This document shows, piece after piece, positions 1-64,000 of a DNA stretch of 64,000 nt. The notes below the pieces were generated by a model. It did not search any database. It was not told where the DNA came from and saw nothing but the letters and a program-made list of their open reading frames with translations. The DNA comes from Ilumatobacter nonamiensis YM16-303. Its GTDB lineage: Bacteria > Actinomycetota > Acidimicrobiia > Acidimicrobiales > Ilumatobacteraceae. Every line of letters begins with the position of its first letter. Within the stretch, counting starts at the first letter, position 1. The translations under genes and the position numbers were made by a program. The stretch lies in assembly GCF_000350145.1 (NCBI RefSeq), contig NZ_BAOL01000008.1, positions 1 through 64,000 of the forward strand. Reading direction: 5' to 3'.

Positions 1-74
1 CCCGCCACGGCTACAGCGACCTGATCAAGATGATCGACGATCTCAACAGCTGGGTCGACCCGGATCAGAGCTGA
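1..74 (+). CDS. C-terminal end of an upstream gene (partial)
   Basis: Frame 3 is open from the left edge and ends ...LIKMIDDLNSWVDPDQS at a TGA at 72-74. The codons are GC-ending as in the neighbouring genes. Only 23 residues are visible, so no family can be named. The end overlaps the stop of the convergent acyltransferase by 10 nt, so both genes terminate inside each other. Confidence 0.55.
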   Translation, partial: RHGYSDLIKMIDDLNSWVDPDQS

Positions 75-706
75 CGGATCACTCGCGCCGGGACACCAGC
101 CGCGACACAGTTGTCGGGGAGATCGCCGGTGACGACGCTGTTGGCACCGACCACGACATGGTTGCCGATCCGCGCACCGGGCAACACGACCGTGCCGTGA
201 CCGAGCCACGACCCGTTGCCGACCGAGACCGGCCGTTCGGGCATCACCTGCATGGAGATCGGTACACCGAGATCCTCGTAGCCGTGGTTCTGGTCGGTGA
301 TGTAGACGTGATGGCCCGTCCACACGTCGTCGCCGACCGAGATCTCGAGATGGCCGACGATCGCGCTCCCCTTCCCGAAGAGGCACCGATCACCGACCGA
401 GATGACGGGATCGGTCACCATCGCCTGGCCCGGCACCATCCCGGCGGACAGCGTCGCCTGCGGTCCGAACAGGGTTCCCTCGCCGATCCGGATGTACTCC
501 TCGTTGAACAGTGCGTTCGGTGGAAAGCAGATCACGCTGTTCGCTCCGAGCTGACCGAAACGCCGCCCACGACGCGTGTCCGGACCGATCGCGCCGAGCT
601 CGACCGCGAGTTCCCAGCCCCGATGAACCAGTTCGCCCGACGCCCGCTTGACGCCGGTCAATGCGCGGCGAAACGCCGTGTCGGGAATCGGATCTCGATC
701 GAGCAC
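65..706 (-). CDS. Hexapeptide-repeat (LbetaH) acyltransferase
   Basis: A 213-residue protein of the left-handed beta-helix acyltransferase superfamily, which moves acetyl or other acyl groups from acyl-CoA to sugars or small acceptors in the cytoplasm. The C-terminal two thirds consists of hexapeptide repeats (VGDRCLFGKGSAIVG, VGNGSWLGHGTVVLPGARIG, VVVGANSVVTGD). The loop DQNHGYED carries the His that is catalytic in this family, and the ending AGVPARVIRQL is typical. The start is GTG at 706; a TAGCGT hexamer (713-718 on this strand) ends 6 nt before it, so the transcript is probably leaderless. The acceptor substrate cannot be told. It is divergent from the esterase operon. Confidence 0.85.
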   Translation of the reverse strand: MLDRDPIPDTAFRRALTGVKRASGELVHRGWELAVELGAIGPDTRRGRRFGQLGANSVICFPPNALFNEEYIRIGEGTLFGPQATLSAGMVPGQAMVTDPVISVGDRCLFGKGSAIVGHLEISVGDDVWTGHHVYITDQNHGYEDLGVPISMQVMPERPVSVGNGSWLGHGTVVLPGARIGNHVVVGANSVVTGDLPDNCVAAGVPARVIRQL

Positions 707-712
707 GCCGCA

Positions 713-747
713 ACGCTAGGGCACGACGACGCCGACCGGTCTAGCTT
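713..747. promoter_or_regulatory. Divergent leaderless promoter pair
   Basis: The 48-bp gap between two GTG starts holds a TAGCGT hexamer for the minus strand (713-718, 6 nt before the GTG at 706) and a TAGCTT hexamer for the plus strand (742-747, 7 nt before the GTG at 755). Neither start has a Shine-Dalgarno sequence. This is the pattern expected for leaderless transcripts. Confidence 0.5.
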
Positions 748-754
748 CGACACC

Positions 755-2158
755 GTGAACCCGTTGAGCGACGACATCCGCGGTATCGATCGCGGGGCCA
801 CCCTGGAGTACCGGGGAATTCGCTTCGCCCGTGCGAATCGGCTGCAGCCCCCGGTGGACATCGATGGATGGGATCCCGGCTTCGACGCGACGAACTCCGG
901 AGCGCAGGCACCTCAGGTCGGCGGCGCGCTCGAGAACATGCTCGGTGCCGACGATGTCGAGATGAGCGAGGATTGTCTGTTCCTCAACGTGGTCACTCCG
1001 GCGCGGGACGACCGGCGGCGACCTGTCCTGGTCTTCGTTCACGGCGGTGCGTTCGTGACCGGAAGCGGGTCGACGCCGTGGTACGACGGTGCACCGCTCG
1101 CCGCGCGAGGCGATGTCGTCGTCATCACGCTGAACTACCGCCTGGGGGCGTTGGGATTTCTCGGCGACCGCAACCTCGGGACGCTCGATCAGATCTCTGC
1201 GCTGCGTTGGGTGCAACGGAACGTCGAGTCGTTCGGGGGCGACCCAGGGCGGGTGACGATCTTCGGCGAGTCGGCCGGAGGCGCCGCCGTGATCTCGCTC
1301 CTCGGGGCGCCCGCCGCTGCCGACCTGTTCCATGCCGTGTGGGCGATGAGTCCCTCGATCCCCCAGTTGCGCACGCCCGACAAAGCCGCCCGGATGGAAC
1401 GACGCTTTCTCGATGCGGTCGGCCCGGACGCAACCATCGCCGATTTGGAGGAACTGTCGGTGGATCAGATTCTCGCGGCCCAGAACGCCGATGCCGACCT
1501 CGCGAGGAACTTCCAGAACTTCACTCCGACCGAGGACACCGACGAACTCCCCGCCGGACTCCTGGAGAACGCAGCTCGGGATCCGCGCCCGGTCGTGATC
1601 GGCACGAACCGCGACGAGATGCTGCTGTTCACCGCCTTCGACGGCTCGCGGAAGGACTGGGGCGAGGCGGACGTCGAGCGCGCGTTCCGACGACGCTTCG
1701 ACGATCGCTCGACGATGGCCATCGAGCGGTATCGGGACGCACGCCCCGAGAGCGATGCGAATCAACTGATCTCCGCGATGCAGACCGACGAGTTGTTCCG
1801 CTCCCCGGCGCAACGCTTCGCGACCGCCCGAGCGGAAGCCGGACAGCCGGCATTCATGTATCTCTTCGACCAGACCTCCAGCGCGTTCGGTGGTGCGCTC
1901 GGGAGCTGCCACGGGCTCGACCTCCCGTTCGCGTTCGACACGCTGACGGCACGCGGCGTCGAGACGTTCACCGGCTCCGATTCGAGCCTCGCCACGGTGG
2001 CGGACCAGTTCGCGACGGCCCTCGTGACGTTCGCTCACGACCACGATCCCGGGTGGGTGCGCTACGACACGACACGGAGAGCGACACAACGAATCGGGCC
2101 CGTCCCGGACGTCGTCGACGATCCGGAACCCGCACTGCGCGAACTGTGGGAGTCGTGA
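755..2158 (+). CDS. Type-B carboxylesterase (alpha/beta hydrolase)
   Basis: A 467-residue carboxylesterase/lipase-family serine hydrolase, expected to cleave carboxylic esters. The family signature EDCLFLNV is present and the oxyanion-hole motif is HGGAF. The nucleophile is Ser173 in FGESAGG, the acid is likely Glu288 in TNRDE, and the histidine is His386 in SCHGLDLPF. No signal peptide is visible, so it is probably cytoplasmic. Coding sequence appears to continue further upstream, but that part is the shadow of the opposite acyltransferase; the GTG at 755 fits a TAGCTT -10 seven nt upstream. Its stop overlaps the next start (GTGA). The natural substrate is unknown. Confidence 0.88.
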   Translation: MNPLSDDIRGIDRGATLEYRGIRFARANRLQPPVDIDGWDPGFDATNSGAQAPQVGGALENMLGADDVEMSEDCLFLNVVTPARDDRRRPVLVFVHGGAFVTGSGSTPWYDGAPLAARGDVVVITLNYRLGALGFLGDRNLGTLDQISALRWVQRNVESFGGDPGRVTIFGESAGGAAVISLLGAPAAADLFHAVWAMSPSIPQLRTPDKAARMERRFLDAVGPDATIADLEELSVDQILAAQNADADLARNFQNFTPTEDTDELPAGLLENAARDPRPVVIGTNRDEMLLFTAFDGSRKDWGEADVERAFRRRFDDRSTMAIERYRDARPESDANQLISAMQTDELFRSPAQRFATARAEAGQPAFMYLFDQTSSAFGGALGSCHGLDLPFAFDTLTARGVETFTGSDSSLATVADQFATALVTFAHDHDPGWVRYDTTRRATQRIGPVPDVVDDPEPALRELWES

Positions 2159-3201
2159 GCGGCGTCCGGACATCTCGATGGACCCCGTTCGGGTCGATCC
2201 TCGACGTCGATGGGATCGGCGTCGGTCACCATCAACGCACCGGCAGCGGCTGGCAGACCGGGACGACCGTGATCACCGCTCCGAACGGGGCGACACCCGG
2301 TGTGGATGTGCGTGGCGGCGGCCCCGGTACACGGGAGACCGATGCGCTGCGGCCGGAGAACCTGATCCAGCAGATCCATGCCGTGACACTGACCGGCGGG
2401 AGCGCCTACGGCCTCGCTGCCGCCACCGGCGTCGTCGATCTCCTCGAAGAGCGAGGACTGGGTTTCCCGATCGCCGAACACGTCGTTCCGGTCGTCCCGG
2501 CTGCCGTCATCTTCGACGTCGGGCGAAGTGGCGACTTCGGGCATCGCCCGGATTCCGACTTCGGACGACGAGCCGCGCGATCGGCGCTCGCTGGTCGGAC
2601 GCCGCCATCGTGGGGCTCGGTCGGTGCCGGTACCGGGGCTCGGGCAGGCGGTTTGCAGGGCGGCGTCGGCACGGCCAGCGCCACCGTCGAGATCGGCGAT
2701 CACGCCGTGACCGTCGGAGCCGTCGCAGTGGTGAACGCGAACGGTGCACCGGTCGACCCGTCCAGCGGTCTCCCCTGGGAGACTCACGGCTTGCGATTCC
2801 GCCGACCCTCGCGTGCCGAACGCGATGCCGTCGCGAATGAACTGACCGCGCAGCGCGGACCGGCGCTCAACACCACGATCGGCCTGATTGCGACATCTGC
2901 CGCACTCGACAAGGCCGAGTGCTCGAAGGTGGCAACCGTGGCACACGACGGCCTGGCCCGAGCGATTCGACCCGCGCACTCGATGACCGACGGAGACACG
3001 GTCTTCACGCTCGCGACCGGTGATGTCGCGCTTCCCGAGCACGATGGCGGACCCGACCGCATCGTTGCGCTGAACGCCGTTCTGAGCGCGGCTGCGGACG
3101 TGTTCTCCGCCGCGTGCACCCACGCAGTCCTGGCTGCCTCGACGATCGGGACGGCGGTGGCGTGGCTCGACCTGTGTCCGAATACGCTCGACTCATGCTG
3201 A
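2155..3201 (+). CDS. P1 (DmpA/S58) family peptidase
   Basis: A 348-residue member of the DmpA-like N-terminal-nucleophile aminopeptidases. These self-cleave into two chains and then release N-terminal D- or L-residues or beta-peptides. Family marks are the N-terminal glycine-rich segment VRGGGPGTRETDAL, LTGGSAYGLAAATGV, and the autocleavage region LNTTIGLIAT, where Thr240 is the probable nucleophile exposed by processing. The GTG start overlaps the esterase stop, and the end overlaps the panC start by 7 nt, so the three genes are translationally coupled. In some bacteria P1 peptidases lie near pantothenate genes, but a functional link here is only suggested by the overlap. Confidence 0.87.
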   Translation: MSGVRTSRWTPFGSILDVDGIGVGHHQRTGSGWQTGTTVITAPNGATPGVDVRGGGPGTRETDALRPENLIQQIHAVTLTGGSAYGLAAATGVVDLLEERGLGFPIAEHVVPVVPAAVIFDVGRSGDFGHRPDSDFGRRAARSALAGRTPPSWGSVGAGTGARAGGLQGGVGTASATVEIGDHAVTVGAVAVVNANGAPVDPSSGLPWETHGLRFRRPSRAERDAVANELTAQRGPALNTTIGLIATSAALDKAECSKVATVAHDGLARAIRPAHSMTDGDTVFTLATGDVALPEHDGGPDRIVALNAVLSAAADVFSAACTHAVLAASTIGTAVAWLDLCPNTLDSC

Positions 3202-4064
3202 CGATCACCGATCCGTCGGACATGCGCGTGTGGTCGAACCGGGCGGCGAGCACCGGGCGCACCATCGGATTCGTTCCGACGATGGGCGCGCTCCACGAGG
3301 GTCATCTCGCATTGATCGCCGAGGCAGCCGAACGCTGCGACGCCGTGGTCGTCTCGATCTTCGTCAACCCGTTGCAGTTCAACGAGACCACCGACTTCGA
3401 CAGCTACCCGCGCCCGATCGACGACGACATCGCGGTGTGCTCCGCCGCCGGTGTGTCGGCCGTCTACGCACCGACGGCGCGGGCGATGTATCCGGAGGGT
3501 TTCCAGACCCGTGTGGTTCCCGGTGCACTGGCCGACCGGATGGAGGGCCCGGGACGCCCCGGCCACTTCGAAGGAGTCGTGACCGTGGTGGCCAAGTTGT
3601 TCGGTGCCGTTCGGCCCGACGCGGCGATCTTCGGACAGAAGGACTTCCAGCAACTCGCGATCGTCACGGCCATGGCGGCCGATCTCGACATGGGAATCGA
3701 GATCGTCGGTCATCCCATCGTGCGCGAGCCCGACGGACTGGCGATGTCGAGTCGCAACGTCCGCCTGACACCGACGCAACGCTCCGCAGCGGTGTGTGTG
3801 CCTCGCTCGCTCGACGCGGCGATCAGCGCCGCCGGTCATGTCGACGCGACAGCGGGCTCGGTCACCGGCGCCGCCGCTCAGGTCATCGCCGCCGAGCCCC
3901 TGGCCCGGCTCGAGTACTCGACCGTGTTCGACGCCGACACCCTCGAGGAATTCAATTCCGACGACTCGCTGCGTCAGAGCGGGGCGGACCGCGTGTTGCG
4001 CATCGCCACGGCCGTCTGGTTCGACGACGTGCGCCTCATCGACAACCGCCCACTCGCCGAGTGA
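3195..4064 (+). CDS. panC: Pantothenate synthetase
   Basis: A 289-residue pantoate-beta-alanine ligase (EC 6.3.2.1), which joins pantoate and beta-alanine using ATP in CoA biosynthesis. The nucleotide-binding PTMGALHEGH motif (His34 and His37) is followed by NPLQF, a GQKDFQQL pantoate-binding segment and the KMSKS-like AMSSRN. The length matches the family. The ATG overlaps the peptidase stop by 7 nt. No panB or panD lies in the window, so the rest of the pathway is elsewhere. Confidence 0.97.
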   Translation: MLTITDPSDMRVWSNRAASTGRTIGFVPTMGALHEGHLALIAEAAERCDAVVVSIFVNPLQFNETTDFDSYPRPIDDDIAVCSAAGVSAVYAPTARAMYPEGFQTRVVPGALADRMEGPGRPGHFEGVVTVVAKLFGAVRPDAAIFGQKDFQQLAIVTAMAADLDMGIEIVGHPIVREPDGLAMSSRNVRLTPTQRSAAVCVPRSLDAAISAAGHVDATAGSVTGAAAQVIAAEPLARLEYSTVFDADTLEEFNSDDSLRQSGADRVLRIATAVWFDDVRLIDNRPLAE

Positions 4065-4069
4065 CCAGC

Positions 4070-4083
4070 GGTCCGTCCGGACC
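4070..4083 (+). terminator. Short hairpin after panC
   Basis: GGTCC-GTCC-GGACC forms a compact hairpin 5 nt after the panC stop, in the gap before the convergent aldehyde dehydrogenase. There is no U-tract, so it is at most a weak or Rho-assisted terminator. Confidence 0.3.
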
Positions 4084-4178
4084 CCACCCGCGCTGCCCAT
4101 CGTTCTCGTCGCCGCGATTCGTGGCGGGAGGCGGGACGGCTCGCGACCGGAAACCTGCCGGGCCCGATCGACGGTGCA

Positions 4179-5660
4179 CTACATGTAGCGGTCGACGGGC
4201 TCGAGGTTCGTGTAGATCGTCTTGATCTGGGTGTAGTGGTCGATCGCCTGCTCGCCGTTCTCCCGCCCGAGGCCCGAATGCTTGTAGCCACCGAAGGGGA
4301 TCGACGCCGGCATCGTGCCGTAGTCGTTGATCCACACGAATCCGGCCTCGATCGAGTTGGCGACGCGGTTGGCTCGCGCCAGGTCGGCGGAGAACACGGC
4401 TCCGGCAAGGCCGTAGTCCGTCGCGTTGGCGCGGGCCACGACCTCGGCTTCGTCGTCGAACGGGAGGACCGCCATCAGTGGGCCGAACACCTCGTCGGTG
4501 ACGAAGGCCATGTCATCGGTGCAGTCTGCGAACACAGCCGGGGTGATGTAGTTGCCGTTCGCGAGCGACGGTTCCGCCGGCACTTCTCCGCCGACCAGGT
4601 GTCTGGCCCCGGAGTCGGCGGCCAGTTTCATGTAGCTCAACACCTTCTCGTGGTGTTCGGCGCTGACGAGTGGTCCGATCATCGTTGCGGGATCGAACGG
4701 GTCACCGACCGACAAGGCGCCCACTCGCTCGGCCAGGCCATCGAGGAACTCCTCGTACGCGCCGCGCTGGACGAACACCCGGGTGCCGTGCGAGCACACC
4801 TGGCCGGTCGAATAGAAGTTGTTCGTGAGCGCCGCGTTGCGGGCGCTGTCGATGTCGGCATCGTCGAACACGACGATCGGCGACTTCCCGCCGAGCTCGA
4901 GCGTCACCTTCTTGAGCGTGTGCGCGGCGTCGGCCATCACCAACTTGCCGGTCGAGGCCTCGCCGGTCAGCGACACCTTCTCGATCCCGGGGTGAGCGAC
5001 CAGGGCCCGTCCCACCCGTGCATCGCCCTGCACCACGTTGAACACGCCGGGCGGAACACCGGCTTCGAGGTAGATCTCCGCCAGCACGCCCGCCGAGACC
5101 GGTGTCACTTCGGCCGGCTTGAAGATCATCGAGTTGCCGCACGCGAGGGCGAGGCCCGACTTCCACATCGCGATCTGGATCGGATAGTTCCACGCCCCGA
5201 TCCCGGCGCACACGCCGAGCGGTTCGCGTCGCGTGCGGGCGAACCCGCCGGGGAAGTCGATCGTGGATCCGTGGATCGCAGGAGCGAGACCGGCGTAGAA
5301 CTCGATCACGTCGGCACCCGTGGGAACGTCTTCGGTGGTGGTCTCGCCGATCGGCCGCCCCGCGTCGAGCGTGTCCAGCGCCGCGAGCTCGTCGTTGCGG
5401 TCGCGAATGATCGCCACCGCTCGGTTCAGGATCCGACCCCGCTCGATGGCGGGCATCGTCGACCACTCGCCGAACCCGGCGGTCGCCGATTCCACGGCCC
5501 GCTCGATCTCGCGATCGCCCGCCTGTTCGACATCGCAGATCACGTGGTTGTCCCCGGGATGGCGGGTCTCGAAGGTCTCCCCGCTCGACGAGGACACGTA
5601 CTCGCCGCCGATGAAGGAGCGAAGCCTGGGCAACGTAGTGGTGGCACCTACCGCGGTCAT
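4179..5660 (-). CDS. NAD-dependent aldehyde dehydrogenase, betaine-/trimethylaminobutyraldehyde-type
   Basis: A 493-residue ALDH-superfamily enzyme oxidising an aldehyde to a carboxylate with NAD(P)+. Catalytic residues are Glu255 in LELGGKSP and Cys289 in GQVCSHG; the cofactor region is GAWNYPIQIAMWK. The C-terminal INDYG...PFGGYKHSGLGREN resembles the BetB/ALDH9 branch, which acts on betaine aldehyde or 4-trimethylaminobutyraldehyde. A GBBH-like dioxygenase lies just beyond the LysR gene and a choline-sulfatase-like gene at 42-43 kb, so a quaternary-amine aldehyde is a reasonable substrate guess. A TAACGT hexamer (5667-5672) ends 6 nt before the ATG, consistent with leaderless expression. 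Confidence 0.88.
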   Translation of the reverse strand: MTAVGATTTLPRLRSFIGGEYVSSSSGETFETRHPGDNHVICDVEQAGDREIERAVESATAGFGEWSTMPAIERGRILNRAVAIIRDRNDELAALDTLDAGRPIGETTTEDVPTGADVIEFYAGLAPAIHGSTIDFPGGFARTRREPLGVCAGIGAWNYPIQIAMWKSGLALACGNSMIFKPAEVTPVSAGVLAEIYLEAGVPPGVFNVVQGDARVGRALVAHPGIEKVSLTGEASTGKLVMADAAHTLKKVTLELGGKSPIVVFDDADIDSARNAALTNNFYSTGQVCSHGTRVFVQRGAYEEFLDGLAERVGALSVGDPFDPATMIGPLVSAEHHEKVLSYMKLAADSGARHLVGGEVPAEPSLANGNYITPAVFADCTDDMAFVTDEVFGPLMAVLPFDDEAEVVARANATDYGLAGAVFSADLARANRVANSIEAGFVWINDYGTMPASIPFGGYKHSGLGRENGEQAIDHYTQIKTIYTNLEPVDRYM

Positions 5661-5682
5661 ACCCGGACGTTATCAGTCGACG

Positions 5683-6600
5683 TCAAGTCGACCAGCCACT
5701 CGACGCTCCGATGTGGTCGACGAACCAGGTCCGCAACGACTCGATCCGGTGGTCGTTTCGACCACGCGGCGAGCACAGATGGTGTCCGACCTCGGGCCGC
5801 TCCACCGCGGGACCGACTGGTACCAGCAACTCGCGCTCGAGGAGGTCGCCGACGAGGTGTCGCCAGCCGAGGACGACGCCGTGACCGACCAGTGCCTCTT
5901 GGACCACCGTGGGATAGCTGTCGTACACGAACTGCGGTTCGGGCGGAGGCGTCTTCGCGCCGGCGGCGGCGAACCATTCCGTCCAGGTCATCGACGGTCT
6001 CTCGACCGCATCGATGTGCAGCAGGGTCGCGGCGCGGAGTTCATCGGGACGACTCTCACCGTCCAGGTGATGGTCGAGGGCGTACCACGGAGCGGCGAGT
6101 GGCCGGACCGCTTCGACGAACAGCTCGGTCGAGTCCCACTGTCTCCAGCCGCCTCTGCCGGGGACGATCGCGACATCCCACCCACCTGCATCGAGCTCGG
6201 AACCGCGGTCGAAGATCCGCAATCGGATGTCGGCCGAAGCAGCCTCGGCGAGTGCGTCGAGCGCCGGAACGATCCACGACGACGCCATCGCGGGTTGGAC
6301 CGCGAGGACGAGAGTTCGCTCGTCGCCCCCGAGGTCGGCGAGCACACGTTCGAGCCCGGCGAACGCGGTCGACACGCCGTCGGCGAGTCGCTGACCCGCT
6401 GCGGTGAGGTGGATGGTCGCCGTGGAACGATCGAACAACACGACGCCGAGCTGTCGCTCGAGTGAGGCGACGTGTCGAGAGACCGCCGGCTGACTGATGC
6501 CGAGGTCGCGAGCGGCAGCGGTGAATCCACCCGCGCTCGCGACCGCATCCACGACGGCCAGTCGCTGCAATTGGGGAACACGACGGAGCAGGGGGCGCAC
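5683..6600 (-). CDS. LysR-family transcriptional regulator
   Basis: A 305-residue LysR-type regulator. The N-terminal winged helix-turn-helix spans about residues 9-68 (GGFTAAARDLGISQPAVSRHVASLERQLG) and is followed by a periplasmic-binding-protein-like effector domain. It lies between the aldehyde dehydrogenase (same strand) and the dioxygenase (divergent), with a perfect T-N11-A palindrome just upstream, so it probably regulates both flanks and itself. Its GTG start has TACAGT (6607-6612) 6 nt upstream. The effector is unknown. Confidence 0.92.
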   Translation of the reverse strand: MRPLLRRVPQLQRLAVVDAVASAGGFTAAARDLGISQPAVSRHVASLERQLGVVLFDRSTATIHLTAAGQRLADGVSTAFAGLERVLADLGGDERTLVLAVQPAMASSWIVPALDALAEAASADIRLRIFDRGSELDAGGWDVAIVPGRGGWRQWDSTELFVEAVRPLAAPWYALDHHLDGESRPDELRAATLLHIDAVERPSMTWTEWFAAAGAKTPPPEPQFVYDSYPTVVQEALVGHGVVLGWRHLVGDLLERELLVPVGPAVERPEVGHHLCSPRGRNDHRIESLRTWFVDHIGASSGWST

Positions 6601-6619
6601 GATTCGACTGTATCACTCG

Positions 6620-6634
6620 ATAACCCTGGGTTAT
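6620..6634. promoter_or_regulatory. LysR operator (perfect T-N11-A palindrome)
   Basis: ATAACCCTGGGTTAT is a perfect 15-bp palindrome containing T-N11-A, the core of LysR-type binding sites. It lies in the 90-bp gap between the divergent lysR and dioxygenase starts, 20 nt upstream of the regulator's start and 57 nt upstream of the dioxygenase start. Confidence 0.75.
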
Positions 6635-6655
6635 TCCGTCATGACGAGACGACCA

Positions 6656-6684
6656 TTGCGCGGGCGCGTGGTCCTCTCTACGTT
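6656..6684 (+). promoter_or_regulatory. Promoter of the dioxygenase operon
   Basis: TTGCGC (6656-6661), a 17-nt spacer and TACGTT (6679-6684) form a plausible -35/-10 pair. The GTG start at 6691 follows the -10 after 6 nt, so a leaderless mRNA is predicted. Confidence 0.5.
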
Positions 6685-6690
6685 GGAGTC

Positions 6691-7908
6691 GTGATCATCG
6701 ATGCAGCAACCGAGCGTTCGCCCTCCGCAACCGACCCGCGCGTTGCGGTCACGGACGTCGAGTGCTCCTCGGTCGACATGTCGGTGACCTTTGCGTCGGG
6801 GCGCGTCGGCGTGTTCAACCGGTTCTGGCTCCGGGACAACTGTCCGACGAACGGCGACCGCGCAAGTCTGTTCCGACCGTTCTCGGTTGCGGATCTCGAT
6901 GACGCGCTCCGCATCGGCCGCGCCACGGTCGGGGACCACGGAGCAGGCATCGAGGTCGAGTTCTCCGACGGCACGGTCGACCACTTCACCGCTGAGTTCC
7001 TCGATCGGCACACATCCGATGTCGCAGGCGCATCGGCAGGCGCATCGGAACGTCGTCACCGGGTGGGAGCGACGACCGCCCGATTCGGTCTCGACGATCT
7101 GAACGAGCCCGGGGCGCACCATGGGCTCCTCGAAGCGGTCAGCATGTCGGGCTTCGCCGTCGTCGACCAGCTCGACGATGTCGGCGACATCGAGCGGCTC
7201 GCCGCGCTGCTCGGCCCGATCCGCGAGACCGACTTCGGGAGGATCTTCGAGATCGTCAGCGAGCCGGACCCGTTCACGCCGTCGCAGTCCGAGTCCGCTC
7301 TCGACCCGCACACGGACGACCCGTACCGCTACTCCCCCGCCGGGGTGAGCATCCTGCACTGCGTGTCGCCCTGCGACGGAAGCGGTGGAGCATCGACGAT
7401 CGTCGACGGGTTCGCGATCGCCGAGATGATCGCGGAGGTCGATCCGGAAGCGTTCACACTGCTCTCGACGATTTCGGTGCCCTACGAGCACCGACGCCGC
7501 GACGCCGTTCACCAGGGCGACGCGATCCACCTGCGGGCGGAAGCGCCCGTCATCGCCCTCGACGCCGCCGGGTCCGTGTGCGGAATCCGGTTCCATGAAC
7601 GGGCGATGGCCCCACTCCGCCTTTCTGCGGACGTGGCCGACCGGTTCTACCGGGCCCTCATCCGTTTCGCCCGTGCGGTTCGCAGCGGCGAATTCACCTT
7701 CACCCACCATCTGCGTGCGGGTGAGGCGATCGTCTACGACAACCAACGCGTCCTCCACGGGCGTACCGAGATCGCCGGACCAGCTCGCCGCCACCTCCGG
7801 CTGTGCACGGTCGATCGCGACCAGGTCCACAGTCGGCTGCGACTGCTCCGCGAACGCCATGCACCCGGCACCGAAAGCGCTCCCCTGCCGGCCGGGAACC
7901 TCTCGTGA
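6691..7908 (+). CDS. GBBH/TauD-family Fe(II)/2-oxoglutarate dioxygenase
   Basis: A 405-residue non-haem iron oxygenase. The N-terminal ~100 residues match the DUF971/GBBH-N domain (FWLRDNC...), and the C-terminal part is a TauD/TfdA double-stranded beta-helix. The iron triad is His207 and Asp209 (DPHTDD) plus His356 (VLHGRTE). The architecture is that of gamma-butyrobetaine or trimethyllysine hydroxylase and of TmpA. The N-terminal domain keeps only one of the zinc cysteines of classical GBBH, so the substrate may differ. The GTG at 6691 follows a TACGTT -10 by 6 nt. Its stop overlaps the next gene (GTGA). Confidence 0.85.
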   Translation: MIIDAATERSPSATDPRVAVTDVECSSVDMSVTFASGRVGVFNRFWLRDNCPTNGDRASLFRPFSVADLDDALRIGRATVGDHGAGIEVEFSDGTVDHFTAEFLDRHTSDVAGASAGASERRHRVGATTARFGLDDLNEPGAHHGLLEAVSMSGFAVVDQLDDVGDIERLAALLGPIRETDFGRIFEIVSEPDPFTPSQSESALDPHTDDPYRYSPAGVSILHCVSPCDGSGGASTIVDGFAIAEMIAEVDPEAFTLLSTISVPYEHRRRDAVHQGDAIHLRAEAPVIALDAAGSVCGIRFHERAMAPLRLSADVADRFYRALIRFARAVRSGEFTFTHHLRAGEAIVYDNQRVLHGRTEIAGPARRHLRLCTVDRDQVHSRLRLLRERHAPGTESAPLPAGNLS

Positions 7909-8858
7909 GCGAGTCGGATCCGAAGCCTTCCATCGGGTTCGTGGGGCTCGGAAACATGGGTGGCCCGATGTGTCGCCGACTGGTCGGAGCGAACTTCCAC
8001 GTGACCGCGTTCGATCTCGACGCAGAGGCACTCGACAGGGCCGTCGACGGCGGAGCCCATCGTGGGTCGTCGGCCACCGATCTCGCGTCGAGCGTCGACA
8101 TCCTGATGACCTCGCTTCCGGAGCCGCGCCATGTCGACGGGCTGATGGATCGCGACGGGACTCTCGCCGCGCTCCGTCCCGGATCGATCTGGGTCGACCT
8201 CACGACGAATCGACGCGCGCTGGTGGAGCGACTCGCGGCTGCGGCCCCACCGGGCGTCGGTGTCGTCGACAGTCCCGTGACCGGCGCGGTCGATGGCGCC
8301 CGCACGGGCCGGCTGACGCTGTTCGCCGGCGGCGCTCCGTCCGATCTCCACCGCGTCCGGCCCGTTCTTTCCGAACTGGGTCGGGTCATCGATTGCGGTC
8401 CGCTCGGCACGGGCAACGTCGTCAAGCTCGTCACGAACCAGCTCTGGTTCATTCATGCCGCGGCGATCGGCGAAGGGTTTGCGCTCGGCCTGGCGAACGG
8501 AGTGGAACTTCCGGTGCTGTACGACGCGATCTGCGATTCGGTCGGCGACTCGTTCGTCGCCCGTCACGATGCGCCGTCGATCTTCGCCGGCCACTACGAC
8601 CCGAGCTTCACGCTCGCGCTGTGCCTCAAGGACCTCGGGCTCCTCGACGAGCTGGCACAGTGCGTCGGCGCCGACCTGCCGATGACGGCCGCTGCACACG
8701 GCGCGTTCGACGACTCCGCCGATCGCTACGGCGCCGGCGCAGGTGAGATGCACGTCGCTCGACGGCTCGAGGACGACGCATCGCTCTCGTTCCGACTCGA
8801 CGGACCGTGGACCGCTCCCTGGGACGTCGAGAGTGAACCGACGCCGCCGAGTTCGTGA
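7905..8858 (+). CDS. 3-hydroxyisobutyrate-dehydrogenase-like NAD(P) oxidoreductase
   Basis: A 317-residue beta-hydroxyacid dehydrogenase. The Rossmann motif GFVGLGNMGGPM is at the N-terminus, the substrate motif DSPVTGAVDGA follows, and the catalytic lysine is Lys174 in GTGNVVKLVTN. The family oxidises short beta-hydroxyacids (3-hydroxyisobutyrate, tartronate semialdehyde and relatives). The GTGA overlap with the dioxygenase means the two are co-translated, so it may act on the hydroxylated product or a fragment of it. The exact substrate is not deducible. Confidence 0.85.
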   Translation: MSESDPKPSIGFVGLGNMGGPMCRRLVGANFHVTAFDLDAEALDRAVDGGAHRGSSATDLASSVDILMTSLPEPRHVDGLMDRDGTLAALRPGSIWVDLTTNRRALVERLAAAAPPGVGVVDSPVTGAVDGARTGRLTLFAGGAPSDLHRVRPVLSELGRVIDCGPLGTGNVVKLVTNQLWFIHAAAIGEGFALGLANGVELPVLYDAICDSVGDSFVARHDAPSIFAGHYDPSFTLALCLKDLGLLDELAQCVGADLPMTAAAHGAFDDSADRYGAGAGEMHVARRLEDDASLSFRLDGPWTAPWDVESEPTPPSS

Positions 8859-8883
8859 TCGATGCCGATCGACCGAATCACGG

Positions 8884-9738
8884 TCAACGCTCGAGACGCC
8901 GAGGCGGTTCCTCCACCACGATGGTGTCCTCGAAGAGGTCGGGGTTCTCCTCGAGCAGACGATCGCGGACGCCGGTGAGCAGCACGATCATCACCACACC
9001 GTTGAAGATCGCGTGGGCGATCATCGTCGGACCGATCCGTCGGAGCAGGTAGGCCGCGGTACCGAACGAGATTCCCACGCCGGCGAGGACCAGCGCCAGT
9101 CCGATGTTGCCGACGCCGCGGACCGGGTCCACGTGAACGACACCGAACAGCACCCCCTGGCCCACCACGGCGGCCACCACCGGCCACCGGGACAGCAAGC
9201 TGCGCATCACCAGGCCACGGAACACCAACTCCTCGACCACCGGCGCGGCGACCACCGCGGCGATGACGATCGCGACGGTGTACGTGCGATCCACCGTCAG
9301 GTCGCCCAGGTCATCGGTGTTGTTCGAGAGCGGGATGTCGAGTGCGAGGACGATCGCTCCGGTCACGACCTGGACGACCACCGTGCAGACCCAGATCAGC
9401 GGCCCCCACCCCAGGTCCGACCAGCGGAAGCGAGCACCGACATCACCTCGACGATCCCCACTCCCCCAGCGCCCCACGGCGTACCACCACCAAGCCACCG
9501 ACGGGCCGTAGCCGACCGCCACGAGGACCGCCACGTACACCGCGACGGGCCAATCGAAGTCGACGATGAGGTCCAGGACCGACTTCGACAGGAGCAGCGA
9601 AGCCGCCAGGACGACGATGGCCCCCACTCCGGGTGCCATCGGCAAGCTCGGGTGCGGCGGGCGCGGCAGGGCGTACGCCGGCACTCCTGGCGGGGTGCTC
9701 GGCGGAGCCCACGGCGGGGTCGGTGGAACCTCGGTCAC
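8884..9738 (-). CDS. CPBP-family intramembrane metalloprotease
   Basis: A 284-residue multi-pass membrane protein with a Pro-rich cytoplasmic N-terminus (about 40 residues) and roughly seven hydrophobic segments. The three CPBP (Abi/Rce1-like) motifs are present: EExxxR in VEELVFRG, FxxxH in FGVVHVD, and HxxxN in AHAIFNG. These form the metal site of CAAX-type intramembrane proteases. The ATG overlaps the stop of the upstream M1 peptidase (ATGA), and it is the last gene of a four-gene operon. The substrate is unknown. Confidence 0.88.
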   Translation of the reverse strand: MTEVPPTPPWAPPSTPPGVPAYALPRPPHPSLPMAPGVGAIVVLAASLLLSKSVLDLIVDFDWPVAVYVAVLVAVGYGPSVAWWWYAVGRWGSGDRRGDVGARFRWSDLGWGPLIWVCTVVVQVVTGAIVLALDIPLSNNTDDLGDLTVDRTYTVAIVIAAVVAAPVVEELVFRGLVMRSLLSRWPVVAAVVGQGVLFGVVHVDPVRGVGNIGLALVLAGVGISFGTAAYLLRRIGPTMIAHAIFNGVVMIVLLTGVRDRLLEENPDLFEDTIVVEEPPRRLER

Positions 9739-11312
9739 GGATACTCAGCGGGCAGTGCATCTGCGAACAGCCACGCGTCGAAGAACGTGGCGAGGTCGCG
9801 CCCGGAGACCTCCTCCGCGAGCGCGATGAAATCGTCGGTCGACCGAGAGGTTCCGAGGTTCTCGCCGACCCATCGGGACAGCAGTTCGAAGAACTCGTCG
9901 TCGCCGATCTCCGCTCGGAGCGCGTGGGCGACCACGGCCCCTCCGTCGTAGCTGTTGAACCCGAACAGATCCGCCGCGTCGGGCAATCCGGTCGACCCGT
10001 TCCCGTTCTGGCGTTGGCCGAGCATCGTCTCGGCGTATCGATCCAGATCCTGGAGATCGATGTGGTCGAGCCAGAGCCACTGGGCGTAGGTCGCGAAGCT
10101 CTCGTTCAGCCAGATGTCCGTCCACGCGGCCGGGCTGACGGCGTTGCCGAACCACTGATGGGCGATTTCGTGCGCGAGCAGCAGCTGCGGGAAGAAGCCG
10201 AGACCGCCCCGGAAATCGGCCGCACCGAACAGGGATCGCCCCTGAGTTTCCATCGCGGCGTTGGTCAGCTCCTCCACGAACGCGAGGCCGTAGCGGTCGA
10301 GCGGATACGGACCGAACAGGTCCTCGAAGAATCGGATGTGTTCGTCGATCCCGTCGATCGCCGGGTCGAACGTGGTCCGCTCACCGGCGGGCACGACGTG
10401 GGTCAGCGGGATCAGGTCACCGTCGACGCTCGGGACCGTTCCTCCGTCGATGAGTTCGTAGTCCCCGACGATCACCTGGACGAGGTAGGTCGACATCGGC
10501 TCGTCCTGGTGCCAGACCCACCGTCCGCCATCGTCGCCGCGCCGCTCCAGCGCTCCGTTCGCGACGGCGATTCGGTCGGGCGCCACGGTGAGGTCGAACG
10601 TCCAGCGCGCCTTGTCGGACGGATGGTCGTTCGCGGGCATCCAGGTCCGTGCCCCGTCCGGCTCGTTGAGGACGTAGGACGAGCCGGCCTCGCCCGGGTC
10701 CCAGCCGACCTCGACCCCGGCCGCCGAACGGACCGGCGATGGGGCGAACGAGTAGTGGATCGTCGCCGACACCGTGTCACCGCGATCCGCCGGCAGATCG
10801 ATCAACAGCTTGGGTTCCTCGACCTCGAAGTCGGCGGAGTTGCCATCGACCTCCACCGACTCGATGTCGAGGCCGACCGCGTCGAATGCCAGAGTCCCGA
10901 CTCCCGGGCGGACCCCCGCATCGATCGTGACACTGGCATCGATCGGGGACGTCGCATCCTGCGGATCCGGCGGGATGATCATCACGACGTCGTACGTGCG
11001 CACGTCCACATCGGCCGATCCGAGGTCCGGGAACAGACGGTCACCGATCGACAGGCTCGGGTCGCTGCTCTCCCGGTCGCGCTCCTCCTCGCTCTCATTG
11101 CCGCTCTCATCGTCGGCCACGACATCGTCGTCGGGGTCTCCCGAGGTGACGCTGCCTCCGGGGTCGCCCGCGTCGGTCACGGGCGGCGCGCGGTCGATCG
11201 CATCGGCGGGAACGGCCTCTCGCGAGACCGCGATGGGATCGGCCCGCGAGGAGGCACATCCGGCCACGAGCACGCTGACCGAGATCGCAGCGACTGCCTT
11301 CAGGCGAGGCAT
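9735..11312 (-). CDS. M1-family metallopeptidase, lipoprotein
   Basis: A 525-residue zinc aminopeptidase-like protein. The N-terminus has a lipobox (VLVAGCA), so it should be membrane-anchored outside the cell; a Ser/Asp/Glu-rich linker of about 60 residues follows. The zinc site is HEIAH at 381-385 with Glu404 in NESF, the classical HExxH-18-E spacing. The exopeptidase motif normally written GAMEN reads AAMET, so aminopeptidase specificity may be altered. The ATG at 11312 lies 4 nt after the ProA-like stop; longer upstream reading is not needed because the lipoprotein signal starts here. Confidence 0.88.
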   Translation of the reverse strand: MPRLKAVAAISVSVLVAGCASSRADPIAVSREAVPADAIDRAPPVTDAGDPGGSVTSGDPDDDVVADDESGNESEEERDRESSDPSLSIGDRLFPDLGSADVDVRTYDVVMIIPPDPQDATSPIDASVTIDAGVRPGVGTLAFDAVGLDIESVEVDGNSADFEVEEPKLLIDLPADRGDTVSATIHYSFAPSPVRSAAGVEVGWDPGEAGSSYVLNEPDGARTWMPANDHPSDKARWTFDLTVAPDRIAVANGALERRGDDGGRWVWHQDEPMSTYLVQVIVGDYELIDGGTVPSVDGDLIPLTHVVPAGERTTFDPAIDGIDEHIRFFEDLFGPYPLDRYGLAFVEELTNAAMETQGRSLFGAADFRGGLGFFPQLLLAHEIAHQWFGNAVSPAAWTDIWLNESFATYAQWLWLDHIDLQDLDRYAETMLGQRQNGNGSTGLPDAADLFGFNSYDGGAVVAHALRAEIGDDEFFELLSRWVGENLGTSRSTDDFIALAEEVSGRDLATFFDAWLFADALPAEYP

Positions 11313-11316
11313 CAGA

Positions 11317-12834
11317 TCATCGACGGGTGGTCGGATCGGTGACTCTCGCGCGGTAGCGGACCGTGTGCACGCTGTCGCCCGAGAGGATTCCGCCGCGTCC
11401 CAACATCCGCCCGCCCTGCCAGTTCGACAGGCCGAGCTCCGGCTTGTCGAGTGCGTACTGGCCGTCGACCCAACGGGTGAAACCGTCGCCGACGAACGGG
11501 GCATCGACGGCGGCGTAGAACCGCTCCTGCTCGTCATCGTCGGTGCTGATCAGGCTGGCGACGAAGTGCGGGCTGTAGCGATCGAAGAGCTCGATCGCAT
11601 CGTCGACCGAGTCGACGACCACGACGGTCATCTCCGGACTGGTCTCCCACTCCCATTCGCGCGCGAGGTCGGACTCCGGGAGCATCGTGGCGAGCGGCTC
11701 GCTGCTCGCTCCCTCGGCACGCTCGACGCGGACGCGCTTCGAGAACAGTTCGGCGGGCACGAAGCCCTCGCTGCCCTGGACGACATGCAGCCGCTGGGGT
11801 GCCCCGCGCTCGGTCGCCGCATCCTCCAACCCGGCCAGCACCGCCGGCATCATCGTGGTCGCGTGCGATCGGAGCATCGCGACACAGTTCACCGTGTTGC
11901 ACACCTTCCGATCGAGCGAGTGGTGGATGGCGGTGCGCACTGCGTCGGCATCGGCCTGCTCGCCGGCCACGATCCACGCTCCTCCCGTGCCGTGCAGGCT
12001 CACGGGGATTCCCGCCTGCGATGCGACGGCACCCAACTGCGCCACTGCCGGACCCGATCCACGTGCGACGGCCAACGCGAGCCGACGATCGCTGAACAGG
12101 GCGTGGCCGGCACTCCGCGACGGCGAGTCGACCAGGGCCACTGCACCCGCAGGAAGTCCGGCCTCGCGCAGCGCGGGATCGAGCGCGTGCTCGACGATCG
12201 CCCGGGCCGTGCCGAGCGCGTCCGATCCGATTCGGAACACCACCGAGTTCCCGCTCCGCAGCACTCCACAGGCATCGGCGAACACGTTCGGACGTCCCTC
12301 GAACACGAACGCCACGACGCCGAGCGGGGCACGGCGAGCCTCGAGACTCCAGCCGTCGTGGACGACTGTGTCGACGACCGCATCGCGAGCGCTGCCGGCT
12401 TCCTGCCATCCACGAAGCCCGGCGACCATCGCCTCGCGCATCGACGGAGTCAGTTCGAGACGTGTGGTCGTGCGGCCCCGACTGCGTGCGGATTCGACGT
12501 CCGCCGCATTCGCCTCGGCGACCGCGGCGAACACCGTGTCGTCGGCGAGCAGTCGGGCGAAGTGGGCGAAGAAGTCGTCGATCTGGTCGTCGGTACACCG
12601 GGCGAGTCCCGCGAATCCCTCGACCGCGGCGGAGACGGCGCGTTCGACCAGCTCGTGCTCGCTCGCCGGGACGTGGAGGAGATCGCCGGTTTCCTGGACG
12701 ACCACGAGATGATCGCCGGGTCGGAAATTGTCGGCAAGCTCGTCGCCGACGTGGACGACTCGATCGCCGCCGAAGACGATGGGTTGGCCGACGTCGAGCC
12801 GATCGAGCGCGAGCGGGCGTTGGATCCGGCTCAC
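11317..12834 (-). CDS. ProA-like (glutamyl-phosphate reductase family) dehydrogenase with N-terminal extension
   Basis: A 505-residue ALDH-superfamily protein whose residues ~95-505 match gamma-glutamyl-phosphate reductase. Matching parts are FEGRPNVFADACG, the catalytic Cys312 in KVCNTVNC and the C-terminal LSNWQGGRMLGRGGI. ProA is usually about 420 residues; here about 90 extra N-terminal residues (LALDRLDVGQPIVFGG... GDHLVVVQETGDLLHVP) form a small beta-rich domain I do not recognise. The GTG start overlaps the stop of the Gfo/Idh gene (GTGA). No proB is nearby, so it may be a paralogue acting on another acyl-phosphate or aldehyde rather than the proline enzyme. Confidence 0.8.
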   Translation of the reverse strand: MSRIQRPLALDRLDVGQPIVFGGDRVVHVGDELADNFRPGDHLVVVQETGDLLHVPASEHELVERAVSAAVEGFAGLARCTDDQIDDFFAHFARLLADDTVFAAVAEANAADVESARSRGRTTTRLELTPSMREAMVAGLRGWQEAGSARDAVVDTVVHDGWSLEARRAPLGVVAFVFEGRPNVFADACGVLRSGNSVVFRIGSDALGTARAIVEHALDPALREAGLPAGAVALVDSPSRSAGHALFSDRRLALAVARGSGPAVAQLGAVASQAGIPVSLHGTGGAWIVAGEQADADAVRTAIHHSLDRKVCNTVNCVAMLRSHATTMMPAVLAGLEDAATERGAPQRLHVVQGSEGFVPAELFSKRVRVERAEGASSEPLATMLPESDLAREWEWETSPEMTVVVVDSVDDAIELFDRYSPHFVASLISTDDDEQERFYAAVDAPFVGDGFTRWVDGQYALDKPELGLSNWQGGRMLGRGGILSGDSVHTVRYRARVTDPTTRR

Positions 12835-13940
12835 CAGTCGAGCCCGTCGAGTTCCCGGAGATCCGACATCATCACGGGTGCTCCTGTGTCGATCGAGCGA
12901 TGAGCGGCGAACCCGATCGCGGCGGATCGGAGGCCGTCCATCAGCGTCACGGCTGCGGGAGCGTTCGTGCGGATCGCCGCGGCGAAGTCGACGTGTTCGA
13001 GATAGCTCGAACCGTGGTGGAGGCCGACGTGTTTCACTCCCGCGTGGTGGATCTCCTGGGTGTCGACCACGTGCATTCCGTCGGCACGTCGTCCGATCCG
13101 CAACTTGGACTCGGTCACCAGAGCTTCCATCTTGCCAACATCGCCGGTGACGACGATCTCCTGCTCGTTGACACTCGCCTCGGCGAACATGCACAGGTCG
13201 AGCATGCCCCGGGACCCGTCGTCGAAGTCGATCACCACGTAGGCGTTGTCCAGGATGTCGGGGGTCTCGCCGTCGTACGACTCGTCCAGGTGGTTCACGG
13301 ATTGCCCACCCGAGGCGTACACCCGCACGGGCCTTGCCTGCGTGATCAGCAGCATCAGATCGAAGAAGTGGCAGGTCTTCTCGACGAGCGTTCCACCGGT
13401 GTTCCGGCTGAAGCGATTCCAATGATCGATCTTCGGGAGGAACGGGAAACGGTGCTCGCGAATCGCGACCATCTTCACGTCGCCGACCGTTCCGGCTTCG
13501 AGTTCGCCGAGCAGCCGTTGCGTGGGAGCCATGTAGCGGTATTCGAGCCCCATCCAGATGACCCGCTCGTGGTCCGAAGCTGCTGCGGCTTCGACGACCT
13601 CGCGACAGTCGGCCAACGTCGTACACAGCGGCTTCTCCATCAGGATGTGGACGGGCCGCTCGATTGCGTCGAGCAGGATCTCATGGTGGGTGTGGTTCGG
13701 AGCGGCGATGACGACCGCATCGACGAGCCCGGAGTCGAGCAGCTCGCGATGGTCGTGGAACTCTGCGAGGTCGGCGGTCGGTCCGACCGCGATTCGTGCC
13801 CACTCGAGTGACTCGGGATGCGGGTCGCAGACCGCGGTCACGACCGAGCCGTCGACGGCCATCACGTTGTGGATGTGTTCGGTCCCCATCATCCCCGCCC
13901 CGATCACCCCGTATCGGATCCGTGACGTCTGTTCAGCCAT
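12831..13940 (-). CDS. Gfo/Idh/MocA-family oxidoreductase
   Basis: A 369-residue NAD(P)-dependent sugar or inositol-type dehydrogenase. The Rossmann motif GVIGAGMMGTEH is at residues 11-22, EKPLC contains the family lysine, and GGTLVEKTCHFFDL corresponds to the catalytic histidine region of inositol dehydrogenases. It is the first gene of an operon with the ProA-like, M1 peptidase and CPBP genes. A TACGCT hexamer (13948-13953) lies 7 nt before the ATG. The substrate is unknown, probably a cyclitol or sugar. Confidence 0.88.
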   Translation of the reverse strand: MAEQTSRIRYGVIGAGMMGTEHIHNVMAVDGSVVTAVCDPHPESLEWARIAVGPTADLAEFHDHRELLDSGLVDAVVIAAPNHTHHEILLDAIERPVHILMEKPLCTTLADCREVVEAAAASDHERVIWMGLEYRYMAPTQRLLGELEAGTVGDVKMVAIREHRFPFLPKIDHWNRFSRNTGGTLVEKTCHFFDLMLLITQARPVRVYASGGQSVNHLDESYDGETPDILDNAYVVIDFDDGSRGMLDLCMFAEASVNEQEIVVTGDVGKMEALVTESKLRIGRRADGMHVVDTQEIHHAGVKHVGLHHGSSYLEHVDFAAAIRTNAPAAVTLMDGLRSAAIGFAAHRSIDTGAPVMMSDLRELDGLDW

Positions 13941-13977
13941 GACGTGAAGCGTAGGGCGCTTTGCCAGACTGGGGCAG

Positions 13978-14658
13978 ATGAGCGACGATCGTCTGTACTT
14001 CCGTCAACTGCTTTCGGGGAAGGATTTTGCCGCCGGCGATCCGCTCGCCGAGCAGATGGTCAACTTCGTGTACGCGATCGGCGACCGGACGACGGGCGAG
14101 TGCGTGCTCGTGGATCCGGCCTACGCGGTCGGCGACATCATCGATGCCGTCGAGGGCGATGACATGACCGTCACCGGTGTACTCGCCACCCACTATCACC
14201 CCGACCACGTGGGTGGCTCGATGATGGGTCACACGATCGAGGGTGTGGCCGCGTTGCTGGATCGGGTGGACTGCCCGGTTCACATTCAGGCCGACGAGTC
14301 CGAATGGGTCACCCGCACGACCGGCGTGAGCGAGGACCATCTCGTGACCCACGAGTCCGGTGATGTGCTCACGGTCGGCGGCGTTGACATCCGCCTGGTC
14401 CACACCCCCGGGCACACCCCCGGCAGTCAGTGCTTCCTGGTCGACGGCCGACTCGTCGCCGGCGACACGCTATTTCTCGAAGGCTGCGGTCGCACCGACC
14501 TCCCGGGCTCGAACCCCGCCGAGATGGCCGACAGCCTGCGTCGTCTCGCCCAGGTCCCCGATGACACGATCCTGTTCCCCGGCCACCGCTATTCGGCCGC
14601 GTCGAGCGCGAGCATGGAAACGGTCAAACAGATCAACTTCGTTTTCGACCAACTCTGA
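13978..14658 (+). CDS. MBL-fold hydrolase, glyoxalase-II-like
   Basis: A 226-residue metallo-beta-lactamase-fold hydrolase. The di-metal motif is HYHPDH (His72, His74, Asp76, His77), followed by HTPGHTPGSQ, the ligand Asp in AGDTLF and a C-terminal FPGHRY. These are the residues of the glyoxalase II / persulfide-dioxygenase group. It probably hydrolyses a thioester or acts on a thiol adduct. A CAGACT hexamer 7 nt upstream of the ATG is a weak -10. It is divergent from the Gfo/Idh operon with a 37-bp gap. Confidence 0.87.
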   Translation: MSDDRLYFRQLLSGKDFAAGDPLAEQMVNFVYAIGDRTTGECVLVDPAYAVGDIIDAVEGDDMTVTGVLATHYHPDHVGGSMMGHTIEGVAALLDRVDCPVHIQADESEWVTRTTGVSEDHLVTHESGDVLTVGGVDIRLVHTPGHTPGSQCFLVDGRLVAGDTLFLEGCGRTDLPGSNPAEMADSLRRLAQVPDDTILFPGHRYSAASSASMETVKQINFVFDQL

Positions 14659-14694
14659 TCTCGCTCCCGACCCCCACCGACGCCCATCGACACC

Positions 14695-14712
14695 CGTCGG
14701 CACTCACCGACG
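14695..14712 (+). terminator. Hairpin between convergent genes
   Basis: CGTCGG-N6-CCGACG forms a 6-bp stem in the 104-bp gap between the convergent MBL and HNH genes. There is no U-run. It is a candidate bidirectional terminator only. Confidence 0.35.
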
Positions 14713-14762
14713 ACACGCACCCGGGCCGGCAGGGCCGCCGTCCGACGCGGTGGGCCGGGCCG

Positions 14763-16040
14763 TCAGGCCGCCGTACGACGGGGTGGGCCGGTGTTGCGAA
14801 TGGTTCCATCGGGAAGACGCAATGTGAGTTCCCGACCGCTCCCGAGCTCGATCACCCATCCACCGTCGTGAACCGACGAGTGATGCCGAGCGCAGATCGG
14901 GATCAGGTTCGCCAGGTCGGTGCGACCTCCGTGCCGCCACCACTCGACGTGGTGGATCTTGCACCGGTCGAAGTGCACGTTGCAGCCGGGAATGCAGCAC
15001 GTGGCGTACATCGCTCGCAAGGCCCGACGTTGCGCTCGGTTCGCCAACCGCGTCGCACGACCGAGGTCGAGGTTCCCGGGCGCATGCAGCACGACGCCGT
15101 TCCGCACGACGACGGGGACGACGTTGCCCTCATCGGTCAGTTGTCGCAGAACGCGAGCCGGGACCTCGACGTCGATCGGCCAGTCCACCGACGGGCCGTC
15201 GCCGTGGCCGCGTCCGTGCGGAGCGTCGGCATCGATCACGACCACGTACTCGGGTCGCCCGGTGCGTCGAATGACGGGATCGACCGCTCCGCCACCGGGA
15301 TCGTGATCGGATCCGCCCTCCGTTGCCGCGTTGCCGACGGCCAGCCGGGCGAACGCATGCGCCCGCAGGAACCGCTGCTTCTCGACGGGATCGTCAGGGC
15401 AGTGCGCCGGCACCGCTTCGCTGAACAGCGCCTCGGTCACGCGGTCGAGTGCTGCCGACACGCGGACGCCGAGCACCGGATCGAAGCGTCCGCGCACGCA
15501 CCACATCCCCTCGTCGTCGGTCCAGGAGCTCAAGCGCACGTTGCGCTGCTGCCGTTCGAGGCGTTGCGTCCCGTCGTCGGACTCGAGCAGGCGGACCTCA
15601 CGTCGGATCCGCCGTTCGAACTGCTCGGGGGTCGCGGCGCTGGCCACGTCGACCAATGCGTCGATCCGGCCCAAGAGTTCGTCGCGCCGGGCCGGGTCGA
15701 CCCGCTTCGCTCCGCGCGTGATGGCGTCGATGTGCCCCGCCGTGACCGCTCCGTCGTTCAGCGCGTGGGCGAACACCGGCGAACGGTCGAGTGTGGCCGA
15801 TCGCTCGGTCGCCCGGCTGGCCTCGCGTGCGGTGCAGCGCGACACCTCGGCGACCGCCGCCTCCGGGAACGATGCCTGTGCCGACAGCAACGCCACCAGG
15901 TCGGAGTTCGCCGCATCGAGCCAGGCCCGCACTTCACGCTCGGCCACGAGAGCCGCCTCGACCGTCGAGCGCTCAGCACCGCCGACTCGGCGCACCTGTT
16001 CGATGCGCTCGATCCGCCGCTGCACGTCGCCGACCTCCAT
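14763..16040 (-). CDS. DUF222 / HNH endonuclease-domain protein
   Basis: A 425-residue protein of the actinobacterial DUF222 (13E12-type) family. The helical DUF222 domain fills the first ~330 residues. A C-terminal HNH nuclease motif follows (CCIPGC, CKIHHVEWW, TDLANLIPICARHH), with Cys and His positions for a zinc-bound nuclease. Such genes are often multicopy in actinobacteria and of unknown biological role; some behave as mobile. The ATG at 16040 has TACGCT 7 nt upstream. No intein, intron or terminal repeats are visible around it. Confidence 0.9.
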   Translation of the reverse strand: MEVGDVQRRIERIEQVRRVGGAERSTVEAALVAEREVRAWLDAANSDLVALLSAQASFPEAAVAEVSRCTAREASRATERSATLDRSPVFAHALNDGAVTAGHIDAITRGAKRVDPARRDELLGRIDALVDVASAATPEQFERRIRREVRLLESDDGTQRLERQQRNVRLSSWTDDEGMWCVRGRFDPVLGVRVSAALDRVTEALFSEAVPAHCPDDPVEKQRFLRAHAFARLAVGNAATEGGSDHDPGGGAVDPVIRRTGRPEYVVVIDADAPHGRGHGDGPSVDWPIDVEVPARVLRQLTDEGNVVPVVVRNGVVLHAPGNLDLGRATRLANRAQRRALRAMYATCCIPGCNVHFDRCKIHHVEWWRHGGRTDLANLIPICARHHSSVHDGGWVIELGSGRELTLRLPDGTIRNTGPPRRTAA

Positions 16041-16296
16041 ACGAACAAGCGTACGACGGGGGTACTTCAGAGTAGTGGAACAGCCACACACTCGGGTCGA
16101 GGTGTCTGTTCGATCCTTCGGCGAGGTTGATCCGAGGCAGTTGGCAGTGCGCGCCGTGCCGGAGCTCAGGCGCCGGACCGCCCAGAACAACGCAACAACC
16201 CTCGGCTCTGCAGTGTCCGTCATCGGCACCTTCGATCGGGCGAACCCGTTCAGGTCTGTCCCGGGTCGAATGCGACGGTTCTCCTATGGTGTCGGC

Positions 16297-17010
16297 GTGA
16301 ACCGGGCAGAGGGACTGCGCACTCGCGAATGGGGATCCGGAGAACGAATCGCCTTGCTGCTCCACGGGCAGTTCGGTTCGGGAACCATGTGGTGGCAAGT
16401 GGGACCAGCAATCGCCAGCCACGGATATCGCGTCGTGGCGCTTGACTTGCCAGGGCACGGTCACTCGCCGCCCGACAGCGACTCGAACCTCGCGTCGTGC
16501 GTGGAACAGATCGTCGCTGCATGCCCTCAGGCTGAACTCGCAATCGGGCACTCTCTCGGCAGTCTGCTCCTCGCGCACTGCGTTCACGAGATCGGTGCCC
16601 GACGAGCGATCTACATCGACTCGCCCTTCACCTACGAACGGTCGGGAACGCTCTCCGATTCACGTCGACGCGCATCGGAGATGAAAGCGAGGCGCACTCT
16701 TGAGTGGCTGACAGAGACGCGGCCACACTGGAGCGACGAGGATCGACGAGTGGAAGCGGTCGCGGCCGAGCAGTTCGATGTCGAAACGTCGCTGAGCCTG
16801 ATGACCTCGTTGTCGGGGCTCGATCATCGCCCACGCCCCGGTGTCCAATCCCTCATCGTTGTGCCACGACCAAGCGACTACTTCACGCCTTCTGACCTCG
16901 AACTGCTACGCCAAGACGGCTTCACCGTGGTCGAAGTCGATGGAGCGGGACACACCGTCTGGTACGGCCGCGTCGACGAATTCATGGCGGCGATCTCGGA
17001 CTGGTTGTAG
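16297..17010 (+). CDS. Alpha/beta hydrolase
   Basis: A 237-residue alpha/beta-hydrolase-fold protein. LLLHGQFGSG is the oxyanion-hole HG motif, AIGHSLGS holds the nucleophile Ser, and the C-terminal GAGHTVWYGR supplies the His. I chose the GTG at 16297 because TATGGT (16285-16290) ends 6 nt before it. An in-frame ATG at 16270 would add nine residues and cannot be excluded. The reaction is unknown; it could be an esterase or a lactone/haloalkane-type hydrolase. Confidence 0.82.
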   Translation: MNRAEGLRTREWGSGERIALLLHGQFGSGTMWWQVGPAIASHGYRVVALDLPGHGHSPPDSDSNLASCVEQIVAACPQAELAIGHSLGSLLLAHCVHEIGARRAIYIDSPFTYERSGTLSDSRRRASEMKARRTLEWLTETRPHWSDEDRRVEAVAAEQFDVETSLSLMTSLSGLDHRPRPGVQSLIVVPRPSDYFTPSDLELLRQDGFTVVEVDGAGHTVWYGRVDEFMAAISDWL

Positions 17011-17331
17011 TCCGCCGCACCCGGTAGGGGTGTCTCGAGACAAGAGGAGGGCCGATCCGAACGACATCCACACAAGCCACTCGACAGCGCTCTTGGTCGG
17101 CACGTACATCGGGGCGTTCTCGCCGGCAAAGTGCCCGGTAGCGAGATCACCGACGGTGGCCGGCGTCGTACCGCTCGCCGTGCCGGTCCCGGGCGGTTCG
17201 AGGCCGCAACTACGGCGAATCGAGCAGGCATGAGCGCCGGAGTGCTGTGGTCGTTGCGTGTCCGCCGAGGGATCGCGGCGTTCGCGTTGTCGGGCGCCCT
17301 CGGCGGCGCCGTGGAGATTCGGTCGTCGAGT
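17011..17331. other. Gene-free stretch, no recognisable content
   Basis: About 320 bp between the alpha/beta hydrolase and the convergent MBL gene. A 38-codon ATG frame (17230-17346) has a hydrophobic middle but no ribosome-binding site and runs into the end of the neighbouring gene. I see no tRNA, repeat or clear terminator. It may be the decayed remnant of a lost gene. Confidence 0.5.
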
Positions 17332-18063
17332 TCAGGCGGCGGTTGAGTTGAGGAGTCGGCGTTCGTAGTCATCGGCCAATCCTCGGAGTGCGCCCGAGCA
17401 GTCGCCGGTCACGCTGGAACCGTGCATCACGGCGAGCGTGTTCGGGTCGAGGTCGGCGAGCGCTCGGATCGTGGGCGCCGTGGTGGGGGTGAGACAACTC
17501 GCACCGAAGACGTCCTCGGCCTGTGCTGCGGCGGCGAGCACGTCATTCGAGGTGAGCGCGGGTCCCTGGCCGAGTTGGGTGAGGAGATCACCACACAGGA
17601 GCGTTCCGGTGGTCTCCTCGAACAGCACTCGGGCTTCCCAGCCGTGTGGTACGTGGGGTGTGTCGATGTGTCGGACTCGATGCGTCCCGAGTTCGAGGAC
17701 CTGGCCGTTCGCAAGCGGTACGGGCGGGCGGTCGGCGAGGTCGTTCAGTGACACCATGCATCCAAGTGCGCCGTGGGCGACCTCGGCGCGGGGTGCAGCG
17801 GCCAGGAACTGGTTCATCGAACCGCACTCATCGGCCTCGATGTGGCCGAAGGTGATCCAGCGGAGTGTTTCGATCGGCACGACGGTGGCGACTGCTTCGC
17901 TGACGGAGTCGAACAGCATGCGTTGGCCGGTGTGGAACAGCAGGGGGTCGTCGTCGTCGATGAGGAATTGGTTGAAGGTGAAACCGGTCGGGCCGACCTC
18001 GGCGACGAAGGTCGAGAGTCGGTAGATCCCGTCGGCGATCTCGTCGATGAGTGTGTCTGACAT
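17332..18063 (-). CDS. MBL-fold protein of the oxygen-binding di-iron (ODP) type
   Basis: A 243-residue metallo-beta-lactamase-fold protein. The motif GHIEADE resembles HxExD(E/H) of flavodiiron proteins and oxygen-binding di-iron proteins rather than hydrolytic HxHxDH, so a di-iron site binding or reducing O2 is likely. Further ligands are probable in HIDTPHVPHG, LLCGDLL and VMHGSS. It has no flavodoxin domain. AGGAG is positioned before the ATG. It is the third gene of the TetR operon, 30 nt after the mycothiol-type gene. Confidence 0.75.
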   Translation of the reverse strand: MSDTLIDEIADGIYRLSTFVAEVGPTGFTFNQFLIDDDDPLLFHTGQRMLFDSVSEAVATVVPIETLRWITFGHIEADECGSMNQFLAAAPRAEVAHGALGCMVSLNDLADRPPVPLANGQVLELGTHRVRHIDTPHVPHGWEARVLFEETTGTLLCGDLLTQLGQGPALTSNDVLAAAAQAEDVFGASCLTPTTAPTIRALADLDPNTLAVMHGSSVTGDCSGALRGLADDYERRLLNSTAA

Positions 18064-18093
18064 GGTGGAGCTCCTTCGGTTGGGTTCGGGACT

Positions 18094-18861
18094 TCAGAGT
18101 GGAAGGGTGTGTCGGAGAACGCCGCTCGCGGTCGTTCGCTCGGCGAGGGTGCGGACGAAATCGACGACGCTGATGTGGACTTCCTCGCCGCTCGTCCCCT
18201 GCACGAAGGTGCCCCCGGCGGGACCGTCGAGGACGAGGGTGAACGGTTGGCGGTGGGTGGCCGCCCATTCGGCGACGATGTCAGCGAGGATGCGTCCGTC
18301 ATGGGCGGCGTCGTGGTCGGGTTCCACGGCGATTGCATGGGCGATGTCGATCCGGTGAGCCCACACGTCGCGGGTGAAGCCGATGTCGAACAGGTACGAC
18401 AACGGCTGGCGTCCGACGGGTTCGGGCAGGTTCAACAGCTTCAGGCCGGCGATCGGCCGGGGCATCTTGGTGCGCGACTTCAGCGCCTTGGCCGACACTG
18501 TGCTCCACTCGGCGATCAGTTGCTCCGTCGTCGACGAAGCGCGCTCACACACCTGCAACTCGTTCATTCCGTCCCACCAGAACGGCGAACCGAGTTCCTT
18601 GCACTTCGGCTTGCCGCCACGCTTCTGGCGGAGGAACTCACGCGGCGACGCTTGACTGGCAGCGGAGCCGACGAGATGGGCTGCCATCGCGCGGACGTCC
18701 CACCGGGTGCATTCGGTCGGCGTGCTCCATTGCGTGGGGCTCAACGATTTCATCGACTCGGCGAACTTTCGGTTCTCGATGGCGGTAATCTGCATTGCTT
18801 CGTCGTGGTCGATGCGGCTGATCGACGTGACGTCGATGGTTGCGGTCGAGGTCTGATTCAC
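18094..18861 (-). CDS. Maleylpyruvate isomerase-family, mycothiol-dependent-like protein
   Basis: A 255-residue DinB/MDMPI-fold protein: TECTRWDVRAMAAHLVGSA is the N-terminal signature with the metal-binding His, and GFTRDVWAHRIDIAHA provides the second His cluster. Family members use mycothiol, the actinobacterial thiol, for isomerisation or conjugation. The GTG start at 18861 overlaps the TetR stop (GTGA), and an AGGAG lies 9-10 nt upstream. Pairing with a TetR regulator and an ODP-like protein suggests a detoxification or redox-stress role, which is inference. Confidence 0.8.
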   Translation of the reverse strand: MNQTSTATIDVTSISRIDHDEAMQITAIENRKFAESMKSLSPTQWSTPTECTRWDVRAMAAHLVGSAASQASPREFLRQKRGGKPKCKELGSPFWWDGMNELQVCERASSTTEQLIAEWSTVSAKALKSRTKMPRPIAGLKLLNLPEPVGRQPLSYLFDIGFTRDVWAHRIDIAHAIAVEPDHDAAHDGRILADIVAEWAATHRQPFTLVLDGPAGGTFVQGTSGEEVHISVVDFVRTLAERTTASGVLRHTLPL

Positions 18862-19523
18862 TTTGTCACTCTCCTGGTCGTTGTTGGCTTCTTCGTTGGA
18901 CGAGCGGAGCGCTGGTCGGCGTCGGCGACGAGCACCTCGACGACCCGGCGGGCGAGCAGCACCCATCGATCACCGCCGGGATCGTTCGCGACCTGTTGAT
19001 GGGCCAACCCGGACACGATCGCCGAGAAGAGATCGACGTCGCCCGGGTCCTCCAAGCGTGAGGCACGCAGCCGTTCGCTCATGAGATCGACGAATTGTCG
19101 GGCTGGTTCCATCGCGGCGGCCGACGGTTCGAAGTCGGGGATGGTGCGCTGGAAGAGCAACTGGTGACGAACGACGTCCTCGCTCGAGAACCGGACGAGA
19201 TCCTCGACGACGGCGACGAGTTCGTCCAGTGGGTCTGGGAGGGGCTCGCGTGCCTGACAGCGATCGAGCAACTGTCGTTGGCCGTCCTCGAACATCGCGT
19301 CGTAGAGATCGAGCTTCGACTCGAAATACGCATACAGCGAGGGTTGGCGGAGATCGACGCTGTCGGCGAGATCGCGAAGCGAGATGCCGGTGAGACCGTC
19401 GCGGCGGGCCAGCGACCACGCATTGTCGATGATCCGGGCGCGTTTGGCCAGGTGGCGCCGACTGCGCCGGTCCGGCGTTGCTATCGGGTTCTTCTCGGTC
19501 GTGGATCTCTGTCTATCAGTCAT
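18858..19523 (-). CDS. TetR-family transcriptional regulator
   Basis: A 221-residue TetR repressor. The DNA-binding domain is GLTGISLRDLADSVDLRQPSLY plus AYFESKLDLYDAMF (residues ~43-80); an unassigned ligand domain follows. The ATG at 19523 lies inside an 11-bp inverted repeat (19515-19541), so autorepression is almost certain. The two genes behind it (MDMPI-like, ODP-like) are translationally coupled or closely spaced and should share this control. Confidence 0.93.
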   Translation of the reverse strand: MTDRQRSTTEKNPIATPDRRSRRHLAKRARIIDNAWSLARRDGLTGISLRDLADSVDLRQPSLYAYFESKLDLYDAMFEDGQRQLLDRCQAREPLPDPLDELVAVVEDLVRFSSEDVVRHQLLFQRTIPDFEPSAAAMEPARQFVDLMSERLRASRLEDPGDVDLFSAIVSGLAHQQVANDPGGDRWVLLARRVVEVLVADADQRSARPTKKPTTTRRVTK

Positions 19524-19541
19524 AGATAATCTATGACTGAT
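19515..19541. promoter_or_regulatory. TetR operator, 11-bp perfect inverted repeat
   Basis: ATCAGTCATAG at 19515-19525 and CTATGACTGAT at 19531-19541 are exact inverted repeats with a 5-nt centre (ATAAT). The repeat covers the tetR start codon and the probable TAGATT/CATAGA -10, so repressor binding would block initiation of this leaderless promoter. Confidence 0.88.
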
Positions 19542-20081
19542 CGTGCGCCCGGGACGGCGAAAAGTCAACATGGTTCTGCGGGCGAAACGAACACGTTCGA
19601 ACGTGCGTCTCCCGAGCTGTTCGATGTACTCGTCCTGACTCGAAATCGAGCGGGGCCGAGCGATTCCACGAACTGATCCGCACAGACCGATCGGCGATCG
19701 TGGTCGTCGGCGCAGGCCATCGTCGGAACAGGAGCCGGCTGTAGTCGCTGCAGTTGGCGATCCGCTTCGGAAAGTACTCGCGCTGACGAGGACGCCATCG
19801 AAACCTTCGGCGATCAACGTGCGGACGCTCGGGATCGCCACCCGCGCGATCCGCTCAGCGTCGCGGCGGTCCCGGCCGTCGGCGACCACTCCTGCGGCCG
19901 GCCCACTCGTCGGCTGACCACTCGTCGGCTGACCACCCTGCGGCGGACGACTCGGCGTTCGGATCGATCACGTCGTCGTCGGCAACCATGGCACCAATTC
20001 GCGCTGCTGCCCGCGCGAGATCGTGAGCGTCGGGCGGTCCTGATCGTGGTACATGGAGTGCCCGGTCCGGAGGAGTCGACC
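19542..20081. other. 540-bp gene-free region upstream of tetR
   Basis: No convincing gene is seen on either strand. It contains a perfect 14-bp palindrome CACGTTCGAACGTG at 19592-19605 and a 15-bp unit (ACTCGTCGGCTGACC) duplicated in tandem at 19905-19934. A 28-codon ATG frame on the minus strand (19968-20054, MYHDQDRPTLTISRG...) lacks a ribosome-binding site and a -10. The region looks like eroded coding sequence plus regulatory DNA. Confidence 0.45.
19592..19605. promoter_or_regulatory. 14-bp perfect palindrome
   Basis: CACGTTCGAACGTG reads the same on both strands. It lies about 70 bp upstream of the tetR start. It could be a second operator, but no binding protein can be named. Confidence 0.4.
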
Positions 20082-20579
20082 CTACGACACGACGGTGACG
20101 CGCAAGCACGCCTTGACGGCGGCGTACAGGGTGAGCAGCTCCACCGACGCCTGCTGACTGGTGCGGACCGTGCGCCCGGCGGTGAGCACCGCCGGGCGAC
20201 CGGGAGTGATGATCCACCCGTCGTCGGTCTCGAGGCTGAGAACGCCGGCGAGGCTGCGCGATCGGAAGTAGGCGCCAGCGGGGTAGCGGTTCGGCGTGGT
20301 GCCCTCGAGCCGCAGCACACGATCCATCGCTCGCGTCCCGTGCTGCGGCTGGATCAGACGGCCCGTGACCTGTCCGTCGGTGTGGATCGCGAGCCCGTCG
20401 GCGACGAGACGCTTGGCGTCCTCCTGAGCGACGGGGAAAGGCACAATCAACTCGATGGTCGGACCACCGGGCGTCGCAGCCACCGTCGACTCGTCGCCGA
20501 TCTCGACGTGGACCGGGCCGAGTTCGTTGCCTCCGAACGCGTCATACGAGCGCTGCGCGACCTCGTGAGCCGACTTCAT
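20082..20579 (-). CDS. Hypothetical protein (165 aa)
   Basis: A 165-residue soluble protein starting MKSAHEVAQRSYDAFGG, with no family I recognise. It has an alpha/beta composition, no signal peptide and no transmembrane segment; the middle holds VLRLEGTTPNRYPAGAYF and SLETDDGWIITPGRPAVL, and the end is hydrophobic. The ATG overlaps the stop of the upstream 56-residue frame (ATGA), so the two are co-translated. Base composition is similar to the neighbours. Low conservation and the decayed surroundings suggest an accessory gene. Confidence 0.6.
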   Translation of the reverse strand: MKSAHEVAQRSYDAFGGNELGPVHVEIGDESTVAATPGGPTIELIVPFPVAQEDAKRLVADGLAIHTDGQVTGRLIQPQHGTRAMDRVLRLEGTTPNRYPAGAYFRSRSLAGVLSLETDDGWIITPGRPAVLTAGRTVRTSQQASVELLTLYAAVKACLRVTVVS

Positions 20580-20746
20580 CGGTCGAAGAGCCCGGACGTC
20601 ACCGCGCCGGCCGGATCCGAGGCGATGTCGAGCACGCTGCCGCGTCGACGAGACGGTCCCGGCGCGACGAGGGTTGCGATCCGGTCGAGGAACTCTTGCA
20701 CGCTCGACAGTGCGGTGGGAGGCCGTCCGACGAACTTGACCCTCAT
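20576..20746 (-). CDS. Hypothetical small protein (56 aa)
   Basis: A 56-residue frame, MRVKFVGRPPTALSSVQEFL..., coupled to the next gene through an ATGA overlap. TACGTT (20753-20758) ends 6 nt before the ATG, the same spacing as at other leaderless starts in this window. The protein is basic and soluble. No homology can be assigned. It could be a small partner, such as an antitoxin-like or adaptor protein, of the 165-residue protein. Confidence 0.55.
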   Translation of the reverse strand: MRVKFVGRPPTALSSVQEFLDRIATLVAPGPSRRRGSVLDIASDPAGAVTSGLFDR

Positions 20747-20951
20747 TCTGACAACGTAGTTTGCGCCACCGTCCCGCGGTTCTTGGTGCGAGGAAGTTCG
20801 TCGGGGATCCGAACTGGCACGAGCCGACGCGATCGTCGCCATCGAAGACGAGCGCGGCGTGCGCGGTTGCGTCGCGGACACGCGTCAGTTTTCCGTCGTC
20901 GTCCTCGTCGTATTGATGCACGTGGTAGGTCGCCCCGAAGGAAGAGTCCAC
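20747..20951 (-). pseudogene. Fragment of a GNAT-like gene
   Basis: The minus strand reads SSFGATYHVHQYDEDDDG... HAALVFDGDDRVGSCQFGSP. The VFDGDxxVGxCQFGSP segment resembles the cofactor-side strand of a GNAT acetyltransferase group. No complete N- or C-terminal part is present, and the frame then runs through the overlapping promoter and start of the 56-residue gene. I read it as a truncated gene remnant; the family call is tentative. Confidence 0.4.
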
Positions 20952-21036
20952 TCCTGATCGGTACGTCGGATCGGTGCGAGCCGAGAGATGTCAGCAGCCG
21001 CCCCGAAGTTCGACCTGGCGATGCGGTGGCCGATGG

Positions 21037-21618
21037 TCAGGTGTGGTTTCGTCGGCGGTAGGCGTCGACCTTGGCGCGGCCGCCGCAGGCGCTCATCGAG
21101 CACCACCGTCCCGAGCGGTTCTTGCTCGCGTCGTAGAAGGCCCATGAGCAGTGCCGGCAGGCTTTGAACCGTGGCCAGCGCATCTGGCGCTCAGCCTCGA
21201 TCACGGTGAGAGCGACGGTCCCGATCACTCGGTCGGCCACCGTGCGACCGGTCGCGACGAGCACGAGGGGATCGCCGGCAGAGAAGCTGATTCCGACACC
21301 GTCGACGAATGGTGCAAGTTCGGCGACGACGGCGTGTGTGCGGTCGCGGTGACGGACGAGATGTGTGCGCAACGCCTCTCGGAACTCGACGATCCGCTCG
21401 AGGTCGCCGATGTCGATGCCATCGACGGTGATCGCCTCCGAGTCGGCCCATCGCACGAGACCCTCGGGTTCGCCGAGGCGGTCAGCGCCGCTCTCGTGGT
21501 TCACCGTGTTGCAGAACCGGCGAATCAGATCGAGCCCACCCGGCGCTGCGCGCTCCTCGGGCCAGTTCGGGTGCGGTGAGGTGCGTCCGGCTTCGTCGAC
21601 GGGATGTCCGAGCGCCAT
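21037..21618 (-). CDS. CGNR zinc-finger / ABATE-domain transcriptional regulator
   Basis: A 193-residue protein of the ABATE-CGNR family. The N-terminal region (LDLIRRFCNTVNHE) is the 'ABATE' stress-response-like domain. The C-terminal zinc finger is CRHCSWAFYDASKNRSGRWC followed by SMSACGGRAKVDAYRRR, where the eponymous CGNR reads CGGR. It probably acts as a small regulator. The ATG at 21618 has TATGAT (21625-21630) 6 nt upstream, and it diverges from a lipoprotein gene whose start is only 18 nt away. Confidence 0.88.
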   Translation of the reverse strand: MALGHPVDEAGRTSPHPNWPEERAAPGGLDLIRRFCNTVNHESGADRLGEPEGLVRWADSEAITVDGIDIGDLERIVEFREALRTHLVRHRDRTHAVVAELAPFVDGVGISFSAGDPLVLVATGRTVADRVIGTVALTVIEAERQMRWPRFKACRHCSWAFYDASKNRSGRWCSMSACGGRAKVDAYRRRNHT

Positions 21619-21623
21619 GTCAC

Positions 21624-21630
21624 TATCATA
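21624..21630. promoter_or_regulatory. Overlapping divergent -10 elements
   Basis: TATCAT (21624-21629) on the plus strand ends 7 nt before the lipoprotein ATG at 21637. TATGAT (21630-21625) on the minus strand ends 6 nt before the CGNR ATG at 21618. Both genes therefore seem to use the same seven base pairs as -10, which would make their transcription mutually exclusive and both mRNAs leaderless. Confidence 0.55.
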
Positions 21631-21636
21631 CAGCGA

Positions 21637-22551
21637 ATGGTGGTGACACGAGACGACAGCTCCTACTCGGCTCGCCGTCGGCTGATGTGGTCGTTGGTCG
21701 CGGTCGGCGTCATCGGCGGTTGTGGCTCCGACATCGCCTCCGAGCCGAGCGCGAACCCCACACCGCCGACCTCGACCGAGCGAACCTCGACCACGACCAC
21801 GACCGCTGCCGATGACGCGGTGCCGGTGCTGACCGGCGCGACCGGCGAGTTGATCATCACCCGACAGCGCGACCTGCTCGATCGCGGCTTCATCAACGTC
21901 CAGATCGTCAACGACACGGGCGACGATCTGCTCATCGGTGACCGTCGCCTGATCTCGACGAACTTCGACACTCCGGCCGCTCCACCTCGCACCAGCACCC
22001 TCGGCGACGGGCGAACAGTCAACCTGCAAGTTCCGTACGGGACCGTCATCGACTGTTCGGCGGACACACCGGTCGAGTCCCGCCTCGAACTCGAAGTCGA
22101 CGACGGACGACGCCAGATTCCGCTGACCGGTACCGACTTGCTCGACCAGATCCAGGCCGAACAGTGCGCCCAGGTCGCGTTCGACGCCGCCGTGGAGCCG
22201 ACGTTCGGCGATGCCGTCGTGGACGGGGAAGTGGCCTCTGTCGATGTCGTGCTGACCCCGGTGGACGGGGCCCCGGTGATCACGATCGAACGAGGCGACG
22301 GGACCGTGCTCGTCGGAACCGAACTCGTCGAGCAACCCGTCGTCGTCGACAAGTCACCCACCACGCTTGCCGTCGTGTTCGATGTGAACCGCTGTGACCC
22401 CCATGCCATGGCCGAGGTCACCAAGCGGTACGCCCTGGACCTCACCGTGAGCATCGAGGGTGGCGAACCCCAGCGAGTCGAGATCGACATCGCCCCGATC
22501 GTCGACGACCTCGAGACGATCGTGGCCAACTGTCGGGCCGCCAACCCGTAG
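21637..22551 (+). CDS. Secreted lipoprotein of unknown function
   Basis: A 304-residue protein with a short Arg-rich N-terminus, a hydrophobic segment and a lipobox (VGVIGGCG), then a Thr/Pro-rich linker (TPPTSTERTSTTTTT). The mature part is beta-rich (VNLQVPYGTVIDCSADTPVES) with three or four cysteines that may pair. It should be membrane-anchored on the outside. No enzyme motif is visible. The start fits a leaderless ATG; a GTG at 21640 or 21643 is also possible. Confidence 0.8.
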   Translation: MVVTRDDSSYSARRRLMWSLVAVGVIGGCGSDIASEPSANPTPPTSTERTSTTTTTAADDAVPVLTGATGELIITRQRDLLDRGFINVQIVNDTGDDLLIGDRRLISTNFDTPAAPPRTSTLGDGRTVNLQVPYGTVIDCSADTPVESRLELEVDDGRRQIPLTGTDLLDQIQAEQCAQVAFDAAVEPTFGDAVVDGEVASVDVVLTPVDGAPVITIERGDGTVLVGTELVEQPVVVDKSPTTLAVVFDVNRCDPHAMAEVTKRYALDLTVSIEGGEPQRVEIDIAPIVDDLETIVANCRAANP

Positions 22552-22625
22552 CCGGGCGTCAGCAGGTCGTCCCATCCCGATCCGAGGACTGATCGACCCC
22601 CTCATTCGCAGTCGCGCCAGCACGA

Positions 22626-22649
22626 CGTTCACGCCGACCGGCGTGAACG
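22626..22649 (+). terminator. Strong 10-bp hairpin after the lipoprotein gene
   Basis: CGTTCACGCC-GACC-GGCGTGAACG is a perfect 10-bp stem with a 4-nt loop, 75 nt after the lipoprotein stop and 57 nt before the first DosR-like box. It lacks a U-tract. It probably insulates the stress-protein promoter from readthrough, though an operator role is possible. Confidence 0.5.
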
Positions 22650-22706
22650 CACCGCCGGATGTGTCGGACTGTGATGTGCCACACCGAGCACCCCTGTGTG
22701 GAGAAT

Positions 22707-22720
22707 GGGTCGAAGGTCCC
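22707..22720 (+). promoter_or_regulatory. DosR-like box 1 (universal stress protein promoter)
   Basis: GGGTCGAAGGTCCC matches the core GGGAC-N4-GTCCC of DosR/DevR operators with one change. Its centre (22713.5) is exactly 42.5 bp upstream of the A of the ATG at 22756. A GACACT hexamer (22744-22749) lies at -12 to -7 relative to that A. This is the class II activator geometry on a leaderless promoter. Confidence 0.75.
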
Positions 22721-22755
22721 TGGCGGCGGCGGAGCCGGCGGCGGACACTGAAGCC

Positions 22756-23610
22756 ATGAAGCATCGCCTGATCGTCGGCTATGACGGCTCGGCCGCCTCG
22801 ACCGAGGCTCTCGAATGGGCGGCGCGCGAAGCCGAGTCACGCGGCGCAGCCGTGCACGTCCTTTCGTCGTACGCGCCGCCACCCGTGCTCGATTTCGGAT
22901 ACGCCACGGCCGGCGCGATCTGGGACGACGACCAGATCCCCGCATGGATGGCACACCAGCTCAGCGAGGCGGTGACGGCGACGTTCGAGAATCATGCAGG
23001 GGTCGAACACACGTGTGCGGCGGTCGGAGTTCGGCCCGGCACGGCATTGATCGAAGCCGCGCGCGAGGCCGACCTGCTCGCCGTCGGGAGTTCAGGCACC
23101 GGGGCAGTGAGCCACCTTCTGCTGGGGTCGGTGACCGCCGAGCTGTTGGCCTCGAGCCCGTGCCCGGTCGTCGTCTGTCCGACCGAGACGCATGACACGA
23201 CCGGTCGGGTGGTGGTCGGAACCGACGGGTCGGACCCCGCCGGTCGTGCGGTGGAGTGGGCCGTCGAGGAGGCGAATCGTCGCCGGTGCGAGCTCGTCGT
23301 GGCCCACGCCTGGACCCCGACGGCGCGCCTCATCGGCGAAGGGACGGGTCGAGGCGGCCGCATGCACGAGGTCGGCGCCGAACTCGTGCTCGAGCACGCG
23401 GTACGTCGGGTCCGAGACATGGGCGACGCTTCCGCGAAACCGGCGCTCGTCCAAGGTGGGGCATCGCAGGTGTTGCTCGATCTCTCGGAGACGGCCGATC
23501 TCGTGGTCGTCGGTTCTCGCGGACGGGGAGGGTTCCGGTCGATGTTGTTCGGCTCCGTTGCCCACGCGGTCGCTGCCCATGCCTCGTGTCCTGCGGTGAT
23601 CGTGCACTGA
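22756..23610 (+). CDS. Universal stress protein, tandem UspA domains
   Basis: A 284-residue protein with two UspA domains (about 1-140 and 150-284). Each has the ATP-binding G-2x-G-9x-G(S/T) signature: GSSGTGAVSHLLLGSVT in the first and GSRGRGGFRSMLFGSVA in the second. In mycobacteria, tandem Usps are typical DosR-regulon members expressed in hypoxia or NO stress. Here a DosR-like box lies at -42.5 from the start codon, so the same control is likely. It is probably a cytoplasmic ATP-binding sensor or metabolic modulator. Confidence 0.93.
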   Translation: MKHRLIVGYDGSAASTEALEWAAREAESRGAAVHVLSSYAPPPVLDFGYATAGAIWDDDQIPAWMAHQLSEAVTATFENHAGVEHTCAAVGVRPGTALIEAAREADLLAVGSSGTGAVSHLLLGSVTAELLASSPCPVVVCPTETHDTTGRVVVGTDGSDPAGRAVEWAVEEANRRRCELVVAHAWTPTARLIGEGTGRGGRMHEVGAELVLEHAVRRVRDMGDASAKPALVQGGASQVLLDLSETADLVVVGSRGRGGFRSMLFGSVAHAVAAHASCPAVIVH

Positions 23611-23644
23611 CGGAGTCTCACGAAGGTGACCCGATCCAGGGATC

Positions 23645-23658
23645 GGGACCTTTGGCCC
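23645..23658 (+). promoter_or_regulatory. DosR-like box 2 (multicopper oxidase promoter)
   Basis: GGGACCTTTGGCCC keeps the GGGAC half-site and a CCC half-site. If it acts at -42.5, transcription starts at about 23694. The hexamer at the predicted -12 to -7 (23682-23687) is CAGAAT, a good -10. The transcript would then have a 35-nt leader carrying a GGAGAAG ribosome-binding site before the ATG at 23729. It overlaps the right end of a small hairpin (23630-23647). Confidence 0.65.
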
Positions 23659-23728
23659 TGTGGATCGCGATCCTCGCGATCCAGAATGCTGCTCACGCAG
23701 TTCAGCGAACCCGAATGGAGAAGCCTGC

Positions 23729-25153
23729 ATGTCCGTGATCGACCAGCCGTCGACCCAAACGCCACCGCCTCCCCCGGCGAACGATGACGGTCCCCGTGGA
23801 TTGATCGGCTCACTGCTGTTCGCCCTCGGCGTACTCGGCATCCTCGCCATCATGCTCGCTCTGATCGCGCTGGCGTTCGTGGCGCTCATCCGCGACGACT
23901 CCGGTGGGGACGCCGGTGGCTCGGCGAGTGCACTCGACGTCTCGCTCAGTGAGTTCGCGATCGAGGGAGAACTCAGTGCACCTGCGGGTGACGTCACACT
24001 CAACATCGTCAACGCTGGCGCCATCGAACACAACCTGGCGGTTCGCGAGCTCGATGTCCAGAGCAACAACATGCAGTCGCGTGGGGTGGACACACTTGCA
24101 CTCGGAGAACTCGAAGCGGGGTCGTACGAGCTCTACTGCAGCATCTCGGGCCACGCCGAGTCCGGGATGACCGCCGAACTCGTCATCGGTGAAGCCGACT
24201 CGTTCGAGCCGGCCGAACTCGGCGACGAACATGCGGGCCTGTCAGCCGAGGAGATGGACCAGCTGATGGTCGATTCCATGCTGGCATTCCCCGCAGAGAC
24301 CGAGGGACTCGGCAACCAGCTGCTGGAACCGGAGATCCTCGCCGACGGGACGAAACGATTCGAACTGACCGCCGAGGTGATCCCGTGGGAGGTGTCACCG
24401 GACGAGTTCGTGGAGGCGTGGGCCTACAACGGTCAAGTCCCGGGGCCGCAGATCAGGGTCGACATCGGTGACAAGGTCGAGGTCGAGCTGACCAACCTCA
24501 CACCGATGGGAACCGACATCCACTGGCACGGCGTCCACACGCCCAACGACCAGGACGGTGTGTCCCCCTACACCCAGGATCCAGTGGCAACGGGTGAGAC
24601 GTTCACGTACAACTTCGTCGCCGAGGACCCTGCGATCGGCATGTACCACGCGCATCTGCACAGTCAGACGTCGGTGATCAACGGAATGTTCGCCGCGTTC
24701 CAGATCGGCGACAATCCGCTCCCGTACGGTCAGACCGTCGCCGGGGTCGAGATCCCCGCTGACCTCGAACCGGCCTTCGAGGAGCCCATGGTGCTCAACG
24801 ATGCCGGCACGATCGGACTGACGCTCAACGGCAAGAGTTTCCCGGCCACCGAACCGATCGTCATCGACGAAGGCGAGTGGGGAGTCATCCACTACTACAA
24901 CGAGGGGCTCACGGCGCACCCGATGCACCTCCACCAGTTCCCCCAGTTGGTGTATGCGAAGGACGGGATCCCACTCGACAGTCCGTACTGGGCCGACACG
25001 GTCAACGTCGCCCCGGGCGAGCGGTACTCGGTGCTCTTCCAGGCCGACGCGGTCGGCACGTGGGTGTACCACTGCCACATCCTCACCCATGTCGAACGAG
25101 CCGACGGGATGTTCGGAATGGTGACCGCAATGGTCGTCAACCCCAAGGAGTGA
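23729..25153 (+). CDS. Membrane-anchored cupredoxin / two-domain multicopper oxidase fusion
   Basis: A 474-residue protein. A Pro-rich start is followed by one transmembrane helix (about 25-55), an N-terminal blue-copper domain (His101, Cys137, His142, Met147) and a two-domain laccase-like oxidase. All four multicopper signatures are present: HWH (265-267), HAH (307-309), HPMHLH (397-402) and HCHILTH (448-454, with axial Met461). It should oxidise an organic or metal substrate, or reduce O2 (possibly nitrite), outside the membrane, with the extra cupredoxin as a built-in electron relay. It is followed by a coupled cupredoxin lipoprotein. The ATG has GGAGAAG upstream. Confidence 0.88.
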   Translation: MSVIDQPSTQTPPPPPANDDGPRGLIGSLLFALGVLGILAIMLALIALAFVALIRDDSGGDAGGSASALDVSLSEFAIEGELSAPAGDVTLNIVNAGAIEHNLAVRELDVQSNNMQSRGVDTLALGELEAGSYELYCSISGHAESGMTAELVIGEADSFEPAELGDEHAGLSAEEMDQLMVDSMLAFPAETEGLGNQLLEPEILADGTKRFELTAEVIPWEVSPDEFVEAWAYNGQVPGPQIRVDIGDKVEVELTNLTPMGTDIHWHGVHTPNDQDGVSPYTQDPVATGETFTYNFVAEDPAIGMYHAHLHSQTSVINGMFAAFQIGDNPLPYGQTVAGVEIPADLEPAFEEPMVLNDAGTIGLTLNGKSFPATEPIVIDEGEWGVIHYYNEGLTAHPMHLHQFPQLVYAKDGIPLDSPYWADTVNVAPGERYSVLFQADAVGTWVYHCHILTHVERADGMFGMVTAMVVNPKE

Positions 25154-25157
25154 CGCC

Positions 25158-25577
25158 GTGAAGCCACACGCCGGCGCAGCGTTGCCGCTCGATGGTCGGT
25201 CATCTCCCTCGTCGGTCGCACGAGGGAGATGGCTCCCCGCGGTCGTGACGCTCATGATTCTCGTGGCGATCGGGTGCGGTTGCGCAACGTCGTCCGAGGG
25301 CAGCTCCGGAGAGCCCACCTTCTCCTTCGTCATTCCCGCCGGTTCCGGCGAGCGGATCGAACGCGGTGAGACCCTCGACATCCTCCCCCGCGAGTTGGTC
25401 GCGACGGTGGGCGAGACGATCGTGATCTCGAACGAGGACGATCAGGCGCACCTGCTCGGACCCTGGTTTCTCGGTCCCGGTGAGACGCTCCGCCAACGAT
25501 TCACCACGATCGGAAGGTTCGAGGACTCCTGCAGCGTGCATCCGGCGGGCCGGTTCGCGGTCATCGTCGAGGCCTGA
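25158..25577 (+). CDS. Cupredoxin-like lipoprotein
   Basis: A 139-residue exported protein: signal segment WLPAVVTLMILVAIGCG with a lipobox cysteine, then a plastocyanin-like fold. Candidate copper ligands are His98 (DDQAHLLG), Cys125 and His128 (SCSVHPAG). No Met follows, so the axial ligand differs from a classical type-1 site. The GTG start is 4 nt after the oxidase stop, with AAGGAG inside the end of the oxidase gene, so the two are co-translated. It may pass electrons to or from the oxidase. Confidence 0.78.
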   Translation: MKPHAGAALPLDGRSSPSSVARGRWLPAVVTLMILVAIGCGCATSSEGSSGEPTFSFVIPAGSGERIERGETLDILPRELVATVGETIVISNEDDQAHLLGPWFLGPGETLRQRFTTIGRFEDSCSVHPAGRFAVIVEA

Positions 25578-25594
25578 CGGCCGACGCCGCCCTC

Positions 25595-26038
25595 TCAGCG
25601 GTGGACGGCGAAACGTCGGCCTGTCGTGGCCGATGGGACGATGCGGACGAAATACGGTTTGACACCGGACTGCCACGAGGCCAGATCGACGTTGAACAGG
25701 CCGAACAGCTCGTTGCGGTCCGTGATCAACGTCGCGTCTCCTTTGACGACGACGCTCCACGCCGAAGCTTCGTACCAGTCGAAATGGTCGACCTCGAACG
25801 CCACCGAGGGCGCGTCAGCAAGGCTGTCGAGCTTCGTGCCCGAAGCGGTGCGCAACAGCACGGTGTTGCGATCCACGGCGAAGTTCACCGGGAAGATGTC
25901 GACGCCCCCGTTCGCGAGCTGGACAGCGAGCCGACCGATGTCGGCACCCCGGAGCAACTCCCAACAGGTATCGACGCTCAGCTCGTCGGTCTTCTCGATC
26001 GAAGTGGTCCCGCCACGGGGTCGACTCGGAGTCTCCAT
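25595..26038 (-). CDS. Pyridoxamine 5'-phosphate oxidase (PPOX) family protein
   Basis: A 147-residue split-barrel FMN- or F420-binding protein (LRGADIGRLAVQLANGGVDIFPVNF, FEVDHFDWYEASAWSVVVKG). Actinobacterial members are F420- or flavin-dependent reductases or haem-binding proteins, and several belong to the mycobacterial DosR regulon. A perfect DosR-type palindrome is centred 42.5 bp before the ATG, with TCGGAT at -12 to -7. The gene converges on the cupredoxin gene, 17 bp apart. Confidence 0.87.
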   Translation of the reverse strand: METPSRPRGGTTSIEKTDELSVDTCWELLRGADIGRLAVQLANGGVDIFPVNFAVDRNTVLLRTASGTKLDSLADAPSVAFEVDHFDWYEASAWSVVVKGDATLITDRNELFGLFNVDLASWQSGVKPYFVRIVPSATTGRRFAVHR

Positions 26039-26073
26039 CCCATCATCCGACCACGCTCACGCTCGGATCGGTA

Positions 26074-26087
26074 GGGACGAAGGTCCC
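26074..26087 (-). promoter_or_regulatory. DosR-like box 3 (PPOX gene promoter), best match
   Basis: GGGACGAAGGTCCC has both half-sites (GGGAC and GTCCC) intact. Its centre (26080.5) is exactly 42.5 bp upstream of the first base of the PPOX ATG at 26038, with the -10 TCGGAT at 26045-26050. This is the same geometry as box 1. Confidence 0.78.
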
Positions 26088-26103
26088 GACTCGGCGAGGA
26101 GAC

Positions 26104-26754
26104 TCAGCAGTCGTCTTTGGCGGGGATGACGATCTTCAGGCCGGGGTAGAACGCGTCGTAGCCGTTCGTGCCCTGGTTGGCCTCGTCCATCGCCTCGACG
26201 GTGACGTCGAACTTCTCGGCCACCGCGGTACGGCTGGTGTCGCCTTCTTCGATCGTGTAGCTGCCGGCCTCGCAGTTGCTACCGGGATCGGGGATCGTCT
26301 CGCCGGTCTCGGTGGAGGCTGTTTCCTCGGCGTCGCCGTCCGCGTCGTCGTCGGCGTCCGCGTCGTCATCCGTCTCCTCGGCGGGAGCGGTGGCGTTCGC
26401 GGGGATCTTGATGATCGAACCCGGTCCGGGGAACTCGCTGCCGACATCGGCCCAGCCGTTGGCTGCCGCGAGTTCGGCGAGCGTGATGCCGAAATCGTCG
26501 GCCACCTTGATGCCGTAATCACCGGCCTGCACTTCGTAGTCGGTCGTGGGTCCGGATGCCGCCGCTTCCTCGGGAGCGAGCGTCGAGGTGGTCGCGGGCG
26601 CGATCGTGGCGTAGCTGGTCTCGCCGCCGGCGAGCGTGACGGTCGGCTTCGACGCGGCGTCGGAATCGTCGCCACCGCAGGCGCCGAGCAGCAGCGCGGC
26701 GGCGACGGCCGGGCCGACGACCGCGGCGATGCGCGAGGACGTGTTCGACTTCAT
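26104..26754 (-). CDS. LysM-domain lipoprotein
   Basis: A 216-residue exported protein with a lipobox (LLLGACG), a Thr-rich linker and two LysM-like modules (YEVQAGDYGIKVADDFGI... and YTIEEGDTSRTAVAEKFDV...). The modules are separated by a highly acidic Asp/Glu/Ala stretch (about residues 125-150). LysM modules bind peptidoglycan glycans, so it likely sits at the cell wall. Two cysteines (Cys158 region and the last residue) may pair. The ATG has TAGACT (26761-26766) 6 nt upstream, indicating a leaderless mRNA. Confidence 0.86.
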   Translation of the reverse strand: MKSNTSSRIAAVVGPAVAAALLLGACGGDDSDAASKPTVTLAGGETSYATIAPATTSTLAPEEAAASGPTTDYEVQAGDYGIKVADDFGITLAELAAANGWADVGSEFPGPGSIIKIPANATAPAEETDDDADADDDADGDAEETASTETGETIPDPGSNCEAGSYTIEEGDTSRTAVAEKFDVTVEAMDEANQGTNGYDAFYPGLKIVIPAKDDC

Positions 26755-26819
26755 GCTGACAGTCTATGGTCCCGAAACCACCGGCTGGTGTCAACGACCA
26801 CGTTCCGAAGCGCTGTTCG

Positions 26820-28274
26820 TCACATCAGTGGTCGGGCCGTCGGCGGGATCGGAACGGGCAGACGGGTTTCGCCCATCAGGTACTCGTCGACTCCGGCGGC
26901 CGCCGCGCGTCCTTCCGCGATGGCCCAGACGATGAGGCTCTGACCGCGACCCATGTCGCCGGCGACGAACACGCCGGGCCGATTCGTCATGTATCGCTCG
27001 TCACGCTCGACGTTGCCGCGCGCGTCGTACTCGAGCGCCATCTCGTCGAGCCAGGAACCCTTCTCCGGTCCGACGAAACCCATCGCCAGGAACACGAAAT
27101 CGGCGGGAATCCGACGATCCGTCCCCTCGACCTTGGTGAACTTGCCGTCGATCATCTCGACCTCGTGCAGGTCGAGCGCCGCCACGTTGCCGTCGCCGTC
27201 GTCCACGAACTGCTCGGTGTTGACGCTGTACAGCCGTTCGCCACCCTCCTCGTGGGCGGAGGTGACCTTGTAGACCATCGCGAACTGCGGCCACGGATTC
27301 TGGGCTGCCGCTCGCTGCTCGGGCGGCATCGGCATGATCTCGAGCTGCGTCACGGACGCAGCACCCTGACGATGCGCGGTTCCGAGACAGTCGGCGCCGG
27401 TGTCGCCGCCGCCGATGATGACGACGTGCTTGCCGTTGACGTCGATCGGGGACCGCTCCATGTCGCCCAACTGCACACGGTTCGACGGCGGCAGGTACTC
27501 CATCGCCTGATGGATGCCGTTCAGTTCGCGTCCCGGAATCGGCAGGTCCCGCCACTGGGTTGCACCGCACGCCAGGACGATCGCATCGTGGCTGGCGCGA
27601 AGCACCTCCATGTCGACCGTGGATCCGACCGCCGCGTTCGTGCGGAACTCGGTCCCCTCCGCTTCCATCTGCTCGAGGCGCCGGTCGATGTGGCGCTTCT
27701 CCATCTTGAACTCGGGAATGCCGTAGCGGAGGAGGCCACCGATCCGATCGGCGCGCTCGAGCACGACGACGTCGTGACCCGCTCGGGTCAGCTGCTGCGC
27801 AGCGGCGAGTCCTGCCGGCCCGGATCCGATCACAGCGATCTTCTTGCCGGTCCGCACCGACGGAACGTGCGGTGTGACCCAGCCCTCCTCGAAGGCGCGG
27901 TCGATGATCTCGACCTCGATCCGCTTGATCGCCACCGGATCCTGGTTGATCCCGAGCACGCACGCCGACTCACACGGTGCCGGGCAGAGCCGACCGGTGA
28001 ACTCGGGGAAGTTGTTCGTGGCGTGCAGACGCTCGATCGCGTCCTGCCACTGATCCCGATAGACGAGATCGTTCCAGTCGGGAATCAGGTTGCCGAGCGG
28101 GCAGCCGTTGTTGCAGAACGGGATGCCGCAGTCCATGCAGCGCGCCGCCTGATGGTTCAGCGCCTCGGCCGGGAACGGTTCGTAGACCTCTTTCCAGTCC
28201 TTCAACCGAACCGGCACCGGCCGATGCTTCGCGGTCTCCCGCCCGAACTCGAGAAATCCAGTTGGCTTGCCCAT
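26820..28274 (-). CDS. gltD: Glutamate synthase small subunit
   Basis: A 484-residue NADPH-dependent GOGAT beta subunit. The N-terminal cysteine clusters (CMDCGIPFCNNGC and CPAPCESAC) bind the [4Fe-4S] centres; GSGPAGLAAAQQL binds FAD and IGGGDTGADC binds NADPH. It feeds electrons to GltB for making glutamate from glutamine and 2-oxoglutarate. It begins 2 nt after the gltB stop. The frame stays open further upstream, but that part is the shadow of gltB; the MGKPTGFLEF start fits the family. Confidence 0.97.
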   Translation of the reverse strand: MGKPTGFLEFGRETAKHRPVPVRLKDWKEVYEPFPAEALNHQAARCMDCGIPFCNNGCPLGNLIPDWNDLVYRDQWQDAIERLHATNNFPEFTGRLCPAPCESACVLGINQDPVAIKRIEVEIIDRAFEEGWVTPHVPSVRTGKKIAVIGSGPAGLAAAQQLTRAGHDVVVLERADRIGGLLRYGIPEFKMEKRHIDRRLEQMEAEGTEFRTNAAVGSTVDMEVLRASHDAIVLACGATQWRDLPIPGRELNGIHQAMEYLPPSNRVQLGDMERSPIDVNGKHVVIIGGGDTGADCLGTAHRQGAASVTQLEIMPMPPEQRAAAQNPWPQFAMVYKVTSAHEEGGERLYSVNTEQFVDDGDGNVAALDLHEVEMIDGKFTKVEGTDRRIPADFVFLAMGFVGPEKGSWLDEMALEYDARGNVERDERYMTNRPGVFVAGDMGRGQSLIVWAIAEGRAAAAGVDEYLMGETRLPVPIPPTARPLM

Positions 28275-28276
28275 GA

Positions 28277-31200
28277 TCAGACCCTCGCTGCTTCCATGAT
28301 CTTCTCGACGGTCTGTTCGTCGTCGAGTCCGTCGGCTTCCGATCGTGCGATGACCGTGAGCACCCGCTTGTAGTCGAGTGGCATCACCTTGCGGAACTTC
28401 GACACGTCGACCGCCCACGAGTTGAGGATCGACGTGGCGACCGGCGAGCCGGTGAAGTCGCGATGGCGCAGCACCGCGTCGTGCAGGAACGACCGGTCGT
28501 CGTCGCTCAGCGGTTCGAGTTCGACCATCTCGTAGTTCACCTTGTCGGCGAACTTGCCGTCCGGGTCGTAGACGTACGCAATACCGCCGGACATCCCGGC
28601 GCCGAAGTTGCGTCCGGTCGAGCCGAGCACGACCACACGGCCACCGGTCATGTACTCGCAACCATGGTCGCCGACGCCCTCGCTCACCGCCAGGGCACCG
28701 GAGTTCCGGACGCAGAACCGCTCCCCCACCATTCCGCGCAGGAAGATCTCGCCGCCGGTCGCGCCGTAGCCGATGACGTTGCCGGCGATCACCTGATCCT
28801 CCGCGGCGAACGACGCATCGGGGTGCGGATGGACGATCAGACGGCCGCCGGACAACCCCTTGCCGAGGTAGTCGTTGGTGTCTCCGATGAGGCGCATCTG
28901 GATTCCGGACGGGACGAACGCACCGAAGCTCTGTCCGGCCGAGCCGGTGAAGGTGATGTCGATCGTGCCGTCGGGCAGACCCTCGCCCTTCCACTTCTTC
29001 GTGACCTCGTGGCCGAGCAGCGTGCCCGTCGTGCGGTTGATGTTGCGGATCGGCATGTCGATCTCGACCCGTTGCGCGTCGTCGATCGCCGGCTGTGCCT
29101 GCTCGATCAACTGCTGGTCGAGCGCCACGTCGAGTTCGTGATCCTGGCCGACCGACTGCACCATGGTCTGGCCGTACGGGTTCTCCGGCACCATCAAGAT
29201 CGGCGAGATGTCGAGACCCGAGGCCTTCCAGTGGTCGATCGCCTGACGGGTGTCGAGGCATTCGACGTGGCCGATCATCTCGTCCATCGTGCGGAAGCCG
29301 AGGACCGCCATGATCTCGCGGACCTCCTCCGCGATGAACTGCATGAAGTTCACGACGAACTCGGCCTTGCCGGCGTACCGGTCGCGGAGCACGGGATTCT
29401 GGGTCGCGATCCCGACGGGACACGTGTCGAGGTGGCAGACGCGCATCATGATGCAGCCCGACACGACCAACGGTGCAGTGGCGAAGCCGTACTCCTCGGC
29501 GCCGAGCAGCGCGGCGACAACGACGTCGCGACCGGTCTTCATCTGACCGTCCGCCTGGACGATGATCCGGTCACGGAGACCGTTCAGCATCAGCGTCTGC
29601 TGCGTCTCGGCCAAACCGAGTTCCCACGGACCGCCGGCGTGTTTGAGCGAGGTCAGCGGGCTTGCGCCCGTGCCGCCGTCGTGACCCGAGATCAGGACCA
29701 CGTCGGCCTTCGCCTTCGAGACGCCGGCCGCAACCGTCCCGACGCCGGTCTCGGCGACCAACTTGACGTGGATCCGCGCGGACGGGTTGGCGTTCTTGAG
29801 GTCGTGGATCAGCTGCTTGAGATCCTCGATCGAGTAGATGTCGTGGTGCGGCGGCGGGCTGATGAGCCCGACACCCGGTGTGCTGTGGCGGGTCTCGGCG
29901 ATCCACGGGTACACCTTGTGCCCGGGAAGCTGGCCGCCTTCGCCCGGCTTGGCACCCTGGGCCATCTTGATCTGGATGTCGTCGGAGTTGGTCAGGTACT
30001 CCGACGTCACGCCGAACCGGCCGGAGGCGACCTGCTTGATCGCCGAGCGGCGTTCGGGGTCGTACAGCCGGTCGGGGTTCTCGCCGCCCTCGCCGGTGTT
30101 CGACTTCGCACCGATCTGGTTCATGGCGATCGCCAGGGTCTCATGCGCTTCCGCGGAGATCGATCCGTAGCTCATCGCTCCGGTCGAGAAGCGCTTGACG
30201 ATCTCGGAGACCGGCTCGACCTCGTCGATCGGAACCGGCGTGCGGTCCACCACGAAATCGAACAGGCCCCGCAACGTCATCAGCTTCTTCGACTGGTCGT
30301 CGACGGTTGCCGTGTAGTCCTTGAAGATGTCGTAGCGGCCACTGCGCGTCGAGTGCTGCAGCTTGTAGACGGTCTCGGGGTTGAACAGGTGCGGCTCACC
30401 CTCGCGACGCCACTGGTACTCGCCGCCGAGTTCGAGCTTGCGGTGCGCGCGTTCCTCGGGCCGCCTCGGATTCGCAGCCTGGTGGCGGTCGGCGACCTCC
30501 CGGGCGAGCTCGTCGAGGCCGATGCCCCCGAGCTTCGACACGGTTCCGGTGAAGTACTTGTCGATGAGTTCGTCGCCGAGGCCGATCGCCTCGAAGATCT
30601 GGGCGCCCGTGTACGACGCGACGGTCGACACGCCCATCTTCGACATCACCTTCAGCACGCCCTTGTTGGCGGCCTTGATGTAGTTGCGGATCGCCTGCTT
30701 CGGATCGAGATCACCCATCCCGTGCATGCCTTCGGCGATCAGGTCCTCGATCGACTCGAACGCCAAGTACGGGTTGATCGCGCCGGCGCCGTAGCCGATC
30801 AGCAACGCCATGTGATGCACCTCGCGGGCGTCACCGGCCTCGACGATCAGTCCCGCCATGGTGCGCTGCTTCGTGCGCACGAGATGATGGTGCACGGCGG
30901 CGGTGAGCAGCAGCGACGGGATCGGGGCATCGACGGTGTCGGCGTTGCGGTCGGAGAGCACGATGATGCGTGCGCCTTCCTCGATCGCGGTCGACGCCTG
31001 GCTGCACACGCGCTCGATCGCTTCGGCGAGACCGGGGCCACCGCTGTCGACCCGGTAGAGACCGGACAGCACCTTGGCGCGCAGTCCCGGGTGCTCACCG
31101 GCGGCGTCGATGTGGATGATCTTCGCGAGTTCGTCGTTGTCGATGATCGGGTTCGGCAGCGCGAGTTGCTTGCAGGAGTCAGGACCGGGCGACAGCAGGT

Positions 31201-32818
31201 TCGCCTCCGGGCCGACCGTCGACGACACCGAGGTGACCACCTCTTCGCGGATCGCGTCGAGCGGCGGGTTCGTCACCTGAGCGAACAACTGCTTGAAGTA
31301 GTCGAACACCAGTCGAGGACGTTCCGACAGCACGGCCAGCGGCGTATCGGTGCCCATCGAGCCCAGCGCTTCCATCCCCCGCATCGCCATCGGCGAGATC
31401 AGGATCTTCAACTCCTCGTGCGTGTAGCCGAACATCTGCTGGCGGCGCAGCACGCTGTCGTGGCTGAACACGACGTGCTCGCGTTCGGGCAGCTCACCGA
31501 GCTCGACCAGTCCCGCCTCGAGCCACTCGCCGTACGGGTGCAGGGACGCGAGCGACGCCTTGATCTCGTCGTCGCCGACGATCCGGCCCTCGTCGGTGTC
31601 GATCAGGAACATCTTTCCCGGCTGGAGACGCCCCTTGGCGATCACGTTCGCAGGTTCCACGTCGATGACACCGACCTCGGAGGCCATCACGACCATGTCG
31701 TCGTCGGTGACCCAGTAGCGACTCGGACGCAGACCGTTGCGGTCGAGCACCGCTCCGATCACCTTGCCGTCGGTGAACGTGACGCTCGCCGGCCCGTCCC
31801 ACGGCTCCATCATCGATGCGTGGAAGCGGAAGAAGTCCCGCAGTTCCTTCGACATCGTCGTGTCGTTCTCCCACGCCGACGGGATCATCATCATCACCGC
31901 GTGGTGCAGCGGGTAGCCGCCGAGGTGCAACAGTTCGAGCACCTCGTCGAAGCGAGCGGTGTCCGACGAGCCCGGCGTGCAGATCGGGAAGGCCCGATCG
32001 ATCCCCGGAAGGTTCGGGCTCTCGAGCATCGCCTCCCGGGCGCGCATCCAGTTCTGGTTGCCCTGCACCGTGTTGATCTCGCCGTTGTGGGCGACGAAAC
32101 GGTACGGGTGCGCGAGCGGCCACGACGGAAACGTGTTGGTCGAGAACCGCGAGTGGACGAGGAGCAGCGCCGACTCGATCCGAGGGTCGGTCAGGTCGCC
32201 GAAGAACTGACTCAGCTGCGGCGTGGTGAGCATCCCCTTGTACACGATCGTCCGCGACGACAGCGACGCGAAGTACGTGTCGAGTTCGTCGACGAGTTCG
32301 CGTCGCGACCGCTTGCGGGCGACGAATGCCTTGCGGTCGAGGTCGATGCCCGTCGCTCCACCCGGGTCGGAGACGAACAGCTGCTTGAACGTCGGCATCG
32401 CGGCTCGCGCGGTCTTGCCGAGGCAGTCGGGATTCACCGGCAGGTCGCGCCATCCGAGCACCTGCAGGCCGACGTCGGCGACGGTCGCGTCGATCGCTGC
32501 CTGGGCCTTCTCACAGGCAACGCCCTCGGCGGGAAGGAACGCGATCCCCGTCGCGTACGCGCCGGCCGGCGGGAGATCGAAGTCGACGACCTCGCGGTAG
32601 AGCACGTCGGAGACCTGCAGCAGAATTCCTGCACCGTCGCCGGTGTCCGGCTCGGCGCCGGTTGCACCGCGGTGTTCGAGGTTGGTGAGTGCCGTCAGTC
32701 CCGTGACCACGAGATCGTTCGAGCGTGCGCCCTTGAGGTTCGCGACGAAGGAGACTCCACAGGAGTCGTGTTCGTTGCGGGGGTCGTACAGTCCGATTGG
32801 TCCGGGAGCATGGATCAT
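28277..32818 (-). CDS. gltB: Glutamate synthase large subunit
   Basis: A 1513-residue GOGAT alpha subunit. A short 19-residue propeptide precedes Cys20 (HDSCGVSF), the catalytic N-terminal nucleophile of the class II glutaminase domain. The central and FMN-binding synthase domains follow; the 3Fe-4S cysteines are in [15 protein letters not shown]; the C-terminal GXGXG beta-helix ends near residue 1490. With gltD it forms the ammonia-assimilation operon. The upstream leader holds several hairpins and a TAGGAT -10. Full length, no odd residues. Confidence 0.98.
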
Positions 32819-32952
32819 TCAGGTACATCCTCGAAGGTTCGTCCGGGCGCGTGCCCGGAGGGGTTCGTAGCGAACGCTGCGCAGGGTCGTCGTTGACCGA
32901 ACGGCGATGCCTCGGCGCTGAGGCGTGCCCGGGCATGGCCCGAGCGGGGGGA
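32819..32952 (-). promoter_or_regulatory. Structured 5' leader of gltB
   Basis: Between the predicted start site (about 32952) and the gltB ATG lie three compact hairpins: GCCTC/GAGGC (32909-32924), GTTCG/CGAAC (32863-32875) and a perfect GC-rich 6-bp stem CCGGGC/GCCCGG (32843-32858). A long leader is unusual in this window, where most first genes look leaderless. It may be a regulatory RNA; it matches no riboswitch class I can name. Confidence 0.45.
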
Positions 32953-32958
32953 ACACAC

Positions 32959-32964
32959 ATCCTA
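32959..32964 (-). promoter_or_regulatory. gltB -10 element
   Basis: TAGGAT on the minus strand, about 140 nt before the gltB start. No good -35 is visible at 17 nt, which suggests activator dependence. Confidence 0.4.
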
Positions 32965-33050
32965 GAGGGTGCTCACGTCCGGAGCGAACCTCGTTCCCAA
33001 GTGATCCCGACCCACCGTTCCCGGACCCCACCACTCCCGTCAGGATCTTC

Positions 33051-33153
33051 CGGTGAGATGTGAGACCAACAGTCCGCCCCGATCCTCACCACAACCGGGC
33101 CCGCCCGTCGTGCGGTGAGAGTTCGGGCGACCTGTACCGCTCACATCTCACCG
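33051..33153. repeat. Spaced 14-bp inverted repeat upstream of gltB
   Basis: CGGTGAGATGTGAG at 33051-33064 and its exact complement CTCACATCTCACCG at 33140-33153 are 75 nt apart, with a third partial copy (CGGTGAGA) at 33113-33120. They lie between the end of the yqeY-like gene and the gltB promoter. They could be paired operator sites for a looping regulator of gltBD, or a long terminator stem. No protein can be assigned. Confidence 0.6.
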
Positions 33154-33175
33154 CAGGGCGACGGGTTGATGCGGG

Positions 33176-33622
33176 TCAGCTGAGGCGGGACTTGACGAGG
33201 TCGGCCACGGCGCGACCGTCGGCACGACCGGCGACCTCGGCGTTGACGGCCTTCATCGCCGAGCCCATGTCGGCCATCGTCTCGAAACCATTCGCCGAGA
33301 AGACGTCGGACACGATCGTGTCGAGTTCGTCGGCAGAGAGCGCTGCCGGGAGGTAGGTCTCGAGGATCTCGATCTCGGCCCGCTCGTCAGCGGCCCGGTC
33401 GTCGGCGCCGCCGGCCTCGAACGCTTCGGCCGCGTCGACGCGCCGCTTGACCTGCGACTTCAGTACGGCCTGTACGCCGTCGTCGTCGAGCGTGGTGGCG
33501 GAATCACCCGCGACCTGCGCCTCCTGAACGGCGGCGATCACCGAGCGGAGGGTCCGCTGCCGAACGGTGTCCTTCGCCTTCATCGCCGTGGTGAGGTCGA
33601 CTCGGATCTGATCGATCAGCAT
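33176..33622 (-). CDS. GatB/YqeY-domain protein
   Basis: A 148-residue YqeY-family protein related to the C-terminal tRNA-binding domain of GatB. Typical features are MKAKDTVRQRTLRSVIAAVQEAQV, an EIEILETYLPAALS helix and the C-terminal GRADGRAVADLVKSRL. It may bind tRNA, but the role is not established. I chose the ATG at 33622 rather than the GTG at 33628 because a CACACT hexamer ends 6 nt before the ATG. Confidence 0.9.
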   Translation of the reverse strand: MLIDQIRVDLTTAMKAKDTVRQRTLRSVIAAVQEAQVAGDSATTLDDDGVQAVLKSQVKRRVDAAEAFEAGGADDRAADERAEIEILETYLPAALSADELDTIVSDVFSANGFETMADMGSAMKAVNAEVAGRADGRAVADLVKSRLS

Positions 33623-33637
33623 CGGCACAGTGTGGCG

Positions 33638-34462
33638 TCAGTCGACGAAGACCGGCGCACGGTTTTCGAAGCCGGACATCACGGCTTCCATCTGGTTCTT
33701 CGAGCCGATCTGGGCACCGATCACGCGACGTTCTTCGGCGAACGCCTCGGCAGCTCCGTCGTGGTCGAGTCGGTTGAACAGTTCCTTCGCTCCCTGTACG
33801 GCTCCCGGGCTGCGTCCGGCGATCTCGCGCGCAAGCGCCATCGCGTCGTCGAGCGGGCTGTCGCTGAGCCGCGTGGCGAGTCCGAGTGCGTACGCCTCGG
33901 TCCCGTCGAAGACGCGGGCGGTGTAGGTCAGTTCACGGGCGACGTCGGGCCGCACCAGCTTCGACAGCATGAACGTTCCGGTCATGTCCGGAACGAGGCC
34001 CCAGTGCACTTCGCGGACCGACATCTTGGTGTCGGGGTGCACGATCCGGATGTCGGCGCCGAGCGCGATCTGAATCCCGCCACCGAGCGCGTGCCCGTGG
34101 ACCGCGGCGATCACCGGCACGGACAGTTCCTGCCACACCCAGCAGACCTGCTGACCGAGATGGGTGATCCGGCCATCGGCCATCTCGCCGGGATTGCCAT
34201 CGTCGTCGCCGGCGGCCGCCTCGACGTCGTCGGAGCCCGAATCGGCGATCGCCTGCATCGTGGAGAAGTCGAGTCCGGCACAGAACGACGCCCCGTTGCC
34301 CGAGAGGACGACGACGCGCACTCCTGATTCGTTCTTCAGTTGCTCGCCGGCTTCGGCGATTCCTCGGAACATCGCGTTGTCGAGCGCGTTGCGCTTGTCT
34401 TCGCGGTTGAGACGGACATCGGCGATGCCGTCGTTGATCGAGATGGTGACACGGTCGGACAT
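33638..34462 (-). CDS. Enoyl-CoA hydratase/isomerase (crotonase) family protein
   Basis: A 274-residue crotonase-fold enzyme. The CoA-binding start RLNREDKRNALDNAMF, the oxyanion-hole segments GASFCAGLDFS and HGHALGGGIQIALGADIRI, and EVHWGLVPDMTGT are all seen. An Asp-rich insertion (about residues 75-95, SDDVEAAAGDDDG) lies next to the active site. The usual catalytic glutamates are only partly placed, so hydratase versus isomerase activity is open. It is the upstream neighbour of the YqeY gene (15-nt gap), probably in one transcript. Confidence 0.88.
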   Translation of the reverse strand: MSDRVTISINDGIADVRLNREDKRNALDNAMFRGIAEAGEQLKNESGVRVVVLSGNGASFCAGLDFSTMQAIADSGSDDVEAAAGDDDGNPGEMADGRITHLGQQVCWVWQELSVPVIAAVHGHALGGGIQIALGADIRIVHPDTKMSVREVHWGLVPDMTGTFMLSKLVRPDVARELTYTARVFDGTEAYALGLATRLSDSPLDDAMALAREIAGRSPGAVQGAKELFNRLDHDGAAEAFAEERRVIGAQIGSKNQMEAVMSGFENRAPVFVD

Positions 34463-34518
34463 CTCCCGAGCTTGTCAGATCACCTCGTCTGATTCCCGAT
34501 TCGTGGTACAACCAGCCC

Positions 34519-34890
34519 ATGAACATGCCTCCCCCACCGCCAGGCTCCCCCGACGAATCGTTCCCCGAGCAGATCCCACCGCCGGGATACCAGGCGTACG
34601 GTCAGCCGGGTTCCGCCCCCGGTTCGCAGTCGAACGGCAAGGGGACCGCCGCGATGGTCTGCGGGATCATCGGTCTCGTCATGCTGCTTCTGTGCGGGGT
34701 CTTCTCGGTCGTGATCTCCCCGGTTGCGTTCTTCCTCGGGAGGTCTGCGAGCAAGGAGATCGAGGCGGCACCCGGGCAGTATTCCAACGCGGGCCAGGCC
34801 AAAGCCGGTTGGATCATGGGCCTCATCGGAATGATCCTGGTGGCGATCTGGCTCGTCGTCGTGGTGATCGTGGTCGCCGGTTCCAACTGA
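34519..34890 (+). CDS. DUF4190-type small membrane protein
   Basis: A 123-residue protein with a Pro/Gly-rich cytoplasmic N-terminus (PPPPPGSPDES...GYQAYGQP) and two transmembrane helices (about 45-75 and 97-120). The segment NGKGTAAMVCGIIGLV and the amphipathic GRSASKEIEA between the helices are typical of DUF4190 proteins in actinobacteria. The function is unknown. TACAAC (34507-34512) ends 6 nt before the ATG. Confidence 0.82.
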   Translation: MNMPPPPPGSPDESFPEQIPPPGYQAYGQPGSAPGSQSNGKGTAAMVCGIIGLVMLLLCGVFSVVISPVAFFLGRSASKEIEAAPGQYSNAGQAKAGWIMGLIGMILVAIWLVVVVIVVAGSN

Positions 34891-34916
34891 CGGCGCGAGT
34901 GAGTCTCGGGTTGTGG

Positions 34917-36137
34917 TCAGCGCTTCCAGGCAACGAGATCGCGGTCGATCTCGGCGAGTGAGCGACATCCCGTGAGCGCCATGGTGCGTTCGAGTCCGGT
35001 CCGGTAGAAGTCGAGCAACCAGTCCACTCCGGCCTCGCCGGCCGCACCGAGCGCCAAGAAGTAGGGGCGACCGAGCGACACGGCGTCGGCCCCCAATGCG
35101 ATCGCCTTCACGATGTCACTGCCGCGACGGATGCCTCCGTCACAGATGATCGTCGCCTGGTCCCCGATCTCGTTGCGCACGGGCTCGATCAGCGACACGG
35201 GGGTCGGGGCGTCGTCGAGTTGGCGGCCTCCGTGATTGGACAGGCCCAGTCCTTCGACGCCCATCGCGACGGCCTGCTTGGCGTCGGCCACGGTCTGGAT
35301 CCCCTTCAGGACGATCGGCCCGTCCCAGATCGACCGGAGCCACTCGATGTCGTCCCAGGACAACGCTTGGTCGAACTGCTTCGCGACGTGATCGGCGAGC
35401 GTGATCGCCGTCGAACCGTCCTCGGCGTGGCGGCCGACGATGTTCGCGAACGTGATCGGTCCGCCGTTCAGGAAGTCCCACGTCCATGCCGGGTGCAGCG
35501 CCCCGTCGATCAGCGTCTGCGGGCCGAGTTTGGGCGGCAGGGTCATCCCGCGGCGCACGTCACGCTCGCGTCGCCCGAGCACGGCCGTGTCGACCGTGAG
35601 CCACACCGCTCCGTAGCCCGCGTCCTTCGCCCGCGCCACGAGTTCCTGCACGAGCCCACGGTCCTTCCACGTGTAGATCTGGAACCACTTCTCGCCGTTC
35701 GGGTTCGCCGCGGCGCACTCCTCGATGGAGCGGGTACCCATCGTCGACAACGACCAGGGAATCCCCGCGCGGCCCGCCGACCGGGTGACCGCCAACTCAC
35801 CTTCCGAGTGCGCGATGCGCGTGAATCCCGTCGGCGACAACACGATGGGCATCGACGCCGGGACGCCGAAGATCTCCGTCGACGTGTCGAGATCGGACAC
35901 ATCGCGCAGGATGCGGGGATTGAACTCGAGCTTGGCGAAGTCCGACGAGTTGGTCCCGAGGGTCCGCTCGTCCTCGGCGCCGCCGTCGATGTAGTCGAAC
36001 ACCCCGGCCGGAAGCCTCCGCTTCGCCAACCTGCGCAGGTCATCGATCGATGCGACCTTTTTCAACCGACGCTTGGTCCCATCGAGTTCGAAGCTGTCGA
36101 ACTCCGCGACCGAACGGAACGTCTCCCACATCTTCAT
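34917..36137 (-). CDS. lldD: FMN-dependent alpha-hydroxy-acid dehydrogenase/oxidase (LldD-like)
   Basis: A 406-residue flavoenzyme of the L-lactate dehydrogenase/glycolate oxidase family, oxidising L-2-hydroxy acids to 2-oxo acids. Hallmarks are VFDYIDGGAEDE, LSPTGFTRI, the FMN-contacting KGIQT and the active-site SNHGGRQLD with catalytic His and Arg. It closely resembles mycobacterial LldD2 in layout. The start ATG follows TACGAT (36144-36149) by 6 nt of C/G only. Lactate is the best guess; mandelate- or glycolate-type substrates are possible. Confidence 0.88.
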   Translation of the reverse strand: MKMWETFRSVAEFDSFELDGTKRRLKKVASIDDLRRLAKRRLPAGVFDYIDGGAEDERTLGTNSSDFAKLEFNPRILRDVSDLDTSTEIFGVPASMPIVLSPTGFTRIAHSEGELAVTRSAGRAGIPWSLSTMGTRSIEECAAANPNGEKWFQIYTWKDRGLVQELVARAKDAGYGAVWLTVDTAVLGRRERDVRRGMTLPPKLGPQTLIDGALHPAWTWDFLNGGPITFANIVGRHAEDGSTAITLADHVAKQFDQALSWDDIEWLRSIWDGPIVLKGIQTVADAKQAVAMGVEGLGLSNHGGRQLDDAPTPVSLIEPVRNEIGDQATIICDGGIRRGSDIVKAIALGADAVSLGRPYFLALGAAGEAGVDWLLDFYRTGLERTMALTGCRSLAEIDRDLVAWKR

Positions 36138-36235
36138 CCCCCCATCGTAGAAGGCTGACGCCTCACTCGGATTCGGTTCTCGTCGACTGCTGCGGCGCTC
36201 CTCGTCGGCCGGTGGCGAGACAGCGGTCCGCAGGT

Positions 36236-37135
36236 TCAGGCGCTGATCGGCTCGGCGTCGTCGTACGACGGCGACAGCAGCTCACCGGCGATCGCATCGA
36301 CCAGCGCGGTCGCGACGGCCGGAGCCTCGCCGGGCACGGTGCGCGCGATCTGGTGCACCAGGGGCAGTTCGGGGAGCTCGCTGGATCGCGGCCACTCGAT
36401 GATGTCATCGCCGAGATGTCGCGAACCGAGCACCGCGACGCCGAGTCCCGCGGCGAGCGCCGCACGTACGCCACGCGTCGTCGAGGCCGAGAACGCGACG
36501 AGGTGGTCGATGTTCGCGGCGTTCAGATCAGGCTCACTCAGCGACCGGTAGAAGCACTGTTCTCCGAACGTGATCAGCGGTACCGGCCCCGCGTCATCCG
36601 TGGCGTTTGCGTGACTGGTCACCCAGAGCAGACGATCGGACCACAGGACCCGGTCGGTCGGACGGAGGTTCGCTTCGGCGACCTGCATGATCGCCACGTC
36701 GAGTTCGCCGCGATCGACGCCCCGCGCCAGGTTGGTCGTGTAGTCGATGATGAACTCGATCGACGCGTTCGGATGTGCCCACTTGAAGCGGCCCAGCAGT
36801 GACGCCATGTGCGCGGCATCGACCTCTTCGTTCGATCCGAGCTTGACGGTTCCCGTCAGTTCCGAACTCTGCAACCGCGAGGCCGCACGATCGTGGATCT
36901 CGACGAGGGCCCGTGCGTCGGGAATCAGTGCGCGACCGTCACGCGTGGGGCGCAGGGTGTGGCCGTCCCGAATGAGCAGCGGCCGGCCGATCCGTTCCTC
37001 GAGTCGCTTGATCTTCCAGCTGACCGACGACTGACTCATGTTCAACCGTTCGGCGGCCCGGGTCATGCCGCCGTGATCGAGCGCGGCCAGGAGAGTACGG
37101 AGCGATTCGACGTCGAGTTGCAGTGCTGGCGTCAT
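36236..37135 (-). CDS. LysR-family transcriptional regulator
   Basis: A 299-residue LysR regulator. The helix-turn-helix is GGMTRAAERLNMSQSSVSWKIKRLEERIG, and the effector domain follows from about residue 90. The start MTPALQLDVESL at 37135 is preceded by CATACT 6 nt upstream, which overlaps a T-N11-A palindrome, so it likely represses itself. Its nearest co-directional gene is the LldD-like oxidase 98 bp downstream, a possible target. Confidence 0.92.
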   Translation of the reverse strand: MTPALQLDVESLRTLLAALDHGGMTRAAERLNMSQSSVSWKIKRLEERIGRPLLIRDGHTLRPTRDGRALIPDARALVEIHDRAASRLQSSELTGTVKLGSNEEVDAAHMASLLGRFKWAHPNASIEFIIDYTTNLARGVDRGELDVAIMQVAEANLRPTDRVLWSDRLLWVTSHANATDDAGPVPLITFGEQCFYRSLSEPDLNAANIDHLVAFSASTTRGVRAALAAGLGVAVLGSRHLGDDIIEWPRSSELPELPLVHQIARTVPGEAPAVATALVDAIAGELLSPSYDDAEPISA

Positions 37136-37145
37136 GGTCGAAGTA

Positions 37146-37158
37146 TGACAAGCTGTCA
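37146..37158. promoter_or_regulatory. LysR operator (T-N11-A)
   Basis: TGACAAGCTGTCA is a palindromic T-N11-A site immediately upstream of the second lysR gene, overlapping its CATACT -10 at 37142-37147. Binding there would repress the regulator and could activate the divergent small gene at 37217. Confidence 0.65.
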
Positions 37159-37216
37159 CGTAAAACACAAGTTCATGTCGATTGCATCATGACGGTCGGA
37201 TCTGCACACTGGAGGC

Positions 37217-37540
37217 ATGAACACCTCCCCCACCACCCTCGAACCCTCCACCTCCAGCGCGATCGACACCGACACCGGCGCATGCACCCGGACCCACACC
37301 GCTCCGGGCGACGCATTTTCAGGATTTGCTCCGCTCGTTGCCGAGCCCGACGCACCGGTGCAGCGCGATCACATCATCGCCCGGCCGACGGAGCCCCCGG
37401 ACCGGACCCGCGCCACGCAAGGTCCGTCGCTCGTCCGTCGTCTGGCCGACGCGTTCCTCGACCTCGTGGATCTGTCGACGACACCGTCGCACCGCGCCAT
37501 CACGGCGGCCGACGGCGGCTACCGATCACCCCGCGGCTGA
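37217..37540 (+). CDS. Hypothetical small protein (107 aa)
   Basis: A 107-residue frame starting MNTSPTTLEPSTSS, with a GGAGG ribosome-binding site just upstream. The protein is Thr/Ser/Pro-rich and probably disordered apart from a short helix (SLVRRLADAFLDLVDLS). No family is recognised. It diverges from the LysR gene, and the operator lies between them, so it may be a target. Antisense or accidental ORF status is possible, but the ribosome-binding site argues for expression. Confidence 0.55.
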   Translation: MNTSPTTLEPSTSSAIDTDTGACTRTHTAPGDAFSGFAPLVAEPDAPVQRDHIIARPTEPPDRTRATQGPSLVRRLADAFLDLVDLSTTPSHRAITAADGGYRSPRG

Positions 37541-37592
37541 TCGCCCAGCGGGGTCACCCGTGTCGATCGGCGACGGTCCCGATGGACATCGA

Positions 37593-38318
37593 TCATTCGA
37601 CGAGTCGGAGACCGCTGGGCGTCATGCTCGGTTCCGAGTGCGGCAAGTCCACGACGAATTCGGTGCGGTGCGCGGCGAAGACGTGCTCGCTCATGAGCAG
37701 CGCGCGTCCTGACTGATCGGTGGTCACCCGCTGGCACCGCAGCAGTGGCGCGCCGACCGGAATGTCGAGGAGCACGGCATCGTCGGGTGACGCGATGTCG
37801 GCTCCGATCGTCTGCGTTGCTCCGCGCAGTTCGACGTCGAGCAGTTCGTAGAACGGGCGACGCTCCACGTCGCGTCGCGACAGCGAGGCGCCCAGATCTG
37901 CCGGGCACCACACGGTGACGACAGCAAACGGTTCGCCGTCGGCGAGGTTCACCCGCTTCACGCGAAGCACCTGCTCGGACCCGAGGATCCGCCGGACCCG
38001 CTCCGGCGCGTCCTCGAAGGCGAACTCCTCGATCTTGCGCTCGGAGAGCTTGCCCACGCCCTCGACCTGCGATTCGATCGTGCCGAGTGATTGCAGCGAC
38101 TGCTGAACCGGTTCACCCGCGACGTACCAGCCGAACCCCTGGCGGGCAGCGATCAGACCCTCTTCACGCACGAGTTCGAGTGCTCGCCGAATCGTGACCC
38201 GCGAGGCGGCGAACTCCGCGGACATCTCGGACTCGGACGGCAGGACCGACCCGACCGGCGCATCGGCGAACCGTTCCTTCAACTCGTCGGCGATCTCCTG
38301 GTAGCGGATCCTCCTCAC
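37593..38318 (-). CDS. GntR/HutC-family regulator (UTRA domain)
   Basis: A 241-residue regulator: N-terminal winged helix (GSVLPSESEMSAEFAASRVTIRRALELVREEG) and a C-terminal UTRA ligand-binding domain with the usual R-x4-G-x-P-x-x-xxxxx-P segment (RVNLADGEPFAVVTVWCP). The GTG start overlaps the stop of the VOC gene (GTGA), so it is made from the same transcript. A direct repeat in the VOC-aconitase promoter region is a likely operator. Confidence 0.92.
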   Translation of the reverse strand: MRRIRYQEIADELKERFADAPVGSVLPSESEMSAEFAASRVTIRRALELVREEGLIAARQGFGWYVAGEPVQQSLQSLGTIESQVEGVGKLSERKIEEFAFEDAPERVRRILGSEQVLRVKRVNLADGEPFAVVTVWCPADLGASLSRRDVERRPFYELLDVELRGATQTIGADIASPDDAVLLDIPVGAPLLRCQRVTTDQSGRALLMSEHVFAAHRTEFVVDLPHSEPSMTPSGLRLVE

Positions 38319-38761
38319 GTCGAACCTCCACCGGACCCGGACGCCTCGATCAGTTCGATGCGGTTCCCGAACGGGTCGAACACATGACAGCGAACGACGT
38401 CCGGGAGTTCATCGTTCCAGGTCGCATCGAGCCCAGCTCGGTCGATGAAGGCGCGGAGACCGACCAGTGCGAGTGCAGGGTGAGCCTTGCGCGCGGGGAC
38501 GAACGGATCCTCGGCACCGACGTGGACACGCACGGCGCCGCGTTCGAACCACGCTCCGCCGCGAGCCGCCATCACCGCCGGTTTCGGAACCTCCACGAGT
38601 CCGAGGACACCCACGTAGAACCGGCGAGCACGATCTTCCGCACCGACGGGAATCGCCACCTGCACATGGTCGATTCCGACCCACTCCGGTACGAGATCAT
38701 CCGGACGCGCGGCGCGCGGATGCTCGGACGTGGGTTCGTGGATCGTGTCGGATTTCGTCAT
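38315..38761 (-). CDS. VOC (glyoxalase/dioxygenase) family protein
   Basis: A 148-residue vicinal-oxygen-chelate protein. GIDHVQVAIP, FYVGVLGLVEVPKP, and the C-terminal HVFDPFGNRIELIEAS give the metal-binding His/Glu pattern. The ATG at 38761 has GGAGG 8 nt upstream; an upstream in-frame GTG at 38779 lacks one. It is followed by an overlapping GntR gene and is divergent from aconitase. The substrate is unknown. Confidence 0.85.
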   Translation of the reverse strand: MTKSDTIHEPTSEHPRAARPDDLVPEWVGIDHVQVAIPVGAEDRARRFYVGVLGLVEVPKPAVMAARGGAWFERGAVRVHVGAEDPFVPARKAHPALALVGLRAFIDRAGLDATWNDELPDVVRCHVFDPFGNRIELIEASGSGGGST

Positions 38762-38786
38762 GACGATGGCCTCCGCCACACACCTT

Positions 38787-38803
38787 ACTTGTATCTAACT
38801 TGT
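38787..38803. promoter_or_regulatory. Candidate GntR operator: direct repeat in the aconitase promoter
   Basis: ACTTGT at 38787-38792 and ACTTGT at 38798-38803, spaced by ATCTA, give an 11-bp period (one helical turn). They lie between the divergent VOC-gntR and acn starts, directly upstream of the acn -10 (TATGGT, 38808-38813). The position would let a GntR protein occlude the acn promoter. Confidence 0.5.
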
Positions 38804-38807
38804 CTGC

Positions 38808-38813
38808 TATGGT
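38808..38813 (+). promoter_or_regulatory. acn -10 element, leaderless
   Basis: TATGGT ends 6 nt before the aconitase ATG at 38820. No Shine-Dalgarno sequence lies between, so a leaderless mRNA is predicted. A TTACTT 17 nt upstream (38785-38790) could be the -35. Confidence 0.5.
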
Positions 38814-38819
38814 TGAGGC

Positions 38820-41099
38820 ATGGCCACCGTCTCCCCCAACACTCCGATCGAACTCGTCGAGCAGGTCTATGCGGCGCTTCCCGGCAACGTCGACATCGCT
38901 CGCAACCGGCTCGGACGTCCGCTGACGCTCACCGAGAAGATCCTCGTCAATCACCTGAGCGATCCCGAGAATCAGGAACTCGTGCGCGGCGACAGCTACG
39001 CCGACTTCCATCCCGACCGCGTCGCGATGCAGGACGCGACCGCGCAGATGGCGCTGCTCCAGTTCATGACCGCGGGGCTGCCCGAGGTCGCCGTGCCGTC
39101 GACGGTGCACTGTGACCACCTGATCCAGGCGAAGGTCGGCGCGAAGATCGACCTCGGCGTCGCCGTCGACACCAACGAAGAGGTGTACGACTTCCTGAAG
39201 TCGGTCAGCGCGAACTACAACATCGGCTTCTGGGGCCCGGGCTCGGGCATCATCCACCAGGTCGTGCTCGAGAACTACGCGTTCCCCGGCGGAATGATGA
39301 TCGGCACCGACAGCCACACTCCCAACGCCGGTGGACTCGGCATGGTCGCGATCGGTGTGGGTGGCGCCGACGCCGTGGACGTGATGACCGGCTTCCCGTG
39401 GAACGTCAAGTGGCCGAAGGTGATCGGCGTCAAGCTCACCGGCACCCTGTCCGACTGGAGCTCACCGAAGGACGTGATCCTCGAGGTCGCCCGCCAGCTG
39501 ACCGTGAAGGGCGGCACCGGAGCGATCGTCGAGTACCACGGGCCCGGCGCCGAAACGATCTCGGCCACGGGCAAGGGCACGATCTGCAACATGGGCGCAG
39601 AGATCGGCGCGACCACGTCCCTGTTCGGCTACGACGCCAACATGGCCGCCTACCTCAAGGCGACCGCCCGCGAAGCGATCGCTGACGCCGCCGACGGCGT
39701 GGCCGAGCACCTGCGTCCGGACGAGGGCGCGCTGTACGACCAGCTGATCGAGATCGACCTCGACGAACTGAAGCCGCTGATCAACGGACCGCACACTCCC
39801 GACCTCGCGCACCGGGTCGGCAGCGGCCTCGGCGACGCCGCCCGCGAGAACGGCTGGCCGCTCGAACCGTCGGCTGCGCTGATCGGGTCGTGCACCAACT
39901 CGTCGTACGAGGACATCACCCGTGCGGCGTCGATCGCCCGTCAGGCCGCAGCCAAGGGACTCACGGCCAAGGTTCCGTTGATGGTCACCCCGGGATCCGA
40001 GCAGACTCGTGCGACGATCGAGCGCGACGGCTTGCTCGCCGACCTCGAGGCGATCGGTGCCACGGTGCTCGCCAATGCCTGCGGCCCGTGTATCGGTCAG
40101 TGGAGTCGTCCGGAGAACATCACCAACCAGACCAACACGATCGTCACGTCGTACAACCGCAACTTCCCGAAGCGCAACGACGGCTCCGCAAAGACGCTCG
40201 CCTTCGTCACCTCACCCGACACCGTGATGGCGATCGCGCTCGCCGGCCGGATCGACTTCGACCCGACCACCGAGACGATCACGGCTCCCGACGGCACCGA
40301 GGTGAGCCTCGATGCGCCGGTCGGTCAGGTGCTTCCCGATGCCGGATACGACCCGGGCGAGGACGCGTTCACCGCTCCCCCGGCCGACGGGCACGACGTG
40401 CCGATCGCGGTCAGCCCCACGAGCGATCGGCTCCAGCTGCTCGAACCGTTCGAGCCCGTCCCGAACGAACGCTTCACCGATCTTCCCGTGCTGGTCAAGG
40501 CGCAGGGCAAGTTCACGACCGACCACATCTCGATGGCCGGACCGTGGCTCAAGTTCCGCGGCCACCTCGAGAACATCTCGGGCAACCTGTACCTCGGTGC
40601 GGTCAACGCGTACTCGAAGGCCGACGGCGAGGAGTACGAGGTCGGCTACGGCAAGAACCAGTTGACCGGCGAGATCCAGACGTTCCCCGAGATGGCCAAG
40701 GAGTACCACGAGGCCGGACAGCCGTGGGTCGTCATCGGCGACGAGAACATGGGCGAAGGCTCCAGCCGCGAGCACGCGGCGATGGAGCCACGATTCCGGT
40801 TGGGCCTCGTGGCGATCGCTCGGAGCTTCGCCCGGATCCACGAGACCAACCTGAAGAAGCAGGGCATGGTGCCGCTCACATTCGTCGACCCCGCCGACTA
40901 CGACCAGATCGGTGAGGACGACCGCATCAGCGTGATCGACCTTCCGCCGGTTCCCGGTGAGACCGTGACGGTCCGGATCACCAAGCCGGACGGCTCGACG
41001 GTCGACTTCGAGTGCAGTCACACCTTCAGCCCCGAACAGGTCGAATGGTTCCAGGCGGGATCGGCGCTGAACATCATCCGCCAGAAGTCGCAAGGCTGA
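38820..41099 (+). CDS. acn: Aconitate hydratase, mitochondrial type
   Basis: A 759-residue [4Fe-4S] aconitase interconverting citrate and isocitrate. Cluster cysteines are Cys358 (GSCTNSS), Cys421 and Cys424 (ACGPCIG). [23 protein letters not shown] and the swivel-domain motif [14 protein letters not shown] are all intact. Length and motif order match the mitochondrial (mAcn) group of about 750-780 residues, not the ~900-residue AcnA usual in Actinobacteria. It diverges from a VOC-GntR operon that may regulate it. Confidence 0.95.
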
Positions 41100-41264
41100 T
41101 CGGCGCTGGCCCGATCGTCGAAACGACGGGAGAACCACCGCACGTCGATCGTCACCGATGAGGTCGGCGGTCGGCGTGCGGAGATCGTCGTCGCGGTCGA
41201 GAGCATCGAGGTCGACACACACCCCGTCGCGAACCTCGCACCACTGCGCCGATGGTTTCCGCGG

Positions 41265-41549
41265 GTGACGGGATATCGAGGAGCCGAGCTGCCCCGAGCG
41301 GACGCGTCGGTGTCGGTCGTGCTCGACGATTTCGCGTTCGTCCTCTACATCGCCGGCATGGGCGGCGAAGTGTCCGCTGTGCACGACGGCCCTGACTTCG
41401 TTGCCGCGGCGCGGGACGGATCGGTCGATGTGTACATCGCCGAGCGACTCGATGTCCGGCGGTCGAAGGCCGCGGATCTCGACGCCGCTGCCGCCAGTGA
41501 TCGGCTGGTCGGGGCGTCGGTCCCGGCGTTCACCGTGCAGAGCCTCTGA
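41265..41549 (+). CDS. Unknown small protein or C-terminal remnant, in frame with acn
   Basis: From the GTG at 41265 a 94-residue frame runs to a TGA at 41547-41549 (VTGYRGAELPRADASVSVVLDD...AFTVQSL). Coding-like sequence in the same frame extends back to the acn stop at 41097-41099 (…TDEVGGRRAEIVVAVESIEV…) without any ATG, GTG or TTG. The C-terminal part is alpha/beta and not recognisable. It may be a gene that lost its start, a readthrough extension of aconitase, or a short real gene starting at 41265. Confidence 0.4.
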   Translation: MTGYRGAELPRADASVSVVLDDFAFVLYIAGMGGEVSAVHDGPDFVAAARDGSVDVYIAERLDVRRSKAADLDAAAASDRLVGASVPAFTVQSL

Positions 41550-41572
41550 GGGCCGCCGCGTCGTCCGCTCCG

Positions 41573-41761
41573 TCAGGTTGCTACCGCGACCTCGTCGCGC
41601 TCTGCGTCGTCGCGAGATGCCGACGCTGCCCACGCGGTCGATCCGGCGAGACCGAGAAGTCCTGAGGCGACCGAACGCGCGGACCGTGCCTCGAGCAACG
41701 ACGCGATGCTCCCGATTCCACAGAGCACGGCCGCGATCGAGTTGAGCGTCTGGCGATCCAT
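41573..41761 (-). CDS. Hypothetical small protein (62 aa), possibly membrane-associated
   Basis: A 62-residue frame MDRQTLNSIAAVLCGIGSIASLLEA..., with two weakly hydrophobic segments and a charged C-terminus (SASRDDAERDE). It begins 25 nt after the end of the sulfatase gene and may be the last gene of the trpB-trpA-sulfatase transcript. A longer start at 41854 would overlap the sulfatase and is less likely. No family is known. Confidence 0.42.
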   Translation of the reverse strand: MDRQTLNSIAAVLCGIGSIASLLEARSARSVASGLLGLAGSTAWAASASRDDAERDEVAVAT

Positions 41762-41786
41762 CTTCGGACGGCAACCCGGCCCGGCA

Positions 41787-43319
41787 TCAGGCCCGGCGAC
41801 CGGACTCGACATCGTTGAGGTCGAGGTGATTGCGCATGTATTCGTTGGCGGCATCGGAGCGCGGCTCGAAGTCCCACGACTCGAAACGACCCTGCCGGAG
41901 CGCCCGGTCGACCGTTGCTCGCGCCTGCTGACTGGCCCGGACGTCCTGGTCGATCGTCGTCGGGTCCCATCTGCTCAACACCTCCGCCGTGAAGTCGGCG
42001 ATCACGTCGGTGAACTCGGGGTCGCCGACGAGGTTGGTGGTCTCCTGCGGGTCGGTCTCCAGGTCGAACAACTGCGCTCCGTCCGGTTCGGACCAGACGA
42101 ACTTCCATCGTTCTCGGCGGATCATGAAGATCGGGGCGACGGCGCCCTCCCCCAGGTACTCGCCGATCACCGCACGTTCGGCATCCGGGCGACCGTCGAG
42201 CAGCGGCATCATGCTCGCGCCGTCCATGACGTCGGGCGTCTCGATCCCTCCGATGTCCAGCAGGGTCGGCGCGATGTCGAGCAGGCTCACGTGCGTCGGG
42301 TTCGTCGCTCGCGCTGCAGTCGAGGGTGTGCGCACGATCATCGGGATCCGGCACGCGTGGTCGAAGTAGCTCATCTTGTACCAGAGGCCGCGCTCGCCGA
42401 GCATGTCGCCGTGGTCGGCGGTGAAGATGACCACGGTGTCGTCGGCCATGTCGTGCCGGTCAAGCACGTCGAGGAGGTCGCCCAGGTGCCGGTCGACGTA
42501 GCTGACGTTCGCGAGGTAGGCGTGGCGCGCCGTACGGACCTGGTCGTCGCTCGGCTCGGTCGCATCGGCACCGATCACGTGACGCAACCTGCGGCTGTGG
42601 GGGTCGTCATCGTCGTCGGCGATCGACCCGACGGTCGGCATCGGGATCGCGTCGTGGTCGTACAGGTCCCAGAACTCCTGCCGAGCGACGTACGGATCGT
42701 GCGGATGGGTGAACGACGCGGTGAGCATCCAGGGTCGAGCGTCGGCCGTCCGAGCGAGGTCGCGTAGCTTGCGGACGGCTCGATGTCCGACCTCGTCGTC
42801 GTAGTCGAGTTGATTGGACACGTCGGCGATTCCCGCGTTGACGACCGAGTCCATGTTGTGGAACCACCAGTCGAAACGACCGTCGGGGTCGTCCCAGTTC
42901 GGCGTCCACCCGAAGTCCGCCGGGTAGATGTCGGTCGTCAGCCGCTCCTCGTAGCCGTGCAATTGATCCGGCCCGACGAAGTGCATCTTGCCGACGAGCG
43001 ACGTCTGATATCCGGCGGATCGCAGGTGGTGCGCAAACGTCGGAACACTCGATGGGAACTCCGAGGCGTTGTCGTAGGCACCGATCTTCGAGTTGAGTTG
43101 CCCGCTCATCATCAGGAACCGAGCGGGGGCACAGAGGGGACTGTTCGAGTAGGCCGACGTGAACGTCGTCCCCTGCGCCGCCAAGCGATCGATGTTCGGG
43201 GTGATCGCCGGACCGCCGTGCATCGACAGGAACGGCGCCGCCAGCTGATCCGCCATCACCAGCAGGATGTTCGGCTGCGCGTTACGCAACGGGTCAGACC
43301 CGTCACGTAACGCCGTCAT
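41787..43319 (-). CDS. betC: Choline-sulfatase-like type I sulfatase
   Basis: A 510-residue formylglycine sulfatase, expected to hydrolyse choline-O-sulfate to choline and sulfate. The choline-sulfatase-specific segments GAYDNASEFPSSVPTFAH, GKMHFVGPDQLHGYEERLT and DIYPADFGWTPNW are present. The modified Cys63 sits in CAPAR, i.e. CxPxR with Ala where most enzymes have Ser. FTADHGDMLGERG gives the metal-binding Asp-His, and the C-terminal choline-sulfatase tail is present. The ATG overlaps the trpA stop (ATGA), an unexpected operon partner. Confidence 0.83.
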   Translation of the reverse strand: MTALRDGSDPLRNAQPNILLVMADQLAAPFLSMHGGPAITPNIDRLAAQGTTFTSAYSNSPLCAPARFLMMSGQLNSKIGAYDNASEFPSSVPTFAHHLRSAGYQTSLVGKMHFVGPDQLHGYEERLTTDIYPADFGWTPNWDDPDGRFDWWFHNMDSVVNAGIADVSNQLDYDDEVGHRAVRKLRDLARTADARPWMLTASFTHPHDPYVARQEFWDLYDHDAIPMPTVGSIADDDDDPHSRRLRHVIGADATEPSDDQVRTARHAYLANVSYVDRHLGDLLDVLDRHDMADDTVVIFTADHGDMLGERGLWYKMSYFDHACRIPMIVRTPSTAARATNPTHVSLLDIAPTLLDIGGIETPDVMDGASMMPLLDGRPDAERAVIGEYLGEGAVAPIFMIRRERWKFVWSEPDGAQLFDLETDPQETTNLVGDPEFTDVIADFTAEVLSRWDPTTIDQDVRASQQARATVDRALRQGRFESWDFEPRSDAANEYMRNHLDLNDVESGRRA

Positions 43320-44110
43320 CGGGTGCTGCCCTCGCCGTCGATCGCCGCCCGCACTTCCGCGACGTAGTCACCGACCGCATCCGGACCGGACTCCATCAGG
43401 CGACGCACCATGCTCGCTCCCTGGATCACCCCGTCGGCCACACGCGTCGCCTCGTACGCCTGCTCGGCGTTGGACACTCCGACTCCGACGAGCACCGGAA
43501 CCTCGGTCACCAACTTGAGCCGCGCGGCGAGATCGGTCGCGGTCTGCGCCAAGCTGCTCCGCTCACCGGTCACTCCGAGCAGACCGACGGAGTACAGGAA
43601 GCCGCGCGATCGAGCGGCGACCTTCGGGAGACGGTCGTCGGGTGCGGTCGGAGCGGCGAGCATGATCGTCTCGATGCCGTGCGCGTCCGCGGCTGCACAC
43701 CAGGGACCGGATTCCTCCAGCGGCAGGTCGGGAAGAATCGCGCCGACGATTCCCGCCCGCTGCAAGCTCGCAGCGAACCGCTCCGGTCCCGGATGGTGCA
43801 CGAGGTTGTAGTACGTCATCACGGTGAGCGGGATCTCCACATCGAGGTTCGGGACCTCGTCGAGGATCGCGTTCGGGGTGATTCCGTCGTCGAGCGCGGC
43901 CTGACTCGCCTGCTGGATCACCGGACCGTCCATGACCGGGTCGGAGAACGGAATCCCGATCTCGATCGCGTCGGCACCGTTCGCAGCGCAAGCGCGGATC
44001 GCATCCTGCCAACCCGGGTAGCCACCGGTGATGTACGGGACGAGCAACTTGCGTCCGGCGGCCCGCTTCGCGCGGAACTCGCTCTCGATGCGACCGAAGG
44101 AATCAGCCAT
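43316..44110 (-). CDS. trpA: Tryptophan synthase alpha chain
   Basis: A 264-residue TIM barrel cleaving indole-3-glycerol phosphate to indole and glyceraldehyde 3-phosphate. AIEIGIPFSDPVMDGPVIQ carries the catalytic Glu and Asp, and LLGVTGERS and GVGVSNAEQA bind phosphate. The ATG at 44110 overlaps the trpB stop by one nt (TGATG), so it is coupled; an in-frame TTG three nt earlier is unnecessary. The stop overlaps the sulfatase ATG. Confidence 0.97.
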   Translation of the reverse strand: MADSFGRIESEFRAKRAAGRKLLVPYITGGYPGWQDAIRACAANGADAIEIGIPFSDPVMDGPVIQQASQAALDDGITPNAILDEVPNLDVEIPLTVMTYYNLVHHPGPERFAASLQRAGIVGAILPDLPLEESGPWCAAADAHGIETIMLAAPTAPDDRLPKVAARSRGFLYSVGLLGVTGERSSLAQTATDLAARLKLVTEVPVLVGVGVSNAEQAYEATRVADGVIQGASMVRRLMESGPDAVGDYVAEVRAAIDGEGSTR

Positions 44111-45309
44111 CAACCTGCTCCGCCCATCTCGTCGGCGAGGATGTCCATCATCTGGGCCACGTCCTTGTCGCCGCGCCCGGACAGGCTCATGAGCACGGTC
44201 TGGCCCTCGATCTCCGGGGCTGCCCGTGCGAGCCAGGCCAGTGCGTGCGCCGATTCCAGCGCCGGGATGATCCCTTCCGTTTCCGACATCAGTCGGAACG
44301 CGGCGATCACTTCGTCGTCGGTGACGTTCGGATAGTCGGCGCGCCCGATCGCTGCGAGGTGAGCGTGCTCGGGCCCGACACCGGGGTAGTCGAGACCGGC
44401 CGAGATCGAGAGCGCTTCCTCGACCTGTCCGACCTCGTCCTGCATGAGATAGCTGCGTGATCCGTGGACGACGCCCGGCGTGCCGCGTCCGACGGCGGCG
44501 CCACCGGCGGGTTCGACGCCCACCAGCCGCACGTCGGGTTCATCGACGAAGCCGGCGAAGATGCCCATCGCGTTCGAACCGCCGCCGACACAGGCAACGA
44601 CGAGATCGGGCATCGCACCGGTCATCTCCTGGATCTGGGCGTGCGCCTCGTCGCCGATGATCGACTGGAACTGGCGCACCATGAACGGGTACGGATGTGG
44701 TCCGACCACCGAGCCTAGACAGAAGTGGGTGTCGGACACGTTCGCGACCCAGTGCCGCATCGCCTCGTTGACCGCGTCCTTCAGTGTCTTGCTCCCGGAG
44801 TGCACCGACTCGACTTCGGCCCCGAGCAGCTTCATCCGGAAGACGTTGAGCGCCTGGCGGTCGACGTCGACCGCCCCCATGTACACCTTGCACTCGAGGC
44901 CCATGAGGGCGGCTGCCGTGGCGCTGGCCACCCCGTGCTGTCCGGCGCCCGTGTCGGCGACGATCCGCTTCTTCCCCATCCGCTTCGCGAGCAGGGCCTG
45001 GCCGATGACGTTGTTGATCTTGTGCGAGCCGGTGTGGTTGAGATCCTCGCGCTTCAGGATCAACCGGATTCCGAGCCTCTCGCCAAGGTTGTGACACTCC
45101 GTGAGGATCGACGGCCGACCGGAGTACTGCGTGTGCACCTGGGTGAGTTCCTCGCGGAACGCCGGGTCGGACCATGCGTCGTCGAAGGCCTCCTCCAGCT
45201 CCTGACAGGCCGGGACCAGCGTCTCGGGGACGAATCGGCCGCCGAACTCGCCGAAGCGTCCGGTCGGATCGGGGGGTGCGCTCAAGGTGTTGCTGGGTGA
45301 CGACGTCAT
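44110..45309 (-). CDS. trpB: Tryptophan synthase beta chain
   Basis: A 399-residue PLP enzyme condensing indole and serine to tryptophan. The PLP lysine is in [17 protein letters not shown] and [10 protein letters not shown] bind the substrate and the PLP phosphate, and the length is normal. The start MTSSPSNTL at 45309 gives the usual short leader; a 37-residue upstream extension is out of family. No trpC or trpD is adjacent: the MBL-rhodanese gene and trpF come next, on opposite strands. Confidence 0.97.
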
Positions 45310-45443
45310 CGTGGCACGAGAGTACCGAGCGGTTGCCGACCGCGACAGATCGGTTTGGGCCGACGGGACCGGCTCGAGACCGGCGACGGTGGATTCCGCT
45401 CCGTTCGCCGACGCGTACACTCGCGACGTCGACAGGAGGAATC

Positions 45444-46802
45444 GTGCAGGTCATCACCGTTGAAACGCCCTCGCTCGGCGATCGTTCGTACATCGTCCAC
45501 GATGAGTCGGTCGCACTCGTCATCGATCCGCAGCGCGACATCGACCGGATCATCGAACGAGCAACCGCAGCGAGCGTGAAGATCACCCACGTCGCCGAGA
45601 CGCACGTGCACAACGACTACGTGAGTGGGGGTCTCACCCTCGCCCGTGTCACGGGAGCCCGCTACCTCCACGCGGCGGCCGAGCCGCTCCGCTTCGACCA
45701 TCACGGTGTCGCCGACGGTGACACGGTCGACGTCGGAACGATGACCGTCGAGGTGCGTCACACCCCCGGCCACACGCCGCACCATCTGACCTACGTCGTG
45801 ACCGATGGTGACGATGCGCCCGCTCTCTTCACCGGAGGGTCGTTGCTCTACGGAACGGTCGGACGTACCGATCTGATCGGACCGGACCAGATCGAGGAAT
45901 TGACGCACGCCCAATACCGATCCGTCCATGCGCTGGCCGAGTCGCTGCCCGGCGAGTCCGTCGTGTATCCCACCCACGGTTTCGGCAGCTTCTGCGCCTC
46001 GGCCGCGAGTGATCTCGAATCGGACGGCACGCTCGCCGGCGAGCGTGCCGTCAACGTCGCCCTCACCGAGACCGACGAGAACGCGTTCGTCGAGCGTTTG
46101 ATCTCGGGGCTCGACGCGTTCCCGCGGTACTACGCGCAGATGGGCCCGCTCAATGTCGCGGGCGGCGCGGCGATCGACCTCTCCCCTCCCGCTCCCGTCG
46201 ACCCGATCGAGCTGGCGCGCCGCATTCACCGTGGCGAGTGGGTCGTCGATCTGCGGAACCGTCGCGAGTTCGCGGCGTCGCACGTCGCCGGCACGATCGG
46301 AGTGGAACTCACGACGAACTTCTCCACCTATCTGGCGTGGCTGGTCCCGTGGGGCATGCCGGTCACGCTGGTCGCCGACGATGCCGACGACATCGCCGAG
46401 GCCCAGCGACAGCTGGTCCGTGTCGGAATCGATCGACCAGCGGGCGCGGCGACCGGCGGCCTCGCGTCATGGTCCGGCGACGCCGACCGTTCCGACTACG
46501 CGGTCACCGACTTCGCGACTCTCCACGCCGTGCCGGATCCGTCGATCCTGGACACCCGTCGCAACGGAGAGTTCGCGTCAGGGCACGTGGCGGGTGCGAC
46601 CCACATTCCGCTCCACGAGCTCCTCGACCGACTCGACGAAGTTCCATCCGGCCTGATCCACGTCCATTGCCAGAGCGGGTATCGGGCGAGCATCGCCGCG
46701 TCGCTGCTCGACCGTGCGGGGCGCGACGTCGTCCTGGTCGATGACAGCTACGACAACGCACCCGACGCCGGGTTCGACATCGTCACCCCAGATTCCGCGT
46801 AA
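45444..46802 (+). CDS. MBL-fold persulfide dioxygenase-like / rhodanese fusion
   Basis: A 452-residue protein. The N-terminal MBL domain (1-~240) has [11 protein letters not shown] (His54, His56, Asp58, with Tyr in place of the last His) and HTPGHTP, like ETHE1-type persulfide dioxygenases fused to rhodanese. Two rhodanese domains follow: the first (about 260-350) lacks an active cysteine, while the second has Cys409 in CQSGYRA. It probably oxidises glutathione-like or mycothiol persulfides and transfers sulfur. AGGAGG at 45434-45439 precedes the GTG start. Confidence 0.86.
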
Positions 46803-46805
46803 CCG

Positions 46806-47459
46806 CTATTCGAAGTCCCAGTTGTAGGGACCTTCGTCGTCACCGAGGTACTGCTCCGGCGCCGCTGCCTTCGCGTTCGCGACGAAACGCATCACCGCGA
46901 TCGGATCCTTCTTGCCGGGTCGACTCTCGACTCCGCTCGCCACGTCGACTCCCCACGGCTCGACCTCGGCGATCGCCGCCCCGACGTTCTCGGGATTCAA
47001 GCCGCCGGCGAGGATCAGCTTCAGCTGCGAGGGTGCATCGCCGGCCAGGTTCCAGTCGAACACCTTGCCCGATCCCGGGTCGGGTGCGTCGAGGAGGATC
47101 ATGTCGGTGCCGTACTGATCGGCCGACGGCAGGTTCTCGTCTCCGGCGGCAAAGGCCTTGATCGTCCAACGGAAGTGCCCCGCGATCTCCTTCGACTGGG
47201 CCGGAGTTTCGCGGCCGTGGAGTTGGACGGCTTTGACGCCGGCCTTGTGGGCGATCTCGACGACGCGGGCGGGAAGCTCGTTGCGGAACACGCCGACGGT
47301 CAACACCTCCGGAGGCAGACGACGCGTGATGTCATAGGCCTTCTGCGGGGCGATCTGGCGCTCGGACGGAGCGAAGATGAAGCCAACGGCGTCAGCTCCC
47401 ATCGCCACGGCGAGCAACGCGTCGTCTTCGTTGGTGATGCCGCAGATCTTCACGAACAT
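46806..47459 (-). CDS. trpF: Phosphoribosylanthranilate isomerase
   Basis: A 217-residue TIM-barrel enzyme of tryptophan synthesis converting phosphoribosylanthranilate to CdRP. MFVKICGITN has the catalytic Cys, LLDAPDPGSGKVFDW the catalytic Asp, and AGGLNPENV and GVDVASGVES bind phosphate. It is separated from trpB-trpA by the oppositely oriented MBL-rhodanese gene, whose stop is only 3 bp away. It is divergent from PPK2. Confidence 0.96.
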   Translation of the reverse strand: MFVKICGITNEDDALLAVAMGADAVGFIFAPSERQIAPQKAYDITRRLPPEVLTVGVFRNELPARVVEIAHKAGVKAVQLHGRETPAQSKEIAGHFRWTIKAFAAGDENLPSADQYGTDMILLDAPDPGSGKVFDWNLAGDAPSQLKLILAGGLNPENVGAAIAEVEPWGVDVASGVESRPGKKDPIAVMRFVANAKAAAPEQYLGDDEGPYNWDFE

Positions 47460-47513
47460 GGTGACGTGACCGTATCTTCTCGAACGGGTACCCGGCGTCT
47501 ATGGTCGGGGCCG

Positions 47514-48257
47514 ATGGGCCGCCTCGATGAGATCGATCTGACACTGCGACTCGACAAGGAAGCGTACGAGCAACGCCTCCGTGACGCTCAGGAGCGGTTC
47601 CTCGAACTCCGCCTCGATCTCGGCGGCCAGACGAACGGTGGACAGATCGGACCAGGACTCCTCGTCGTGGTCGAGGGGCTCGACGCAGGCGGCAAGGGCG
47701 GAGCGATCCGGCGGACCGTCGAGCGGCTCGACCCGCGCCACTACTCGGTGTACTCGTACTCGAAGCCTGATGCACGAGCGAAGCGTCACCATTTCCTGTG
47801 GCGGTTCTGGACCAAGATTCCCGGTCAGGGCGGGATGTGCATCTTCGACCGGAGTTGGTACGGACGGCTCCTCGTCGAACGCGTCGAGGGTTTCGCGACC
47901 CAGGAGCAGTGGAGGCGCGCCTACGACGAGATCGTGCAGTTCGAACGCAGTCTGGTGATGGAAGGCGTGATCGTCGTCAAGTTCTGGCTCCAGGTCAGCC
48001 AGGAGGAGCAACTCGGTCGCTTCGAAGCGCGACAGCACGACCCCCTCAAGCGGTGGAAGCTGAATGAGGAGGACTGGCGCAATCGCGAGAAGTGGCCTCA
48101 GTACTCCGAGGCCATCGAGGACATGTTCGCCAAGACGGATCACGACCTCGCTCCGTGGGACCTCATCTCGGGCGAGCAGAAGAAGTGGGCCCGGGTGCAG
48201 TTCCTCGAGACGTTGAACGAGCGGGTCATCGACGGCGTCGAGCGCTGGAAGGGCTGA
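47514..48257 (+). CDS. ppk2: Polyphosphate kinase 2 (PPK2 family)
   Basis: A 247-residue single-domain PPK2. Walker A is EGLDAGGKGGAIRR, the lid module follows, and Walker B is CIFDRSWYGR; the C-terminal LISGEQKKWARV is typical. It transfers phosphate between polyphosphate and nucleotides; whether it favours ADP/GDP or AMP cannot be read from sequence alone. TATGGT (47500-47505) is 8 nt before the ATG. It is followed 5 nt later by an SDR gene and is probably co-transcribed with it. Confidence 0.93.
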   Translation: MGRLDEIDLTLRLDKEAYEQRLRDAQERFLELRLDLGGQTNGGQIGPGLLVVVEGLDAGGKGGAIRRTVERLDPRHYSVYSYSKPDARAKRHHFLWRFWTKIPGQGGMCIFDRSWYGRLLVERVEGFATQEQWRRAYDEIVQFERSLVMEGVIVVKFWLQVSQEEQLGRFEARQHDPLKRWKLNEEDWRNREKWPQYSEAIEDMFAKTDHDLAPWDLISGEQKKWARVQFLETLNERVIDGVERWKG

Positions 48258-48262
48258 CGAGG

Positions 48263-49138
48263 ATGAAGCGGTTCGAAGGACGGGTCGCCGCCATCACCGG
48301 AGCGGGCTCCGGGATCGGCCGGGCGCTGGCGATCGAACTCGCACGACGCGGCTGCCACCTGTCGCTCAGCGACGTCGATGAGGAAGGACTCGCTGAAACG
48401 GTTCTGCGCTGCGAGCCATCCGGAGTCCGAGTACGCCCGGCACATCTGGACGTGGCTGATCGTGAGGCGGTGTTCGCATGGGCGGAGAACGTCCGGGCCG
48501 ACCACGGCAAGATCAACCTGACCATCAACAACGCCGGAGTCGCCCTGGGCGCCACCGCGACGAGTCAATCGATCACCGATTTCGAATGGTTGATGAACAT
48601 CAACTTCTGGGGCGTGGTCCATGGGACACAGGCGTTCCTCCCCCACCTCCGCGAGTCTGGCGAGGGCCACGTCGTCAACATCTCGAGCGTGTTCGGACTG
48701 ATCAGCATTCCGACCCAGTCCGCGTACAACGCGTCGAAGTTCGGCGTGCGCGGCTTCACCGATGCGTTGCGCATGGAACTCGAGATCGATCAGTGCGGCG
48801 TTTCGTGCACCACCATCCACCCCGGCGGCATCAAGACCAATATCGCCCGCAATGCCCGAACCGACGAGTCGATCGTCATCGGAGGAATGGATCCCGATGA
48901 GTTCGCCGACGAATTCGACCAGAAATTGGCGCGCACCACTCCGGACAAGGCGGCCCTGCAGATTCTCCGGGCCGTCGAGCGCAACCGACGTCGCGCCTTG
49001 ATCGGGCCGGACGCCGTGATGTTCGATCTCGTGTCGCGCCTCCCCGCAGGTCTGTATCAACGGGTCCTCGTGGCGGGGGCCCGTCGCGATCGCGCCAAGC
49101 GAGCAACCGAAGCCGCCGCGACGTCCACGGCAGTCTGA
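48263..49138 (+). CDS. Short-chain dehydrogenase/reductase
   Basis: A 291-residue classical SDR. The cofactor motif is TGAGSGIGRAL, NNAG is intact, and the catalytic Ser (NISSVFG) and Tyr-x3-Lys (YNASK) are present. The C-terminal tail (residues ~240-291) is basic and longer than average, ending RAKRATEAAATSTAV, and may associate with membranes. It begins 5 nt after the PPK2 stop. The substrate is unknown; a hydroxy- or keto-lipid is possible. Confidence 0.88.
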   Translation: MKRFEGRVAAITGAGSGIGRALAIELARRGCHLSLSDVDEEGLAETVLRCEPSGVRVRPAHLDVADREAVFAWAENVRADHGKINLTINNAGVALGATATSQSITDFEWLMNINFWGVVHGTQAFLPHLRESGEGHVVNISSVFGLISIPTQSAYNASKFGVRGFTDALRMELEIDQCGVSCTTIHPGGIKTNIARNARTDESIVIGGMDPDEFADEFDQKLARTTPDKAALQILRAVERNRRRALIGPDAVMFDLVSRLPAGLYQRVLVAGARRDRAKRATEAAATSTAV

Positions 49139-49548
49139 CGACCTCGCGCTGAAGAGGGAGACGTCCGGCGCAGTCTCTCGACTGACCTTCGCCGGAGGTG
49201 TCCGATTCCATCTTGCTCGGGCTGGCCCGTCCGAAGATGGGGTCCGACGAGACACCCTGGTCGAGCGTCCAGCCTCGGTGAGCGACGCGCGCGCACGACC
49301 GTGCGCATCCTGCCGGATCACGAGCGGGTCTGAGGCCTTCGCGGGGCCGCGAGTATGGAGCACGGCACAAGGGCCGGAGTGCGGCGCGCCAGCTCGAGCG
49401 TCGACCGGATTAAGGGGCGGACGCGATGAGTCGGTAGGCGTTGCGTATCCTGCCGGGACTGTTGGGTTGAGGCGCCGAAGTGAGCATCATTTTTTGAGCC
49501 GGGGAGCGGTGTTGTACAGCGAGCAGCTGGCGCCGTTGTCGAGGTGTG
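49139..49548. other. 410-bp gene-free region with an imperfect long inverted repeat
   Basis: No gene is supported on either strand. Two nested arms (GGTGTC/GACACC and CCATCTT/AAGATGG) form an imperfect ~60-nt hairpin at 49197-49256. Two short direct repeats of the type GCGTATCCTGCCGG / GCGCATCCTGCCGG occur near 49301 and 49442. The composition is slightly more AT-rich than nearby coding DNA. It may be a degraded mobile element; no transposase motif survives. Confidence 0.45.
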
Positions 49549-50604
49549 TCAGGCAGTGGTCGTCTCGCTCGGGGGTGTTGGCTGACGAAGCCTCATCAGG
49601 CCAATCCCGACGAATGCGAGTGCAAGTCCGATGAGCGTGGCCAACAATCGCGTGGGCGGACCGCTCAACTGTTCGTCGGTGTCGAACCAGTAGTAGATGA
49701 GCACGGCGTTTGTCAGGAAGAACGCGTAGATCATGTAGTTGGCGCTGTAGAACGCCACTGCACCGAACGAAGAGACGAGCATGAGCACAACGACCAGCCC
49801 GTCAGATCCGGTGACTTCGAGGATCAGGGTCGCGACGACAGCACCAACGAGCGTGCCGATGCCGCGCTGTGTTCCCTTGAGCACAGTTTGGTGCGTGTCG
49901 GGCAGGAACACGATGAGCACCACGATGGAGATCCAGTACGGATCGAGACCATCGGTCGTGATCCGGTACCCGACCACCACCGCGACTGCAACGAGGATCG
50001 CTCGGACCACGCAGTAGATCCCGATCCCGGAGCGTACGAGCGCGCTGAGGTTCGGTCGGGTTGACGGCGGTTCCGACTCGTCCTCGGCGGGTACCGGGAC
50101 GACATGATCCTGCGACCTTCCGATCGCTGAGACGGCTGCGACGAGGATCATCGCCACGACCCCACCCAGCAGGAACGCTGCCGCTGTGATGGGTGGGTCT
50201 TCGGCGCGTGACTCGCCGATCAAGACAGTGATGGCCCACAGGAGTACGAGATAGCCTGCTCGCCCGGCGGCGGACCCGAGTCCGTATGCCAACCCCGTGA
50301 GGTAGGTGACCGCTGCGAGCACGAGCGCCGCCTGCCATGCCGTCTCCGCGGTGACATAGGACAGGAACCCGAACGCGCCGCCGACGAGCGTCACGATTCC
50401 CATATGCACCATTCGCATCCGGAAGTTGCCGTCGCGACCTACCATCACGACGAGGACTGCGGCGATGCCGACCTGCAGCGCACCGACGCCGACGAGCGCC
50501 TCGATGGCCACCGCCACGAGAACCCCGACGATCGCATAGGCAGCCAGGCCGAGATTGAGCTTGGAATGGTCGATTGCGAGGAGGTGTTGCCATCGTCCGA
50601 CCAT
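49549..50604 (-). CDS. FUSC-family membrane protein
   Basis: A 351-residue integral membrane protein with about ten hydrophobic helices in two similar halves. The central cytoplasmic region is acidic (VPAEDESEPPSTRP), and DGLDPYWISIVVLIVFLPDTHQTVLKGTQR with GTLVGAVVATLILEV is the FUSC/YccC signature. Related proteins export aromatic acids or form channel-like transporters. TACGTT (50612-50617) lies 7 nt before the ATG. It shares a strand with a TmrB-like gene, 236 bp away. Confidence 0.82.
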   Translation of the reverse strand: MVGRWQHLLAIDHSKLNLGLAAYAIVGVLVAVAIEALVGVGALQVGIAAVLVVMVGRDGNFRMRMVHMGIVTLVGGAFGFLSYVTAETAWQAALVLAAVTYLTGLAYGLGSAAGRAGYLVLLWAITVLIGESRAEDPPITAAAFLLGGVVAMILVAAVSAIGRSQDHVVPVPAEDESEPPSTRPNLSALVRSGIGIYCVVRAILVAVAVVVGYRITTDGLDPYWISIVVLIVFLPDTHQTVLKGTQRGIGTLVGAVVATLILEVTGSDGLVVVLMLVSSFGAVAFYSANYMIYAFFLTNAVLIYYWFDTDEQLSGPPTRLLATLIGLALAFVGIGLMRLRQPTPPSETTTA

Positions 50605-50840
50605 GCTCGGCAACGTAGCTGAACGGGGCGAGCCGACCGGCAGATCGCTCGAGGCAGAGTCGAATCCTGCTGGCGACAGTCCAGTGCGCAACGAGAGTCC
50701 CCGTGCCGAATTGGCACCCATATTGTCGACCGCCGCTGCGCTCGAGCGCGTCCGCTATCGGCACCGAGGCGCTCCGATACCTGCTCGAGATTGTGCATTG
50801 GTGGCCGGCCCGAAGACGAGGCCATTCGTGCGCCTTGGTT

Positions 50841-51380
50841 CTATGTCCTTTGGGCGAGGCGAGCGGTCACGGTGTCCGCGATCCGTCGCGCTGCGCCTTC
50901 GGGTGCGAGGGCTGTGGTGTCGACAACGAGGTCGGCGGCGTCATCGAGCCATGACCGGGCAGCCCAGTACTTGGCGATGTGGTCGAGTCGCCAATCGAGT
51001 GCTTGGCTCTCGACTTCGTCGGTGGTGATGCGGCGACGGAGCTCTTCCTCGTCGCAGTCGAGGACGACGTGACAGACCGGAAGGCCGCGATCGGCGAACC
51101 CGTGGAGGAGTTCTTCCCAGTAATCGGCGACGAGGACCGTCTGCACGGCGATCATCGCATCCGGATTGGTGTAGCGGTAGATCCGGTCTGCGACCGCGGG
51201 AACCAGCTCTCGCCATGGCGGGAGATCCTGGAAGTCGTCGAACTCTTGGTCCCGCAAGTTGCCGGCGAGCAAGAAGCCAACGTGCTCGGGGTCGAAGAGC
51301 CTCCAACCGGTTTGCTCGAGGAGTGCGGTGGCCGTGGAGGTCTTGCCGACGCCGAAGGTGCCGTTGATCCAGACGATCAT
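50841..51380 (-). CDS. TmrB-like P-loop NTPase (kinase-type)
   Basis: A 179-residue small P-loop protein. WINGTFGVGKTSTA is the Walker A motif, and the sequence MIVWINGTFG...WRLFDPEHVGFLL closely follows Bacillus TmrB, the tunicamycin-resistance ATP-binding protein. A DxD-like segment (VVLDCDEEELRRRI) and an Arg-rich lid are present. It may phosphorylate or sequester a nucleoside-type compound; that function is inferred. TACGGT (51387-51392) ends 6 nt before the ATG. Confidence 0.8.
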   Translation of the reverse strand: MIVWINGTFGVGKTSTATALLEQTGWRLFDPEHVGFLLAGNLRDQEFDDFQDLPPWRELVPAVADRIYRYTNPDAMIAVQTVLVADYWEELLHGFADRGLPVCHVVLDCDEEELRRRITTDEVESQALDWRLDHIAKYWAARSWLDDAADLVVDTTALAPEGAARRIADTVTARLAQRT

Positions 51381-51610
51381 GACTCGACCGTAGACGCAGC
51401 TTGTTGCCGCCGCCCGTGCATCGATGCATGCCGGATGAAGCCGACGATCTCGCCGCCGACGACCCCCGACCGCTCGCGTTCGGCACGGATGCGCTCGAAC
51501 TGCCGCAACCGTACGCAGGAAGACCGTTCGACGCTACGAGCCGTCCAGCTGGATCATGGCAAGGTGAGTCATGCCGCTACCGAACACGGCATTCGGAAGG
51601 AGAAACCAAC

Positions 51611-51982
51611 ATGACCACGATCACGACCGTGTCGACCGTCGCCATCCCGACCAGCAATCAGGATCGCAGCGTGACGTTCTACGTCGATCGACTCGGGTTC
51701 GAGAAACGAGTCGACGTCGAGATGTCCGCCGGGTTCCGTTGGATCGAGGTCGCACCTCCCGGCTCCGACGTCACCGTCACACTCCTGCAAGCAGGCGACG
51801 AGATGCCCGCAGGCCGTGACACCGGGATTCGCCTCGTCGCCACCGATGCAGCCGCTGAACACGAGGCGATGACCGAAGCGGGCGTCGACGTCGGCGAACT
51901 TCTCGATTGGCCCGACGCCCCACTGATGTTCGCGTTTCGCGATGTGGACGACAACACGCTGTATCTCGTCGAGACCGAATGA
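51611..51982 (+). CDS. VOC family protein (glyoxalase-like)
   Basis: A 123-residue single-domain VOC protein: VAIPTSNQDRSVTFYVDRLGFEKR, RWIEVAPPG, then FAFRDVDDNTLYLVETE with the terminal metal Glu. GGAGA lies just upstream of the ATG. It is the first of four tightly spaced genes (51611-53048). Such genes often confer resistance to, or convert, small electrophiles or antibiotics. Confidence 0.84.
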   Translation: MTTITTVSTVAIPTSNQDRSVTFYVDRLGFEKRVDVEMSAGFRWIEVAPPGSDVTVTLLQAGDEMPAGRDTGIRLVATDAAAEHEAMTEAGVDVGELLDWPDAPLMFAFRDVDDNTLYLVETE

Positions 51983-52033
51983 TCCGACACGCGAACCAGC
52001 GTCCAGGAACCCAGACGAACACAGGAGCAGAAC

Positions 52034-52384
52034 ATGAACATCCAAGGCCTCTACGCCGCCGCAGCGGTGACCGACATGGAGCGCGCCGAGGCGTTCTACA
52101 CCGCGCTGCTCGGGCGCGGGCCCGACGATCGGCCGATGGACGGCCTGATCCAGTGGCGCCCGTTCGACAACGCCGGGATCCAACTCTTCGCCGACACCGA
52201 CAACGCCGGACACAGTTCGATCACCATCGTGGCCCCGGACATGGCAGCGGCCCGTCGCGAGCTCAGCTCGAATGGTCTCGACCTCGGAGACGACGTGCAG
52301 GGCGACTTCGGTGTGATCGCCCAGATCTCGGACCCCGACGGGAACCGCATCACCCTGGCCGAACCGCCGCGGGAGATGCCGTGA
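52034..52384 (+). CDS. VOC family protein (second copy)
   Basis: A 116-residue VOC protein (GLYAAAAVTDMERAEAFYTALLG, WRPFDNAGIQLFAD, SDPDGNRITLAEPP). It has only low similarity to the first copy. ACAGGAGCAG precedes the ATG. Its TGA overlaps the start of a 31-residue frame that runs to the DHFR-like gene, so it is translationally coupled to what follows. Confidence 0.83.
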   Translation: MNIQGLYAAAAVTDMERAEAFYTALLGRGPDDRPMDGLIQWRPFDNAGIQLFADTDNAGHSSITIVAPDMAAARRELSSNGLDLGDDVQGDFGVIAQISDPDGNRITLAEPPREMP

Positions 52385-52476
52385 CGATGGAACGCAGATC
52401 ACGTCCCGACGCGACGATCACGAACGTGGTCGACCGTGACAACGGGGTCATCGCCCACCTGGAGGGAACGCGATGA
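52381..52476 (+). CDS. 31-aa coupled small ORF
   Basis: A GTG at 52381 overlaps the TGA of the VOC gene (GTGA), and the frame's own TGA at 52474-52476 overlaps the ATG of the DHFR-like gene (ATGA). The peptide is VTMERRSRPDATITNVVDRD and 11 more residues. It is too short for domain prediction. The double overlap suggests it is translated, either as a real microprotein or as a coupling device. An AGGAGG-like GGAGGG inside it may serve the next gene. Confidence 0.5.
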   Translation: MTMERRSRPDATITNVVDRDNGVIAHLEGTR

Positions 52477-53048
52477 AGCTCGTCATCACGCAGAACATCA
52501 CTCTCGACGGTGTCATCGAGGTCACCGACGCCACCGGCGAATGGTTCGCTCCCGCCGGTGGCGACGCCGACATGTCCGACCTCGAAGCCTCGCTGCGGGA
52601 GATGATGGGCGAGCAGGACGCACAGCTGTACGGACGAAAGACCTTCGAGGCCATGCGGGGTTTCTGGCCGAACCGGACCGACGACACGACCGGCATCACC
52701 GATCACCTCGACACCGTCCGCAAGTACGTGATCTCGACGACGATGACCGACCCCGAGTGGCAGAACTCGACCGTCCTGCACGGCGACCTGATCCCAGCAG
52801 TACGCGACCTCAAGGACCAGCCCGGATCGGTGCTCGGGGTGACCGGCAGCATCAGTGTGTGCCACGCCCTGATCGCTGCGGATCTCGTCGACGAGTACCG
52901 CCTGTTCGTCTACCCGACCGTCGTCAGCCAAGCCCGCCGGCTCTTCGACGGCACCGCCGCTCGACCCTGCGACCTCGAACTCGTCGCCACCCAACAGTTC
53001 CGATCGGGGATCGTTCTGCTCACCTATCGACCTCGCACCACCGCCTGA
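52473..53048 (+). CDS. Dihydrofolate-reductase-family protein (RibD C-terminal domain)
   Basis: A 191-residue RibD_C/DHFR-fold protein: MKLVITQNITLDGVIE at the start, LYGRKTFEAMRGFWP, YVISTTMTDPEW, VTGSISVCHALIAADLVDEYRLFVYPTVV and GTAARPCDLEL. Members are NADPH-binding reductases of unknown substrates. The start overlaps the small ORF (ATGA), and a GGAGGG lies 7 nt upstream. It ends the VOC-VOC-DHFR operon. Confidence 0.87.
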   Translation: MKLVITQNITLDGVIEVTDATGEWFAPAGGDADMSDLEASLREMMGEQDAQLYGRKTFEAMRGFWPNRTDDTTGITDHLDTVRKYVISTTMTDPEWQNSTVLHGDLIPAVRDLKDQPGSVLGVTGSISVCHALIAADLVDEYRLFVYPTVVSQARRLFDGTAARPCDLELVATQQFRSGIVLLTYRPRTTA

Positions 53049-53096
53049 ACTTCGAGGAGACCCACCTCCATCTGTCCGTAGAAGGATCTGAAGGGG

Positions 53097-53642
53097 TCAG
53101 GCGCGCTTGATGTCGGTGCCACCCATGATCGAGATCGTCTTGATGCGGATGAGCGGTGCGTTGGGTGGGGCGGGCGCGTCGGTCAACTGGACGTCGTTGC
53201 CGCCCAGCAGAGCGAAGCCGCTGGGTTCGACCTCGACGCTGTCGGGTACGACGATGGCGGATCCACCCATGACCGACACAACGGTGATCTCCGTGACAGG
53301 ACCCGAGATCGTTGCGCTGCGCAGGTCGAGATCCGCCCCGCCCATGAAGTTGACGACCCGGGTCTTCTTGGCCACCTTCCAGCGGCCGGATCTGTCATCG
53401 CCGCCGAGGACGCCGAAGACCCACTCCCTCGCCTTGGCCGGTACCGACGGCTGGACGACCGCCGGAACATCGGCCGTGAGAGCGACCAATTCCTGCCGGT
53501 ACGTTGCGGTGAGAGCGCCAGCGATCCGATCACCGAACTCATCGAGCGTGATACGCCCGTCGACGACAGCAGTTCGCAGCGTCTGTTCAGCGGCGTCTCG
53601 TTCTTCGGGCGACGCTCGCACCGGGGACTCTTCGTTGCCCAT
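53097..53642 (-). CDS. DUF1707 / LiaF-like cell-wall stress protein
   Basis: A 181-residue protein with an N-terminal DUF1707 domain (RASPEERDAAEQTLRTAVVDGRITLDEFGDR) and a beta-rich LiaF/DUF2154-like C-terminus with repeated 'MGG' strands (VNFMGGADLDL, VSVMGGSAIVV, LLGGNDVQL, ISIMGGTDI). It has no transmembrane segment. Related proteins respond to envelope stress. I used the ATG at 53642, which has TACCGT 7 nt upstream; a GTG at 53651 is an alternative. Confidence 0.83.
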   Translation of the reverse strand: MGNEESPVRASPEERDAAEQTLRTAVVDGRITLDEFGDRIAGALTATYRQELVALTADVPAVVQPSVPAKAREWVFGVLGGDDRSGRWKVAKKTRVVNFMGGADLDLRSATISGPVTEITVVSVMGGSAIVVPDSVEVEPSGFALLGGNDVQLTDAPAPPNAPLIRIKTISIMGGTDIKRA

Positions 53643-53694
53643 GCCGATCACGGTATCCAGAAGGACTCACCGGGAACCGGCGCGGCGACGTTGA

Positions 53695-54990
53695 TCAGCG
53701 CTCCGACTCGTCGGGGCGCGAGTCTTCGGTCGATTGCGCAACTGGACGAGCGGCGACTTCGCTCACGGTGTGGTCGCGCATTGCGCGCACTTCGAGGTTC
53801 CACCCGTTGATCTCGACGCGGTCGGCAATGCTCGGGATGCGACCGAGATGTTCGAGCACCAGGCCAGCGACGGTTGCATAGTCTCCAGCGGGCAACTCGA
53901 GCCCGATCTGGGACAGATCATGGATCGGGAAACGGCCAGGCAGCACGATCGTGCCGTCTCGTTCGCGACGCGCCGAAGCGAGGTCCGGGTCGGACTCGTC
54001 GTAGATCTCTCCGACGACCTCCTCGACCAGGTCCTCCATCGTGACGAGACCGACGACTCCCCCGTGTTCGTTCACGACCAATGTCATCTGAGTGCGGAGT
54101 CGCTGGAGCTCGCTCATCGTCGTGAGCACTCGTGCCGCTTCGGGGTAGGCGGGTATTTTCTGAGCAATCGAGGCCACGACTCCATCGCGGGCGGCGATCA
54201 GTTGTCGCAAATGGACGTACCCGACCACGTCGTCGAGATTTCGCCCCACCGCGACGGGAGCGCGACTGTGTCCGGATTCGTTGAGCCGCTGCATCGCGAG
54301 GCGACAGGGCCACTCTGCGTCGAGAACGAACACATCGCCCCGGGGGACGAACACCTTGTCGAGGGTGCGTTCGGCAATCTCGAACGCACCGTTGACGATG
54401 AGGCGCTGCTCGGGAGTCAACGTGTCCTGCACGGCAACCATGTCGCGTAGTTCCTCCTCGGTCACTTCCTCTCGCTGCAGATGTGGATCGGCGCCCATCA
54501 ACCGAACCGCTGCATTCGTGGAGTGGGACAGCAACCACACAACCGGGCGGGTCAACGTCGACAACCACGCCAACGGACGCGCCATCACCATCCCCCACCG
54601 CTCGGCCTTCTGCATCGCGACGCGTTTGGGGGCCAGCTCACCGAACACCAAGGTGAAGTACGCGAGGAACAACGTGACCGCCACGACGGATGCCGGCCGA
54701 GCCGCACCACCCAGGAACCCGAGCGGGCCCTCGAGCGGTTCGGCCAGTGACACCGCCGCAGCGGCCGACGCCAGGAAACCCGCCAGCGTGATCCCGATCT
54801 GAATCGTGGCGAGGAAGCGGTTCGGTTCCCGCGCCAAGCCGGCCAGCACGGCGCCGGTACCCGACTGCTTCTCCAGCCGTTGGAGCTGACCCTCCCGCAG
54901 CGAAACCAGGGCCAACTCGGTGCCCGCAAACGCCGCGTTGACGAGCACCAGTACGACGACGAGAACAAGCTGCGGCAGCACGTCAGACAT
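53695..54990 (-). CDS. CNNM/HlyC-CorC family transporter-like protein
   Basis: A 431-residue membrane protein: N-terminal DUF21 (CNNM) with 3-4 transmembrane helices (residues 1-~190), two CBS domains (about 215-330; VFVPRGDVFVLD... and VVNEHGGVVGLVTMEDLVEEVVGEIYDE) and a C-terminal CorC_HlyC domain ending in an acidic tail. CNNM proteins export Mg2+ or regulate divalent cations. It lies directly downstream of a P-type ATPase gene (45 nt), which suggests joint control of divalent cations. Confidence 0.92.
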   Translation of the reverse strand: MSDVLPQLVLVVVLVLVNAAFAGTELALVSLREGQLQRLEKQSGTGAVLAGLAREPNRFLATIQIGITLAGFLASAAAAVSLAEPLEGPLGFLGGAARPASVVAVTLFLAYFTLVFGELAPKRVAMQKAERWGMVMARPLAWLSTLTRPVVWLLSHSTNAAVRLMGADPHLQREEVTEEELRDMVAVQDTLTPEQRLIVNGAFEIAERTLDKVFVPRGDVFVLDAEWPCRLAMQRLNESGHSRAPVAVGRNLDDVVGYVHLRQLIAARDGVVASIAQKIPAYPEAARVLTTMSELQRLRTQMTLVVNEHGGVVGLVTMEDLVEEVVGEIYDESDPDLASARRERDGTIVLPGRFPIHDLSQIGLELPAGDYATVAGLVLEHLGRIPSIADRVEINGWNLEVRAMRDHTVSEVAARPVAQSTEDSRPDESER

Positions 54991-55035
54991 GACGACCTCG
55001 CACGCGCCGAGAGGTCAGGCAGTCGGAGTCGGGCT

Positions 55036-57855
<2,820 letters not shown>

Positions 57856-58192
57856 CGAACGCCACCTGAGCGGCACACGTCAGAACTCGGGAGATCGTGG
57901 AACATGAGAGATTCCTTTCAGCGCACGGGCGAACGTTCGCTGAAAGTCTCTCCACCCATTCGAGACGGGCTGACCGCGCCGGCTCCGCAGAGCGTGTTGA
58001 CGACGGGCCACTCGGGATACTCCCCTTCAGTCACCGAGATCATACGACCTCACCGACATCTCGCGGTCGCACGTTCGCCGACGAACCGGCCGTTCATGGC
58101 GATGGACATCGCGGCTGCCGACAGGCTGACTCGGCCGCAACCTCCGGTTCAGACGTACTTCGCGACACCCATCGACATGAATCGATCCGGCG
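57856..58192. other. 337-bp upstream region of the P-type ATPase
   Basis: The only structure I see is an imperfect hairpin at 57906-57953: arms CTTTCAGCG (57915-57923) and CGCTGAAAG (57938-57946), extended by GAGAG/CTCTC, with the 8-bp palindrome GAACGTTC in the loop. It lies ~50 nt upstream of the ATPase start and could be a regulatory leader element or operator. The remainder, toward the cyclase gene end, holds nothing recognisable. Confidence 0.5.
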
Positions 58193-59164
58193 TCACTTCA
58201 CCGCGATCGGATTGACCGGAGATCCGCACCCACCGGCGATGGGGAGTGCCGGCGCGGCGAGAAAGAAGTCGTACTGGCCGTCGTCGGCGCAGTCGGCTGC
58301 GAGGTCTTCGAGAAACCAGAGTTCACCGAGCAGGAGGCCCAGGTCGCGGATGGCGACCATGTGCATCGGCGACGTGACTCCGGCGACCGGCGACAGGCCC
58401 TCGACCATCACATTGTCGGCGGCAACGGCCGCCACCTCGTGTTCTGCCAGCCACTTCACGGTCGTGAAGTGCAGTCCGGACAGGCAGGTGTGATGGAAAC
58501 CCGACCAGTTGTCGCCGTCGACCGCCGTCATGGCGCCGGTCCGCACGAGGACGATGTCACCGGTCTCGATCGTGACACCCTGGGCGGCGGCACATGCGTC
58601 GAGGTCCTCGGAGCGGATCGGAGTCATCAGGTCCCAGCAGTCCACGGATGCGTGTCGGGCCATGTCGAGCAGAACCCCTCGCCCGACGAAACCGTCGTGC
58701 ACCTTGTCGATCCCGTTGCGGCCGCTGCCCGCGGCGCTGACCTCGGTGGCGGGCACGCCGTTGTACATCTCTCCCGAGTAGTAGATGTGGCTCAGGGCGT
58801 CCCACTGGGTGGAGCCTTGACACGACAGCACGAGCATGTCGTCGGTGAAGTCGGCCTCACCGCCCATGTCCATCGGACCGGGGGTGTCTCCGGTCTGGGT
58901 CATCACGTGCAGGCAGTTGGTCCTGCCGATGTTTCCGGTCTGTGGGCCCACGCCGGTCTTCAGGGGCAGGGCCAGTGAGAACGTCCGCCCGCTGCGCATG
59001 GCGGACGCGGCGGCGAGCCGTTGGTCGGGTCCGAGGTGGTTGAGCGTGCCACGCTCGTCGTCGGGCCCCCAGCGCCCCCAGTTGGAGATCTCTCGGCCAA
59101 GGGCGTACACGTCCTCGATCGTGTAGGTCTCGGCTGGTGATGATGGTTCGTGCGGGGTGGTCAT
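58193..59164 (-). CDS. Cyclase-family (KynB-like) metal-dependent hydrolase
   Basis: A 323-residue protein of the cyclase/kynurenine-formamidase-like family. The metal motif HxGTHxD is represented by GSTQWDALSH with flanking His, and DIVLVRTG, HHTCLSGLHF and the C-terminal PLPIAGG are typical. It would hydrolyse a lactone or amide bond. GGAG lies 6-7 nt upstream of the ATG at 59164. It is the last gene of the minus-strand catabolic operon. Confidence 0.84.
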   Translation of the reverse strand: MTTPHEPSSPAETYTIEDVYALGREISNWGRWGPDDERGTLNHLGPDQRLAAASAMRSGRTFSLALPLKTGVGPQTGNIGRTNCLHVMTQTGDTPGPMDMGGEADFTDDMLVLSCQGSTQWDALSHIYYSGEMYNGVPATEVSAAGSGRNGIDKVHDGFVGRGVLLDMARHASVDCWDLMTPIRSEDLDACAAAQGVTIETGDIVLVRTGAMTAVDGDNWSGFHHTCLSGLHFTTVKWLAEHEVAAVAADNVMVEGLSPVAGVTSPMHMVAIRDLGLLLGELWFLEDLAADCADDGQYDFFLAAPALPIAGGCGSPVNPIAVK

Positions 59165-59210
59165 GTTGATCTCCTTCAAAGGGTGCGATGCGGCCGGCGT
59201 TCCCGGCCCA

Positions 59211-59972
59211 CTACAGGTAGAAGCCGCCGTCGAGGAACAAGGCCTGGCCGACCACGAACGACGAGGCCGGCGAACTCAACCACACGACCGCTTCCGCGAT
59301 CTCGTCGGGGTGGGCGATCGCAGGTCCGGCGCCTCCCGGCGGGTTCGGTGGGATCGGGCTTCCCGCCATGCCCTCGAGCAGCGGAGTCGACACCCCGCCG
59401 GGGCACACCGCGTTGACCCGGATCCCGCGAGGGAGGTACTCCTTCGCGGCGGTCTTGGTCAGCCCGACGACTCCGTGTTTGGTGGCGCCGTACGCGGCGC
59501 CCGCCTTGGCCGCCGTCAGGCCCGCCGTCGAACTCGTGTTCACGATGGACCCGCCTCCGTGCTCGGCCATGTGGGCGAGCTCGTGCTTCAGGCAGTTGAA
59601 GACACCGGTCAGGTTGATCGCGACCGTGTGCGCCCACGTCTCCGCGGCGAACAGTCCGGTCGGTTGGCCGGCGGAACCGATGACGCCGGCATTGTTGAAG
59701 GCGTGGTCCAGGCCACCGAAGGTCTCGACCGTGAACCGGACCATCTGCTCGACCTCGCTCTCGTCGCTCACGTCGCAGCGAAAAGGTGCAGCGGATCCGC
59801 CTTCGGCGAGGATCGTGTCGACGAGTCGCTCCGCCGCCGACATGTCGATGTCGGCGACGACCACGCTCGCGCCGGACCGAGCGAACCGTTCGACCGTCGC
59901 GGCGCCGATTCCCGAGGCGCCCCCGGTGACGAGCGCGACGCGGTCGCTGAAGTCGTAGATCGGCGTGGTCAT
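59211..59972 (-). CDS. Short-chain dehydrogenase/reductase (FabG-type)
   Basis: A 253-residue classical SDR: TGGASGIGAATVERF, NNAGVIG, the Ser in NTSSTAG and Tyr-Gly-Ala-Thr-Lys (YGATK), then the C-terminal GQALFLDGGFYL. It probably oxidises a secondary alcohol. Its ATG overlaps the amidohydrolase stop (ATGA), so it is co-translated with it. Confidence 0.9.
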   Translation of the reverse strand: MTTPIYDFSDRVALVTGGASGIGAATVERFARSGASVVVADIDMSAAERLVDTILAEGGSAAPFRCDVSDESEVEQMVRFTVETFGGLDHAFNNAGVIGSAGQPTGLFAAETWAHTVAINLTGVFNCLKHELAHMAEHGGGSIVNTSSTAGLTAAKAGAAYGATKHGVVGLTKTAAKEYLPRGIRVNAVCPGGVSTPLLEGMAGSPIPPNPPGGAGPAIAHPDEIAEAVVWLSSPASSFVVGQALFLDGGFYL

Positions 59973-61093
59973 GAGGGCCTCCCGGTGTCTTGCTGCGCCT
60001 GACCGAATCGTCGCGTCGACCCGGTGTGGTCGGTGTCGTCGAGCCGGTAGATCCGCATGGCGCTGTCATGGAACATCTGACGTCTCTCCTCGGCCGAGTA
60101 GCTCAGGGTCATCTTCTTGAAGGCGTTCCACAGATTGTTGTAGCTACAGGCGAACCGATCGACCGGGAAGTTGGACTCGAACATGCAACGGCTGGGTCCG
60201 AACTCCTGGATCACGTAGTTCACCCGATCGGAGAACTCGCTCGCGATCTCGTCGGATGAAGGCTTCTCCGTCCTCCAGAACCAGTCGTGGCCGAAGAGAT
60301 ACATCCCGATACCTCCGAGCTTGACGGTCACGTTCGGCAGTGCGGACAGCTCGCGCATCGCCGATCGCCAGGTTGTCTCGACATCGTCCGCCTGCCTGCG
60401 ATATCGGGCGACTCCGAGTGGCGCTCCCATGTGGGTGACGACGATGTCGGTGTCAGGCACGGCCCGCGCCAGTTCGACGACCTCGTGGAGCTGCGTGTGG
60501 AAGACCCAGGCATCGAGAGTGAGGCGGCGTTGCCCGAGCAGGCGCACGCCATCGCGGAACGACGGGTCAGCCAGCAGGCCACGCTGGGGCTGAGCGACGC
60601 CGGGCATGAATTCGTGACGGTGGGTGTCGTAGGTGGCGCGTACACGAATTCCCCTGATCAGCCCTGCAGAGGCCTCGACGTGTGCATCGAGCACTGCCTC
60701 GAGAAGGTCTCCACAGCTGAGATCGGCCATCCCCACGATCCCGCGAATCGGCGGACAACCCAGGCGCTCTGCTTCTGCGGCCTTCGCCGCCACGAATCGC
60801 GACTCGCCGACCGGCATGAACGCCTCTGGTCCCGACGGCAGGTACCCGGTGCCGCACTCGGCGAACACGGTGGCCACGACGTTGTGGCCACCGGACATGT
60901 CATTGCAGTAGTCGCCGAGGCCGTAGGGAACGTGGCCGCTGTTGTCCCACAATCCGGTCGAAGATGGTGGCGTCACGCTGTCTCGTTCGTAGAAGTGAAA
61001 GTGGGTGTCACAGACGGGCAGGTCCGGCTCGAGAGCCTCCTCGGCCATCGCCGGGTCCGCAATGACCACCGGTCCTCGCACGGGTTCGCTCAT
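59969..61093 (-). CDS. Amidohydrolase 2 family (metal-dependent hydrolase)
   Basis: A 374-residue TIM-barrel amidohydrolase: DTHFHFYERD near the N-terminus gives the HxH metal motif, VVTHMGAPLG the barrel His, and FESNFPVDRF the catalytic Asp, as in decarboxylases and lactonases of the ACMSD/LigI group. The reaction could be decarboxylation or lactone hydrolysis in a ring-degradation pathway. Both ends overlap neighbouring SDR genes (ATGA twice). Confidence 0.87.
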   Translation of the reverse strand: MSEPVRGPVVIADPAMAEEALEPDLPVCDTHFHFYERDSVTPPSSTGLWDNSGHVPYGLGDYCNDMSGGHNVVATVFAECGTGYLPSGPEAFMPVGESRFVAAKAAEAERLGCPPIRGIVGMADLSCGDLLEAVLDAHVEASAGLIRGIRVRATYDTHRHEFMPGVAQPQRGLLADPSFRDGVRLLGQRRLTLDAWVFHTQLHEVVELARAVPDTDIVVTHMGAPLGVARYRRQADDVETTWRSAMRELSALPNVTVKLGGIGMYLFGHDWFWRTEKPSSDEIASEFSDRVNYVIQEFGPSRCMFESNFPVDRFACSYNNLWNAFKKMTLSYSAEERRQMFHDSAMRIYRLDDTDHTGSTRRFGQAQQDTGRPS

Positions 61094-61902
61094 GCGAGCC
61101 TCTCGGTGGCCGAGAAGTGCAGGCCTTGGCGCTTCAGGTTCCAGTCGGAGAACACGTGGGAGGTGGCGGTCATGCCTCCGTCGACGACGAGTTCGGCCCC
61201 GGTGAAGTAGCTCGACGCATCGGAGGCGAGGAAGAGCACCGCCTCGGTGACCTCCTGCGCCTGACCGAATCGCCGCATCGGCAAGGTCTCGCCGAACTCG
61301 TCGAGGAGTGGCCTGACCTTCGGATGATCGAACATGGTCGTCTCGATGATGCCCGGATGCACCGAGTTCACCCGGATGCCGTACGGCCCGAACTCGAGCG
61401 CCGCCGTCTGGGTCAACCCGCGGACCGCGTACTTGGCGCTCGTGTAGGCGGCCCCGCCGATCGATCCGTTGAACCCGCTCACCGACGAGATGTTGATGAT
61501 CGAGCCGCCACCCTGATCCTTCATGATCGGGGCCACCATCTGCATCGAGATGAAGATGGACAGCTGGTCGACCTCGATCACCCGCATGTACTCGCTCACC
61601 GACATGTCGACGATGTGCTTGATTCCGCCGATACCGGCATTGTTGACCAGCACATCGACCCGCCCGAACGAACTCATCGTCTCGTCGACCACGTGCTGCC
61701 AGCCGCTCTCGCTGGCGACGTCGTGGTGGAGGAATCGCGCTCTCGAGTTGTCGAGTTCTTCGACGAGCTGCTCGCCGGCATCCTGGTCGATGTCGGTCAG
61801 CACCACGGTCGCTCCCTCGTTCAGGAATCCCTGAGCGTGGCTGGCCCCCATTCCCGCCGCCCCGCCGGTGATGATCGACACCTTCCCGTCGAGTCGTCCC
61901 AT
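61090..61902 (-). CDS. Short-chain dehydrogenase/reductase (second)
   Basis: A 270-residue SDR: TGGAAGMGASHA cofactor motif, NNAGIGG, NISSVSG and YTSAK catalytic segments. It has a C-terminal extension (MTATSHVFSDWNLKRQGLHF) not seen in the first SDR, so substrates differ. It precedes the amidohydrolase and overlaps it by ATGA. It may act on a hydroxy- or keto-steroid- or terpene-like compound; this is a guess. Confidence 0.9.
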   Translation of the reverse strand: MGRLDGKVSIITGGAAGMGASHAQGFLNEGATVVLTDIDQDAGEQLVEELDNSRARFLHHDVASESGWQHVVDETMSSFGRVDVLVNNAGIGGIKHIVDMSVSEYMRVIEVDQLSIFISMQMVAPIMKDQGGGSIINISSVSGFNGSIGGAAYTSAKYAVRGLTQTAALEFGPYGIRVNSVHPGIIETTMFDHPKVRPLLDEFGETLPMRRFGQAQEVTEAVLFLASDASSYFTGAELVVDGGMTATSHVFSDWNLKRQGLHFSATERLA

Positions 61903-61903
61903 G

Positions 61904-62455
61904 TCATGTCCTCGATTCTGGAGCTGTCGGATTCTCTCGCAGCGACACCGCTTCGACGACGAGCTTCACGATGGGGATCCGTCGCTCGGTGCGGGCCTGG
62001 TAGGTCTCGTAGTCGGGCCAGAACCGAACCATCTGCTCCCACCGCAGCTCGCGTTCGTCGCCCTCGACGGTCACGGCGACGGCTCGACAGTTGAAGATTC
62101 CGGCGATCACCTCGCACTTCGGGTCGGCCAGCAGGTTCTTGTACCAATGCGGATGATCCGGTGTCCCGCCCTTGCTGGCCACGACGAGGAAGCCGTCGCC
62201 GCACGGCTGGTACAGCAGTGGGGCCACCCGTGGTTCACCGGAGGTTCGCCCCTTCGTGACGAGCAGCAGTGTGGGGTGGAGTCCCTCGGCGCGTGCGCTC
62301 GTGTTCTCGGACGCGTTCCAGTCGTGCGCGGCGACCTGGTCGGTCTGGTACTGCTCGACGTGCCGGAAGAACCACGACAGGTCGCGCCCCTGGGTGGGGT
62401 CGGCCGCTCCGGCCCCGCCTGCGTCGTCTGGTTGGTTGGTCGATTGTTCTGTCAC
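61904..62455 (-). CDS. F420/deazaflavin-dependent nitroreductase-family protein (DDN-like)
   Basis: A 183-residue split-barrel protein of the Ddn/F420-dependent quinone reductase group. LLLVTKGRTSGEPRVAPLLY and VASKGGTPDHPHWYKNLLADP are the two signature stretches. It would transfer hydride from F420H2 to a quinone, enone or other electrophile. The GTG start at 62455 is 1 nt after the SnoaL-like stop. Its presence supports an F420-using actinobacterium. Confidence 0.87.
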   Translation of the reverse strand: MTEQSTNQPDDAGGAGAADPTQGRDLSWFFRHVEQYQTDQVAAHDWNASENTSARAEGLHPTLLLVTKGRTSGEPRVAPLLYQPCGDGFLVVASKGGTPDHPHWYKNLLADPKCEVIAGIFNCRAVAVTVEGDERELRWEQMVRFWPDYETYQARTERRIPIVKLVVEAVSLRENPTAPESRT

Positions 62456-62456
62456 T

Positions 62457-62945
62457 TCAATCCCTTTCGTCCATGACCGACTGGAAGACCGCGGCATAGG
62501 CGTGGCCCAGCTGCGGGGAACGCGGGTCGGGGCCGCCGTCCTTGAACCATTCGAGTCGGCGCGACCGGAACCGCCAGGCACCGTCGACGTCTCGCGCGTA
62601 CCGATCGTGATAGCGACCGCTGCCGCGGATGCGCCAGCCGTGCTCGGCGGACAACTCGATGACCACCAGGTCGACCGACCCGGTCCCCTGTCCGCCGTCG
62701 ACCTCGATCACGGTGTTGAGCATGAGATGGCGTGTGCCGGCGAGCAGTGGTTGGTCGCTGCTGTGCTCGGCGGCGAGCGACATCAGCCGGCGCAGCTTCT
62801 CCCGCGAGCGGATCGTCACGCCGTTGTCGGTGAACTCGGCGTCCTCGGTGAAGAGGTCGGCGTACGCGTCGGGTTGCCGGGGCCACTCGTCGACGGTCTG
62901 GCCGTAGCGTCCGATGAGGTTCGAGATGCGCTGGTAGTCGTTCAC
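62457..62945 (-). CDS. SnoaL-like / NTF2-fold protein
   Basis: A 162-residue NTF2-like protein (ISNLIGRYGQTVDEW, YADLFTEDAEFTDNG, GRYHDRYARDVDGAWRFRSRRLEWF). SnoaL-like proteins are cyclases, isomerases or dehydratases of small hydrophobic substrates. The tail HAYAAVFQSVMDERD is unremarkable. It starts with GTG and is immediately followed by the DDN-like gene in the operon. Confidence 0.82.
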   Translation of the reverse strand: MNDYQRISNLIGRYGQTVDEWPRQPDAYADLFTEDAEFTDNGVTIRSREKLRRLMSLAAEHSSDQPLLAGTRHLMLNTVIEVDGGQGTGSVDLVVIELSAEHGWRIRGSGRYHDRYARDVDGAWRFRSRRLEWFKDGGPDPRSPQLGHAYAAVFQSVMDERD

Positions 62946-62955
62946 GCGGGCTCGC

Positions 62956-63942
62956 TCAGGGCCGTGGCACGGGCTCGGCCCGAAGGTGGCGGTTCATCTC
63001 GGCGGCGGCGCGATCGAACGCCTGGAGACCCTCGGCGAGGATGCCGCCCATGTTGCAGAACGCGTGCGGGAGCCCCTGCTCGATTCGCGCCTCGACCGCC
63101 ACGCGCGACCGGGCGAGCGTCTCCGCGTACTGCATCGCCTCGTCACGCAGCGGGTCGTACTCGGCGGCCAGGATCAGCGTGGCAGGGTGAGCGGGTGGAG
63201 CCGAGTCGGCCGCTGCGGGCGTCAGACGCGGGTCGGTGTGCGTCGCCTCGTCGGGCGCGTACTGGTGCCACATCCACTCCATCTGCTCCCGAGCCGGGGG
63301 CAGCAGGTCGCCGAGCGACCGCCATGACGGTGTCGACATGCTGATGTCCAGCGCGGGTTCGAGGAGCAGGAGGAACCTGGGGGCCTCGTCGCCGTTTCGG
63401 CTCAACTCCAACGCTGCGGCCGCTGCGAGACCGCCACCCGAACTCTCACCGGCGAGAGCGGTCCGGTCAGGGTCGCCTCCGATGTCCTGTGCGTGGTCTC
63501 GGGCCCATCGAAAGGCGGCGACGCAGTCGTCGAAGGCGGCCGGGAACGGCGCCTCGGGGGCGAGCCGGTAGTCGACGTTGACGACCACGGCGCCCGTCTG
63601 ATTGGCCAGGCGACGACAGAGATGATCGGAGTGTTCGAGATCACCGAGAATCCAGCCGCCCGCGTGGCAGTACACGACGATCGGCTGACCTGGCTCGCTG
63701 CTGGCCCGGTGGACGCGAACGTCGAGCTCGGCGCCGGCCGAATCGATGCGGTGCTGGGTTGTCTCCCACGTCTCTTCGCGTTCGGGAACGGTGGTCCGGC
63801 TCGACGCAGCTTGTCGGGAGGCCTCGACGCCGACCCGGTTCATCGTCGGGGCCGAGCGGATCGCATCGAGGATCGCGCCGACGAGCGGAGCGGGCTGCGA
63901 CAGGCCGAGCTGCTCGAAGTCGATCGGGGTGGCGTCGCTCAC
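62956..63942 (-). CDS. Alpha/beta-hydrolase fold-3 (HSL-type) esterase
   Basis: A 328-residue esterase of the hormone-sensitive-lipase group. The oxyanion-hole motif normally HGGG reads HAGG (YCHAGGWILG), the nucleophile is in GESSGGG, the acid in AAEYDPLRDE and the His in LPHAFCN. It probably hydrolyses an ester or lactone at the entry of the pathway. The GTG start overlaps the stop of the upstream gene (GTGA), so the operon continues beyond the window. Confidence 0.87.
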   Translation of the reverse strand: MSDATPIDFEQLGLSQPAPLVGAILDAIRSAPTMNRVGVEASRQAASSRTTVPEREETWETTQHRIDSAGAELDVRVHRASSEPGQPIVVYCHAGGWILGDLEHSDHLCRRLANQTGAVVVNVDYRLAPEAPFPAAFDDCVAAFRWARDHAQDIGGDPDRTALAGESSGGGLAAAAALELSRNGDEAPRFLLLLEPALDISMSTPSWRSLGDLLPPAREQMEWMWHQYAPDEATHTDPRLTPAAADSAPPAHPATLILAAEYDPLRDEAMQYAETLARSRVAVEARIEQGLPHAFCNMGGILAEGLQAFDRAAAEMNRHLRAEPVPRP

Positions 63943-64000
63943 GTCGGCGGGTCCAGTCGGATCACGGCGTTTCGTGGCAGCGTCACGCGGGAATGGACGA
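63939..64000 (-). CDS. C-terminal end of the next upstream operon gene (partial)
   Basis: Minus-strand frame open from the right edge, ending ...VTLPRNAVIRLDPPT with a TGA that overlaps the esterase GTG. Only about 19 residues are visible, so no family can be named, but the overlap shows the operon extends past position 64000. Confidence 0.55.
   Translation of the reverse strand, partial: VHSRVTLPRNAVIRLDPPT

Follow-up and report, generated by a model that had tools for sequence, protein, structure and literature searches.

The island we examined lies in a 64,000-nucleotide stretch of Ilumatobacter nonamiensis YM16-303 DNA (the window) and includes a plus-strand tandem Usp gene (22756-23610) that matches Pfam Usp over two stretches (E-value 9.5e-53). 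On the same strand, positions 23729-25153 encode a membrane-anchored protein in which a cupredoxin domain is joined to a two-domain multicopper oxidase (MCO), with Pfam matches to Cu-oxidase_3, Cu-oxidase_2 and Cupredoxin_1 and with T1 ligands in the last domain. Only 4 bp past the MCO gene is a candidate gene for a small lipoprotein-like cupredoxin (25158-25577, plus strand), which has an uncertain start codon and no Pfam match; we infer from its sequence that it is likely co-transcribed with the MCO gene, and a small-cupredoxin neighbour of the MCO is also present in genomes G002, G007 and G009 (55–61% identity). The minus strand carries a PPOX gene (25595-26038) of the flavin/heme-type split-barrel kind (Pfam Pyridox_ox_2, E-value 9.5e-24). 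By these Pfam assignments the targets here include Usp and PPOX, which are typical members of the DosR/DevR regulon.

Promoters of the island

The first-pass annotation had claimed DosR/DevR-type boxes before the Usp, cupredoxin-MCO and PPOX genes, two of them exactly 42.5 bp from start codons, and both claims held, with all sequences found as given. Box 1 (22707-22720; GGGTCGAAGGTCCC, reverse strand GGGACCTTCGACCC) is centred at 22713.5, which is 42.5 bp from the Usp ATG at 22756, and box 3 (26074-26087, minus strand; GGGACGAAGGTCCC, gene strand GGGACCTTCGTCCC) is centred at 26080.5, which is 42.5 bp from the PPOX ATG at 26038 on the minus strand. Box 2 (23645-23658, plus strand; GGGACCTTTGGCCC) lies in the MCO promoter and is conserved upstream of MCO orthologues; like the other two it matches the DosR consensus.

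The positions of three -10-like hexamers at -12 to -7 were likewise confirmed. GACACT (22744-22749, plus strand), in the Usp promoter, has A at -11 and T at -7 and fits the pattern seen at the leaderless boxes of relatives, A(+31.5)/T(+35.5), while TCGGAT (26050-26045, minus strand), in the PPOX promoter, has T at -7 without A at -11. Both promoters look leaderless, which is likely but inferred from sequence, the starts being unmapped. The third hexamer, CAGAAT (23682-23687, plus strand), is placed relative to a predicted MCO transcription start at 23694, and same-genus MCO promoters have CAGGCT, CAGACT or GAAGAT at the identical offset. Unlike the Usp and PPOX transcripts, the MCO mRNA is predicted, from sequence alone, to have a 35-nt leader, which includes a Shine-Dalgarno GGAG (23717-23720, plus strand). 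Between box 2 and the -10 element of this promoter there is also a perfect inverted repeat, GGATCGCGA-TCC-TCGCGATCC (23662-23682), which was not seen in the same-genus promoters compared.

Rarity of the box and a DosR orthologue on another contig

Matches in the window to the DosR consensus published in the R. equi paper (GGGHCNWWNGNCCCB; PMC2947987) lie at only these three places (5 counted strand-wise versus 0.56 expected), and none of 100 shuffles reached 5 matches. In their best orientation all three boxes read GGGACYTTNGNCCC, a form with 3 copies in the 4.28-Mb genome, all in the island. The looser GGGACYTNNGNCCC adds two genome sites, one in the hrcA/dnaJ gap (contig C268) and one inside rimO (contig C316), the latter being rejected as a chance match. 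The still looser GGGNCNNNNGNCCC showed no genome-wide enrichment (77 versus 137 for a reversed control), which argues that the YTTN core matters. Sites with at most one mismatch, exact ones included, were not above control in this genome (27 versus 25), and 21 of its 24 one-mismatch sites fall within genes. The first-pass annotation had proposed looking for more sites at -42.5 elsewhere in the genome, and the one-mismatch search yielded one extra promoter, a box at C357:5840-5853 with a PPOX ATG at exactly 42.5 bp, adjoining genes for a D-lactate-dehydrogenase-like protein (D-2-hydroxyacid dehydrogenase) and a Usp. The strict regulon of this genome is small, at about four promoters.

That the regulator gene lies outside the window, as had been noted, was borne out: a DosR orthologue is encoded on another contig (C388:2949-3599), so the absence of any DosR homologue, which would have refuted the reading, did not occur. 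This protein is 50% identical to M. tuberculosis DosR (39% for the next of the genome's own regulators), its best PDB match is DevR (4.5e-61, versus 2e-35 for VraR), and it shares a clade with M. tuberculosis DosR (support 100/99) from which the seven NarL-type paralogues tested are excluded. It retains the phospho-acceptor D54, K104 and the DNA-contact residues K179, K182 and N183.

Adjoining dosR is a gene for a PAS-HisKA_3-HATPase kinase. The first-pass annotation had named a DosS/T sensor along with the regulator, and this held only in part, as the kinase is DosS/T-like with a DosT-like ATPase domain but has a FixL-like PAS sensor instead of a heme-GAF. We sought a GAF-type DosS/T in this genome and did not find one; a relative (G092) does have a GAF-type kinase. 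Kinase type is a defining feature of DosS/T and not of the regulon. The PAS domain aligns with the heme-PAS of FixL (E-value 2e-15), and the position of the heme ligand His200 is kept in all aligned kinases; unlike FixL, the protein has a HisKA_3 kinase module like that of DosS/DosT and does not keep R220, and heme binding is untested. Unlike those of many relatives, the dosR and kinase promoters of this genome have no recognisable box (best 8/12), so no autoregulation is visible here, whereas nine relatives carry boxes at 42.5/43.5 upstream of dosR itself.

Conservation in Acidimicrobiia and relatives

Box thresholds and gene starts for the comparison came from a simple purpose-made scorer and gene caller, and the species counted are phylogenetically non-independent. 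Across Acidimicrobiia and relatives, 42 of 62 regions upstream of MCO orthologues had a box (≥10/12), compared with a null mean of 3.5 and maximum of 8. Among 212 intergenic boxes, 36 had an ATG at 42.5 bp versus a mean of 6.5, and boxes inside genes showed no such peak at 42.5. The class II geometry at -42.5 that had been proposed therefore recurs across the class as a peak in ATG distance; transcription starts remain unmapped. DosR was present in 48 of 55 MCO genomes (odds ratio 21, p 7e-14, ~1e-13), the two genes often being neighbours within about 1–12 kb, and the MCO box was found in 30 of 34 DosR-positive genomes versus 0 of 4 testable genomes without DosR. As no MCO box was found in four DosR-positive relatives and the MCO is present in some genomes without DosR, the link between oxidase and DosR is not universal. 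Distant relatives have boxes arranged in tandem, 22 bp apart, in the MCO promoter.

The box-linked genes of relatives (Usp, PPOX, CBS, HPF, P-type ATPase, baeRF, PPDK, D-LDH and cydAB) match known DosR themes. For cydA the boxes are concentrated in one subfamily (6 of 7, versus 3 of 22 other cydA genes). A strict alternation, with the MCO replacing bd oxidase, was rejected, as several genomes have both.

Class II promoters of M. tuberculosis DosR/DevR place the box at -42.5. The system described here resembles the M. tuberculosis DosR-DosS-DosT regulon in its regulator orthologue, box core, 42.5-bp spacing (here measured to the ATG) and Usp/PPOX targets, and in part in its tandem boxes and, in relatives, CBS, HPF, P-type ATPase and baeRF targets. 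It differs in its class (Acidimicrobiia), the PAS type of its partner kinase, the MCO as a conserved target, a very small strict regulon and the lack of visible autoregulation in this genome. Also similar is OsdR/OsdK of Streptomyces coelicolor (PMC5069765), with a DosR-type regulator, a palindromic GGNCC box and Usp and PPOX targets, but the OsdR consensus is AGGGCCGATCGGCCCT, and the words "copper", "multicopper" and "laccase" are all absent from the text of that paper.

The oxidase and its possible role

The copper ligands of the MCO are intact: H265, H267, H307, H309, H397, H400, H402, H448, C449, H450 and H454 are 96–100% conserved in relatives, and M461 is 87% conserved. The T1 ligands H397, C449 (the sole Cys ligand within the MCO domains) and H454 occupy the last domain, which is their place in laccases, and T2/T3 histidines are in both domains, which meets the ligand criterion for type B two-domain laccases. 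The MCO part is 34% identical to 2zwn (metagenome) and 33% to 3g5w (N. europaea blue copper oxidase), and its monomer model resembles the 2zwn fold (TM about 0.74 versus 2zwn/3g5w). Unlike these laccases, it has a membrane anchor, an N-terminal blue-copper domain and a DosR link. With a cupredoxin at its N-terminus and two more cupredoxin domains after it, the protein also shares the layout of the Hyphomicrobium denitrificans three-domain nitrite reductase (2dv6, 6tfo), but identity to it is about 20% and the ligands here are laccase-type. Identity as a NirK was rejected, since the first MCO domain has YHAHLH where the HC motif would be.

We consider it very likely that DosR controls the island, although binding itself is inferred, and control of the laccase-type oxidase, as first suggested, is supported by the conserved MCO boxes. 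In the mechanism we propose, the DosR orthologue would be phosphorylated by the adjacent kinase upon a low-O2, NO or redox signal, and its dimer would bind the three boxes centred at -42.5 and, by class II activation, bring RNA polymerase to the weak -10 elements. Transcription of Usp and PPOX would begin at or near the ATG, and the leadered MCO mRNA would probably include the small cupredoxin. The tethered extracytoplasmic blue-copper domain of the MCO would most likely pass electrons to the laccase-type trinuclear centre, which would reduce O2 to water, and the enzyme may in this way serve as an electron sink at low O2 or as a scavenger of O2, a role like that of bd oxidase, which bears the same boxes in some relatives. 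The O2- or NO-linked electron-disposal role first suggested stays an inference without enzyme data, and we regard O2 reduction as a sink at low O2 as no better supported than its negation.

Since the arrangement recurs across the class, an O2-consuming enzyme appears to be part of the DosR response. A DosR regulon in Acidimicrobiia, a new class for it, that has a laccase-like MCO among its core members is likely, in the absence of transcription, binding or enzyme data. A bolder reading, which we hold only tentatively, has a class-wide regulon in Acidimicrobiia and relatives with the cupredoxin-laccase as alternative terminal oxidase at low O2, a FixL-like PAS kinase replacing DosS/T, and bd oxidase also DosR-controlled in some lineages. 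We found no paper joining DosR with Acidimicrobiia in our literature search. DosR is the textbook hypoxia/dormancy switch of M. tuberculosis; the presence of its regulator, site, spacing and set of targets in free-living Acidimicrobiia indicates that the circuit is far older or more widespread than the biology of pathogens would imply. A putatively O2-consuming copper enzyme, joined in relatives by bd oxidase, would extend its list of targets, which bears on the unsettled energetic function of the DosR response, and the prediction could be tested directly by mapping the three promoters and purifying the one enzyme.

The most serious alternative accepts DosR control and holds that the MCO is a laccase that detoxifies copper or oxidises metals or phenols, or an enzyme acting on NO or nitrite, and is not an O2-reducing electron sink. 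Two-domain MCOs vary in substrates, the domain order is like that of the three-domain nitrite reductase, and the mycobacterial regulon responds to NO/CO. Against this, the NirK-type T1 Cys is replaced and the T1 ligands are laccase-like in position, bd oxidase in relatives carries the same boxes, and this genome has no cydA; we think this alternative rather less probable than its converse, without dismissing it. It is very unlikely that the palindromes are instead sites of another NarL/LuxR-family regulator (VraR/LiaR-like or one of the genome's own response regulators), their likeness to DosR sites being coincidental. The genome does have 19 GerE-domain matches, K179 is kept in 3 of the 7 tested paralogues and N183 in 3 of 7, and no box precedes its own dosR. 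However, the site is the same as the published consensus for DosR, the MCO both co-occurs with DosR and lies near it, none of the four testable MCO genomes without DosR has the box, nine relatives have boxes before dosR, and the gene content is DosR-like. Chance occurrence of boxes and spacing in a GC-rich genome could draw on the lack of enrichment of GGGNCNNNNGNCCC, but is all but excluded by a strict core unique to the island, by the shuffles, by the retention of the box in 42 of 62 orthologue promoters, and by its fixed distance.

DosR-type boxes and the oxidase they precede

The first-pass annotation had placed three 14-bp palindromes before the Usp, multicopper oxidase (MCO) and PPOX genes and read them as DosR-type control of the island. 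All three were found as placed (22707-22720, 23645-23658 and 26074-26087; in best orientation GGGACCTTCGACCC, GGGACCTTTGGCCC and GGGACCTTCGTCCC); the observation was right and the interpretation largely held. Although we have no binding or transcription data, the island very likely belongs to a DosR-type regulon with a new conserved target, the MCO. The 4.28-Mb genome contains three copies of the core GGGACYTTNGNCCC, every one of them in this island. A scan with the published DosR/DevR consensus NNNGGGHCNWWNGNCCCBNN (PMC2947987), which is independent of this work, gave five strand-wise matches in the window versus 0.56 expected, all on the three box positions and none elsewhere in the window; genome-wide it matched eight distinct places.

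The box centre lies exactly 42.5 bp from the ATG for both Usp (22713.5 to 22756) and minus-strand PPOX (26080.5 to 26038). The MCO ATG (23729, with GGAG 8 nt ahead) is 77.5 bp from its box centre, and CAGAAT occupies -12 to -7 relative to a predicted start at 23694. A perfect inverted repeat (GGATCGCGA-TCC-TCGCGATCC, 23662-23682) separates box 2 from the MCO -10; as none was visible among the printed same-genus MCO promoters, it is perhaps a second operator. The right arm of a hairpin 3' of the Usp stop codon (CCCGATC-CAGG-GATCGGG, 23631-23648) overlaps the box 2 GGG. Neighbouring the island are a LysM lipoprotein-like gene and glutamate-synthase-like genes (26104-26754 and 26820-32818), before which no DosR-type box was seen.

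The MCO (23729..25153, +) has an N-terminal helix (residues 24-57), then a blue-copper domain with invariant H101, C137, H142 and M147, and a C-terminal two-domain MCO whose laccase-type ligand set is complete, with T1 in the last domain. Its structure model (mean pLDDT 88.5) is nearest to two-domain laccases (2zwn), and its domain order is that of three-domain NirK. A small gene for a candidate lipoprotein-like cupredoxin (25158..25577, +), 4 bp downstream, adjoins the MCO in three same-genus genomes. The simplest role, inferred without enzyme data, would be O2 reduction supplied by the internal blue-copper relay.

Regulator and presumed partner kinase

The genome has 19 GerE-domain matches. 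A protein encoded on another contig (C388:2949-3599) shares 50% identity with Mtb DosR, versus 39% for the next best own protein; among solved structures it matched DevR best (4.5e-61), with VraR far behind (2e-35). A tree of 48 regulators placed this protein with Mtb DosR and relatives' DosR, split from its own paralogues at 100/99. It retains D54, K104, K179, K182 and N183 but not T198 and T205.

Adjoining it in convergent orientation is a PAS-HisKA_3-HATPase kinase gene, whose product's ATPase domain is nearest to DosT/DosS and its PAS domain to FixL. The column of the FixL heme ligand His200 was histidine in 25/25 aligned rows (one a duplicate of the own kinase); heme sensing is possible, inferred from this alignment, and remains only a candidate because the equivalent histidine may be common in non-heme PAS domains too. 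Our search found no heme-GAF DosS/T in this genome, whereas a relative (G092) does possess one.

Conservation in relatives

MCO and DosR were each sought in 149 relatives, and co-occurrence was tallied from the resulting tables over 148 genomes: MCO was in 55, DosR in 71 and both in 48 (OR 21, p 7e-14), often ~1-12 kb apart. Among fetched neighbourhoods and named loci, 42/62 MCO orthologues had a box scoring ≥10/12 within 200 bp upstream (Markov shuffles, 3.5), and 35/62 at ≥11/12 (shuffles, 0.23). Boxes were present in 30/34 MCO genomes with DosR versus 0/4 without (hypergeometric p ~0.001, phylogeny uncorrected). From 212 intergenic boxes, 36 ATGs fell at 42.5 bp versus a mean of 6.5 per offset; boxes inside genes showed no such excess (3 versus 2.7).

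Aligned leaderless promoters have A at -11 and, in 85%, T at -7, and same-genus MCO promoters carry a hexamer with both bases, positioned identically to CAGAAT. Taken together, the MCO promoters show another half-site pattern that peaks 22 bp downstream of the box, which would put the distal box near -64.5 and a second near -42.5, resembling tandem DevR boxes. The literature searched yielded no DosR paper on this class.

The MCO also carries a DosR-type box (GGGACTAAAGTCCC) in a Dehalococcoidia MAG (Chloroflexi; L171, 7774-7787), and it adjoins DosR in Nitriliruptoraceae (loci L157, L159 and L160) and a Frankiaceae fragment (L180); transfer or a wider system is possible.

Other box-linked genes

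In Mtb, DosR targets include Usp, PPOX, CBS, HPF, CtpF and a baeRF protein; neither CydAB nor an MCO of this kind is known to us among them. Genes near relatives' boxes encode Usp, PPOX, CBS, S30AE/HPF, a P-type ATPase, PPDK, D-LDH, a dihydroorotate-dehydrogenase-like protein and a baeRF-family protein, and in G092 they include DosR, a GAF kinase, PPOX genes and cydAB. CydA of the G092-type subfamily had boxes in 6/7 genomes, versus 3/22 for other CydA (upstream of cydA in G092 at L140, 10656; further loci L203-L208). From these upstream boxes we infer that one bd oxidase of this class would be under DosR control; a search found no CydA in the I. nonamiensis genome.

The one-mismatch search of that genome gave 24 sites, three of them intergenic. 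At C357:5840-5853, GTGACCTTGGACCC marks a further predicted promoter, lying exactly 42.5 bp from a PPOX ATG, within a mini-cluster (C357:4359-6883, L195) of Usp, PPOX and a divergent D-2-hydroxyacid (lactate) dehydrogenase. Another site is in the hrcA/dnaJ gap. A near-consensus box at C373:832 (L197) is in the middle of the gap that separates a divergent gene pair, with the called starts ~105-109 bp away on either side; one of the two genes begins MTKELDGQTIAFLVANEGVEQVEL and looks DJ-1/PfpI-like by eye.

Follow-up and report, generated by a model that had tools for sequence, protein, structure and literature searches.

The genes that close the analysed window, a stretch of 64,000 nucleotides from Ilumatobacter nonamiensis YM16-303 (contig NZ_BAOL01000008.1), are part of a composite operon of nine enzyme genes with its own TetR regulator, located on a mosaic genomic island inserted at the tryptophan genes. 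We read it, at about even odds (probability near 0.5), as a TetR-controlled upper catabolic operon acting on a cyclic ester, lactone or ketone by oxidation, reduction and hydrolysis. Seven of the genes lie on the minus strand between 58193 and 63942, where the first-pass annotation had described a seven-gene operon; they are present, and each of their products exceeds the gathering score of its named Pfam family, which bears out the enzyme set proposed at the time. The extent of the operon had to be revised, since it continues past the window edge, as had been foreseen, on the same contig (C392, 94156 bp) with genes for an acetoacetate-decarboxylase-like protein (ADC, minus strand, 63939-64757, its 3' end occupying 63939-64000 of the window), a short-chain dehydrogenase/reductase (SDR0, 64763-65518) and TetR (65530-66222), and a luciferase-like monooxygenase (LLM) gene is divergent from the TetR end. 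The resulting order is TetR-SDR0-ADC-Est-SnoaL-DDN-SDR1-AH2-SDR2-Cyc, with the 3' end at 58193. With the start codons that we chose, TetR is 11 bp from SDR0, SDR0 is 5 bp from ADC and ADC overlaps the esterase gene by 4 bp (-4 bp); the spacings within the seven are, from 5' to 3', 10, 1, 1, -4, -4 and 46 bp.

In the first half of the operon, Est (62956-63942, minus strand, 328 aa), which starts with a GTG in the 4-bp overlap with the ADC stop, is an HSL-family alpha/beta-hydrolase resembling the LipP1 esterase: it scores 212.7 bits against Abhydrolase_3 (PF07859, cut-off 25), carries the motifs GESSG, HAGG and DPLRD, and stays below the cut-off of the LipP1 hormone-sensitive lipase equivalog (262.8 vs 350 bits). 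It is followed on the same strand by a SnoaL_4 (NTF2-like) protein (62457-62945, 162 aa; PF13577, 77.3 bits, cut-off 24) that matches Rv3472 in the PDB (E 2e-12), and by a predicted DDN-like F420H2-dependent reductase (61904-62455, 183 aa, GTG start at 62455). The latter passes both F420H2_quin_red (PF04075, 112.6 bits, cut-off 22) and TIGR00026 (96 bits, cut-off 46.35), has DDN chains among its PDB matches and shares the SKGG motif with the deazaflavin-dependent nitroreductase Ddn, a likeness in sequence only. CofD, the F420 gene that we searched for, is encoded in the same genome (TIGR01819 equivalog, 288.6 vs a cut-off of 257.45 bits), so that F420 use by this enzyme, as previously suggested, is plausible. 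ADC belongs to the acetoacetate decarboxylase superfamily (PF06314, 99.4 bits, cut-off 29.8) and scores 18.6 bits against the acetoacetate decarboxylase model NF002614, whose cut-off is 150. It possesses the lysine of GRExxGxxK, which has the Schiff-base role in acetoacetate decarboxylase, and a search for repeats inside ADC found none. The monooxygenase falls below every NCBIfam LLM cut-off, and a Baeyer-Villiger action and the choice of FMN or F420 as cofactor are thus guesses; its predicted structure is poor (pLDDT 39), as is that of a nearby hydrolase (pLDDT 42).

The second half comprises four genes, all on the minus strand. SDR1 (61090-61902, 270 aa) scores 219.4 bits against adh_short_C2 (cut-off 27), passes the cut-off of the PRK07231 subfamily (238.9 vs 215) and has Rv2002 as its best PDB match. 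SDR2 (59211-59972, 253 aa) belongs to the same Pfam family (205.3 bits, cut-off 27) and displays the motifs GGASGIG and YGATK. Between them, AH2 (59969-61093, 374 aa) is an Amidohydro_2 protein (PF04909, 95.8 bits, cut-off 26.4) of the lactonase-like branch, matching 4dlf (E 5e-15) and failing the L-fucono-1,5-lactonase equivalog (NF052480, FuconLaconase; 82.9 bits, cut-off 400). Alignment to 4dlf revealed that H31, H33, H199 and H221 are kept and that SDWP is replaced by SNFP, with Asn308 instead of Asp. The Asn is found in all 29 relatives, as is H221, and both histidines of the HxH are present in 28 of the 29, the remaining one not being aligned there.

The last gene (58193-59164, 323 aa) encodes a 'cyclase' family protein of the MGS0169/trans-dienelactone-hydrolase type (PF04199, 72.2 bits against the Cyclase model, cut-off 23.1). 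Its sole PDB match is 5ibz (E 4e-65), the structure of MGS0169, a characterised metal-dependent carboxylesterase of PF04199 with the active-site residues Q127, Q131, D133, H137, R87, H286 and E299 (PMC5341072; numbering is the 5ibz chain position + 18). All seven are present in our protein, and among its 12 aligned relatives R81, Q116, D122, H126, H268 and E281 are invariant and Q120 is kept in 11. It thus shares with MGS0169 the Q-x-x-x-Q-x-D-x-x-x-H motif, common also to the trans-dienelactone hydrolase of Pseudomonas reinekei MT1, plus the Arg, His and Glu; MGS0169 differs in coming from a metagenome screen, not from such an operon. The name 'cyclase' is therefore misleading, being that of a family and not of an activity, and judging from these residues the protein is likely a metal-dependent esterase or lactonase. 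A classical kynurenine formamidase or isatin hydrolase was discarded, as the metal motif of the isatin hydrolase/KynB type, HxG[T/A]HxDxPxH (PMC6117287), reads QGSTQWDALSH here, with Gln at the positions of its first and second His.

The 'cyclase' has relatives at 37-50% identity, whose genes are found mostly among SDR, CoA and hydrolase genes. An SDR lies within the fetched stretch in seven of nine annotated plasmid regions, an LLM in only two of the nine, and one relative (genome G050) is near ORFs that by eye resemble extradiol dioxygenases, monooxygenases and P450s. The 'cyclase' gene has an SDR gene as a neighbour here and at four other loci (L048, L128, L129 and L069). This arrangement would also suit a route in which SDR2 produces a cyclic 1,3-diketone, the 'cyclase' performs a retro-Claisen C-C hydrolysis as DPGC does, and the ADC-fold enzyme acts on the beta-keto acid. 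The precedent is the anaerobic phloroglucinol cluster of Clostridium scatologenes (PGR, DPGC, TfD, TAL), which likewise combines a 'cyclase'-family C-C hydrolase, dehydrogenases and an enzyme cleaving a beta-keto acid (PMC10470551). That cluster differs in its 'cyclase' type, its lyase family and its anaerobic setting, and the passages on it mention no esterase, SnoaL or F420 enzyme. Moreover, the closest characterised homolog of DPGC given there is isatin hydrolase (25% identity), whereas our protein has the Q-type motif of MGS0169, and we regard the diketone route as decidedly improbable.

Comparison with a second genome of the genus (G113, a single contig of 4,830,181 bp) revealed the composite nature of the operon. 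G113 holds TetR-SDR0-ADC-Est-SnoaL-DDN and the divergent LLM in the order and orientation seen here, at 371-377 kb and not at trpC, and lacks SDR1-AH2-SDR2-Cyc, for which no ortholog was found; the operon thus joins a conserved front module to a rear one. The front module, LLM included, is about 80-95% identical between the two species, with dN/dS of 0.05-0.22, and both keep a tandem TGCCAWCTT pair in the TetR/monooxygenase intergene, the sole such pair in our 94-kb contig; a palindrome search for TetR found none. AH2 has relatives in 56 of 200 family genomes at E<=1e-30, its own included, and the 29 fetched loci (about 2.6-4 kb each) contain no other gene of the operon. A scan of genome contigs with the ADC alignment yielded nine loci, all at 28-37% identity, eight of which have a match to the SDR family no more than some 200 bp downstream of ADC, so that the ADC-SDR pairing is widespread and the operon is not. 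As plasmid searches likewise returned only matches below 60% identity (517 records with AH2 as the query, 165 with Cyc and 8 with ADC), an ortholog operon that could be named was rejected.

The absence of the last four genes from G113 means that the front and rear modules may not serve a common pathway: the locus would then consist of two functionally separate modules brought side by side by insertion and sharing only a transcript. In line with this, AH2 at E<=1e-86 has a match in only one of 396 genomes, its own, and dS differs from piece to piece. The 1-bp gap between DDN and SDR1 and the 4-bp overlaps at the two junctions that follow suggest, to the contrary, selection for co-expression, and the activities expected of the rear module, oxidation and hydrolysis, would fit the front one. 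We hold separate modules to be rather doubtful, and prefer one catabolic operon.

The whole operon lies, along with other breakdown-type genes, inside a 30.5-kb segment (contig 49139-79641, of which 49139-64000 is in the window) that two other genomes of the genus lack at the corresponding position. In both (G113 and G272) trpC abuts the SDR gene that borders the segment here, which defines an empty site, and trpC and trpF are 52-1732 bp apart in 8 of 8 relatives and 32185 bp apart here. The island also contains most of a second module, carried elsewhere in G113. No tRNA was found at the island, and none of the 23 proteins that we scanned from contig 58-80 kb is a recombinase, 49-58 kb having been read by eye. 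For SDR3, CoAlig, HGD-like and ABH2, dS (0.77-1.57) is at least that of the backbone genes, a weak comparison as the backbone is six genes, all near trp; this argues against one recent transfer of everything. Our direct observations are which genes are present and in what order, to which families they belong, their key motifs, the selection acting on the front module and the insertion itself.

Every reaction of the proposed pathway, the reaction order and the substrate are what we infer from them. The SDRs would turn hydroxyls of an oxygenated cyclic substrate into ketones, and the divergent luciferase-like flavin monooxygenase may place an oxygen beside the ketone in a Baeyer-Villiger-like step, giving an ester or lactone whose bonds Est, AH2 and the MGS0169-type 'cyclase' would hydrolyse. 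The DDN-like enzyme with F420H2 could reduce a conjugated C=C or a quinone, SnoaL could dehydrate or isomerise, and the ADC-fold enzyme could decarboxylate or cleave a beta-keto or aldol intermediate, a nearby CoA ligase feeding the products into central metabolism. Near the operon are an acyl-CoA ligase, a homogentisate-dioxygenase-like protein, TetR/GntR regulators and the luciferase-like monooxygenase, precisely the oxygenases, ligases and regulators that the first-pass annotation had suggested seeking beyond the edge, and the breakdown-type genes among them agree with the catabolic context it had assumed. The tight spacing, family scores, esterase residues, CofD, the front module of G113, the TGCCAWCTT pair and the 'cyclase' neighbourhoods support this catabolic reading; the missing rear module in G113, the few LLM neighbours, the failed LLM cut-offs and Asn308 of AH2 speak against it.

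The same gene set could instead modify or detoxify a xenobiotic or the metabolite of another microbe without supporting growth, as nitro/quinone reduction and ester hydrolysis are familiar reactions of the DDN and HSL families and the distribution is narrow and patchy; the many oxidoreductase and hydrolase genes in a row, with CoA ligase, ADC-fold and dioxygenase-like genes close by, make this decidedly unlikely. SnoaL and SDR families also occur in polyketide tailoring, and with the 'cyclase' and the monooxygenase they might form part of a natural-product biosynthetic cluster. This is highly improbable given that no PKS, NRPS or terpene synthase was detected among the 23 proteins scanned from contig 58-80 kb or noticed when the list of window genes was read by eye, and that the 'cyclase' resembles the esterases of its family.

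As for the substrate, the steroid previously envisaged is not upheld: TetR reaches 22.5 bits against a KstR cut-off of 280, which, as far as the regulator goes, sets aside cholesterol catabolism under the KstR regulon, and a best match to Rv2002, as SDR1 has, is what generic SDRs typically give. A terpenoid would be a possible substrate. Riboflavin/lumichrome catabolism was dismissed, the P450, Rieske and extradiol enzymes of the passages on it in PMC12746152 having no match here. The earlier statement that no known pathway fits exactly holds within the literature searched. We consider it unlikely that the operon encodes, in this actinobacterial family, a hitherto undescribed aerobic pathway for an alicyclic natural compound, with non-CoA ring opening by the luciferase family, lactone opening by the Q-motif 'cyclase' esterase and/or the lactonase-like amidohydrolase, an F420H2 step, ADC-fold C-C cleavage, and separate modules gathered into one trp-locus insertion.

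The enzyme families of the operon are already known. Their assembly forms an orphan catabolic cluster that is open to study, as its regulated core is conserved in a second species, one of its products is related to a characterised esterase and its insertion site is clean. The operon is also a warning that a 'cyclase family protein' encoded beside SDR genes can be a metal-dependent esterase, so that ring closure should not be deduced from such a name.

All seven genes proposed in the first-pass annotation are present on the window's minus strand, and each scores well above the gathering threshold of its Pfam family. The window itself covers the first 64 kb of a contig of 94,156 bp. In order of transcription, the genes encode an HSL-family esterase (Est, 63942-62956), a SnoaL_4 protein (62945-62457), a DDN-like F420H2 reductase (62455-61904), SDR1 (61902-61090), an Amidohydro_2 protein (AH2, 61093-59969), SDR2 (59972-59211) and a 'cyclase' (Cyc, 59164-58193), and neighbouring genes either overlap by up to 4 bp or are separated by at most 46 bp. 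As had been proposed, the operon extends beyond the window edge: upstream on the same contig are an acetoacetate-decarboxylase-like gene (ADC, 63939-64757), sharing 4 bp between its stop and the start of the esterase gene, followed farther upstream by SDR0 (64763-65518) and a TetR regulator (65530-66222). Divergent from TetR are genes for a luciferase-like monooxygenase, a lipocalin-like protein, an SDR, a carboxylesterase and a further SDR. Farther toward trpC lie those for a CoA ligase, a Zn-alcohol dehydrogenase, a VOC protein, SnoaL2 (named by eye, without a Pfam match) and TetR2, the last before trpC encoding an alpha/beta-hydrolase-like protein (assigned by motif, without a Pfam match), a homogentisate-dioxygenase-like protein of weak likeness (HgmA_N E 1e-8; PDB E 8e-10) and a GntR regulator. 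The short dioxygenase-like protein (365 aa, contig 77611-78708) adjoins the hydrolase-like gene, and both have orthologs in the same-genus genome G113. Examined for oxygenases, acyl-CoA ligases and regulators, the flank past 64000 holds the monooxygenase, the dioxygenase-like protein, the CoA ligase and TetR, TetR2 and GntR. The TetR/monooxygenase intergene (contig 66223-66379; 8224-8380 in stretch L005) contains a tandem TGCCAWCTT pair with a spacing of 17 bp, kept in both species and unique within the 94-kb contig and within a 20-kb stretch of G113 (L041), which is a candidate operator.

The operon is composite. In G113, the front module (TetR-SDR0-ADC-Est-SnoaL-DDN and the divergent monooxygenase) is found in unchanged order with 80-95% identity, and SDR1-AH2-SDR2-Cyc is absent from the operon. 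The dN/dS values of the seven front-module pairs (0.05-0.22) denote purifying selection, and therefore a functional module. In the genomes searched, the sole close relative of the ADC-like protein is that of G113 (86%); with the own genome counted, matches occur in 4 of 246 phylum genomes at E<=1e-20, two at only 33-36%, and, at E<=1e-30, in 5 of 395 class genomes, with 38% identity for the three that are neither the own genome nor G113. For AH2, only the own genome passed 1e-86 among 396. Cyc, again with the own genome counted, passed 1e-40 in 3 of 10 genus genomes (best other 43%) and 1e-75 in 3 of 396 phylum genomes (others 51% and 45%). In distant bacteria and archaea, an SDR-family gene follows the ADC-fold gene within about 200 bp at eight of nine loci (L052-L060), which suggests that the two recur together as a functional unit.

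All seven genes fall within a segment of about 30.5 kb (contig 49139-79641, that is window 49139-64000 plus stretches L005 and L006) between an SDR gene and trpC. The distance between trpC and trpF, on the same strand, is 52-1732 bp in all eight relatives examined vs 32,185 bp here. In two same-genus genomes, trpC comes directly after the SDR gene ending at window 49138, with alignment breakpoints on the contig at 49095 and 79661 (G113) and 49075 and 79662 (G272). Given this spacing and the empty sites, the segment was most likely inserted in the YM16-303 lineage, loss in the other genomes being less likely. Although a false join is possible, the draft assembly having 399 contigs, it would require two erroneous joins, one on each side of a single empty site. 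No tRNA was found, and a scan of 23 proteins revealed no mobility gene. At 581-590 kb, G113 carries together the orthologs of TetR2, SnoaL2, the VOC protein, the CoA ligase, the Zn-alcohol dehydrogenase and SDR3, as well as those of the dioxygenase-like protein and the hydrolase; the island thus joined modules that are about 200 kb apart in that genome. Synonymous divergence (dS) is 0.32-0.55 for the front module, 0.19-0.30 for TetR2, SnoaL2 and Zn-alcohol dehydrogenase, 0.77-1.57 for SDR3, CoA ligase, dioxygenase-like protein and hydrolase, and 0.55-1.04 for a small backbone sample of six genes. Such patchy synonymous divergence fits a mosaic of several transfers, not one, as far as this small backbone sample indicates.

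Among the operon enzymes, the call for Cyc is the best grounded. Its single PDB match is 5ibz, that is MGS0169, which is described as a metal-stimulated carboxylesterase (PMC5341072). Its motif Q-x-x-x-Q-x-D-x-x-x-H, common to a trans-dienelactone hydrolase, stands where isatin hydrolase and KynB have a His motif (PMC6117287, PMC4243253). Cyc carries the same seven active-site residues named for MGS0169 (7/7), six of them invariant in all 12 aligned relatives, and on these residues we read it as a predicted esterase or lactonase. Nine of 11 plasmid neighbourhoods of 'cyclase' relatives are annotated; an SDR is near in seven of these, counting the coniferyl-alcohol dehydrogenase of plasmid region L048, which we take to be an SDR, and a luciferase-like monooxygenase in only two. 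Several include acyl-CoA, CoA-transferase and thiolase genes, and the setting of the Rhodococcus DK17 relative is not catabolic.

Besides Cyc there are two predicted hydrolases, Est and AH2. The top PDB match of AH2 is 4dlf, presumably L-fuconolactonase. Asn308 of AH2 (window 59969-61093) replaces the Asp of the 4dlf SDWP stretch, with Asn likewise in all 29 family relatives, a possible mechanism change in this branch suggested by the alignment. The DDN-like protein scores above the cut-offs of its family models, and CofD, a marker of F420 biosynthesis, is encoded in the genome. In the proposed scheme, the SDRs would oxidise hydroxyls, the luciferase-like enzyme would insert oxygen, and Est, Cyc and AH2 would hydrolyse an ester or lactone; the DDN-like enzyme would reduce with F420H2, SnoaL may dehydrate or isomerise, and the ADC-fold enzyme may cleave a C-C bond or decarboxylate. 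The overall logic would resemble that of Baeyer-Villiger routes for alicyclic ketones.

The earlier statement that no known pathway fits exactly agrees with our search of the literature, where no described pathway matched. Every enzyme family here has been described before, which makes this an ordinary orphan cluster; the parts worth retaining are the inserted island built of modules and the new reading of the 'cyclase' as a predicted esterase or lactonase.
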